The notes under the pieces: model-generated
What the model was told of the DNA's origin: nothing
Database searches by the model: none
The model's input: the letters and a program-made list of their open reading frames with translations, nothing else
In this document: in pieces, positions 1-35,743 of the stretch
Layout of the letters: every line of letters begins with the position of its first letter
How positions within the stretch are numbered: position 1 is the stretch's first letter
Translations under genes and position numbers: made by a program
Assembly (NCBI RefSeq): GCF_016743215.1
Contig: NZ_VRZC01000022.1
Span: 1 to 35,743, forward strand
Source of the DNA: Geminocystis sp. GBBB08
GTDB lineage: Bacteria; Cyanobacteriota; Cyanobacteriia; Cyanobacteriales; Cyanobacteriaceae
Reading direction: 5' to 3'
Length of the DNA stretch: 35,743 nt

Positions 1-129
1 ACATTATACGAGTTAGTAAAAGAGGAAGAAGATATTATTAAAAATAATCAATTTAAAGATAAACTTTCCACAGAAACAATTTTTTCTGACTCAGAAATTC
101 AATATAGCCCTATTTGGATTGATCTTTAA
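1..129 (+). CDS. C-terminal fragment of an unrecognised protein
   Basis: An open frame runs from the first base of the window to a TAA at 127-129 and gives 42 residues ending in SPIWIDL. The fragment is rich in Glu, Asp, Lys and Ile and has no membrane segment. The start lies outside the window. I do not recognise the family. It converges with the minus-strand menF, whose stop lies about 40 bases further on. The call rests only on an uninterrupted frame with codon use like its neighbours, so a chance frame cannot be excluded. Confidence 0.45.
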   Translation, partial: TLYELVKEEEDIIKNNQFKDKLSTETIFSDSEIQYSPIWIDL

Positions 130-168
130 TAATTTTAAAATTCTTTATATATTATTCCTAATTTGTAA

Positions 169-1590
169 TTAAATTAATGCCTGTAAAAGGGCTTGAAATT
201 TCAGTTTAATTTCTGTTAATTCTTGTTCAGGTTTTGAACCAGCGACAATACCAGCACCAGCATATAAACGAGCAGAATTTTCTTTAATTAAAGCTGATCT
301 TATTCCCACGATAAATTCACAATTACCTTGTTTATCTAACCAACCAATGGGGGCCGCATACAAACTGCGATCAAAATTTTCTGATTTTTCGATTAGATTA
401 CAAGCAAGATTAATTGGTTCTCCGGCTACGGCAGGAGTTGGATGTAATTTATGTATGATTTCAAAGGGGGTAATATTCGGATTTATTTCGGCGTTAATTG
501 GTGTCCATAAATGTTGAATATTGGATAATTTTAACAGTTGTAGAGATGCTTTTTGAGGATTTAAGCCCATGTTTGATAATTGTTTAAAAATAAAATTACT
601 AACTACTTGATGCTCTCTTTTTTCCTTTTCGCTATTAAGTAAATTTTTCCCAATTTTTTGATCTTCATCATTATTTTTCCCCCTAGAAGCTGATCCTGCT
701 AACGCATCACTAATAAGTTGATTATCTTGGATAGAAAGTAGTCTTTCCGGACTAGCACCAATAAAATTTTCCTCTTGTTCATTACCAATAGCAAAAATAT
801 AACAATCAGGATAATTTTTCCTTAAATTTTTAAGAGATTTAATAATATTAAAATTTGTATTAGTCTTGACTTCTAAAGCATGAGCAACAACTATTTTGGT
901 TAACTTTTTGGTTTTAATTGCTTCTAATCCGTGATTTACTTTATCAATAAAAGGTTGATATTGGGATTCTTCTAAACTATAAGATAAAAGGTTTTCTTTT
1001 TCTGTTTTTAAAGATTGATGTAAGATAATTTTTTCGCTAAAATTATTTTTTATTTGCTCTTTAATTTTTTCAAGATTAGGATAATTATTATAAGTGTTAA
1101 TAGTTAAGGTATAAATATCTTTTTTTTTAAATAATTGTATATAAGGAATAAAAATGGTTGCCAAAGAAAACGATTTATTATAATGATTATGTTTATCTAA
1201 AAAAGTGAAATAAGAAAAAAAATGAGGATAGTTTATATTTAAAGATTCGTCTATATAATTAATATCATTTAAGGTATTTTTGACAAAATGTTGACATTGT
1301 TCAAATCGATTATTTTCTGTTTGATTATCATTAACCTGTAAACTTTTAATCGCTCCAATAGCTACGATCGCCTCCTGTTTTTTTTGATTTTCCCAATAAA
1401 AAGAAAGTTGATTATGTTGTTTCATAATTGAAAGAAAGATTAAAGGATCAATGGGATCAATTATATGAGAAATAGAGGTAATATTTTGGATATTTTGTCC
1501 TTGATTTTCTGTCGATTTTCCTTGAAAAATTAACTCTTTAAAACCGTGAGCATAATCTAAAAAATGAAAGTCGTTAGGCATTACAGGCAT
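169..1590 (-). CDS. menF: Isochorismate synthase MenF
   Basis: Converts chorismate to isochorismate, the entry step of the menaquinone/phylloquinone pathway, in the cytoplasm. The C-terminal half carries the chorismate-binding fold: GASPERLLSI, HPTPAVAGEP, FDRSLYAAPIGWLD and LYAGAGIVAGSKPEQE are all visible. The N-terminal half is divergent, as usual in this family. The frame stays open back to a TTG at 1650, but that extension is encoded by a low-complexity intergenic repeat (ACAATTAAC-type units at about 1618-1650). I therefore prefer the ATG at 1590 (MPVMPNDFHF), or the ATG at 1581; neither has a good Shine-Dalgarno sequence. It is transcribed divergently from menA, which belongs to the same pathway. 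Anthranilate or aminodeoxychorismate synthase component I is an alternative, but the sequence and neighbour favour MenF. Confidence 0.9.
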   Translation of the reverse strand: MPVMPNDFHFLDYAHGFKELIFQGKSTENQGQNIQNITSISHIIDPIDPLIFLSIMKQHNQLSFYWENQKKQEAIVAIGAIKSLQVNDNQTENNRFEQCQHFVKNTLNDINYIDESLNINYPHFFSYFTFLDKHNHYNKSFSLATIFIPYIQLFKKKDIYTLTINTYNNYPNLEKIKEQIKNNFSEKIILHQSLKTEKENLLSYSLEESQYQPFIDKVNHGLEAIKTKKLTKIVVAHALEVKTNTNFNIIKSLKNLRKNYPDCYIFAIGNEQEENFIGASPERLLSIQDNQLISDALAGSASRGKNNDEDQKIGKNLLNSEKEKREHQVVSNFIFKQLSNMGLNPQKASLQLLKLSNIQHLWTPINAEINPNITPFEIIHKLHPTPAVAGEPINLACNLIEKSENFDRSLYAAPIGWLDKQGNCEFIVGIRSALIKENSARLYAGAGIVAGSKPEQELTEIKLKFQALLQALI

Positions 1591-1699
1591 AAAGCTAAGA
1601 TTTAAAATATTTATATAGACAATTAACGATGAACAATGGACAATTAACAATAGAAAATAATTAATTGATATTCCTAACTATCATATCGAATTAGAGATC

Positions 1700-2620
1700 A
1701 TGACCATAACCGATGAAACAACATCCCTCATTGTTAATCAATCAGCGAGTAAACGTCAACTTTGGTTTGCGGCTATAAAACCACCAATGTACACTGTAGC
1801 CGTTATTCCTATTAGTTTTGGTACAGCTTTTGCCTATGCACAAACAAAAATTTTTCACTTTGAGATTTTCGTAACCTTTTTATTATCAGCTATTTTGATT
1901 ATTGCATGGCTTAATCTCAGTAATGATGTTTTTGACTCCGACACGGGCATTGATGTCAATAAAGCTCATTCAGTAGTGAATTTAACAGGAAATCGAACTC
2001 TTGTGTTTTGGATTAGTAATATATGTTTACTTTTAGGTTTAGGGGGTATTTTGTTAATCAATTATTGGTTGCAAAATTGGACTTTATTATGGTTAATTAC
2101 CGCTTGTTGTGCATTAGGTTATAGCTATCAAGGGCCACCTTTTCGCCTTGGTTATTTAGGTTTAGGAGAATTAATCTGTTTTGTTACTTTTGGTCCTATG
2201 GCGATAGCCGCTTCTTATTATAGTCAAACTCAAGTATTTTCCGTGTCTTCTTTATGGGCATCGACTATTATCGGTATATCAACCTCAATTATCCTTTTTT
2301 GTTCTCATTTTCATCAAGTAAAAGACGATTTAGCTGCTGGAAAAAAATCACCGATAGTGAGATTAGGTACAAAATTAGGCTCACAAATATTAATCATATC
2401 AGTAATTTTGTTTTACGGTTTATGCTTTCTTTTAACAGTAATGAAAATATTGCCCTATAGTACTTTAATCGTAATGCTAAGTATGCCGATCTCTTATCAA
2501 TTAATCAATCACGTTAACCAGTATCATGATCAACCAGAGAAAGTAAAAAATAGTAAATTTATCGCGGTTAATTATCATTTTTGCAGTGGAATATTATTAT
2601 GTCTGGGCTTAATTCAATAA
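1700..2620 (+). CDS. menA: 1,4-dihydroxy-2-naphthoate phytyltransferase MenA (UbiA family)
   Basis: An integral membrane prenyltransferase that attaches the phytyl chain to 1,4-dihydroxy-2-naphthoate during phylloquinone synthesis for photosystem I. The 306-residue protein has about eight hydrophobic segments. The first Asp-rich motif is seen as NLSNDVFDSDTGID (near residue 75), and the second polar loop as HQVKDDLAAGKKSPIVRLG (near residue 205). Both are the usual Mg-prenyl-diphosphate sites of UbiA enzymes. It starts 109 bases from the preferred menF start on the opposite strand, so the two quinone genes could share a control region. Homologous UbiA enzymes act on other substrates, but the menF neighbour supports MenA. 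Confidence 0.92.
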   Translation: MTITDETTSLIVNQSASKRQLWFAAIKPPMYTVAVIPISFGTAFAYAQTKIFHFEIFVTFLLSAILIIAWLNLSNDVFDSDTGIDVNKAHSVVNLTGNRTLVFWISNICLLLGLGGILLINYWLQNWTLLWLITACCALGYSYQGPPFRLGYLGLGELICFVTFGPMAIAASYYSQTQVFSVSSLWASTIIGISTSIILFCSHFHQVKDDLAAGKKSPIVRLGTKLGSQILIISVILFYGLCFLLTVMKILPYSTLIVMLSMPISYQLINHVNQYHDQPEKVKNSKFIAVNYHFCSGILLCLGLIQ

Positions 2621-2633
2621 AAGTTCTAGTAGG

Positions 2634-2648
2634 GTGGGCAATGCTCAC
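2634..2648. repeat. Short palindrome after menA
   Basis: GTGGGCA and TGCTCAC form a 7-bp hairpin with one mismatch or G-U pair, 14 bases after the menA stop. It resembles the short GTGGGCA-type palindromes common between cyanobacterial genes. There is no T tract, so a terminator role is only possible. Confidence 0.35.
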
Positions 2649-2749
2649 AAAATATGATTATCAAATAATAAACTCAAAAAAATAATCTTTTAATATTACT
2701 AACTATTTATAGACATCATTTGGGAGCTTTTATAACTCCACTTACAAGA

Positions 2750-2766
2750 GTTTAACACTGTTAAAC
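2750..2766. repeat. Perfect GTTTAAC palindrome upstream of the DUF29 gene
   Basis: GTTTAAC and GTTAAAC are perfect 7-bp arms separated by ACT, with GAG before and CCCCTCC after. It lies 62 bases before the DUF29 start and 130 bases after menA. It could be a small interspersed palindrome, an operator or the end of the menA transcript. Confidence 0.4.
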
Positions 2767-2827
2767 CCCTCCGGGCATTATTGTTAAAAGTGAGCATCAG
2801 ATTATCAAAAAAACGGAGAATAGAACA

Positions 2828-3289
2828 ATGGTAGCCGAATTAATCAAAAATACAAAAGATTTATATGATACAGATTATAATCTCTGGGTGTTGGAAACAG
2901 TCAAAAAATTAGAAAAAAGAGATTTAGATTCCCTTGATTGGGATAATTTAATTGAGGAGGTTTTGGATTTGAGTCGGCGTGATAAACATAAATTAGAGAG
3001 TTTACTAATGAGGTTAATTGAACATTTACTGAAATTAGCTTATTGGGAATCAGAAAGGGATAGAAATAAAAACCATTGGAAAGGAGAAATTATTAATTTT
3101 CGTAAACAAATCAAACGTATTTTAAAAGATAGTCCAAGCCTTCAACCTTATCTTAAAGATGTTTTTGAGGAATGTTATCAAGACGGACGACAAATAGCTT
3201 CTCAACGAGCTGGATTACTCCTTGATACTTTTCCCGAAAAACCTATGGCATCTCTTGAACAAATCCTTGATGAAAACTGGTTACCATAA
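2828..3289 (+). CDS. DUF29 family protein
   Basis: A 153-residue, highly charged, helix-rich soluble protein. The layout fits the DUF29 family, which is widespread in cyanobacteria: an N-terminal LYDTDYNLWVLETVKKL segment, then LDWDNLIEEVLDL, a basic central helix (RLIEHLLKLAYW) and a C-terminal WLP. No function is established for this family; it often occurs in many copies per genome, sometimes near mobile DNA or toxin-antitoxin genes. Here it stands alone between menA and accA and has its own spacer with a palindrome. The Met at 2828 is the natural start. Confidence 0.8.
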   Translation: MVAELIKNTKDLYDTDYNLWVLETVKKLEKRDLDSLDWDNLIEEVLDLSRRDKHKLESLLMRLIEHLLKLAYWESERDRNKNHWKGEIINFRKQIKRILKDSPSLQPYLKDVFEECYQDGRQIASQRAGLLLDTFPEKPMASLEQILDENWLP

Positions 3290-3340
3290 CAATTAATAAT
3301 TAATGATTAGACTTCTCCAAAAAAGATTTTTCAACTCCTC

Positions 3341-3369
3341 GTAGGGATTGAATAATATTCAACCCGTAC
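3341..3369. repeat. Interspersed palindrome, copy 1 (before accA)
   Basis: Arms GTAGGGATTGAAT and ATTCAACCCGTAC form an imperfect 13-bp hairpin with a 3-base centre. A related copy lies after accA at 4477-4505. The two share the GTAGGGGTTGAAT/ATTCAACCCCTAC consensus, so this is a dispersed repeat rather than a gene-specific signal. Confidence 0.6.
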
Positions 3370-3453
3370 AGAGCTACCCCCCTGAAAGATAATGATTGGA
3401 GACGACTTTTATGTAAAAGAATATCAAAAACCGTTTATACACAAACAAAATAT

Positions 3454-4431
3454 ATGGCAAAAACAGAACAAAAACGTACCTTTTTACTAGAATTTGAAAA
3501 ACCCTTAGTAGAACTACAAGCTAGAATCAATCAAATTAAAGAATTAGCGGAAGCAAATCAAGTAGATGTATCAGAACAGTTACAAGAATTAGAAGCCAGA
3601 GCTGAACAACTACGGAAAGAAATTTTTAGTACTCTTACTCCTTCTCAAAAACTACAAATTGCTCGTCATCCCCGTCGCCCTTCCACCCTCGATTATATTC
3701 AAGGGATGACCGAAGAATGGTTCGAATTACATGGCGATCGCAGAGGCTATGATGATCCGGCCTTAATTGGTGGTATAGCCAGATTAGACGGCAGGGCAGT
3801 AGTAATTATCGGGCATCAAAAAGGAAGAGACACGAAAGATAACGTAGCGCGTAATTTTGGCATGGCATCCCCCGGCGGTTATCGTAAAGCTATGCGTTTA
3901 ATGGAACACGCTAACAGATTTTCTATGCCCATTATCACCTTTATTGACACACCTGGAGCTTATGCTGGTGTTGAAGCAGAAAAATTAGGACAAGGAGAAG
4001 CCATCGCCTATAATTTAAGGGAAATGTTTAGTTTAGACGTGCCAATTATAACCACAGTAATCGGTGAAGGCGGTTCAGGAGGGGCCTTAGGTATTGGAGT
4101 AGCTGAGAAATTAATGATGTTTGAACATTCTGTTTATACCGTAGCTAGTCCTGAAGCCTGTGCCGCTATATTATGGAAAGATGCTAAAAAATCAGATCAA
4201 GCAGCCATAGCGTTAAAAATTACAGCCAAAGATTTAAAAGAATTAGGTATTATAGATCAAATATTACCAGAACCTCCCGGATGTGCGCATTCAGATCCTT
4301 TAGCCACTGCTGGGATCTTAAAAAAAGGGATATTAGAAAATTTAGAATACCTATCCAACCTAAGTTCAAAAGAAAGAAAAGAATTAAGGTATCAAAAATT
4401 TCGTAACTTGGGAGTATTTTTAGAAATATAA
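3454..4431 (+). CDS. accA: Acetyl-CoA carboxylase carboxyltransferase subunit alpha
   Basis: The alpha half of the carboxyltransferase, which with AccD transfers the carboxyl group from biotin to acetyl-CoA and makes malonyl-CoA for fatty-acid synthesis. The 325 residues match the usual family length of about 320. Visible signatures are the N-terminal [12 protein letters not shown] helix, [13 protein letters not shown], the [16 protein letters not shown] core, [16 protein letters not shown], and the oxyanion-type [13 protein letters not shown] loop. The start ATG has no obvious Shine-Dalgarno sequence. The gene is monocistronic and is bracketed by two copies of the same palindrome. Confidence 0.97.
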
Positions 4432-4465
4432 TTACTTTACACATCGACCATAATTAAGGGAAAAC

Positions 4466-4505
4466 GGGCTGAAGCCCTAGGAGTTGAACAATATTCAACC
4501 CCTAC
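4466..4505. repeat. Interspersed palindrome, copy 2 (after accA)
   Basis: Two adjacent hairpins: GGGC-TGAA-GCCC (4466-4477), then CTAGGAGTTGAAC paired with ATTCAACCCCTAC (4477-4505). The second is a sister of the copy at 3341-3369. They begin 35 bases after the accA stop and could act in transcript ending, but there is no clear U tract. Confidence 0.6.
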
Positions 4506-4556
4506 AAACCAATTAAAAATAAATTCGTCGAAGTCTTTTAATATTAGCAATTAAGA

Positions 4557-4629
4557 TGGAGCTAACCGGACTCGAACCGGTGACCCCTGCAATGCCATTG
4601 CAGTGCTCTACCAACTGAGCTATAACCCC
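4557..4629 (-). tRNA. tRNA-Ala (anticodon GGC)
   Basis: A 73-base cloverleaf on the minus strand. The acceptor arm is GGGGTTA/TAGCTCC plus discriminator A. The D arm is GCTC/GAGC. The anticodon stem CTGCA/TGCAG encloses the loop ATGGCAT, giving anticodon GGC. The T arm is ACCGG/CCGGT with TTCGAGT. The 3' CCA is not encoded. It decodes alanine GCC/GCU codons. Confidence 0.95.
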
Positions 4630-4759
4630 TTAAACAGTGTTTTTTTTACACATAGTTAACTATTATAATGGATTTCTACACAAAAATCAATAATTTTTTT
4701 TGAACAAGAATATTGGTTAGGATAGAATAAAAATAGCTAACCTCAATTAATGACGAAAG

Positions 4760-6157
4760 ATGCTACAAAGAGAACCAACGGCGATCGATCAATTAATGTT
4801 AGAATTAATTAACAGGGCAAGAGAAAATCCCCAAGCAGAAGCTGATCGTTTAATTAATGGATTATTAAATGAAGGTGTAACGTTACAAAATGCTATTACT
4901 AATATAGCAAAACAACCTCTAACATTTAACCTTTACCTCAATCAAAGTGCAGAAAATCATAGCCAATGGATGCTTGATAATGATATTTTTAGTCACACTG
5001 GGATTAATAATTCTACTTCTAAGCAACGAATGGAAACCGCAGGATATGAATTTATTACACCTTGGGCTAGTGGTGAAAATATTGCTTGGAAAGGCACAAC
5101 AAGAAATTTAGACTTTATACAATTTACTATCGATAACTATGATAACTTATTCATTGATCTTAATTATCCCAATAGAGGCCATCGAGTAGCCATTCTTAAA
5201 GATGATTTTCAAGAAATTGGTATAGCATCTCTTGAAGGAATTTTTACCTCTAACAGCATCAATTATAATGCGGTAATGACCACTCAACATTTTGCTTATT
5301 CAGGCAATAATGGTGCTTTTTTAACGGGAGTAATTTATAATGATTCTGTGATAAATGATGATTTTTATACTATCGGCGAAGGGATTGGAAATATTAATAT
5401 TATCGCTGAGAATGTTGATTCTAAACAGAAATATCAAACTCAAAATTGGTCAACAGGAGGATATTCTTTAAAACTGTCTTCGGGTACTTATAATGTTAGT
5501 TTTATTGGTAATTTAGATCAAGATCCTCAAGATGATATTATTAGTAAACTTATTACTATTAACGACCAAAATATCAAATTAGATATAGCCACAGACGATC
5601 CTTCTTATGCTGTTAGCAATAATAATTCTTCTTCTGATAATCCCACTGATAATGTTACTATCCCAGTAAATAATTCTTCTGATAATGTTACTATAAACGA
5701 AACAGACTCTTTATTAAATGAACCTATTTATCGTTTTCAAAATCAAAATCAATTAGGTACTTATTTATATACAGCAGAGAAAGAAAAAACTAATATTGAA
5801 AGTAACTTTTTCAATTTTAAATTAGAAGGATTAGCTTTTTTTGTAGGTATATCTACCCATGATAATTTAATCACAATTTATCGTTTTCATAATAACAATA
5901 TTCCGGGTACTTATTTATATGCCGGAGAAACAGAAGCTAATAATATTCGTCAAAATTTCACTAATTTTCGAGACGAAGGTTTAGCTTTTTATGTCTATCC
6001 TGCCCAGAGTAATCAAGGAGATTCTATCTATCGCTTTCAAAATATTAATTTACCCGGTACTTATTTATTTGTAGGAGAAACTGAAAAAAATAATATATTA
6101 ACAAATTACTCTAATTTTATTTTAGAAGGAGTTGCATTTAAAGTTCTTAGTTCTTAG
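4760..6157 (+). CDS. CAP-domain protein with three C-terminal 50-residue repeats
   Basis: Residues about 8-165 look like a CAP/SCP (PR-1-like) domain: LINRARENPQAEADRL, QSAENHSQWML, FSHTGINNSTSKQRM and SGENIAWKG, with GHRVAIL later. A middle beta-rich part and a Ser/Asn/Asp-rich linker (about 285-320) follow. Three repeats then begin at residues 323, 373 and 423, each starting IYRF and carrying GTYLY/F, E-NNI and EG-AF. These resemble the DUF5648-type repeats found at the ends of bacterial surface or secreted proteins. There is no N-terminal signal peptide or membrane helix. CAP proteins are usually extracellular, so a C-terminal secretion signal (type I export) is possible; that is inference. 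It appears monocistronic. Confidence 0.8.
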   Translation: MLQREPTAIDQLMLELINRARENPQAEADRLINGLLNEGVTLQNAITNIAKQPLTFNLYLNQSAENHSQWMLDNDIFSHTGINNSTSKQRMETAGYEFITPWASGENIAWKGTTRNLDFIQFTIDNYDNLFIDLNYPNRGHRVAILKDDFQEIGIASLEGIFTSNSINYNAVMTTQHFAYSGNNGAFLTGVIYNDSVINDDFYTIGEGIGNINIIAENVDSKQKYQTQNWSTGGYSLKLSSGTYNVSFIGNLDQDPQDDIISKLITINDQNIKLDIATDDPSYAVSNNNSSSDNPTDNVTIPVNNSSDNVTINETDSLLNEPIYRFQNQNQLGTYLYTAEKEKTNIESNFFNFKLEGLAFFVGISTHDNLITIYRFHNNNIPGTYLYAGETEANNIRQNFTNFRDEGLAFYVYPAQSNQGDSIYRFQNINLPGTYLFVGETEKNNILTNYSNFILEGVAFKVLSS

Positions 6158-6291
6158 TTAAGATAGCAGTTCTAATATCAGGTTCGTTGAAACAATAATA
6201 AAAGAAAAATAGGTAAAACGGGCATCTTGGCCATCTCTAATGTGCATTTAATGTTAAAATTTAGTCATAGTTAAACTCAAACACATTTATT

Positions 6292-6534
6292 ATGCCCCCA
6301 CGTTGGCCTAGAGAACCTGATCGTCAAAATGATCCAGAATATCGAAAATTAGATGATCGCATGACTTTTGCCGTTCATGTTGCCTTATTTTTAGCTTGTA
6401 ATTCTGGAGTTTGGTTTTTTCATAATTTTAATCATCCTGAATGGTTTTGGGCTACACAATTTAGTCTGATTTGGGGCACTCTCTTACTACTCCACTTGAT
6501 CTATATTACGGTGATCGCTGATTATTCTCATTGA
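6292..6534 (+). CDS. Small two-helix membrane protein
   Basis: An 80-residue protein with a charged N-terminus (PPRWPREPDRQNDPEYRKLDDR) followed by two hydrophobic helices, at about residues 27-45 and 53-74, separated by a short HNFNHPEW turn. This is the layout of the 2TM-domain family and of many conserved cyanobacterial small membrane proteins. No enzymatic residues are seen and the function is unknown. It converges with the fur-like gene downstream. A weak hairpin (ACACT/AGTGT, 6534-6546) overlaps its stop codon. Confidence 0.75.
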   Translation: MPPRWPREPDRQNDPEYRKLDDRMTFAVHVALFLACNSGVWFFHNFNHPEWFWATQFSLIWGTLLLLHLIYITVIADYSH

Positions 6535-6697
6535 CACTCTCAGTGTTAAATCAGAGATTATAACGGGGATTTTCACTTTTATTTTTTATTGGTCAAAAAT
6601 TCATCACCCGTTAATTTGTTTTCGGCTTTTTCAAGGAGAAATTTAACATTTCGTCCTTTTTTTGACGTTTTCAAGATAGTTTAATGGTATGATTAAA

Positions 6698-7216
6698 TTA
6701 ATTTCTAGTTTTATGTTGACCATCTGCGATCGCCCGACTACAACACCAATCGTTCGGTAAAGTAGAAGGCCATCCCATTTCAATAGCTTCCTGACAAATA
6801 GTTGTTACCGTTAACTGACAATCAATTAATTGGAACTCCTCTTTTTGGCATTGTTTGAGACTATGTTTGAGAATGGAGTCGTCTTGAAACTCAATAGTTT
6901 TATTACACTGAACACAAACAATATGATGGTGATGGTGAGGATAAGGATGATTTAACTCATAATGTTTATGACCTTCAGCCAATTCTAACTCACGCAAAAC
7001 CCTCATTTTTGTCATTAATTTAACACTACGGTAAATAGTAGATAAACTAATATTTTCGCCGTCTTCTTCTAGTAATTTATGTAACTCTTCCGCACTGAGA
7101 TGATTTCCTTGAGGAAGATTATTAAATACTTCAAGGATCTTTTCTCTTTGGGGAGTCATCCGCCAACCTCTGGAGTTTAGCTTTTTTTTAATGGATGCGG
7201 TGGTATCTAAAGACAT
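6698..7216 (-). CDS. Fur-family metal-responsive transcription regulator
   Basis: A winged-helix DNA-binding domain comes first (RGWRMTPQREKILEVF, HLSAEEL, ISLSTIYRSVKLM). A metal-binding and dimerisation domain follows, with the HHHHH cluster, CVQC and IEFQDDSI. It is closest in style to cyanobacterial FurA, the iron regulator. FurA normally carries a second CxxC near its C-terminus; here that place reads TTICQEAIEMGWP, followed later by WCCSR, so one structural cysteine pair is altered. The frame continues to an ATG at 7243, but I prefer the ATG at 7216 (MSLDTTASIKKKL) because family members begin close to it. A palindrome at 7294-7308, about 80 bases upstream, could be an autoregulatory site. 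PerR- or Zur-like specificity cannot be excluded. Confidence 0.88.
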   Translation of the reverse strand: MSLDTTASIKKKLNSRGWRMTPQREKILEVFNNLPQGNHLSAEELHKLLEEDGENISLSTIYRSVKLMTKMRVLRELELAEGHKHYELNHPYPHHHHHIVCVQCNKTIEFQDDSILKHSLKQCQKEEFQLIDCQLTVTTICQEAIEMGWPSTLPNDWCCSRAIADGQHKTRN

Positions 7217-7293
7217 AAGCAATTTGGGGGGAAGACAAATCATTTGTTTATCTATGATACTTTTCTTTAGACCTTATTTGCAACTAAATTGCC

Positions 7294-7308
7294 CTTATTG
7301 AGAATAAG
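7294..7308. promoter_or_regulatory. Candidate operator upstream of fur-like gene
   Basis: CTTATT-GAG-AATAAG is a perfect AT-rich inverted repeat of 6-bp arms about 80 bases upstream of the preferred fur start. Fur proteins often bind AT-rich palindromes in their own promoters, so autoregulation is plausible. A single short palindrome in AT-rich DNA could also be chance. Confidence 0.3.
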
Positions 7309-7326
7309 TAGTAGTTAGGGATGGGG

Positions 7327-7376
7327 GATTAGGAATTAGAAATTAGGAATTAGGAATTTAGTTATCTAAAGATAAC
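7327..7376. repeat. AATTAGG tandem units and a GTTATC palindrome
   Basis: Imperfect 7-base units (aattagg, aattaga) repeat through 7327-7360. They are followed directly by the perfect inverted repeat GTTATC-TAAA-GATAAC at 7361-7376. Similar short tandem units occur elsewhere in this window (20275-20313, 25665-25690). Confidence 0.6.
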
Positions 7377-7459
7377 GTCAACGATTAGCTTGGAAATAAA
7401 TGAAGTTGTTGGCTAATGGCTGAAACGCTTATTCTGTGGTAAAAAAAGGCGGTATCCCA

Positions 7460-7676
7460 CTAACCCTCTTTTGTCAAACTCCGCAAACACTTGCAATTTA
7501 TAGATTCTGCAACTGTTGTAGATCAATCGATCGAGGTCATATTTAATAATATGAAATAAATCGAAACTTTAAATTAGTAAATTTGACTCTGTAGTATGCT
7601 TTAATCTTTAGTTATCAAGCTGTTTGAAAATATTTAATAATAGTTAAAATCGGAAACTGACAAAAGAGGGCTAATT
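7460..7676. mobile_element. MITE-like element A (~215 bp, TA-flanked)
   Basis: The left end (from 7461) reads TAACCCTCTTTTGTCA and the right end (7657-7672) is its reverse complement with one mismatch. Similarity continues inward to CAAACTCCG on the left and CGGAAACTG on the right. Both ends carry a terminal TA, as expected for Tc1/mariner or IS630-type elements that duplicate TA. The interior of about 170 bp is AT-rich and has no coding frame. I infer a non-autonomous element; no transposase of this family is in the window. Confidence 0.55.
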
Positions 7677-7810
7677 ACGTTATCAAAAATTCATTGGCCA
7701 ACAGGATCAAACATAAATTTCAAAGTGAGATAATTACTTATAAAACTTTTCTTTCTTTAACACCATCACCTATCCTGTATTCACCGTATCTCCTATTCAC
7801 CCTATCACCC

Positions 7811-8010
7811 ATTATCTACCTGAGTTCGATATAAAAATAGATGAGGGCTGACTTGGAAGACACGCAGACAGGCAGACAGGAAGATTGTATTTCTGGTGAA
7901 TGAATAAAATTCTCTCAAAGTACATCAAATATTGAGAATTTTTCTCCCTGTCCACTTGTCCACCTGTCTAGTTTTGATCATTTTCTTTATGTCGAACTGA
8001 GGTATTATCT
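7811..8010. mobile_element. MITE-like element B with 7-bp target duplication
   Basis: The 186-bp core (7818-8003) has 18-base inverted ends: ACCTGAGTTCGATATAAA on the left, and on the right the reverse complement of ACCTCAGTTCGACATAAA (two mismatches). It is flanked by perfect copies of ATTATCT at 7811-7817 and 8004-8010. Inner segments also pair: the CAGACAGG cluster with CCTGTC...CCTGTCT, and AAAATTCTC with GAGAATTTT, so the whole element can fold into a long hairpin. No coding frame is present. The right flank overlaps the guaB3 stop codon. A diverged copy is at 22885-23037 and a lone end at 31136-31153. Confidence 0.65.
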
Positions 8011-9172
8011 ATTTGCCCATGCCTAATTGTTGGGCTTTTTGATAAACTTTACCTTCCGTTAATAAAGAAGGAGCGATTACAACTTCCACTTCCTGCATTT
8101 CTTTGATATTTTTTGCCCCTAATGTACCCATACTGGTTTTTAATGCACCTAATAAGTTATGTGTGCCATCATCTAGTTTAGCAGGTCCTCGCAAAATTTC
8201 AGCAATCGTACCGGTAGTACCAACATTAATTCTAGTACCACGAGGTAAAACAGGGCTTGGAGTAGCCATACCCCAATGATAACCCCTACCCGGAGCTTCG
8301 GCACTACGAGCAATGGGTGAACCAATCATGACAGCATCTGCACCACAAGCAATACATTTACAAATATCACCACCTGTAATAATTCCACCATCGGCAATAA
8401 TTGGCACATATTTACCCGTTTCTTTGTGAAAATCATCCCTAGCCGCAGCACAATCAGCCACCGCAGTAGCTTGAGGCACACCTACTCCTAAAACCCCCCT
8501 AGAAGTACAAGCTGCCCCAGGGCCGATACCAACTAAGATTCCAGCTGCCCCAGCTTTTAGTAACTGTAAAGTTACGTCATAAGTAACACAGTTACCTAGA
8601 AAAACAGGCATGGGCATTTCTTCACAAAAAGTAGCTAAATCAAGGGGTGTTACCACTTGGGGGGATAAATGGGCAGTAGATACTACTGTAGCTTGAATAA
8701 AGACTAAATCAGCACCTGCTTCCCCTACTACTTTCCCAAATTGACTTGCACCCGCAGGAGTTAAACTGACGGCAGCAATGCCTCCTTTTTCCTTAATTTG
8801 GGTGATTCTTTTGGTAATTAATTCAGCTTTAACAGGTACACTGTATAATTCTTGCATTAAACCGACAAATTCTGATTTTCCAACGGAGGCAATACGGTCT
8901 AATATAGGGTTAGGATCTTCGTAACGGGTTTGGATTCCTTCAAGGTTTAATACTCCTAAAGAACCTAATTCTGATAATAAGACTGCCATATTTACATCGA
9001 CAACACCATCCATGGCACTAGCAATAATCGGAATTTCTCTTTCAATATTCCCCAGAGTAACCCTAGTATCAGCTAAAATAGGATCTAATGTACGATTACC
9101 AGGTACTAAGGCGATTTCATCTATACCGTAGGCTCTACGCGCTTCTTTTCCACGACCAATTACAATACTCAC
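8009..9172 (-). CDS. guaB3: GuaB3 family IMP dehydrogenase-related protein
   Basis: A 387-residue single-domain IMP dehydrogenase-type TIM barrel. The substrate loop with the catalytic cysteine is seen as GIGPGAACTSRGVLG. Other family signatures are PIIASAMDGVV, VPIIADGGIITGGDICK and GADAVMIGSPIARS. It lacks the CBS domains of ordinary GuaB, as in the shorter GuaB3 group found in cyanobacteria and actinobacteria. Its likely role is IMP to XMP oxidation or a related step in guanine nucleotide metabolism. The start is GTG at 9172. The stop codon (8009-8011) overlaps the flanking duplication of element B, so that element inserted at the very end of the gene without disrupting it. Confidence 0.92.
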   Translation of the reverse strand: MSIVIGRGKEARRAYGIDEIALVPGNRTLDPILADTRVTLGNIEREIPIIASAMDGVVDVNMAVLLSELGSLGVLNLEGIQTRYEDPNPILDRIASVGKSEFVGLMQELYSVPVKAELITKRITQIKEKGGIAAVSLTPAGASQFGKVVGEAGADLVFIQATVVSTAHLSPQVVTPLDLATFCEEMPMPVFLGNCVTYDVTLQLLKAGAAGILVGIGPGAACTSRGVLGVGVPQATAVADCAAARDDFHKETGKYVPIIADGGIITGGDICKCIACGADAVMIGSPIARSAEAPGRGYHWGMATPSPVLPRGTRINVGTTGTIAEILRGPAKLDDGTHNLLGALKTSMGTLGAKNIKEMQEVEVVIAPSLLTEGKVYQKAQQLGMGK

Positions 9173-9329
9173 TTTATTTTTTCTACTATTAAGTTTATTT
9201 GCTTAGATTATCAAATTTTCATCGATCGTGGCAATTTGAGCAATATTTGAAAGGAATTTCTTTCTAATGCAGAAATTTAGCTAAGATATGATCGAAGTTC
9301 AATTACTTTGAAATGGGAAAGAATAGTTT

Positions 9330-9713
9330 ATGTTGGGTAAATTTCAAAAAAGTGAATTAAGAATCGAAGTCAAGGTAAAAGATACTGTTTTCCGTGATTG
9401 TTTATTAGACATTAATCAATTAAAACAATGGTTTTTTCCTTTAAAATTTGCTCAAAATACTTCTGAAAAATTGTCTCAAAATGATACTTTTAGTTTTTAT
9501 CTGGGTTTAATAGAAATCAAAAATAAAGTAGATTTTATTGATCAGAATTGTTTGCGCTTAATTTTAAGTGGTGGTATTGACGGTTATCAAGAATGGTGTT
9601 GGGGAGATGGTTGGATTCAGTCTCGCTTAGAAGGAGTTTCTGTGTTACCTCTGAATTTAGGGCAAACTTTTAATTTGCTACGTTTAAAGTCTTTTGCCAG
9701 TCATTCACATTGA
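9330..9713 (+). CDS. Conserved-looking hypothetical protein, possibly SRPBCC-like
   Basis: A 127-residue soluble protein with no membrane helices or signal peptide. The pattern of a beta strand (SELRIEVKV), a helix (RDCLLDINQLKQWFFPLKF), alternating strands and a long C-terminal amphipathic segment (LNLGQTFNLLRLKSF) is compatible with a helix-grip SRPBCC fold, but I see no diagnostic motif. Trp-rich stretches (EWCWGDGWIQ) suggest a packed hydrophobic core or ligand pocket. It is divergent from guaB3, with about 155 bases between the starts, and is followed by tRNA-Ser. Function unknown. Confidence 0.65.
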   Translation: MLGKFQKSELRIEVKVKDTVFRDCLLDINQLKQWFFPLKFAQNTSEKLSQNDTFSFYLGLIEIKNKVDFIDQNCLRLILSGGIDGYQEWCWGDGWIQSRLEGVSVLPLNLGQTFNLLRLKSFASHSH

Positions 9714-9758
9714 TCTTGCTTAAATAGCCCATAAATAACTATAATAGAAAGCAAATCA

Positions 9759-9845
9759 GGAGAGGTGGCAGAGTGGTTGAATGCGGCAGTCTCGAAAATT
9801 GTTAAGGTGGCAACATCTTCGAGGGTTCAAATCCCTCTCTCTCCG
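9759..9845 (+). tRNA. tRNA-Ser (anticodon CGA)
   Basis: An 87-base class II tRNA. The acceptor arm is GGAGAGG/TCTCTCC with discriminator G. The anticodon stem GCAGT/ATTGT encloses CTCGAAA, giving anticodon CGA for codon UCG. A long variable arm and a T arm with GGTTCAAATCC follow. The 3' CCA is not encoded. Confidence 0.95.
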
Positions 9846-9868
9846 TTATTCTAACCATTATTGTTGAC

Positions 9869-9909
9869 TAATAAGATTAACGATAATATCATTATTATCA
9901 ATCTTATTA
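9869..9909. terminator. Long AT-rich hairpin between tRNA-Ser and ycf20
   Basis: TAATAAGATT (9869-9878) pairs perfectly with AATCTTATTA (9900-9909). Inside it GATAAT (9882-9887) pairs with ATTATC (9894-9899) around a 6-base loop, leaving a 3-base bulge. It sits between convergent tRNA-Ser and ycf20, where a bidirectional transcript end would fit. The stem has almost no GC, so the terminator role is tentative. Confidence 0.45.
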
Positions 9910-9960
9910 ACTAGGTTTTGTGGGATATATGGGGGAACTAATATAAACTGCATTTAAGTT

Positions 9961-10293
9961 TTATGAGCCAAGTTTTAATGCTTCTAAATAAAGCCCATAA
10001 ATAAAGCCAATTTTGAGGGAATTTAACAAGTCTAACCAAGGAGATTTATTCGGAGAATTACTGCGACGATAGATAAACATACTTGAAAATTCTGTGAATA
10101 AAAGAAAAATAAGTGCAATGCTTACATCCCAGCGTCCTAATTGTCCTGCTGATGTAGTTAAAATATTGGCAAGAAAATAACCTAATAATAAAGAAATAAT
10201 GATAAAAGATAATTTTCGCCAAGGATTGACTAAAAAACTAACAAATTGATTAATTAGTGTTGTTATTAACAAATTTAAACGGGTTTGTTGCAT
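9961..10293 (-). CDS. Ycf20-like protein (DUF565)
   Basis: A 110-residue membrane protein of the DUF565/Ycf20 family conserved in cyanobacteria and plastids. The family signature is visible: TRLNLLITTLINQF, NPWRKLSFIIISLLLGYFLA, TTSAGQLGRWDV and ALIFLLFTEFSSMFIYR. Two to three hydrophobic helices are present. Plant and algal homologues have been linked to photoprotection, but the biochemical role is unknown. It starts 13 bases after the purN stop, with a purine-rich AAGGAAG just before the ATG, so the two genes are probably one transcript. Confidence 0.88.
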   Translation of the reverse strand: MQQTRLNLLITTLINQFVSFLVNPWRKLSFIIISLLLGYFLANILTTSAGQLGRWDVSIALIFLLFTEFSSMFIYRRSNSPNKSPWLDLLNSLKIGFIYGLYLEALKLGS

Positions 10294-10306
10294 CTTCCTT
10301 CCTTAC

Positions 10307-10942
10307 CTATCTTTGAACAGCTATGGCAATACCTTGAGTAATTATACGATGTTCTTGAATTTGAATTCGATGATGTAAAGTTTCTGAGGTGTCATCGGGT
10401 AAAATTGGTATGGCCGCTTGGATTAAAATAGGGCCACTATCTACTTCTAAATCAACTAAATGTACTGTACAACCTGTTATTTTTACCTTCGCTTTTAAGG
10501 CTTGTTCAATGGCATTAATACCTTTAAAACTGGGCAATAAACTCGGATGTATATTAATTACTTTTTGAGGAAAAGCTTTTAATAAAACTTTGGTAATAAT
10601 ACGCATCCAACCTACCATTACTACCCATTCCACTTGATGAGCTTTAAATACTTCGACAATTGCTTCGTCTAAGGCTTCTCGACTAGGGTAATCACGATGA
10701 TTTAATAAAACTGAAGGAATATTTAATTTATCGGCTCTTTCTTTTACTTTGGCATGGGGATTGTTGTAAACTAATAACTCTATTTGTCCATTCAATTTTC
10801 CTTCATTGATAGCTTGGGCGATCGCCTCGAAATTAGTCCCACTACCTGAAGCCATAACTCCCAATTTAATCGTTTTCTGTAACTGTAATTGCTCCCACGT
10901 CAAAGAAGGGGAAACTATAACGGTGGGAAAAGAATGATCCAT
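10307..10942 (-). CDS. purN: Phosphoribosylglycinamide formyltransferase PurN
   Basis: Transfers a formyl group from 10-formyl-tetrahydrofolate to GAR, the third step of purine synthesis. Clear signatures are VMASGSGTNFEAI (phosphate loop), VVMVGWMRII, the catalytic NIHPSLLPSFKG (Asn and His), and HLVDLEVDSGPIL with the catalytic Asp. The 211 residues include about 25 extra N-terminal residues compared with the E. coli enzyme. It is followed 13 bases later by ycf20. The ATG at 10942 is the first one with a plausible extension; an internal ATG just before ASGSGTN would remove the first beta strand. Confidence 0.95.
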   Translation of the reverse strand: MDHSFPTVIVSPSLTWEQLQLQKTIKLGVMASGSGTNFEAIAQAINEGKLNGQIELLVYNNPHAKVKERADKLNIPSVLLNHRDYPSREALDEAIVEVFKAHQVEWVVMVGWMRIITKVLLKAFPQKVINIHPSLLPSFKGINAIEQALKAKVKITGCTVHLVDLEVDSGPILIQAAIPILPDDTSETLHHRIQIQEHRIITQGIAIAVQR

Positions 10943-11004
10943 AATTGAATGAATAGTTTTGAATTTTAACTAATTTAGCATATTAACTAATCAAGAGCCC
11001 ATTA

Positions 11005-12249
11005 TTAATTCGGCGTTTTTGATTGATGGTAAGTGGGTGATAATGGAATAGTAAAGCTAAATTGAGATCCTTTGCCGATTTCTGACTTTACCCAAATTTT
11101 ACCACCATTTTTTTCGACAAATTCTTGACATAACAATAACCCTAAACCCGTTCCTGTTTCACCTTTGGTTCCTTCTCTGCTACTACAAGATTCTATTTTA
11201 AATAATTTTGCTATTTGTTTTGAAGCCATGCCCAATCCATTGTCAATAATATCTACTTGAGTGAATTGTTGTCCTTGATTTATCTGAATTTTTACTCTCC
11301 CGCCTTCTGGGGTAAATTTTAGGGCATTAGAGACTAAATTTTGAATGGTTGAATATAACATATTGCGATCGCCAAAAACAAAGCAAGGAGAAGGACTTTG
11401 AAGTTGTAAATCAATCTTTTTCTCTTTAGCAGTGGGAGACATAATGGTAATAATTTCTTGGCATAACAAATGAAGATCGACAGAGACGGGATTACACTTC
11501 ATTTTACCAGTTTCTAACATTGACCATTGCAATAGATTTTTAAGCAAATTAAAGGCATTTTGTCCAGAATGATAAATATCTTGAGATATATCTATGATTT
11601 CCTCTAATTCCATAGATTCAACACTATCTTTAAGTATTTCAGTAAAACCGAGAAGAGTATTAAAAGGTGCTTTAAGATCATGACTAATAATAGAGAAAAA
11701 TTTGTCTTTACTAGCATTTAATTCCTGCAACTCTTGAGAATAAATTTGTAATTTTTTAAAAGCAATTCTTAATTCTAGTTGACTAATAACTTGTTTTGCT
11801 AGAATGTTTAAAGCCTTTAATTGTTCGGATGTTAAATTTCTAGGCACGGAATCAATAGCACAAAGAGTGCCTAAAGCATAACCATCAGGCGTAATTAAAG
11901 GGGCACCAGCATAAAAGCGAATATTGGGATTTTGGGTTACAAGAGGATTATCGAAAAAACGTTCATCTTGACTGGCATCTTCTACTACCATCACTTCATC
12001 TTTAAGAATCGCATGGGCGCAAAAAGCTAAATCCCTTGGGGTTTCCGTTGCCGACAATCCTACTCTTGATTTAAACCATTGGCGATCTCGATCAATTAAA
12101 CTCATTAAAGCAATAGGAGTGCCACAAATAGATGCGGCTAATTGAGTTAATTCATCATAAGCCATTTCAAAATTAGTGTCTAAGATGTCGTATCTCATTA
12201 ATGCTTCGATTCGCTCTTTTTCATTGTCAGGTAATGGAGCGATTGTCAT
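11005..12249 (-). CDS. GAF-domain sensor histidine kinase
   Basis: A soluble 414-residue kinase. The GAF domain (about residues 25-160) shows [42 protein letters not shown] and [19 protein letters not shown] short coiled linker leads to HisKA with [13 protein letters not shown], so the phospho-acceptor is about His190. The ATPase domain has [10 protein letters not shown] (N box), DNGLGMA (G1) and [12 protein letters not shown] (G2). No membrane helices and no receiver domain are present, so it should act with a separate response regulator that is not in this window. The GAF type is the one common in cyanobacteria without an obvious chromophore cysteine signature; its ligand is unknown. Confidence 0.93.
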
Positions 12250-12340
12250 AAGTTGTACCCCTCTGATTACTTAAATCTAATATTATATTTATTTTAACAA
12301 ATACTGTTTATTAGCAAGATATTTTTGCCTTTGACAATTT

Positions 12341-12368
12341 TCATCTTTAGCACACCTAACTCATCAAG
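12341..12368. repeat. Dispersed repeat fragment C, copy 1
   Basis: The stretch contains CATCTTTAGCACACC and CTAACTCATCAAGA. It closely matches the stretch at 17387-17416 (CATCTTTCAGCATA, CTAACTCATGAAG), and its reverse complement partly matches 13657-13672. It lies in the 154-base spacer between the kinase and glycosyltransferase genes. It is probably the end of a decayed repeat. Confidence 0.45.
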
Positions 12369-12403
12369 AGCCTGATTGTTAAGTTATATAAAAGATTATA
12401 TTT

Positions 12404-13579
12404 TTAGATTTCAGTGCTTCGCCAACTTAATTTTAAGTTTAGCCAAAAATTCCAAAGAGTAACAAAAGCGATGGCAATAAAGTTAGCTAAATAACGATTT
12501 AAACTTAACATATTAAAGAAGAAATTTAATAATAAAACATTAATAATTAATCCTGCTAAACAGACAATATTAAACTTAATAAATCGCTTAATTTTTTGGC
12601 GTTTACTAGGTTGTTTTTTAGAAATATCTCTAAAAGTCCACGCATCATTCCATAAAAAATTATTAATAATTGCCAACTCTGAAGCGATAATTTTACTACG
12701 AGTTAAAGGTAAAGCTAAAGTAGAAGGATCACTTAATAAAAACAAAAATATCATATCAATAAAAACGCCACTAAAGCCGACTATTGCAAAACGTAAAAAA
12801 CGACTAATTGGCCATAAAGAAAATCTTAGGCGAATCAAATGATGAATATAATCAACATATTGTTTTTTTGTTACTTTACTTTCTCCTTCTTGACGTTCTT
12901 GAAACACATATCCAACTTCACTAAGCCAACGAATTTTACCCCTTCCTAAAACTTCGATTAAAATTTTATACCCTAAAGGGCTAAGATTACAACCAATTAA
13001 ACACTCACGCCTGACTAAAAAATAACCACTCATGGGATCAGAAACTCGTCCAATTACTTCAGGCAATATAATTAATCCTAAAGTTTGGGCACCACGAGAC
13101 AAAAAACGACGTAAAATACTCCAATCACTAACGCCTCCTCCTTCCACATTGCGACTGGCTACGGCTAAATCTGCACCTTTATTAATTTCTGCCCACAAAT
13201 TCAATAAGGTTTCAGGAGGATGTTGTAAATCAGCGTCAATAACTCCTAAAATTTCTCCCTTTGCCACTTGCCAACCTCTAATTACGGCGGTCGATAATCC
13301 TTTTTCTCCTATCCGACGAATAACTTTTAATGGCGGATATTTTTCTGTCAATTCTAAAGCTACTTTCCAAGTAAAATCAGGACTGTCGTCATCAACTATA
13401 ATTAATTCATATTCTTGGGGTGTTATTTTTTCCAATAATGTGGTTAATTTTTCGACTAAAATAGTAATATTTTTACTTTCGTTATAGGTAGGAATAATTA
13501 GGGATAATAAAATATTGTCGGTAGAAGAATCAATGCTTAAATTACCTGTGGGAGTTGACATTAAATTGTCTAAAGTCAT
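12404..13579 (-). CDS. Glycosyltransferase family 2 fused to GtrA-type membrane domain
   Basis: Residues about 25-260 form a dolichyl-phosphate-mannose-synthase-like GT2 domain. Visible motifs are LSLIIPTYNESKNI, ELIIVDDDSPDFTW (nucleotide-sugar Asp), VIDADLQHPPE (DxD-type metal site) and DPMSGYFLVRR. Residues about 265-391 form a four-helix GtrA-like domain: FAIVGFSGVFIDMIFLFLL, IINNFLWNDAWTFRD, FNIVCLAGLIINVLLL and the C-terminal NFIAIAFVTLWNFWLNLKLSW. Such fusions transfer a sugar to a polyprenyl phosphate at the membrane, for envelope glycan synthesis. The acceptor and sugar cannot be told from sequence. Confidence 0.93.
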   Translation of the reverse strand: MTLDNLMSTPTGNLSIDSSTDNILLSLIIPTYNESKNITILVEKLTTLLEKITPQEYELIIVDDDSPDFTWKVALELTEKYPPLKVIRRIGEKGLSTAVIRGWQVAKGEILGVIDADLQHPPETLLNLWAEINKGADLAVASRNVEGGGVSDWSILRRFLSRGAQTLGLIILPEVIGRVSDPMSGYFLVRRECLIGCNLSPLGYKILIEVLGRGKIRWLSEVGYVFQERQEGESKVTKKQYVDYIHHLIRLRFSLWPISRFLRFAIVGFSGVFIDMIFLFLLSDPSTLALPLTRSKIIASELAIINNFLWNDAWTFRDISKKQPSKRQKIKRFIKFNIVCLAGLIINVLLLNFFFNMLSLNRYLANFIAIAFVTLWNFWLNLKLSWRSTEI

Positions 13580-13914
13580 GAAAATATTAGGGAGATTAAT
13601 AGGCCATTAAATTATAAAACTTTTAGTCCCGATAATTGTAACTTGCTAAATTACGGCTTTTGATGAGTTAGTATCTGACGTTACGCAAAGAGTAATAAAT
13701 CAGGTTAAAATGACAAGATGAAATAAAAACTCCTTAAACTCTTTCAATCAAGTAACTGCCACAGGCTTATCATCTTGAGTCTTGTTAAAATAGATTTTCG
13801 GAAACCTAACTGGAATAAGCAGTTCAAGGATAAATATTATGGTTTCTTGACATTAGTGTCCGATATCCCTCGTATTTTGATTTCCTTCTGATTAAGCTAA
13901 AACCCATTTAAAAA
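13580..13914. other. Gene-free spacer with a repeat fragment
   Basis: This 335-base spacer lies upstream of the glycosyltransferase and downstream of the nuclease-fold gene, both on the minus strand. It contains TTGATGAGTTAGTAT (13658-13672), a fragment of dispersed repeat C, and a short GACA-TTAG-TGTC palindrome (13849-13860). I see no coding frame or RNA gene. Confidence 0.5.
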
Positions 13915-14745
13915 TTATAAATAAACTATATCTTCAGGTAACTCAGATAATTTAAAAATGGTATCTTCTTGAATAATAATATCTCGAAACAGTTTTTTAT
14001 TTTGAGCGGGTAAAATTAAAACTTTCTCAGATTTTACCACAGAATTTTTAAACCCTTCTAAATCTTGATTTGTTTCTAAATAACTCACCAGACGACGAAA
14101 TAATTTAGGCAAAATAACAATATTTTTTTCTTCATCAAATAAATCCCAAGCATGAAAGCCTTTATTGGTAGAGTCAAACTTCCATATTCCTTTCTTTTGT
14201 TTTCTAGCATGATTAACAGCTACCGTCATTTTTCTTCTTAAAGTTGGGGCTAAGCCACGATAATAAGTAGGATAAGATTCACCTTCTAAAAGACTTTGAT
14301 AATTAACTGATTTAAAAAATAAATCTATTGGTAAAAATACAATATCTCCATCTTTCATATCAATTTTACCTTTAAAAACAAACCCTAAAGGACGACCATG
14401 TTGATCTGTTTTTTTTGCTAAAATAAAACCTTCTATATTATCGTTTGCTTTGATAATTAAATTATTTTCCTCATGCCATTTTACTTGATCAATTTCTAAA
14501 TATTCTAATAAAAAATCGGCTGCACTTAATGCTGATTTTAAACTTTGTTTACATTCCCGAAAATGAGTTTCTAAACTATCAATACCAATAAGCCTAATTT
14601 GTACATGATTAAGCTCATTTAATAGTGGAGGAATACCGATTAATTTTGACCAATTTTCAGGATTATTCGCTTTAAAACGAATGGAATCACCATCGGGAGA
14701 ATAGCCAATAACATGAAAAGTGCCTTTGATTAATGTAAAAGACAT
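13915..14745 (-). CDS. Staphylococcal-nuclease-fold (thermonuclease-like) protein
   Basis: A 276-residue soluble protein. The N-terminal 160 residues resemble an SNase-like OB fold: VIGYSPDGDSIRFKA, then VQIRLIGIDSLETHF with Arg, Asp and Glu in the places of the nuclease active site, and DQHGRPLGFVFKG at the position of the second catalytic Arg. A helical segment (LAPTLRRKMTVAVNHARKQKKGIW) matches the usual C-terminal part of the fold. About 90 further residues, ending in ELPEDIVYL, are not recognised. There is no signal peptide, so if it is a nuclease it is probably intracellular. Activity is inferred from motifs only. Confidence 0.72.
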   Translation of the reverse strand: MSFTLIKGTFHVIGYSPDGDSIRFKANNPENWSKLIGIPPLLNELNHVQIRLIGIDSLETHFRECKQSLKSALSAADFLLEYLEIDQVKWHEENNLIIKANDNIEGFILAKKTDQHGRPLGFVFKGKIDMKDGDIVFLPIDLFFKSVNYQSLLEGESYPTYYRGLAPTLRRKMTVAVNHARKQKKGIWKFDSTNKGFHAWDLFDEEKNIVILPKLFRRLVSYLETNQDLEGFKNSVVKSEKVLILPAQNKKLFRDIIIQEDTIFKLSELPEDIVYL

Positions 14746-14812
14746 GATAGTTAAAACAAAAAAAGTATGAGGAGTTACCCAACAAGATGCCTATTGCACA
14801 ATAATCAATTAT

Positions 14813-15337
14813 TTATTTTTTTAAAAGTGCTAAATTATTATAACTCCAACGCAATAAATTAAATCCAAAAACGTATTTTAACCCTTCTAAAATCCAGTAA
14901 CCTTTATGCCAAAGAATCATCTCTGATGGCATTGTAGTAACGGTATTAAATTGATTTAAACATAATCCCCATGCACTTAAATGGGGGGTAAATAAATAAG
15001 TATAAGCTAAGGCAATTAAGAATAATAAACTCGAAAAAGTTACAAATAAAGCCTGTTTTTTACTATTAAAATCATGGTTAAAAGAAAAAACAAATGCACA
15101 AGTTAAAACTAGAGAAGCACAAATTAATTCGATGCGATTAAAGACACCAAAAATAGTAAAACCAGCACTAGGAAAACCGCTTTGTGCCATCATCCCACTA
15201 GCGGAAAGTGCCGGAATTAATACGAAATCCAGTAACAAACTACCACTAAGCCAAAATCCTAATGCAAATAAAATAATAGCAGACCAATTTATTTCTTTAT
15301 GTTCTTGATGATTTGAATGAGAAATAGTATTCATCAT
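14813..15337 (-). CDS. Four-helix membrane protein of unknown function
   Basis: A 174-residue protein with a hydrophilic, His-rich start (SHSNHQEHKE) and about four hydrophobic segments, near residues 20-50, 62-85, 95-117 and 150-165. No catalytic motif is recognised. The start is well supported: two adjacent ATGs (15337 and 15334) lie 6-9 bases after an AGAGGT Shine-Dalgarno sequence. It is separated from glmM by about 200 bases that include a strong palindrome. It may belong to the DUF4149-like group of small membrane proteins, but I am not sure. Confidence 0.7.
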   Translation of the reverse strand: MMNTISHSNHQEHKEINWSAIILFALGFWLSGSLLLDFVLIPALSASGMMAQSGFPSAGFTIFGVFNRIELICASLVLTCAFVFSFNHDFNSKKQALFVTFSSLLFLIALAYTYLFTPHLSAWGLCLNQFNTVTTMPSEMILWHKGYWILEGLKYVFGFNLLRWSYNNLALLKK

Positions 15338-15450
15338 AATAGTACCTCTTAATATCTATACTATTTAGAATAACCTACTATTTTCTTTTTTTTTATTAAG
15401 TCTTTTTAAGGTTTTTGATTAAGTTTAATTAAGTTTAATTACTAACTAAC

Positions 15451-15470
15451 TTTAAGTATTTATACTTAAA
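15451..15470. promoter_or_regulatory. Perfect 9-bp-arm palindrome between glmM and the 4-TM gene
   Basis: TTTAAGTAT-TT-ATACTTAAA is a perfect inverted repeat with a 2-base centre. It is 67 bases past the glmM stop and 114 bases before the start of the downstream membrane-protein gene, both on the minus strand. It is preceded by direct repeats of AAGTTTAATT (15421-15440). It could be an operator for the membrane-protein gene or a weak end-of-transcript hairpin. Confidence 0.4.
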
Positions 15471-15536
15471 TAATCAAACACTTTATTCTTTTGGCGATTG
15501 CTAATTTTATTCTCTCTAATTCCTAATTTCTGATGA

Positions 15537-16967
15537 TTAATTAAAATGTTGTTGCACAATTTTAACTAGATAATCTGTCCAATAGTTGACTAAATTCTCA
15601 TTTTGTGCTTCTATCATTACTCGAATTAAAGGTTCTGTACCTGATGGTCTTACTAAGACTCTACCTTCATTCCCCATTGCTTCTTCAGCTTTGGCGATGG
15701 CATTTTGTAATGGAATACAATCTTGCCAATTTAAGCGTTTTTCTCGGTTTTCTACCTTGACATTTTTTAATACTTGGGGATAGGGAGTAAAGCTATCATT
15801 GACTAATGATACTAAACAATTTCCTTGTTGTCTAACTAGTGCAGTTAACTGTAATGCAGTTTGAATACCGTCTCCAGAAAAATGATGATGATGACAGAGA
15901 ATATGCCCTGACTGCTCACCTCCTAGCATAGCACCAGTTTCCCACATCGCCGCTTGAACATATTGATCTCCTACCGCAGTACGGATAAATTTACCTCCTA
16001 ATTTTTGCCATGCCAATTCAAAACCCAAGTTTGCCATAACGGTACTCACTAATAAGTTATCAGGTAACAAATGGCACTCTTTTAAGTATTTACCCCATAA
16101 ATAAAGAATATAGTCACCGCAAATAATACGTCCTTGAGCATCTACCGCCATAACTCTATCTGCGTCTCCATCAAAAGCAAACCCTAAATTTGCTCCATAT
16201 TTTTGCACCGCTTCTTGTAATTTTCCTAAATGAGTCGAACCACAATTAACATTAATGCGATCGCCATCTCCTTGGGGATGTAAAGAAATAACTTCAGCTC
16301 CCATAGCCTGAAACATAGATGGTGCAAGTTCGACAGCTGCTCCCCAAGCTAAATCTAAGACAATGCGCATCCCTCTAAAATCTAAATCTGAAGGGAGAGA
16401 CGTTTTTAAAAAATGACTGTAGTTTTTGACTAAATGATGTTGTTCAAGAGTTTTACCACATTTACTACTTTTTAACTGAATACCACCATCGATATTTTTA
16501 CGGAGAGTTTTTTCGATGGCACTGGTTAACAATTTGTCTAGTTTAGTACCTTCTGAACCAAAAAATTTGATTCCGTTATCTTCTGGTGGGTTATGACTAG
16601 CGGAAATCATGATCCCACCTATAGCGTCAGTTGTCTTTGTTAAGTAAGCAACGCAAGGAGTCGGGCATAAGCCAACCTTCCATACTTCTAAACCTAAAGA
16701 GGTTAAACCAGAGGCAATAGCCATAGATAACATATCACTGGAATTGCGGGAATCCTGCCCAATAATGACGACACCTTGTGGGGATTTAAACTCTTGCCAA
16801 ACACTAGCAGCTGCCACCCCTACTTCTAAAGCCAAATTAGCAGTTAATAAGTCTCCCACTTTACCCCGAATACCATCTGTGCCAAATAATTTATCAGGTA
16901 GGCTACCGCTCAGTTTTGAGTTATTATAATCTAACGGAGACGAGTTTTTAGTCAAAGAAAGTACCAT
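15537..16967 (-). CDS. glmM: Phosphoglucosamine mutase GlmM
   Basis: Interconverts glucosamine-6-phosphate and glucosamine-1-phosphate on the way to UDP-GlcNAc for peptidoglycan. Visible features are [13 protein letters not shown], the phosphoserine loop [17 protein letters not shown], the Mg loop [18 protein letters not shown] in the sugar-binding region and the C-terminal phosphate loop [16 protein letters not shown]. The frame is open to a TTG at 16985, but the ATG at 16967 has a GAGGAA Shine-Dalgarno sequence about 7 bases upstream and is the better start (476 residues). Related phosphomannomutases share the fold, but the serine-loop wording is that of GlmM. Confidence 0.95.
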
Positions 16968-16985
16968 ACTTAATTCCTCACACAA

Positions 16986-17573
16986 TAAGGTTTTATTTAT
17001 AATTAGGAGTTAAAAGTCAAAAAAAATGTCCTTAACCTCCTGAAAATTCTACATTTAAGTGGGATTATACCTTAAAAAATTAAGTCCTATCTATAATCTT
17101 TAATTTGCTACTAGTATTTCATCGAAAAAACAATTTTTATGGGGTAATATAACATTTTTAAAGCTACATTCTTCATATTTTTTAAAATACTAAGTTGCTA
17201 CATAATAATAGTTATTCATTATCTGATAATTCTGAAAATACCTGAAAAGCTAGAAGTGTAGAAGATAAAAGGATATGCTGAAATGAAAATGCTCATAATA
17301 TTCTTAATCGCTATTGTTCTAAACTATTTGAGGAAAAAAGTTAATGAGAGGGTTTGCCTTTATTTTTTTCAAAAACTTTACTTAGCTTTCATCTTTCAGC
17401 ATACTAACTCATGAAGAACCATTTTTATCCATTATTTTACTTATTCTTCTTATATATTCATTTTTAGTACAATATAATTGTTGAAATGCTATAGGCGATC
17501 GCCTAAATAATATCAAGTTCGAAAGTTTTATCATTGCCTAGTTCCAAAATATTGTAAGAATTATATTATCATC
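16986..17573. other. Long AT-rich spacer with repeat C element
   Basis: Nearly 600 bases lie between divergent glmM and the DUF2079 gene. ATATGCTGAAATGAAAA (17274-17290) and TTTCATCTTTCAGCATA (17387-17403) form an imperfect inverted pair about 130 bp across. The right end continues into CTAACTCATGAAG, shared with 12355-12367. A palindromic HIP1 site, GGCGATCGCC, is at 17494-17503, 71 bases before the DUF2079 start. I see no RNA gene and no convincing small coding frame. Confidence 0.5.
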
Positions 17574-18974
17574 ATGAAGGTATTTATATCTCCATTTAAT
17601 AAGATCAAATTTTATATTATTGTTACTTTTATTATTTTCTTTTTAGCTAGTAGTTTACGCCATAATTTATATAATTCTAATGCTTATGATTTAGGTATTT
17701 TTGACAATGGAATTTATTTAATTTCTCAAGGAAAAAATCCCTATGTTAGTTTTCGAGAATTACATATTTTAGGGGATCATGCTGCGTGGATTTTATATTT
17801 AATTGCCCCTTTATATGTTATTTTGCCAACAGTTTATTGGCTATTTATTATACAATCTTTTGCTTTAGCTATCGCCATTTTACCGATTTGGCATTTAGGA
17901 AAGTTAATGGGTTTAACAGATTCAAAAACTAAAACTGTTTGTTTAATATACATATTATATCCATTGATTTTTAACGTTAATTTATTTGACTTTCACCCAG
18001 AAGTAATTGCTGTACCTTTATTTTTTAGTGCTATTTTAGCGGTAAGATCAAATAATTTTTTTGGGTTTATTATTTCTATTTTTTTTATCTTAGGATGTAA
18101 AGCGGTTTTAGCTTTAAATATAATGATGATGGGTATATGGTTGATAATTTTTAATCATCAAAAAAGATACGGAATGATAGCTATATTTAGCGGTCTTTTT
18201 TGGTTTATTATTGCTACTCAATTACTCATTCCTATTTTCAGTGGAGAAGAAGCAGCCGCTGTGAGTAGATATGGTTTTTTAGGAAATTCAGTGGCAGAAA
18301 TTATCCTTAATTTAGTATTAAAACCGCAAATTATTTTATCGTATTTATTGACAGGTGCGAACTTAGAATATTTATTATTATTATTCATTCCGGTTATTCC
18401 GGCTTTAGCATGGCAAGAATTGACTAATTTAATTCCCGCAATTCCTGCTATATTTCTTAACTTATTAACAGATTATCAACCCCAAAAAGATTTGATTCAT
18501 CAATATTCTTTACCGATAATTCCTTTTCTGATTTTGACAGTTATAAGTAGTTTAGCTAATCAAAAAACATGGCTATCTAGTAGTATAAAATTAAGAATTT
18601 GGTCACTAATTACTTTTTTAATATTAGCTAAATATGTTTATTTTTTTCCTAATTCTCTTTATTTAAAAAATTTATTTACATGGCAATCAACCAATGAAGC
18701 AATTAATTTAATTGATAAAAAAGCATCCGTTTTAACTGCCTCACAAATAGTACCTCATTTAAGTCATAGAGAAATAATTTACCTAGCTACAGATGATTTT
18801 AGGAATGAAAAGATAGATGATATTGACTATATTTTACTTAATTTAGCTCATCCTGGCTTTGGTAGTTCTAAGGAAAAGATTAAAGAGTTGATTGAATTGC
18901 TAAAATTTAATAATAATTTTAAATTAATCCATGAAAAAGATAACATATTTCTATTTAATAAACAAAATCAATGA
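17574..18974 (+). CDS. DUF2079 family polytopic membrane protein
   Basis: A 466-residue protein with roughly ten hydrophobic helices. The DUF2079 signature is clear in the N-terminal third: LRHNLYNSNAYDLGIFDNGIY, RELHILGDHAAWILYLIAPLY and NLFDFHPEVIAVPLFF. These acidic and His residues face the outside in related GT-C-type membrane glycosyltransferases, so a role in transferring sugars from lipid carriers is possible but unproven. The C-terminal 100 residues are more hydrophilic. It appears to be a single-gene unit; the next gene is about 400 bases further on. Confidence 0.85.
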   Translation: MKVFISPFNKIKFYIIVTFIIFFLASSLRHNLYNSNAYDLGIFDNGIYLISQGKNPYVSFRELHILGDHAAWILYLIAPLYVILPTVYWLFIIQSFALAIAILPIWHLGKLMGLTDSKTKTVCLIYILYPLIFNVNLFDFHPEVIAVPLFFSAILAVRSNNFFGFIISIFFILGCKAVLALNIMMMGIWLIIFNHQKRYGMIAIFSGLFWFIIATQLLIPIFSGEEAAAVSRYGFLGNSVAEIILNLVLKPQIILSYLLTGANLEYLLLLFIPVIPALAWQELTNLIPAIPAIFLNLLTDYQPQKDLIHQYSLPIIPFLILTVISSLANQKTWLSSSIKLRIWSLITFLILAKYVYFFPNSLYLKNLFTWQSTNEAINLIDKKASVLTASQIVPHLSHREIIYLATDDFRNEKIDDIDYILLNLAHPGFGSSKEKIKELIELLKFNNNFKLIHEKDNIFLFNKQNQ

Positions 18975-19090
18975 TCTAGCAATTTTACGTATGTAACATT
19001 TTATTTAATCAATTAAATGTCTATTTTATTTTAGTTTCTATGGTGGTACTCATAATTACTAAAAATATACTTTTTATTTCTATTCATCTA

Positions 19091-19228
19091 ACTCAGATCT
19101 TGCACCAGTACAATAATACCAATGAAACAAAACGGGAAAAATCAATTCTTATTACTTTTCCCTCTTCCCTTTTCCCTTTTCCCTATCCTCATCGAGAATT
19201 GATGATAGAGATGCAAGAAGATCTAAGT
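19091..19228. mobile_element. MITE-like element D, copy 1
   Basis: It begins ACTCAGATCTTGCACC and ends with the related inverted sequence ATGCAAGAAGATCTAAGT (19211-19228), about 138 bp in all. The interior contains a CCCTTTTCCC-rich pyrimidine tract. The first ~105 bases recur almost unchanged at 35619-35743, and a lone end is at 29396-29415. Together with its flanks it fills the spacer of about 400 bases between the DUF2079 and hydrolase genes. Confidence 0.55.
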
Positions 19229-19381
19229 CTAAGGTTATTTGGGAATTATGATCATTTTAAGCTACTTCTCAAGCAGGGCATTTTTAAAGTAGAGTTAATT
19301 TCAACAAAAAAAATTTATGGAGTTTCGAGAGTATAAAAAAGTTTATAATAGTTAATATAACTTAATAAAATGCAATAATAT

Positions 19382-20296
19382 ATGACTATCACTAGTAATA
19401 ACTCAATTCATTATGTATCTGCTATAGAAGGTAACTATTGGCAATGGCGAGGACAACAAATATACTATGTAAAAGGGGGGAATTCTAGCCCTGAAAAACC
19501 ACCTTTATTATTAGTACATGGTTTTGGTGCTTCTACGGATCATTGGCGTAAAAATATTCATCAATTGAAACAAAATTTCTCGGTGTGGGCGATCGATATG
19601 TTAGGATTCGGGAGATCTAGTAAACCTGCTTGGGAATACAGTGGTAAGCTGTGGCGAGAGCAATTAAACGATTTTATTACAGAAATAATTAAAGAACCTA
19701 CGGTTATCGCTGGTAATTCTTTGGGTGGTTATGCTTGTTTATGTACCGCCGCCGAGTATCATCATAATGTAGCGGGGGTGATATTACTTAATAGTGCTGG
19801 CCCTTTTTCTGATATGGTGACAAAAAAACCGACTATGATGCAAAAAATTAGTAGTTGGATATTGAAACAAACTTGGATTACTTATATTTTATTTCAAAGA
19901 CTACGCCATAAGAAAAATATCCGCAAAACCCTTGAAAAAGTCTATTTAGATTCTAGTGCCATTACGGATCAATTAGTTGAAGATATTTACCGCCCTTCTT
20001 GTGATGAGGGTGCTTTACAAGTGTTTAGCTCTGTATTTAAAAGTCCTCAAGGGGAAAAAATTGATCAATTGTTACAGAAAATGACTTGTCCTTTGCTTAA
20101 TATTTGGGGTGAAGCTGATCCTTGGATGCGATCGCAAGAAAGGGGGAAGAAATTTGAAAAATATTATCATAATTTAACTCAATTTTACCTCAAAGCAGGT
20201 CATTGTCCCCATGATGAAGTACCAGAAGAAGTTAATCATATAATTAAAAGTTGGGTAGAGGAGAAATTAACTAGGAATTTAGAATTTAGAATTTAG
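19382..20296 (+). CDS. Alpha/beta-fold hydrolase
   Basis: A 304-residue soluble hydrolase of the alpha/beta fold. The oxyanion region is LLVHGFGASTDHW, the strand after it gives AIDMLGFGRSSKP, the nucleophile elbow is AGNSLGGYA (Ser), the acid lies in IWGEADPW (Asp), and the base is His in KAGHCPHDEVPEEV. The wording is like the cyanobacterial and chloroplast group related to pheophytinase-type esterases, but the substrate cannot be assigned. The last residues (NLEFRI) and the stop codon are encoded by a 7-base tandem repeat that begins inside the gene, so the extreme C-terminus is not ancestral. Confidence 0.9.
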   Translation: MTITSNNSIHYVSAIEGNYWQWRGQQIYYVKGGNSSPEKPPLLLVHGFGASTDHWRKNIHQLKQNFSVWAIDMLGFGRSSKPAWEYSGKLWREQLNDFITEIIKEPTVIAGNSLGGYACLCTAAEYHHNVAGVILLNSAGPFSDMVTKKPTMMQKISSWILKQTWITYILFQRLRHKKNIRKTLEKVYLDSSAITDQLVEDIYRPSCDEGALQVFSSVFKSPQGEKIDQLLQKMTCPLLNIWGEADPWMRSQERGKKFEKYYHNLTQFYLKAGHCPHDEVPEEVNHIIKSWVEEKLTRNLEFRI

Positions 20297-20313
20297 AATT
20301 TAGAATTTAGAAT
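20275..20313. repeat. GAATTTA heptamer tandem repeat (~5.5 units)
   Basis: GAATTTA repeats without change from 20275 to 20313. It overlaps the last seven codons of the hydrolase gene and supplies its TAG stop (20294-20296). Because 7 is not a multiple of 3, each frame soon meets the TAG. Confidence 0.9.
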
Positions 20314-20340
20314 GAGAAAGCAAAAAATTACCAGCATCTT

Positions 20341-20460
20341 CTAGTCTTCTAGTCTTCTAGTCTTCTAGTCTTCTAGTCTTCTAGTCTTCTAGTCTTCTAG
20401 TCTTCTAGTCTCCTAGTCTCCTCCTCTTCTAGCCTTCTCCTCTCCTAGTCTTCTTGTCAC
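20341..20460. repeat. CTAGTCTT octamer tandem repeat (15 units)
   Basis: Eight perfect copies of CTAGTCTT (20341-20404) are followed by seven variant copies (CTAGTCTC, CTCCTCTT, CTAGCCTT and similar) to 20460. One strand is almost pure pyrimidine apart from the central AG. It lies between the hydrolase gene and the cobalt/nickel transport operon, ending 92 bases before cbiM. Confidence 0.95.
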
Positions 20461-20465
20461 TATCT

Positions 20466-20481
20466 ATTACTTATCAGTAAT
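20466..20481. promoter_or_regulatory. Candidate operator before cbiM
   Basis: ATTACT-TATC-AGTAAT is a perfect 6-bp inverted repeat 71 bases before the cbiM start. It could bind a metal-responsive repressor. I looked for a cobalamin riboswitch in this leader and do not see one. Confidence 0.3.
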
Positions 20482-20552
20482 GCCCTTAAGAGGGATTGAA
20501 AAGAAAAGAAATTCATTGCTACCATAAATGAATATTAATTAAATAATTAAAA

Positions 20553-21479
20553 ATGCACATTCCCGACGGTTTTATCTCTCCATCAGTTGCCATTGTTACT
20601 ACTATTACAAGTACTGGATTTGTAGCACTTTCTTTAGCTCGTATTCGTGACGAAATAAATTTAAAACAAGCTCCTGTTATGGCATTAACCACCGCTTTTA
20701 TTTTTGCGGCACAAATGATTAATTTTCCAGTTGCAGGAGGCACAAGTGGGCATCTTTTAGGTGCTACTTTAGCTGTTATTATTTTAGGTAATCCTTGGGC
20801 GGCTACTATCTCCATTGCCACAGTATTACTCATACAAGCTGTTTTGTTTGCTGATGGTGGTATAACTGCCTTAGGGGCAAATATTTTTAATATGGCAATA
20901 GTGGGAGTTTGGGTAAGTTGGGGATTATTTAAAACTTTGCAAAGACTGTTAGGAGGCAAAAAAACACGTTTACCATTAGTCGCAGGAATTACCGCTTGTA
21001 TTAGCACTATAGCGGCTTCTTTTTGTTGTAGTTTAATACTTATTTTTTCTAATACAGCTTCCGCTTCTGTTGTTCTACCAGCTATGACAGGAATACATAT
21101 ATTGATTGGTGTAGGAGAAGGATTGATTACGGGAGGAGTGATAACATATTTAATTACTGTGCGTCCAGATTTATTACCCGGAGATGAACCACCACTACAA
21201 AAATGGTTGATTCCTGTAATTAGTACGTTATTAGTAGCAGGAGTGTTATCATTATTTGCCTCTTCTTTTCCTGATGGTTTAGAAAAAGTTGCCGAAAATC
21301 TAGGATTTATTCACTTAGCTGAAAATGTCAGAATTCCTGTGAATACTCCTTTTGCTGATTATCAAGTAGCAGGAATTAATGAACAAATTGGTACTAGCAT
21401 TAGTGGTATTTTAGGTACAATAATTTGTTTTGGTTTAGCATTTATTATGACCAAATTTATCATTCGTAAAAGTGCTTAA
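20553..21479 (+). CDS. cbiM: ECF transporter substrate-binding subunit CbiM/NikM with C-terminal PDGLE (CbiN/NikN-like) part
   Basis: The metal-binding membrane subunit of a cobalt or nickel energy-coupling-factor importer. It starts with the diagnostic MHIPDGF, whose N-terminal amine and His coordinate the metal. The CbiM core follows, with about six to seven helices (QMINFPVAGGTSGHLLGATLA, FADGGITALGANIFNMA). After about residue 220 comes a separate helix and the SSFPDGLEKVAENLGF motif of the PDGLE/NikN-type domain, then a final helix, so M and N functions are fused in one chain. The gene overlaps cbiQ by 8 bases. Nickel versus cobalt cannot be decided from sequence. Confidence 0.93.
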   Translation: MHIPDGFISPSVAIVTTITSTGFVALSLARIRDEINLKQAPVMALTTAFIFAAQMINFPVAGGTSGHLLGATLAVIILGNPWAATISIATVLLIQAVLFADGGITALGANIFNMAIVGVWVSWGLFKTLQRLLGGKKTRLPLVAGITACISTIAASFCCSLILIFSNTASASVVLPAMTGIHILIGVGEGLITGGVITYLITVRPDLLPGDEPPLQKWLIPVISTLLVAGVLSLFASSFPDGLEKVAENLGFIHLAENVRIPVNTPFADYQVAGINEQIGTSISGILGTIICFGLAFIMTKFIIRKSA

Positions 21480-22134
21480 ATTATCCTTATTTTTAAGGTT
21501 AAGATTATCCTTAATTTTAGTTATCGCTACAGCCTTAATTAATACGGGTAGTTGGTCTTTTTTGCTCATTTATGGCATTATAGCATTATCTTGGTGTTTA
21601 TTTTTATCAACTCCCTTTTTTTCTCTAATTAAATTGTTAGGTGCAGAGTTAATTTTTCTCTCTTTAATGGCTTTACCTCTAGGGTGGCAAAAAGCCAGTT
21701 TTTTGCTGTTAAGATCACTTATTTGTTTACTAATAATGAACAGTTTTTTATTAACGGTACCAAAATATCATTTATCGATCGCTTTAAAGGGATTACCATT
21801 ACCTCTAAAAATGCAAGAAATTATTATTTTAACCGCCGAATATTTAGAAATATTATTGTCGGAAGTTAAACAAATGCACACTGCGGCAAAATTAAGAGGT
21901 TTAAAAGGAAATTCTCAATGGCTACGTTATATTAGTTCAGCCATGATAGGATCATTATATTTACGCAGTTTAGATCGTGCTGATCGGGTATATAATGCAA
22001 TGTTAATTAGAGGTTATCATGGAACTTTACCCATAGAAATAAAATCTTCAAAAGCTGAAAAATTTATCCTAATAATGATCGCAGTTATCCTGACTATTTT
22101 AACGTCTTCTTCTTATACAATATGGTTCAAATAA
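21472..22134 (+). CDS. cbiQ: ECF transporter transmembrane subunit CbiQ/NikQ
   Basis: The T component that couples the ATPase to the metal-binding subunit. Its 220 residues comprise hydrophobic N-terminal helices, a cytoplasmic loop with the coupling motif in AAKLRGLKG, and the second Ala-Arg-Gly-type motif in NAMLIRGYHG. Both are typical of CbiQ-family proteins. The start is a GTG inside the last codons of cbiM, which indicates translational coupling, and the end overlaps cbiO by 13 bases. Confidence 0.92.
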   Translation: MLKLSLFLRLRLSLILVIATALINTGSWSFLLIYGIIALSWCLFLSTPFFSLIKLLGAELIFLSLMALPLGWQKASFLLLRSLICLLIMNSFLLTVPKYHLSIALKGLPLPLKMQEIIILTAEYLEILLSEVKQMHTAAKLRGLKGNSQWLRYISSAMIGSLYLRSLDRADRVYNAMLIRGYHGTLPIEIKSSKAEKFILIMIAVILTILTSSSYTIWFK

Positions 22135-22859
22135 GTAATCAAAATCTACCAATAATTATTGTTGATGATGTCGAATTTAACTATGAAAAACAGCCTATTT
22201 TACAAAAAATATCTTTCAAATTAGAAGAGGGAGAAAGAGTTGCTTTATTAGGAAGAACGGGAGCTGGGAAAAGTACGTTATTAAACAACTTAATTGGCTT
22301 AAAATTACCTCAACAAGGTGAAATTATTATTGAGGGTTTAAAATTAGAAAATAAAAATCTTAAAGATATTAGAAAAAACATTGGTTTTGGCTTTCAAAAT
22401 CCTGAAGATCAATTATTTATGCCCACTATTTTAGAAGATGTGATGTTTGGCTTATTAAACTATGAAATATCCCCGACAGAAGCAAAAGAAAAAGCTCGAT
22501 TTCTCCTAGATAAATTTGACTTAATTAAGTATGAAAATCGCTCATCTCATGAATTATCAGGAGGACAAAAAAGGTTAGTTTCCTTAGCCTCAATTTTAGC
22601 ATTAGAACCCAATATTTTAATTTTAGATGAACCGACTAATGGACTTGATCCTTCGTGGCGAAAAAAATTAGCGGAAATTTTATTAACCCTAGAGGTGAAA
22701 GTAATTTTAATCGCATCTCATGATCTTAATTGGATCAAAAAAACAACCCAAAGGGGATTAGTATTAGATCAAGGAAAAATCCAAATTGATCAACCATTAT
22801 CAGAGTTATTTAAACAAGAAAAAATTTTAGAAAATTACGGATTACCTTTAGATTGGTAA
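22122..22859 (+). CDS. cbiO: ECF transporter ATPase CbiO/NikO
   Basis: The ABC-type ATPase of the cobalt/nickel importer. All motifs are intact: Walker A LLGRTGAGKSTLL, Q-loop GFGFQNPEDQLF, signature ELSGGQKRLVSLA, Walker B ILILDEPTNGLDP and the switch His in IASHDLNW. Its 245 residues are normal for the family. It begins within cbiQ and closes the three-gene operon; a diverged copy of element B follows soon after the stop. Confidence 0.95.
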   Translation: MVQISNQNLPIIIVDDVEFNYEKQPILQKISFKLEEGERVALLGRTGAGKSTLLNNLIGLKLPQQGEIIIEGLKLENKNLKDIRKNIGFGFQNPEDQLFMPTILEDVMFGLLNYEISPTEAKEKARFLLDKFDLIKYENRSSHELSGGQKRLVSLASILALEPNILILDEPTNGLDPSWRKKLAEILLTLEVKVILIASHDLNWIKKTTQRGLVLDQGKIQIDQPLSELFKQEKILENYGLPLDW

Positions 22860-22884
22860 ATATAGCCTTTTCTCTCCTTTACGG

Positions 22885-23037
22885 GGCAGACTAAGCAGAC
22901 GGGGGAGATAATGTTTCTGTGAATAATAAAAATTCTCTGCATCAGCACAAAGATTGGGAAATTTTCTACCTATCCTCCCCCACTACTCGTCAATCTGTCT
23001 TGTCTTCATCATTTTTCTTCTATCGAACTTGGGATAT
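22885..23037. mobile_element. Diverged copy of MITE-like element B
   Basis: The order of segments matches 7850-8003: two GCAGAC words, TTCTGTGAAT next to an AAAATTCTCT run, a mirrored GGGAAATTTTCT, a CCTCCCCC/GTCAATCTGTCT arm, then TTCTATCGAACTTGGGAT as the right terminus. The left 18-base end is missing or too diverged to see. It lies 26 bases after cbiO, where its hairpin could end the transcript. Confidence 0.55.
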
Positions 23038-23171
23038 CCTCCTCCTCTGTTACCTTTTCAAGAGGAATTAGGATGTTCAAGTAGTAGATAGTGAATAGTG
23101 AATCATAGATGATGAATTAATAGTGAATAATCAATGATTCCTTCCTAAGAGTTTTAACCTCTTGCTAATCA

Positions 23172-25091
23172 CTAATTTTTCATTGCTAAGGATGGTTTTT
23201 CCGCAAAAAATGAGTCTAAAATCTCCTCAGAAATTTGACGACTGGTTAAGCCTAAATCAGCAATAGATTCGTTAGGTGTAGCATGATCTACTAAAATATC
23301 AGGAACACCAAAACGTTTTAATTTAGCCCCAATACCATTATCTAATAAGGCTTCGGCCACGGCTGAACCAAAACCTCCTATTAAAGAGCCTTCTTCTAAA
23401 GTTACAACTTTACCGATTTTTTCCGCTAAAGGTAAAATTAATTCAGTATCAAGGGGTTTGACGAAACGAGCATTGATTACAGTGGCATCTATACCATGTT
23501 CGCTCAAAATTTCTGCCGTTTGCATCGCCGTATTAACCATTGTGCCGTAACCGACTAATAATAAATGATCACCGTTGCGTAAAATTTCTCCTTTGCCAAT
23601 TTCTAAGGCTTCCCAACCTTCTTCAGCTAAAGGCACACCTAAACCATTCCCCCGAGGATAACGCATGGCGATGGCACTGTCTGTATAATTAATACCTGTC
23701 ACCATCATACGCTGTAATTCAGCTTCGTCTTTAGGTGCCATGATGACAAGATTAGGGATACAACGAAGATAAGATATATCATACATCCCTTGATGAGTCG
23801 GACCATCAGCACCTACAATTCCCGCTCTATCTAAACAGAAAAAGACTGGTAACTTTTGAATACACACATCATGAATAATTTGATCATAAGCTCGTTGTAA
23901 GAAAGTTGAATAAATTGCTACGACAGGACGCATTCCCTCACAAGCCAAACCGGCGGCTAAAGTTACAGCGTGTTGTTCGGCGATACCGACATCAATATAT
24001 TGCTTAGGTAATTTTTGTTGTAACTTATCTAAACCGGTACCAGTAGCCATTGCGGCAGTGATACCAATAATTTTGGGGTTATTTTGGGCTAAAGTGGTGA
24101 GAGTATGGGCGAAAACCTTAGAATAACTCGGAGGCTTGGGCTTTGTGGAGGGTATGGGTTTACCCGTAGTTAAATTAAACGGACTTTGAGCATGATAACC
24201 GACTTGATCCTTTTCCGCGAGAGCGTAGCCTTTACCTTTTACGGTAATAACATGAACTAATACAGGTCCTTTTACCTTATGTGCCTTATTAAAAGTATCA
24301 ATTAATTCTTTGAGATTATGACCATCAATAGGACCAAAATAAGTAAAACCTAATTCTTCAATTACCGCTCCCACTTTAGGCATGGCAAGACGTTTCATCG
24401 CTTCTTTGAGGTTTTTCATTTCAGGAGAAAGATTTTCACCATCACCAAAGAAAGGAAAATGTTTGAATTGCTCTTCTAAATTATCGGTGATAAATTGGAT
24501 AGGATCAGATAAACGAACTTTGTTCAAATAACGAGAAATCGCGCCCACATTGGGGGAAATCGACATTTCGTTATCGTTTAACACTACCATCAAATTAGTA
24601 TTGGGTAAATGCCCAGCGTGGTTAATAGCTTCTAATGCCATACCGCCAGTTAATGCACCATCACCGATAATCGACACTACTTTGTAATTTTCGCCCTTGC
24701 TATCTCGTGCTAAAGCCATACCTAGTCCCGCAGAAATGCTTGTGGAGGCGTGTCCGGCTCCAAAATGGTCAAATTTGTTCTCTGAGCGTTTTAAGTAACC
24801 AGCAACGCCGTCTTTTTGCCGTAAAGTGTGAAAATTGTAGTATCTTCCTGTTAATAATTTATGAGGGTAAGCCTGATGTCCTACATCCCAAAGTACTTTA
24901 TCATGATCTAAATCAAGGGTTTGATATAAGCCAATCGTTAATTCTACCACTCCTAAACCAGGTCCTAAATGCCCCCCTGTAGCGGCGATGGTTTCTAAGT
25001 GTTTTTCTCGTATTTGTTGAGCAATATCTTCTAACTGTCGGATAGATAAACCATGTAATTGATTCGGGTGGGTTATTTCACTTAAGTGCAT
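23172..25091 (-). CDS. dxs: 1-deoxy-D-xylulose-5-phosphate synthase
   Basis: The thiamine-diphosphate enzyme that condenses pyruvate with glyceraldehyde-3-phosphate, the first and usually flux-controlling step of the MEP isoprenoid pathway. Its 639 residues fit the family. Visible features are [25 protein letters not shown], the ThDP/Mg motif [18 protein letters not shown] ending in LNDNEMSI, the transketolase Asp-Arg region [17 protein letters not shown], and the C-terminal [18 protein letters not shown]. dxr, the next pathway step, lies upstream on the same strand with only a 642-base non-coding spacer between them. Confidence 0.97.
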
Positions 25092-25260
25092 TCTCTTAAA
25101 CTTCCTCTACTATTAGTTAACCTAATTTTAATACTTTCGATCCCAAGTTCTTTATTTTCTCTTAATGATTTTAACATTTTTAGTTATAGAAAAAATATTG
25201 ATTTCCGACAAATGATTTAGGACTGCTATATACTTAGTAAGGGTTATAACTGTTTGCAAT

Positions 25261-25542
25261 AATCTGTAGAAAATATGCTAGAATTTACTAAGACCAAAAG
25301 CCAAGGACTTTTAATTACTGGTGAAAATCCAAATTTACCACGTCACTGATGTTAAGTCAGATACCACTGGGAGTAAATTAAACACATATTAATTAAAACG
25401 AGGTATTTAATGAGGTTTAACTAAAAGTAAGGTCAAATGCTTTTGATAGCCATGATCTAAAGGCATTGCCGTTTATGCCTTGAATGCCACCGTTAAAAGT
25501 GGATAAACCTTTCAAAACATTAATTTTGTTTTTCTACAGATT
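25261..25542 (+). ncRNA. Candidate structured RNA or non-autonomous element between dxr and dxs
   Basis: AATCTGTAGAAAA (25261-25273) is the exact reverse complement of TTTTCTACAGATT (25530-25542), a 13-bp closing helix 282 bases across. Inside are two separate domains. Domain 1 is closed by AATTTACT/AGTAAATT (25282-25289 with 25372-25379). It holds AAAAG/CTTTT (25296-25300 with 25308-25312) and TGGT/ACCA (25319-25322 with 25337-25340). Domain 2 is closed by AGGTTTA/TAAACCT (25413-25419 with 25504-25510). It holds AAGGCAT/ATGCCTT (25460-25466 with 25475-25481) and CCAC/GTGG (25487-25490 with 25499-25502). Domain 1 carries GGTGAAAATCC, GTCACTG and AAGTCAGATACC in the order of a cobalamin-riboswitch core. 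The strand shown follows that resemblance. There is no protein frame of useful length. A mobile-element relic is the main alternative. Confidence 0.5.
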
Positions 25543-25559
25543 TTAATGAACGGTGATAG

Positions 25560-25733
25560 TTAATAGGGAATAGAGAATAGAGAATAGTTAATAAGCCAGT
25601 TTACATCTAGGTTTACTTACTGGTGAAGGTAGGCAAGGGGCAAGGGGCAATGGATAAGTTTCCTAACTCTAAATTCTAAATTCTAAATGGCGTTGCTGAA
25701 TTAATCAGAAGGTTATAAAAATCAATGGTTTAG
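25560..25733. repeat. Cluster of short tandem repeats downstream of dxr
   Basis: This stretch holds imperfect AATAGAG units (25562-25590), a CCAGT...ACTGG hairpin (from about 25598), GCAAGGG units (25630-25650) and CTAAATT units (25667-25690). A GGCGTTGCTGAATTAA string (25689-25704) follows, like those at the ends of cyanobacterial repeats. I see no gene in it. Confidence 0.5.
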
Positions 25734-26903
25734 TTAAATCAATACTGATAACTTATTTAATACCTCTTGTCTTGCCCACCCGTCAGCATATAAAATATCA
25801 TCTAAACTAGGTTCGGATATATTTTGTGATGAAAAGCGATCGCAAACAGACTCAATTAAATGAGGAATATCAAGGAAAGTAATTTTTTCTTGTAAAAATA
25901 AAGCTACAACTTGTTCATTAGCCGCATTTAATACCGCAGGAAGACAACCTCCAGTTTTTCCTGCCTCATAGGCTAACTGCATACAAGGATATTTATGGTG
26001 ATCAGGTTCACGGAAGGTTAAACTGCCTACTTTCACCAAGTCTAAAGTTTCCCAATTAGTAGGAATGCGATGGGGATAAGATAAAGCATAAAGTAACGGT
26101 AAACGCATATCTGCCCATCCTAATTGAGCTAATACTGATGTATCTTGTAACTCAATCATTGAATGAATAATGCTTTGAGGATGAATAACTATTTCAATAT
26201 TATCATAATCTAAACCAAATAAATAATGAGCTTCAATAACTTCTAAACCTTTATTCATCAGAGTTGCCGAGTCAATAGTGATCTTTTGTCCCATAGACCA
26301 GTTAGGATGTTTTAAAGCATCTTTAACCGTTACACTCGCCAATTTTTCTACGGGCAAATCACGAAATGATCCACCAGAAGCGGTTAAAATAATTTTGCGT
26401 AAACCTTTTTCTGGTAAACCTTGTAAGCACTGAAAAATCGCTGAATGTTCAGAATCGGCAGGTAATAATTTTGCTCCATATTCTTTTATTAAAGGTAACA
26501 CTACCGGGCCTCCGGCAATCAAAGTTTCTTTATTAGCTAAGGCAATATCTTTTCCTGCTTTGATAGCGGCAATGGTTGGCAATAATCCTGCACATCCAAC
26601 GATACCAGTAACAACACTTTGCGCATTTCCATAACGGGCAACTTCGCAAATGGCTTCTTTTCCTGCTAATAAAATTGGTTTCTCAGGTAAATTAGCAATT
26701 GCTTCATGTAATTCTACTAATTTAGCTTCATTTTGAATAGCAACAATTTGGGGTTTAAACTCCCTGATTTGTTCGCCTAAAAGAGTAATATTATTTCCAG
26801 CGGCTAATCCCACAACTTGAAAGCGATCGGGATAATCTCTTACTATATCTAAAGTTTGAGTACCGATAGAACCGGTTGAACCTAGTATAGAAATTAGTTT
26901 CAT
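25734..26903 (-). CDS. dxr: 1-deoxy-D-xylulose-5-phosphate reductoisomerase
   Basis: Converts DXP to 2-C-methyl-erythritol-4-phosphate with NADPH, the second MEP step. Visible features are the Rossmann loop [18 protein letters not shown] at the N-terminus, NKETLIAGG, the metal/substrate loop [25 protein letters not shown], and [28 protein letters not shown]. The frame extends to an ATG at 26987, but those 28 residues have no family counterpart; the ATG at 26903 puts the NADPH loop in its usual place (389 residues). That start follows directly on a (TA)7 run, with no Shine-Dalgarno sequence, so translation may depend on an unstructured leader. Confidence 0.96.
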
Positions 26904-26916
26904 ATATATATATATA
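26902..26916. repeat. TA dinucleotide run at the dxr start
   Basis: A pure 15-base alternating AT tract abuts the dxr start codon on its 5' side and shares two bases with it. Length changes would alter only the untranslated leader. It may be part of an AT-rich promoter or leader. Confidence 0.7.
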
Positions 26917-27101
26917 ATTTTATTTATCAATATCTTATCACCTGAGTGAAGAGCTTTTACAACGCTTTTCAGATGAATAAGGCACATTTTTTATTTCTCG
27001 CTCATGACGCAAAGACACTCTTTGGGAGAAGAATGAGGAATGAGGAATGAAGAAACTTACCTATTGCCCATTGCCTCGACTTGATGCAAGAAGTCTAATG
27101 T

Positions 27102-29336
27102 TTAACTCAATCTACGAATCAAGATGGGTATTCTTTTATAAGCCGGCGTTTCTGCTACATTATCAATATGTGCCTTAAATAAAACATTCGCTTCAGGATA
27201 AAACATAAATGCTGTACCTTGTAAAATATTTCCCGCTATAATTTCAATATTATCTAATTCCCCAGCATCCCCTCGCACTTTTACTCTTTGATTAACAGTA
27301 AAGCCTCCTTTTTTGATGTCTTCTCCATTCATTAAAATACAGTGGCGGTGAGGCATTCCTCGATATTTATCAGCAGTATTATAAACAACGGTGTTATGTT
27401 GCCCGTAACTTCTACCAGTGCCTAAAATTAACACGATACCCTCACTATCTTCTTTTACCCCAAAAAAGGTTTTATCAGGAATCGTTAACCTTGGTAAAGG
27501 AGTTATTTGCATTTGTGCTTTACCATTAGCGGTAGAAAAATTAGGCTTAGTAAAAATACGTCCATCAATGGTAAATTCTTGTTTAGTTTGGTCAATTTCA
27601 CCAATTTTAGAGTAACCCGGAATGGTTTTCGCAATTAACTCTCGAATATAGCTAGTATCTTGTAATCGCTTCCAATTAATCAGATTTTCTCCTAAAACTT
27701 GATCAGCAATTTCGGTAATTAATTCAATTTCTGAGACTAAATCAGCATCTTTAAGATGAGTTATACCCGTTTCATTTAAACGTACAAAATTATTACCCGA
27801 TTCCGTAGTAGTGCGATGAGGATTCTCGAAACGGTTAAATACAGGCAGAATCAGGGTGTTTTCCTTGCCTAAACCGTGAAAATGACCTAAATTTGGTTTA
27901 GTAGCTACATAAAAGATAGTCTCAACGGCATTTAACGCCTTTTTCGCTTCGGTTAAGTCTGGATTAGCCGCATATAAATTCCCTCCTAAACATAAAAGAG
28001 TATCAATTTTAGCGTCTCTGGCGGCGGTAATTAAACCCCTTGCAGAATAACCTTTAGTTTCGGTGATAGGTTGCCCGATAATCTCTTTTAAGGCAATTTT
28101 AATAGCCTCACTCAATCTTATTGTAACTCCCATTGAGCCAAAACCCTGCACATTAGAATGTCCTCGAATTGGCATTGTACCAGCTCCGATTTTTCCGGCA
28201 TTACCAGTAATTAAAGCCGTATTAGCAATACTTTTAACGTTATCAACTCCGTTGATATGGTGAGTTATACCCATCGCCCAAGCAAACACAACTTTCTCAG
28301 ATTTACCAATGTTATAAGCAACTTCTTCAATTTCTTCTTGGGATAAACCGCAAGTATCGGTGATGTCTTGCCATCTGATATTTTCAGCATGGTTAATTAC
28401 TTCTTGCCAACCATCGGTATAGTTGCCTAAATAGTCAAAGTTGATTAAATTTTGCTCTAATAATGATTTTTGAATACCGACAAATACAGCGACATCGCTA
28501 CCCGGTATCGGTTGCAAGTATAAAGTTGAAATATCAGAGCCTCCTTTTAGTAAAGATTTAATCGGAAAAGCAGGAGAAGCAAATTTAACTAAACCAACTT
28601 CGATTTGAGGATTGATAATGATAATCTTTCCGCCTTTATCTCGAATTTTGATCAATTCATTCATTAAACGAGGATGATTCGCCGGGGCATTTGAACCTAC
28701 TAACACGACACAATTAGATTGTTTGAGGCTTTCGAGGCTTACCATGGATGTGCCACTACCAAAAACTTCTTTTAATCCCACAGTAGAAGGGGCGTGGCAT
28801 AAATCGGAGCAATCTGCTAAGTTATTACTACCTAATGCTCTCATCATTAATTGTAAGATAAAAGCTGCTTCATTTGATGATCTTCCTGAGCTATAACTGG
28901 CTAATCTTTCAGGTGATTTTTTAAAGGCTTTTTCTGCTATCTTATATACTTCTTCCCATGTAATTCTCTCATAGTGATTACTACCTTTTCTTAAAATTAC
29001 CGGATAGCTTAATCTTCCAAGGCGATCGCACTGTTGAGAATCTAATTTTTGTAACTCTTCTACGGTAAATTGTTGAAAAAAATCTGCTTTAATGCCGTCT
29101 TGCAATTCTGCTGATATGGCTTCAACACTTTTAGCACACCTTTGTAAATATTCACTGTCCTCATTGACAAAACCGCCCTTTTGCCCACCTGTACCCCATG
29201 CACAGGACAAGCAACTACTTTGATGATTCAACTTTTCCCAAATTTTTAACCCTTGGGGAGATACACTTTTTTCTAACCAATATTGAAGTAGAGGTAAACC
29301 GCCTCCAGTAGTGGGGGAATTAGTAGAGTCAGTCAT
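27102..29336 (-). CDS. FdhF/YdeP-type molybdopterin oxidoreductase
   Basis: A 744-residue catalytic subunit of the bis-MGD molybdenum enzyme superfamily. The N-terminus has a short SSCLSCAWGTGG motif instead of the full four-cysteine cluster motif of formate dehydrogenases, as in the YdeP branch. Cofactor-binding segments follow: YSSGRSSNEAAFILQL, CSDLCHAPSTVGLKEVFGSG (Cys as possible Mo ligand), NAPANHPRLM, NPQIEVGL, TGNAGKIGAGTMPIRGHSNVQG and a C-terminal MopB beta-barrel. No twin-Arg signal is present, so it is cytoplasmic. YdeP-type proteins are often called formate dehydrogenase-like, but the substrate is unknown. No electron-transfer partner is adjacent. Confidence 0.88.
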   Translation of the reverse strand: MTDSTNSPTTGGGLPLLQYWLEKSVSPQGLKIWEKLNHQSSCLSCAWGTGGQKGGFVNEDSEYLQRCAKSVEAISAELQDGIKADFFQQFTVEELQKLDSQQCDRLGRLSYPVILRKGSNHYERITWEEVYKIAEKAFKKSPERLASYSSGRSSNEAAFILQLMMRALGSNNLADCSDLCHAPSTVGLKEVFGSGTSMVSLESLKQSNCVVLVGSNAPANHPRLMNELIKIRDKGGKIIIINPQIEVGLVKFASPAFPIKSLLKGGSDISTLYLQPIPGSDVAVFVGIQKSLLEQNLINFDYLGNYTDGWQEVINHAENIRWQDITDTCGLSQEEIEEVAYNIGKSEKVVFAWAMGITHHINGVDNVKSIANTALITGNAGKIGAGTMPIRGHSNVQGFGSMGVTIRLSEAIKIALKEIIGQPITETKGYSARGLITAARDAKIDTLLCLGGNLYAANPDLTEAKKALNAVETIFYVATKPNLGHFHGLGKENTLILPVFNRFENPHRTTTESGNNFVRLNETGITHLKDADLVSEIELITEIADQVLGENLINWKRLQDTSYIRELIAKTIPGYSKIGEIDQTKQEFTIDGRIFTKPNFSTANGKAQMQITPLPRLTIPDKTFFGVKEDSEGIVLILGTGRSYGQHNTVVYNTADKYRGMPHRHCILMNGEDIKKGGFTVNQRVKVRGDAGELDNIEIIAGNILQGTAFMFYPEANVLFKAHIDNVAETPAYKRIPILIRRLS

Positions 29337-29395
29337 AATAAAGCAAGACTAAATTTTATATGTTTATTTTGTTTAAAAGTTTAATAAATTAATTA

Positions 29396-29415
29396 GGTGC
29401 AAGATCTGAGTATAA
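29396..29415. repeat. Lone end of element D
   Basis: GGTGCAAGATCTGAGTATAA is the exact reverse complement of 35615-35634 and nearly of the 19091 copy. It has no partner end nearby. It lies in the 153-base spacer between the PucC-like and oxidoreductase genes. Confidence 0.7.
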
Positions 29416-29489
29416 ACCTGCGGTAACAACCAAATAATTAGCTGTGGAAACATTATGAATAGATGATGATAAAGAAATCAGTTTCTGAC

Positions 29490-30944
29490 TTAATCTAAAT
29501 CTGCTTCCATCACCATAGCGGTGGCTTGACGGGTGGTAGCTTGAAATTCTTGAACATTCACTTTATTTAAAAGTATAATCGCACCAATAATAAAAAGGGC
29601 TTCACAGAAAAAGACGAAACTATAAGCTAACCAAGCATTATCAAATATCAATCTTCCTATATCTAAAATCCATCCCCCAATAGCGATCGCAATACCTCTA
29701 GACATGGCTTGTGCTAAACCCCAGGCCCCAACAAATGTACCAGCAGTTTCGGCGGCGGTTAAATCTAACATTAAACTAATTGAGCCAATAGTAGTGATTC
29801 CTGCGGCAATACCAAATAATATCATCGCTCCTTGCAATATTTGAGGGATGGCAGTTAAACCAGAGAGAATGATTAAGCTAAAGGAAAAAGCGACGAAAAT
29901 ACAGCCAATTTTGGTTGTTTTTGTTTTGCCTAAATGGGGAATAACTAAAAATCCTGTTGTGCTATAACCGATTAAAATACCAATACCCCAAAAAGAGTTC
30001 AGCATGGTAGTTTCACCTATTGACATCTTAAAAACTTCACCACCATAAGGCTCTAAAATTGCTTCTTGCATAAATAAACTCATGGTAATCATGACTAAAA
30101 AAGAGAAGAAAATAGCTGTTTGACGAGATGAAGTGAGGATTTTTAAGGCACGTTTTAAACTAATTCCGTCTTCTCTATCCACAAAAGATGAACGCAAACG
30201 ATAACGAGAATATTTCTTTTCTACTCCCCAAGTAGCAATTAGAGTTAATCCAATTACGATGAAAGGTACAAGTATAAAGATAAAATTAATAGGGGGTTTT
30301 AGGGTATCTAAAGAGATAATATTGTCGAATCCTACCGCTAAATTTTTCAGTAAAACGTTACCAGTGATACCGCCAATAACGATACCGACCATTAACATAG
30401 ACCAAATTGTACCCACTATTTTAGAGCGATTATCTTCCTCTGAAATGTCCACTAACAAAGCGGTAAAAGGGGTTGAACTAGCTCCGGTGGCTATACCTTG
30501 TATCATAAAAATCAAGGCTAAAGCAATGGTAAATATGATAGTTTGAAAATTCCATTGCCAACCGTTATGATTAACAATATCGCCTCCCAATAACCAAACT
30601 AATTGTACCGCTAAAAAAATACAAATACCGGCGGCTACTACTCCTAGGCGCACATAACCAGTACGATGTAAGCCGAACAACTTTTTACTATCAGATAATT
30701 GTCCTAACCATACTCTTGTAGGTGCTACTAATTGAGATAATGCTAAAGTACCGGCAGCAATAGTGGCAGGAATCCCTAATTCAGAAATCATTACCCGATT
30801 TAATACCGCTAAAGTTAACACGGAAATTAAACCGATACCGAGATTAAACAAACCTAAACGCAACATTGTGAAAATATTTACTTTTGGGATTGTTTCCGTC
30901 ATAGTTTTAGCCGAAATAGCGTCATAATTATCATTAATAGTCAT
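29490..30944 (-). CDS. PucC-like BCD-family MFS transporter
   Basis: A twelve-helix major-facilitator protein of the bacteriochlorophyll-delivery (PucC/LhaA) family. It is recognised by LRLGLFNLGIGLISVLTLAVLNRVMISELG near the N-terminus, the loop LVAPTRVWLGQLSDSKKLFG, RTGYVRLG and GIATGASSTPFTALLVDISEEDNRSKIVGTIWSM. In cyanobacteria members are thought to help deliver or insert chlorophyll into pigment proteins. The frame opens at 30998, but the ATG at 30944 is preceded by a perfect GGAGGTGAT Shine-Dalgarno sequence and is the real start (484 residues). It is followed by the oxidoreductase gene after 153 bases. Confidence 0.92.
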   Translation of the reverse strand: MTINDNYDAISAKTMTETIPKVNIFTMLRLGLFNLGIGLISVLTLAVLNRVMISELGIPATIAAGTLALSQLVAPTRVWLGQLSDSKKLFGLHRTGYVRLGVVAAGICIFLAVQLVWLLGGDIVNHNGWQWNFQTIIFTIALALIFMIQGIATGASSTPFTALLVDISEEDNRSKIVGTIWSMLMVGIVIGGITGNVLLKNLAVGFDNIISLDTLKPPINFIFILVPFIVIGLTLIATWGVEKKYSRYRLRSSFVDREDGISLKRALKILTSSRQTAIFFSFLVMITMSLFMQEAILEPYGGEVFKMSIGETTMLNSFWGIGILIGYSTTGFLVIPHLGKTKTTKIGCIFVAFSFSLIILSGLTAIPQILQGAMILFGIAAGITTIGSISLMLDLTAAETAGTFVGAWGLAQAMSRGIAIAIGGWILDIGRLIFDNAWLAYSFVFFCEALFIIGAIILLNKVNVQEFQATTRQATAMVMEADLD

Positions 30945-30947
30945 ATA

Positions 30948-30956
30948 ATCACCTCC
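30948..30956 (-). promoter_or_regulatory. Strong ribosome binding site of the PucC-like gene
   Basis: GGAGGTGAT on the minus strand lies 3 bases before the ATG at 30944 (about 7 bases from the GGAGG core). It is the best anti-16S match in the window and decides the start. Confidence 0.9.
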
Positions 30957-31135
30957 GTTCGATAACACAAACTTTGAAATATAAGGGGTTGAGAACAAAA
31001 ATAGCAGTTATTTTTCGGTTTAAAAATAATAAAATTGAGTAAACAACACTAAAAAATTAATTTACATAGCGTTTAAATCTATTTTGATTATTTTTCCCTT
31101 TTCCCTCTTCTCAAATCCCCTCTCTTCCCTATAAT

Positions 31136-31153
31136 TTTATGTCGAACTGGGGT
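31136..31153. repeat. Lone right end of element B
   Basis: TTTATGTCGAACTGGGGT matches the right terminus of element B at 7986-8003 with one difference. The preceding bases are a CCCTTTTCCC-rich tract rather than the element interior. It lies in the divergent spacer between the PucC-like gene and the large kinase. A 7-bp hairpin (AAGATGC with GCGTCTT, 31171-31196) follows. Nothing else is seen in this ~300-base spacer. Confidence 0.6.
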
Positions 31154-31258
31154 TAAACTAACACTTATAAAAGATGCGTTCGAATAGGTGCGTCTTAGCT
31201 TATTACTTAATCTTTGAGAATGACAATCCATATGTTAGCTTAAATATTCTTTATATAA

Positions 31259-34200
31259 ATGCCACAATTATTACAATCCACTAAATCAAAAAAAACATTG
31301 TTTTCTAACAACATTTCTTTAAAATGGGTGTTAATTGTGCCTTTTGTCGTTCAAATTTTAGGGGCTGTAGGTTTAGTAGGTTATTTGTCTTATAAAAGCG
31401 ACCAAGAGTCTATCAAAGAATTAATCGTGGAAATCCATAGGGAAACTACCAATAACGTAGTGAGGTATTTAGACAACTATTTAGACACCCCAGTGTTGAT
31501 AAATCGCATCAATGCGGACGCTTTTCGTCTTGGATACCTCAATATTAACAATACATCTCAATTAGAAAAGTATTTATACAATCAATTACAACAATTCCCT
31601 ACGGTTAGTCATATCATGGTAGGTACGGAAAAAGGGATTTTTCGGGTGGCGAATCGTAATCCTTCTCCTAGTATCCTAGAGACAAATCCAGATAAACCCA
31701 ACCAACTTGATGTTTATAACATAGATCAAAAAGGCCATAAGACTGAGTTAATTAATTCCATTAAACCCTTTAATCTCCACTCTCGCCCTTGGTATGAATT
31801 TGCTGTCAAAGCTGGTAAACCAGTGCGAATACCCATCTTTCAACTATCCGATAATTCTGATCTTTCCCTTAATAGTAGTCATCCTATTTATGATCCCACA
31901 ACGGGTAAATTATTAGGGGTTTTTTCCGCCGCTTCGGATTTAAACTTTTTTCGTAAATATATTTCTCGTTTACAAATTGCTAAAAATGGGCGAGTATTTA
32001 TTGTTGATAAAAATGGATTTTTAATTGGTAATTCTACTAATCATTTACCTTTCCGTAAAACAGAAAAAAATGGTCAAATTATCCTTGAAAGAATTAAAGC
32101 TATAGACAGTGAAGATCCTTTAATTAAAGCAACCAGTAACTATTTAGCTAATCAATTTAATGGTTTTAATAATATTAATCAAAAGTTACCATTAGATTTT
32201 TTGAGAGAGGATAATGGCGATCGTCAATTTGTACAAGTTGTACCTTATGAGGGAAATTTAGACTTAGATTGGTTAATTGTAGTAGTTGTACCCGAATCAG
32301 ATTTTACGGCAAAAATTGAAGACAATAATCATCGCACTATTTTTTTATCTTTTTTAGCATTAATTACGACAACGGGAGTCGGTATTTTAACCGCTCGTTG
32401 GATGAGTGTGCCTATTTCAAGGTTGAGTCAAGCCAGTAAATCTTTAGCTACAGGAGAAGATTATGAGGCTTTATCGGAAAATCATTTCATTAGAGAAATA
32501 GGAATTTTGTCGGTATCTTTTAATCAAATGGCACAACAAATTCAGGATTCCTTTGAGAATGTGGAAAAGGCTTTACAAGAATGTGACTTAAAATATCAAG
32601 TTACTTTGCAAACTCTCAAAGAAAGTGAAGCCCGTTGGCAGTTAGCGGTAGAAGGCAGTGGCGATGGCACTTGGGATTGGAATCCTCAAACTAATCAAGT
32701 AAATTTTTCCCCTCAGTGGAAACTGATGTTAGGTTATGATGAAGACGAAATTGGCGATCGCTTAGAGGAATGGAGTGATCGAGTACACCCCGATGATATA
32801 GCCTCTTGTTATGCTGATATTGCCCGATATTTGCGACAAGAAACACCTATTTATCAAAATGAACATCGAATACTCTGTAAAGATGGTACTTATAAATGGA
32901 TTTTAGCCCGAGGGCAGGTAATTGAAAGAGATGAAAAAGGACAACCATTAAGATTTATCGGCACTCATAGCGACATTAATGATCGTATTCAAACAGCATT
33001 GAATCTCAAAGATAGCGAAAAACAATATCGAGAATTAATTAATAATTTACACGCTGGAATAGTAGTTCATGACAAAAATAGTGCTATAACATTATGTAAC
33101 TCTACCGCTAGTCAACTTCTGGGATTAACCTTCGAGCAAATGTCAGGTAAAATGGCGATCGATCCTGCATGGCATTTCTTTCTGGAAAATGAGGAAATCA
33201 TGCCTTCAGAGGCTTATCCTGTTAATCTGGTATTAAAAACACAACAACCTCTAAGAAATTATATTGTAGGCATTAATCGAACTGTTGATAAGTCGAGAGT
33301 ATGGGTATTAGTTAATGCTTTTCCTCAGTTTGATAGTAAAGGAGAAATTAAACAGGTTATTGTTACATTTATTGATATTAGCGATCGCAAAAGAATAGAA
33401 ATAGAGTTACAACAAAGTAAAGCTCAATTTCAGCGATTAGTAGAGGATATAGGGGAAAAATTCGTTGTTTTTAGTCATAACGGTATAGGAGGCATCGTCA
33501 ACTATCTCAGTGGAGGTTTTGCTTCAATTTTTGGTATAAGTCAGGAGAATATGATTGATAAATATTGGCCAGAATCCATAAATTGGTTGCCAGAATCGAT
33601 CGAAATTGCTACAGACTCTATTATTAAAATGACGGAAAATAAAGCAGATTTTATGCAATTCGAGATGTCTTTTATTCATCCTGACAATAGTGTGCATACC
33701 ACACAAGTTTCTCAACATCCCGTCAGAGATAGTAACGGTAATGTAGTTGCCATCGAAGGCATTGTCGAAGATATTACCGAGAGAAAAAGAGGGGAAAAAG
33801 CCTTACAAAATCAATTTAATAAAACTATCCTTCTACGCAAAATCAGTGATAAGATTCGTCAAAGTTTAGAAATAGAAAAAATCTTTGAATCTGCCGCCTA
33901 CGAAATCGGTAAAGCATTTAATGTCAATCATGCCGTGATTTTTAATTGTTACCCTGACAAAGAAAAAAATACCCTTAAAGTTATATGTGTAGCAGAATAT
34001 ATTAATGGCGATTATCCCTTTTTATTAGACATGGAAATTCCTGTCATTGGTAATCCTTATATGGAAAGTCTCGTCACCCAAGAAAAAGCAATTCCTGCGG
34101 ATGATGTTAGTACTTATCCTCTATTAGCCAACGTTCAGCATATTATGGAATTCATGCAAATTAAATCCTTGTTAGGGGTAGGCACATTTTATCAAGGAGA

Positions 34201-35599
34201 AGTTAATGGAGCAATAGGACTACATCATTGTGACAAATATCATCATTGGACAGAGGATGAAATTGAACTGCTGGAATCTTTGGCAGGACAATTTGGCATT
34301 GCGATCGCCCAATCTCAGCTATTAAAACAAGAACAAGAACGATTACAAGAACTAGCACAAAAAAATAGTGAATTGCAAAAAGCACAACAATTCGCCGAAG
34401 CCGCCACCCAAGCCAAGAGTGAATTTTTAGCAAATATGAGTCACGAAATCCGCACCCCCATGAATGGTGTATTAGGAATGACGCAACTTCTTTCTATGAC
34501 TAATCTTACCGATGAACAACAAGATATTGTTAAAACTATTAAAGATAGTGGAGACGCATTGTTGATTATAATCAACGATATTTTGGACTTCTCGAAAATT
34601 GAATCAGGCAAATTGGAGTTAGAAGAACATCCTTTCAATTTACCAGAATTAATCAAATCTGTATGTAGTCTGATGTCTCAAATTGCAGAAAGCAAAAATA
34701 TTAATCTGAAATACTCTATCAACTCTGATGTTATAAATAATTTTTTAGGGGATGCTTCCCGTCTGCGTCAAATACTTTTAAATCTCATCGGCAATGCCAT
34801 TAAATTCACCCATGAAGGAGAAATTATTATTAGTATTTCTTACAGGCAAGATGTTAGTAATTACAGGCAAGATGTTAGTAATTACAGGCAAGATGTTATA
34901 GTGAGTGTTAAAGATACAGGTATTGGTATAGATGGCGATCGCCTCAAAAAACTATTTCAACCCTTTAGTCAAGCAGATGCTTCCATCAGTCGTAAATATG
35001 GCGGTACGGGGTTAGGATTAGCTATTAGTAAAAGTTTGATCAATTTAATGGGCGGTACAATTTGGATAGAAAGTAACGGCAATATTGGTGGAAATCCTGA
35101 TGATAATTGGGTGTTAGATTCATGTACTAAAGGAACGACATTTTATTTTACTCTCCGACTCAAAACCCCTGTTGACAGTGAGATTCAAGAAACAAAAATT
35201 GCTGAAAAACCACCAGAATCGGTACAAAGCGACATATTAAATCTCAAAATTCTCCTTGCTGAAGATAACAAAGTTAATCAAAAAGTAGCCCTTTTAACTC
35301 TCAAAAAACTAGGCTACACTGCCGACATCGCTAATAATGGTGTGGAAGCATTGCAGATGTTAGAAAAACAATCCTATGATGTCATTTTAATGGATATGCA
35401 GATGCCAGAAATGGACGGTTTAACAGCTACTAAAATTATTCGTGAATCATCGCTACCGCAACCATATATTATCGCTTTAACCGCAAATGCCCTAGAAGGC
35501 GATCGTCAACAATGTATGGATGTGGGCATGAATGATTATATTAGTAAACCTATTGCCATGACAGAATTAAATCAGAGTTTGTTGAATTTTAAGCATTAA
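31259..35599 (+). CDS. Hybrid sensor histidine kinase (dCACHE-HAMP-PAS3-GAF-HisKA-ATPase-REC)
   Basis: A 1446-residue membrane sensor. Helix 1 (about residues 23-46) and helix 2 (about 360-382) bracket an extracytoplasmic region of ~310 residues of double-CACHE type ([47 protein letters not shown]). HAMP, a coiled linker and three PAS/PAC modules follow (from about 458, 585 and 718), then GAF (about 860-1015). HisKA reads [19 protein letters not shown], phospho-acceptor His1062. The ATPase domain has [16 protein letters not shown] and [12 protein letters not shown]-terminal receiver ([24 protein letters not shown]) has phospho-acceptor Asp1379. A 21-base tandem repeat inserts YRQDVSN units near residues 1195-1213 within the ATPase domain. 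The ligand is probably a small molecule, as for CACHE sensors. Confidence 0.93.
34841..34898 (+). repeat. 21-base in-frame tandem repeat in the large kinase
   Basis: Two perfect 21-base units (34841-34861 and 34862-34882) are followed by 16 bases of a third. They encode [19 protein letters not shown]. The unit length keeps the frame. It lies between the N box and the DTGIGI box of the ATP-binding domain. Confidence 0.95.
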
Positions 35600-35618
35600 A
35601 CGCATTAAATCGACTTAT

Positions 35619-35743
35619 ACTCAGATCTTGCACCAGTACAACAATACCAATGAAACAAAACGGGAAAAATCAATTTTAGGAGTTTTAAAATCAATTCTGA
35701 TTACTTTTCCCTCTTCCTTCTTCCCTTTTCCCTATCCTCATCG
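35619..35743. mobile_element. MITE-like element D, copy 2 (runs off the window)
   Basis: It is nearly identical to 19091-19195, from ACTCAGATCTTGCACC through ACCAATGAAACAAAACGGG to CCTATCCTCATCG. It differs by about 20 extra bases after a repeated ATCAATT word. The other end lies beyond the window. It starts 19 bases after the kinase stop. Confidence 0.6.

Follow-up and report, generated by a model that had tools for sequence, protein, structure and literature searches.

Introduction

IS982-derived MITEs are already known. MITECca01 of Cardinium cOegib, which derives from ISCca4 of the IS982 family, is a non-autonomous element of ~240 bp with IS982-type inverted repeats; the part of the source on which we draw puts its copy number at 169, mostly intergenic or within other mobile elements (PMC9769881). 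The IS982 insertion sequences themselves measure ~1 kb and carry a transposase, and ISNsp1, a member of the family from Nostoc, has ends starting with AC; its inverted repeats measure 16/17 bp and its target duplication 6 bp (PMC7335449, from the portion cited here). MITEs that hold tandem units are represented by BrickBuilt of Porphyromonas gingivalis, in which units of 23 nt are combined with IS5-like ends, according to the sections of that report used here (PMC4596501). Among the cyanobacteria there is Nezha, a MITE cited in PMC10969869.

Here we describe an element of 186 bp from Geminocystis sp. GBBB08 that, by its ends, appears to join the MITEs derived from IS982. It lies beside guaB3 in a stretch of 35,743 nucleotides (contig NZ_VRZC01000022.1, positions 1 to 35,743), referred to below as the window. 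The element resembles MITECca01 in its inverted repeats, in its non-autonomous nature and in the paucity of conserved bases beyond the ends. It differs in host phylum, in sequence and in its interior, which consists of arms built from 8-bp tandem units; moreover, intact parental copies are described from the genome that carries MITECca01, whereas the Geminocystis host holds a relic only (PMC9769881, in the part cited above). With ISNsp1 it shares the start, the type of inverted repeat and the short duplication, but unlike the IS982 insertion sequences it has no transposase gene. It resembles BrickBuilt as a MITE with tandem units, although here the units are of 8 bp, occur in both arms and stand between ends of IS982 type; with Nezha it has in common that it is a cyanobacterial MITE. 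The literature collection that we searched yielded no MITE of Geminocystis, and among the matches listed for the end sequence no title concerned an element of this kind.

Results

Anatomy of the element

A sequence-only reading of the window had described a hairpin MITE with inverted ends of 18 bases and a foldable interior, flanked by a perfect 7-bp direct repeat whose right copy overlaps the guaB3 stop codon by two bases. Each of these points was borne out (Table 1). The two ends agree at 16 of 18 positions; automatic repeat detection returned practically the same arms (7817–7835 and 7986–8004; 19 nt, 89% complementary). The segment 7790–8030 folds at -65.1 kcal/mol, with z -3.77 on the plus strand and z -3.48 on the minus strand; on either strand none of 200 shuffled sequences folded as well. 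No open reading frame of at least 80 aa is listed within 7811–8003, and 186 bp are too few for a transposase gene. The element thus combines what characterizes a MITE: it is short (MITEs are typically <300 bp), has inverted ends and a target duplication, is without a transposase gene and belongs to a set of dispersed copies. The assignment of the neighboring gene to guaB3 comes from a profile search (TIGR01304, 545.5 bits against a cut-off of 342.1).

Table 1. Coordinates of the element and of its neighboring genes in the window.
Feature	Position	Strand	Remark
Left target-site duplication, ATTATCT	7811–7817		Identical to 8004–8010
Left terminal inverted repeat, ACCTGAGTTCGATATAAA	7818–7835	+	First 17 bases as in the G004 IS982 element at its right end
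Left interior arm of tandemly repeated 8-bp units, AGACAGGC	7858–7884		Repeat search
Inner A+T-rich stem-loop	7906–7942		9-bp arms 7906–7914 and 7934–7942
Right interior arm of tandemly repeated 8-bp units, CCTGTCCA	7943–7969		74% complementary to left arm
Right terminal inverted repeat, TTTATGTCGAACTGAGGT; minus-strand reading ACCTCAGTTCGACATAAA	7986–8003	-	Sequence inspection
Right target-site duplication, ATTATCT	8004–8010		Includes two bases of the guaB3 stop (8009–8010)
guaB3 (GuaB3 family IMP dehydrogenase-related protein)	8009–9172	-	Stop TAG at 8009–8011
Fur-family regulator, next gene downstream of guaB3 (context)	6698–7243	-	PF01475, 135.7 bits

The number of 8-bp units in the left and right interior arms differs among copies of the element. 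Two further repeats lie close by: degenerate 8-bp tandem units (TCACCCTA) occupy 7781–7810, directly outside the left duplication, and the heptamer ATTAGGA stands in tandem in 4.4 copies at 7328–7358.

A repeat family in the host and its relatives

The 12-bp end motif is abundant. With up to one mismatch it occurs 114 times in the host draft (55 + 59), compared to 8 times (3 + 5) for the reversed control; exact matches in the closed genome of a congener, G004, number 184 (98 + 86), with 0 + 1 for the control. A DNA search of the host genome with the whole element gives six matches, one of them the element itself; the next best is partial and 82% identical. DNA-level matches were found in five of the 60 genomes searched, the host counted, and the match in G009 spans 31 bases only. 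When one mismatch is allowed, 13 of 15 genomes of the family, the host again among them, contain the 17-bp end; six of the 13 hold 54–159 occurrences and the other seven 1–15. A search of plasmids with the element returned a single match, at 74%, from Geminocystis sp. NIES-3708. The window itself contains a second, degenerate element of 203 bp (30951–31153). Its ends, ACCTCCGTTCGA and ACCCCAGTTCGA, are related and have one mismatch apiece; no target duplication was seen at this element.

Many paired ends are flanked by duplications of their own. Within the first 1.2 Mb of G004 perfect duplications of 6–8 bp border 15 of 20 paired elements, while in a null model of 20,000 random pairs such a duplication arises in 0.105% of cases. 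Extending the sample to 2.4 Mb added nine of 17, giving 24 duplicated elements among 37; the other 13 pairs are without a perfect duplication of this length, and many end motifs in G004 are unpaired. Across genomes, our locus list comprises 47 pairs, some of them nested, and 21 of these have perfect duplications of 6–8 bp. Besides the window copy, three host pairs (L004, L032 and L034) carry perfect duplications of 6–7 bp and four (L012, L014, L029 and L038) carry duplications with one mismatch. Taken together, the excess of end motifs in the host and the frequency of duplications at G004 pairs lead us to reject chance as the explanation for the window element.

Comparison of the window copy with 38 elements from G004 revealed 16 that are 95.2–97.8% identical to it over 186 aligned positions with gaps ignored; the remaining 22 range from 48 to 89%. 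With gaps counted, the 13 best G004 matches have BLAST identities of 89–96%. Ten of 12 G004 copies compared share seven differences from the window copy and show none among themselves at those positions. Genes are less alike: guaB3 is 85% identical between host and G004, and the main matches of window positions 10300–13600 in G004 are 74–82% identical. Copies that are 95–98% identical in genomes whose genes are 74–85% identical suggest movement after the species had split. From these identities we infer a spread that postdates the split and would most simply be ascribed to horizontal transfer, whether of the copy or of its source.

IS982 as the likely mover

The sequence-only reading had recommended a search for full-length transposases with the same ends. 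One such element, its ends nearly identical to those of the MITE, exists in G004 (L096:976–2234): it is 1,259 bp long, has the ends GCCTGAGTTCGATATAA and ACCTGAGTTCGATATAA, and contains an open transposase frame of 298 aa with a TTG start. The stop-to-stop frame of 305 residues scores 250.8 bits against NF033520 (IS982; cut-off 130) and 229.7 against PF13612. Its ACCTGAGTTCGATATAA end is identical to the left end of the MITE at 17 of 17 bases, and in an alignment of the left ends of MITE and IS982 element 22 of 24 columns agree, among them those of AAAATAG. At its right end the MITE differs from the IS982 ends at two of 17 positions. Beyond the ends and the AAAATAG just inside the left end, no convincing BLAST match between the two interiors was obtained. 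No target duplication is visible at this IS982 copy, whose left end starts with GCC.

In the host itself, a draft of 325 contigs, neither PF13612 nor the protein search found an intact IS982 transposase. A decayed IS982 transposase with six stops (L237; G000:C145:2141–2458) has an element end with one mismatch nearby. Given these six stops the host seems to be without a working enzyme, with the reserve that a draft in 325 contigs imposes. Among the four genomes searched with PF13612, IS982-type transposases were found in G001, G003 and G004. The protein search of nine genomes gave IS982 matches in all nine, from short fragments up to a full frame, and the single full-length open copy was that of G004.

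The ends were examined at 14 IS982 loci from the nine-genome search. The 17-bp end occurs near IS982 pieces at two loci in G009 (one end each) and two in G004, in addition to the host relic with its mismatch. More distant IS982 copies (53–55% identity) in G001, G003 and G008, and one fragment in G011, have ACCTCAGTTTTGGATAA instead, whereas four fragments – L236, L244 (G002), L250 (G009) and L239 (G011) – have neither end type beside them. As the 17-bp end accompanies the closer IS982 pieces and ACCTCAGTTTTGGATAA the distant ones, end and transposase vary together. A comparison of the IS982 protein with genome contigs gave five loci; among three whose ends were examined, one showed no clear end and the other two bore ends that were related without being identical. 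Relatives of the transposase occur in 1,131 plasmid records, 1,129 of them at <60% identity.

Two other G004 loci deserve mention. A 351-bp IS982 remnant (L100:1366–1716) is flanked by two element ends, one with two mismatches, and is possibly an early stage of MITE formation. A candidate autonomous element with ends 1.5 kb apart (944598–946130) was rejected, as the longest frame within it, of 350 codons, resembles peptide chain release factor 2 and not a transposase.

Both ends of the window element begin with ACCT, fitting the AC start that 57 of the 69 listed IS982 members display in the portion of the survey consulted (PMC7335449). Set by eye against the IS982 pattern AC(N)6T(N)5TT given there, AC, T9 and T15 fit and position 16 is A instead of T (PMC7335449). 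An IS982 transposase is the likely mover of the element, judging by the G004 IS982 element with its open frame and nearly identical ends. It is conceivable that elements with ACCTSAGTTCGA ends are mobilized by a transposase of another family, their resemblance to IS982 ends being coincidental or secondary: no intact insertion sequence with such ends was found in the host, and a single open full-length copy is present in G004. Such a coincidence would have to produce identity at 17 of 17 bases and its recurrence beside IS982 pieces at two loci in G009 and, in a version with one mismatch, in the host. The duplications of 6–8 bp also agree with the 6 bp of cyanobacterial ISNsp1, in a family whose duplications vary widely according to the portion of the survey cited (PMC7335449). 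We consider a different mover very improbable.

Structure and termination

Another way to account for the hairpin is as a domesticated guaB3 terminator, or some other RNA structure under selection, and not simply as a mobile element. The strong fold on both strands, the position next to the guaB3 stop and the recurrence of G004 elements at stops all speak for such a role, and the sequence-only reading had suggested that the insert may now terminate guaB3. The data do not support this. A consensus scan for intrinsic terminators with loops of 3–8 bases found none on the guaB3 strand between 7240 and 8100, and by eye the T-rich stretch that follows the strong stem sits on the opposite strand. Across 13 sequences, compensatory change on both sides is seen in only two of 49 consensus pairs, and the covariation term is -0.63 kcal/mol. 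No Rfam match falls inside the element; the only match in 7200–8200 (E ≤1) is to a nematode snoRNA model outside it, which scores 17.7 bits where the gathering score is 35. Moreover, the element is missing after guaB3 in all 11 relatives compared. A selected RNA role for the hairpin is accordingly given little credence here.

The guaB3 site in relatives

These 11 relatives comprise four of the genus and seven of the family. An empty site with a single ATTATCT had been put forward as proof of insertion: the comparison showed that no relative has the insert at guaB3, but alignment of the guaB3 3' flanks breaks off at the stop codon or a few bases past it. In G002, where the guaB3 alignment runs ~10 bases past the stop, the site is suggestive of an empty one at most; that genome has no DNA-level copy of the element yet has seven end-like sites. 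The converse pattern, in which all relatives would share the arrangement and have no copies elsewhere, is not what we found, as none of the 11 has the insert at guaB3 and G004 holds many copies elsewhere. Additional element-like ends lie 303–622 bp downstream of the guaB3 stop in G008 (L072).

An alternative is that the element was present at guaB3 in the ancestor and was later lost or eroded in the relatives. Some traces could be read in this way: in G008 the guaB3 stop is followed after 8 bp by an element-like end (one mismatch) and, ~300–490 bp downstream, by a pair of such ends with a 7-bp duplication that has one mismatch; G001, G011 and G012 each show one end-like site (1–2 mismatches) 255–493 bp downstream; and in G004 (L079) a tandem array of GACAGGTG, resembling the MITE interior, directly follows the stop. 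The 700 bp downstream of guaB3 in G004 hold no end motif with up to two mismatches. No remnant in any relative corresponds to the window element with its ATTATCT duplication, and identities of 95–98% to G004 copies located elsewhere exceed the neutral expectation at gene divergences of 15–26%, making vertical descent very improbable.

Elements and stop codons

The sequence-only reading held that the element had landed at the last position that spares the gene. In G004 this does not strictly hold: two insertions there cut within TAG, and the first A of the element completes TAA. Since this first base restores the stop, insertion within the codon would leave the protein unchanged. Altogether four of the 24 duplicated G004 elements overlap the stop codons of open frames (293–799 codons), and one falls within a called ORF.

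In the first 1.2 Mb of G004, five of 20 elements lie ≤15 bp from a stop (null 6.6%) and none of 20 within that distance of a start (null 6.5%). The five elements near stops led us to take a larger sample. Expressed in terms of empty sites, ≤10 bp from a stop or overlapping it, the counts are 5/15 for the first 1.2 Mb and 1/9 for the second; the second sample alone did not replicate the excess (P 0.49). With thresholds chosen post hoc, and on G004 stretches picked after the positions of end motifs were known, the pooled figures are 6/24 near stops against 7.1% expected (binomial P 0.006) and 4/24 overlapping stops against 2.9% (P 0.005), under a null model that ignores selection against promoter hits and uses genes called by simple ORF rules. 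There is thus a modest, post hoc excess at stops over random intergenic targets. That the family is actually suited to stops, because its transposase would favor A+T-rich targets and its first A converts a cut TA^G to TAA, is a speculation that we regard as doubtful.

Discussion

We are confident that the insert is a MITE with IS982-type ends that entered the guaB3 stop with duplication of 7 bp, probably moved in trans by an IS982 enzyme. The proposal that it moved recently is strengthened by the duplications that other copies have of their own, by its absence from guaB3 in all 11 relatives, by its near-identity to many G004 copies and by the IS982 element with matching ends. The events may be pictured as follows. 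An IS982-family transposase, acting in trans, would recognize the ~17-bp ACCTSAGTTCGAYATAA ends; the element would then enter a 7-bp target, AGATAAT in the sense of guaB3, that overlaps the guaB3 stop, and the target would be duplicated in the process. As the final two bases of TAG were part of the target, the stop stayed intact, which would make the insertion close to neutral. By this reasoning the insert probably has no strong effect on guaB3.

The finding adds no new class of system. It provides a MITE family in a cyanobacterial genus – recently active, apparently across species, and with concrete insertion sites – for which a likely transposase, IS982, can be named. If landing on stops proved to be a true property of the family, it would let these elements build up at gene ends as nearly harmless parasites; the guaB3 insert offers a small test case for the survival of short elements in such positions.

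Follow-up and report, generated by a model that had tools for sequence, protein, structure and literature searches.

The spacer between dxs (23172-25091, minus strand) and dxr (25734-26987, minus strand), both assigned by Pfam, in the 35,743-nt stretch of Geminocystis sp. GBBB08 that we analyzed (the window) very probably carries a non-autonomous IS607 miniature at 25242-25553, composed of a left end, a non-coding middle and, at the right end, the omegaRNA of a lost tnpB gene. The element is about 310 bp in size and has neither of the protein genes, tnpA and tnpB. Since a tnpA gene of its own, which defines the autonomous IS607 members, is absent, there being no ORF for it in 25242-25553, we term the element a non-autonomous derivative, and its designation as IS607-derived, non-autonomous and omegaRNA-bearing is firm. 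Its ends, its relatedness to other elements, the insertion of a sister element at a GG core and the structure of the omegaRNA are all established by sequence comparison. What is novel here is an omegaRNA-only IS607 miniature element, a variant of the known IS607 elements; a search of the open-licence literature found no tnpB-less IS607 omegaRNA elements, which by itself does not prove their absence.

Ends of the element and its relatives

The body of the miniature, 308 bp between two GG cores (25244..25551, plus strand), was delimited by comparing its ends with those of IS607 elements and with empty sites, and the junctions in the window read AAG-GG-TTATAAC ... AATGAAC-GG-TGATAG. On the left the junction is GGG (25241..25243, plus strand), in which the core GG takes up 25242-25243 and the first G would come from the target site, as a candidate TAM, comparable to the GGG of ISXfa1; an identical GGG marks the left end in C60, C151, G004, G300, G028, L245, L251, L253, L255 and L257 (C, G and L denote contigs, genomes and loci). 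On the right, the core GG (25552-25553) is followed by a fixed flanking T at 25554 (25552..25554, plus strand), and GGT is present in 10 of the 10 right ends aligned and in further ones too. The IS607 element ISXfa1 ends at GG, and there the right-flanking base is fixed and forms part of the scaffold of the guide RNA (PMC10711439).

Both ends of the window element are related to those of a near-complete, TnpA-encoding IS607 element in G028, the left ends being GGGGTATTAACTGTTGTAAACAAATTGTAGAAAATTGTAG in G028 and GGGTTATAACTGTTTGCAATAATCTGTAGAAAAT in the window. The TnpA of this element matches NF033518 with 170.7 bits (cut-off 110), its reading frame having an interruption near the end, and the TnpB matches NF040570 with 166.5 bits (cut-off 100). 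The IS200/IS605 group, with its Y1 transposase, was our first reading, and it was dropped for IS607 in view of the serine TnpA remnants and the near-complete IS607 TnpA found 5' of related tnpB genes.

Parts of the element recur elsewhere, as would suit a mobile sequence. Contigs C60 and C151 of the same assembly as the window start with mutually identical sequence of about 126-127 bp, which is 89% identical to window positions 25240-25365, and these copies diverge into unrelated flanks at the left GGG junction. The right part of the window element is matched by contig C104 of the same genome and by the related genomes G002 and G013, and the left part by G004. Throughout the same and related genomes the copies lie beside unrelated genes, with breakpoints at GGG. 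A search of related genomes for the span had been proposed in an earlier, sequence-only reading of this DNA, which listed the core of a non-autonomous mobile element among its options; the dispersed copies and the IS607-type ends bear that option out, while a conserved position beside dxs or dxr is rejected.

The mode of insertion could be read from a tnpB-less sister element in G300 and G242, which measures 323 nt from GGG to GGT and is absent from G284, G213 and G236. Its empty site is GGTAGGGTACTATATC, and the filled site reads TAG-GG-TTGAAG on the left and GAGAAC-GG-TACTA on the right, i.e. the exchange took place at a single GG, in the IS607 mode, without target-site duplication beyond the core. 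The junctions of the window copy are laid out in the same way, though for this copy no empty site was found; the plasmid and phage collections held no match to the window element, and the element copies contained no tRNA-like sequence. Measured from GGG to GGT, the tnpB-less elements with both ends recognised are of similar size, 314 (window), 323 (G300), 346 (L257) and 356 (L251) nt, and several tnpB-bearing elements measure 1541-1554. As a separate observation, the tnpB-bearing loci L245, L252, L253 and L255 have a near-constant 1541-1544 bp, the same end types and no tnpA match, and possibly make up a class with tnpB only within this lineage.

The inverted repeat, the fold and the left domain

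The sequence-only reading took the spacer for a candidate structured RNA, starting from a perfect 13-bp inverted repeat, AATCTGTAGAAAA (25261-25273) and TTTTCTACAGATT (25530-25542), that encloses 282 bases, and from two inner closing helices, one of 8 bp on the left (AATTTACT/AGTAAATT, 25282-25289 and 25372-25379) and one of 7 bp on the right (AGGTTTA/TAAACCT, 25413-25419 and 25504-25510). All three helices were recovered at these positions, and the 13-bp repeat forms part of a longer, imperfect one of 29 nt (76%; 25245-25273 and 25530-25558). The stretch also folds better than shuffled sequence on both strands, with -64 kcal/mol on the plus strand against -48.9 +/- 5.1 for the shuffles (z -2.98) and a z of -2.88 on the minus strand. 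The notion that every helix is nested and none in conflict was overstated, since 17 inverted repeats of at least 7 nt overlap in the stretch and many of them are mutually exclusive. Over the whole window the 13-bp repeat is by itself weak evidence: about 0.6 such repeats with a span of at most 300 bp would be expected in a first-order random sequence of that extent against 2 seen in the AT-rich window, the one described here and a second perfect one at 7464-7670. The chance of a 13-bp repeat inside one 320-bp stretch, about 0.25%, makes it unusual there.

The outer helix had been proposed as an RNA stem, and fits transposon-end motifs better. Its left arm (25261..25273, plus strand) lies 17-18 bp inside the core as a left subterminal motif, a candidate for TnpA binding, and C60, C151 and the IS607 element of G028 have related motifs in their left ends. 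The right arm (25530..25542, minus strand), a subterminal motif 9 bp inside the core, includes TTTTCTACARRTT, which is conserved in the right ends of tnpB-bearing elements whose left end is more than 1 kb off. In the G028 element the related arms AAATTGTAGAAAA and TTTTCTACAAATT have more than 1 kb of genes between them. Because related arms occur more than 1 kb apart, two paired end motifs are the better interpretation of the outer stem. For IS1535, the TnpA motifs have been placed from about 20 bp inward of the left end and, on the other side, at a distance of 10-28 bp to the right junction (PMC6188088). From their sequence and placement, the 13-bp arms fit paired recombinase motifs that TnpA would bind.

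Most of the left domain is a conserved non-coding segment of the left end (25244..25365, plus strand), the one shared with C60 and C151 at 89% identity and, with weaker similarity, with G004 and G300/G242; it has no Rfam match, and the domain recurs in other tnpB-less copies. The non-coding middle is likewise kept between copies, as the window, C60, G004 and G300 align around AGCCAATGACTTTTAA and AAATCC, and it was not seen in G028. Two other tnpB-less elements, L251 (488-843, minus strand) and L257 (1844-2189, plus strand), have in their middles a common non-coding stretch of 209 nt (72%) with the invariant core TAAAGCCGCCGTGAAATCGGATGGTAAGCAGTACTTTATCT. This shared stretch had no Rfam match, and their left module was found neither in viral contigs, searched with an exact 33-mer, nor in plasmids.

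The omegaRNA at the right end

That the stretch has no coding frame was correct in so far as no ORF of at least 60 aa lies within 25242-25553, but the element does contain a remnant of the 3' end of tnpB, 19 codons reading KVRSNAFDSHDLKALPFMP plus the stop (25424..25483, plus strand; E=6.9e-4, 69% identity to the TnpB of G013). The match in G013 is the 3' end of an internally deleted TnpB gene (Pfam PF07282, NCBIfam TIGR01766), preceded by a C-terminal serine TnpA remnant that was read by eye. Other TnpBs share the C-terminus of the remnant, and in order-level searches the same segment closes further tnpB genes.

Judged by its adjacency to tnpB and by covariation, the right half of the element is the omegaRNA (reRNA) scaffold of TnpB (25420..25554, plus strand), and the covariance model R1 matches it with E=1.2e-17, a value to be read with the window as one of the training sequences. 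In an alignment of ten right ends up to GGT (A1), the sequences have in common a 5' stem, the GGCAT/ATGCC hairpin and two more stems, the second and the third, the third lying close to the end. The hairpin of the window, GGCAT-TGCCGTTT-ATGCC (25462..25479, plus strand), has two stem pairs with double changes. In the second stem, TTGAA/TTCAA with an inner hairpin CCAC/GTGG (25480..25515, plus strand), double changes affect three of the five outer and three of the five inner pairs, the inner hairpin being present in three sequences only. The third stem is degenerate in the window. In addition, the loop at 25468-25474 (GCCGTTT) could pair with 25548-25554 (GAACGGT) on the plus strand; this pairing is available in 10/10 sequences, with one outermost pair missing in one, and is almost invariant, so the sequences are consistent with a pseudoknot between the loop and the terminal GAACGGT without proving it. 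If the architecture of the IS607 reRNA (PMC10711439) applies, the guide segment would be GATAGTTAATAGGGAATAGA, host DNA just past the right end (25555..25574, plus strand).

The 36 pairs of the structure are formed in 94.7% of cells across the ten right ends, compared with 86.3% in shuffles (none of 500 as high), and slid versions of the structure reach at most 46%, a comparison biased against them as the structure was partly derived from the sequences tested. For that same reason it is the double changes and the R1 model test that carry weight. Double changes occur in 14 of the 36 pairs; the seven sequences other than the window, G002 and G195 give a similar picture, with double changes in 7 of 16 pairs. 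Among 391 genomes of the order, 71 gave R1 matches, in 39 of 150 genera. At 30 of the 39 non-training loci inspected tnpB runs into the match, at three there is a C-terminal remnant only, and six are without tnpB, G300 and G242 among these six being one site. The Rfam covariance scan of the window stretch gave no family match, and at permissive thresholds the window and its relatives returned chance matches only and no omegaRNA family; the RAGATH-18 RNA was not among the matches at E<=10 for the window or E<=1 for the relatives. The idea of a structured RNA is thus retained for the right part, an omegaRNA with covariation, but not for the left domain, which is without covariation support.

Possible mode of action and relation to known systems

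A pathway can be envisioned in which an IS607 TnpA serine recombinase, acting in trans, would pair the ends through the subterminal motifs of the 13-bp repeat, and the paired ends would exchange strands at GG. If transcribed, the right half would fold into a guide-RNA scaffold with the host DNA past the right end as its guide, and TnpB in trans could then cut emptied sites, such that retention of the element would be favoured. TnpA binding, transcription, TnpB loading and any present activity of the window element are steps that we infer, and an active hitch-hiker guided in trans is what we hypothesize. It is possible, though rather doubtful, that there is a stable class of omegaRNA-only IS607 elements of ~310-360 bp that hitch-hike on the TnpA and TnpB of others, with a working guide RNA of their own, retention through TnpB in trans and a left module that is a new functional RNA or DNA part.

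The probability is about evenly balanced that the window element is instead a dead relic, i.e. an internally deleted IS607 copy with fossil ends and a fossil omegaRNA and with neither mobility nor RNA function at present, which differs from our best explanation solely in present activity. The degenerate third stem points to such decay, whereas decay has spared the first hairpin, the second stem, the pseudoknot partners and the terminal GGT; C104 and G002 resemble further decayed copies, yet the two left-end copies in C60 and C151 have stayed identical over their about 126-127 bp, and the other tnpB-less copies are similar in length with conserved middles. Also in keeping with a relic, no match to a sigma-70-like promoter was found inside the element, and the assembly of this strain, itself broken at repeats, showed no cognate tnpB that is intact. 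An RNA acting on dxs or dxr as a cis-regulator, a leader or an antisense transcript, as the sequence-only reading had offered, would suit the location between both genes and the fold better than shuffles, but the right part corresponds to the 3' terminus of tnpB genes and the copies stand beside unrelated genes. Moreover, in the relatives examined dxs is not adjacent to dxr, with the exception of Nostoc mirabile (L028), and no such element was seen next to their dxr, the region after dxr in G002 having been read and found to be without one. Given the dispersed copies, the neighbourhood that is not conserved and the lack of an element after dxr in G002, the idea of dxs/dxr regulation was abandoned as highly improbable. 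We regard as equally remote a left domain that is a cobalamin (B12) riboswitch-like RNA, a resemblance seen by eye in the window and C60 copies, the latter reading GGTGAAAATCC ... AAGTCAGAAACC; in neither copy did cmscan up to E=10 report a cobalamin family, and the relatives G004 and G300 have not retained the motif.

PATEs, or MITE-like derivatives of IS200/IS605, are short and protein-less, keep their ends and use a transposase in trans. The miniature IS607 element resembles them in being short and protein-less with retained ends, but its parent is an IS607 element, with a serine recombinase and exchange at GG, and its right end is a structured guide RNA. The reRNA of ISXfa1 is ~150 nt long, with three stem-loops and a required pseudoknot (PMC10711439). 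With the IS607 elements of this type, which carry TnpB and reRNA (PMC10711439), the window element shares GG at both ends, a left GGG, the fixed right-flanking base and a guide-RNA scaffold of ~135-150 nt with stem-loops at the right end, the pseudoknot being a candidate here; it differs in having no tnpA or tnpB and consisting, at ~310 bp, of ends and omegaRNA only, and the scaffold of the related tnpB genes overlaps with their 3' ends. The IS607 TnpBs of the ISFba1 type use an reRNA derived from RAGATH-18 that lies outside the coding sequence, with AGGAG or GAGGG as the reported TAMs, and only 64% of these RNAs adjoin a tnpB (PMC11061315). Here too an IS607 TnpB guide RNA lies by the right end and not always beside tnpB, but the window omegaRNA matches no Rfam family, RAGATH-18 included.

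Mini-elements that lack the transposon genes and keep a guide-RNA gene provide a natural test of TnpB guide RNAs in trans, and of whether selection retains the RNA for its own sake. R1 describes a cyanobacterial omegaRNA family absent from Rfam, with which element boundaries can be placed and natural guides read. Recognition of the element moreover accounts for an intergenic structured RNA that one might otherwise mistake for a regulator of the MEP isoprenoid pathway.

Some further sequences were noted around the element and in the same genome. Directly to its left, window positions 25200-25236 belong to another dispersed repeat (approximately ATTTCCGACAAATGATTTAGGACTGCTATA), with similar copies across genomes of the genus, and to its right positions 25556-25595 are of a simple-repeat-like type, GGGAATAGAGAATAG, which has numerous matches dispersed over the genus. 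Contig C188 (L183, 1-1800), from the genome that holds the window, carries a tnpA/tnpB pair of the IS607 type, in which the TnpA frame is apparently interrupted and the right end is removed by the end of the contig.
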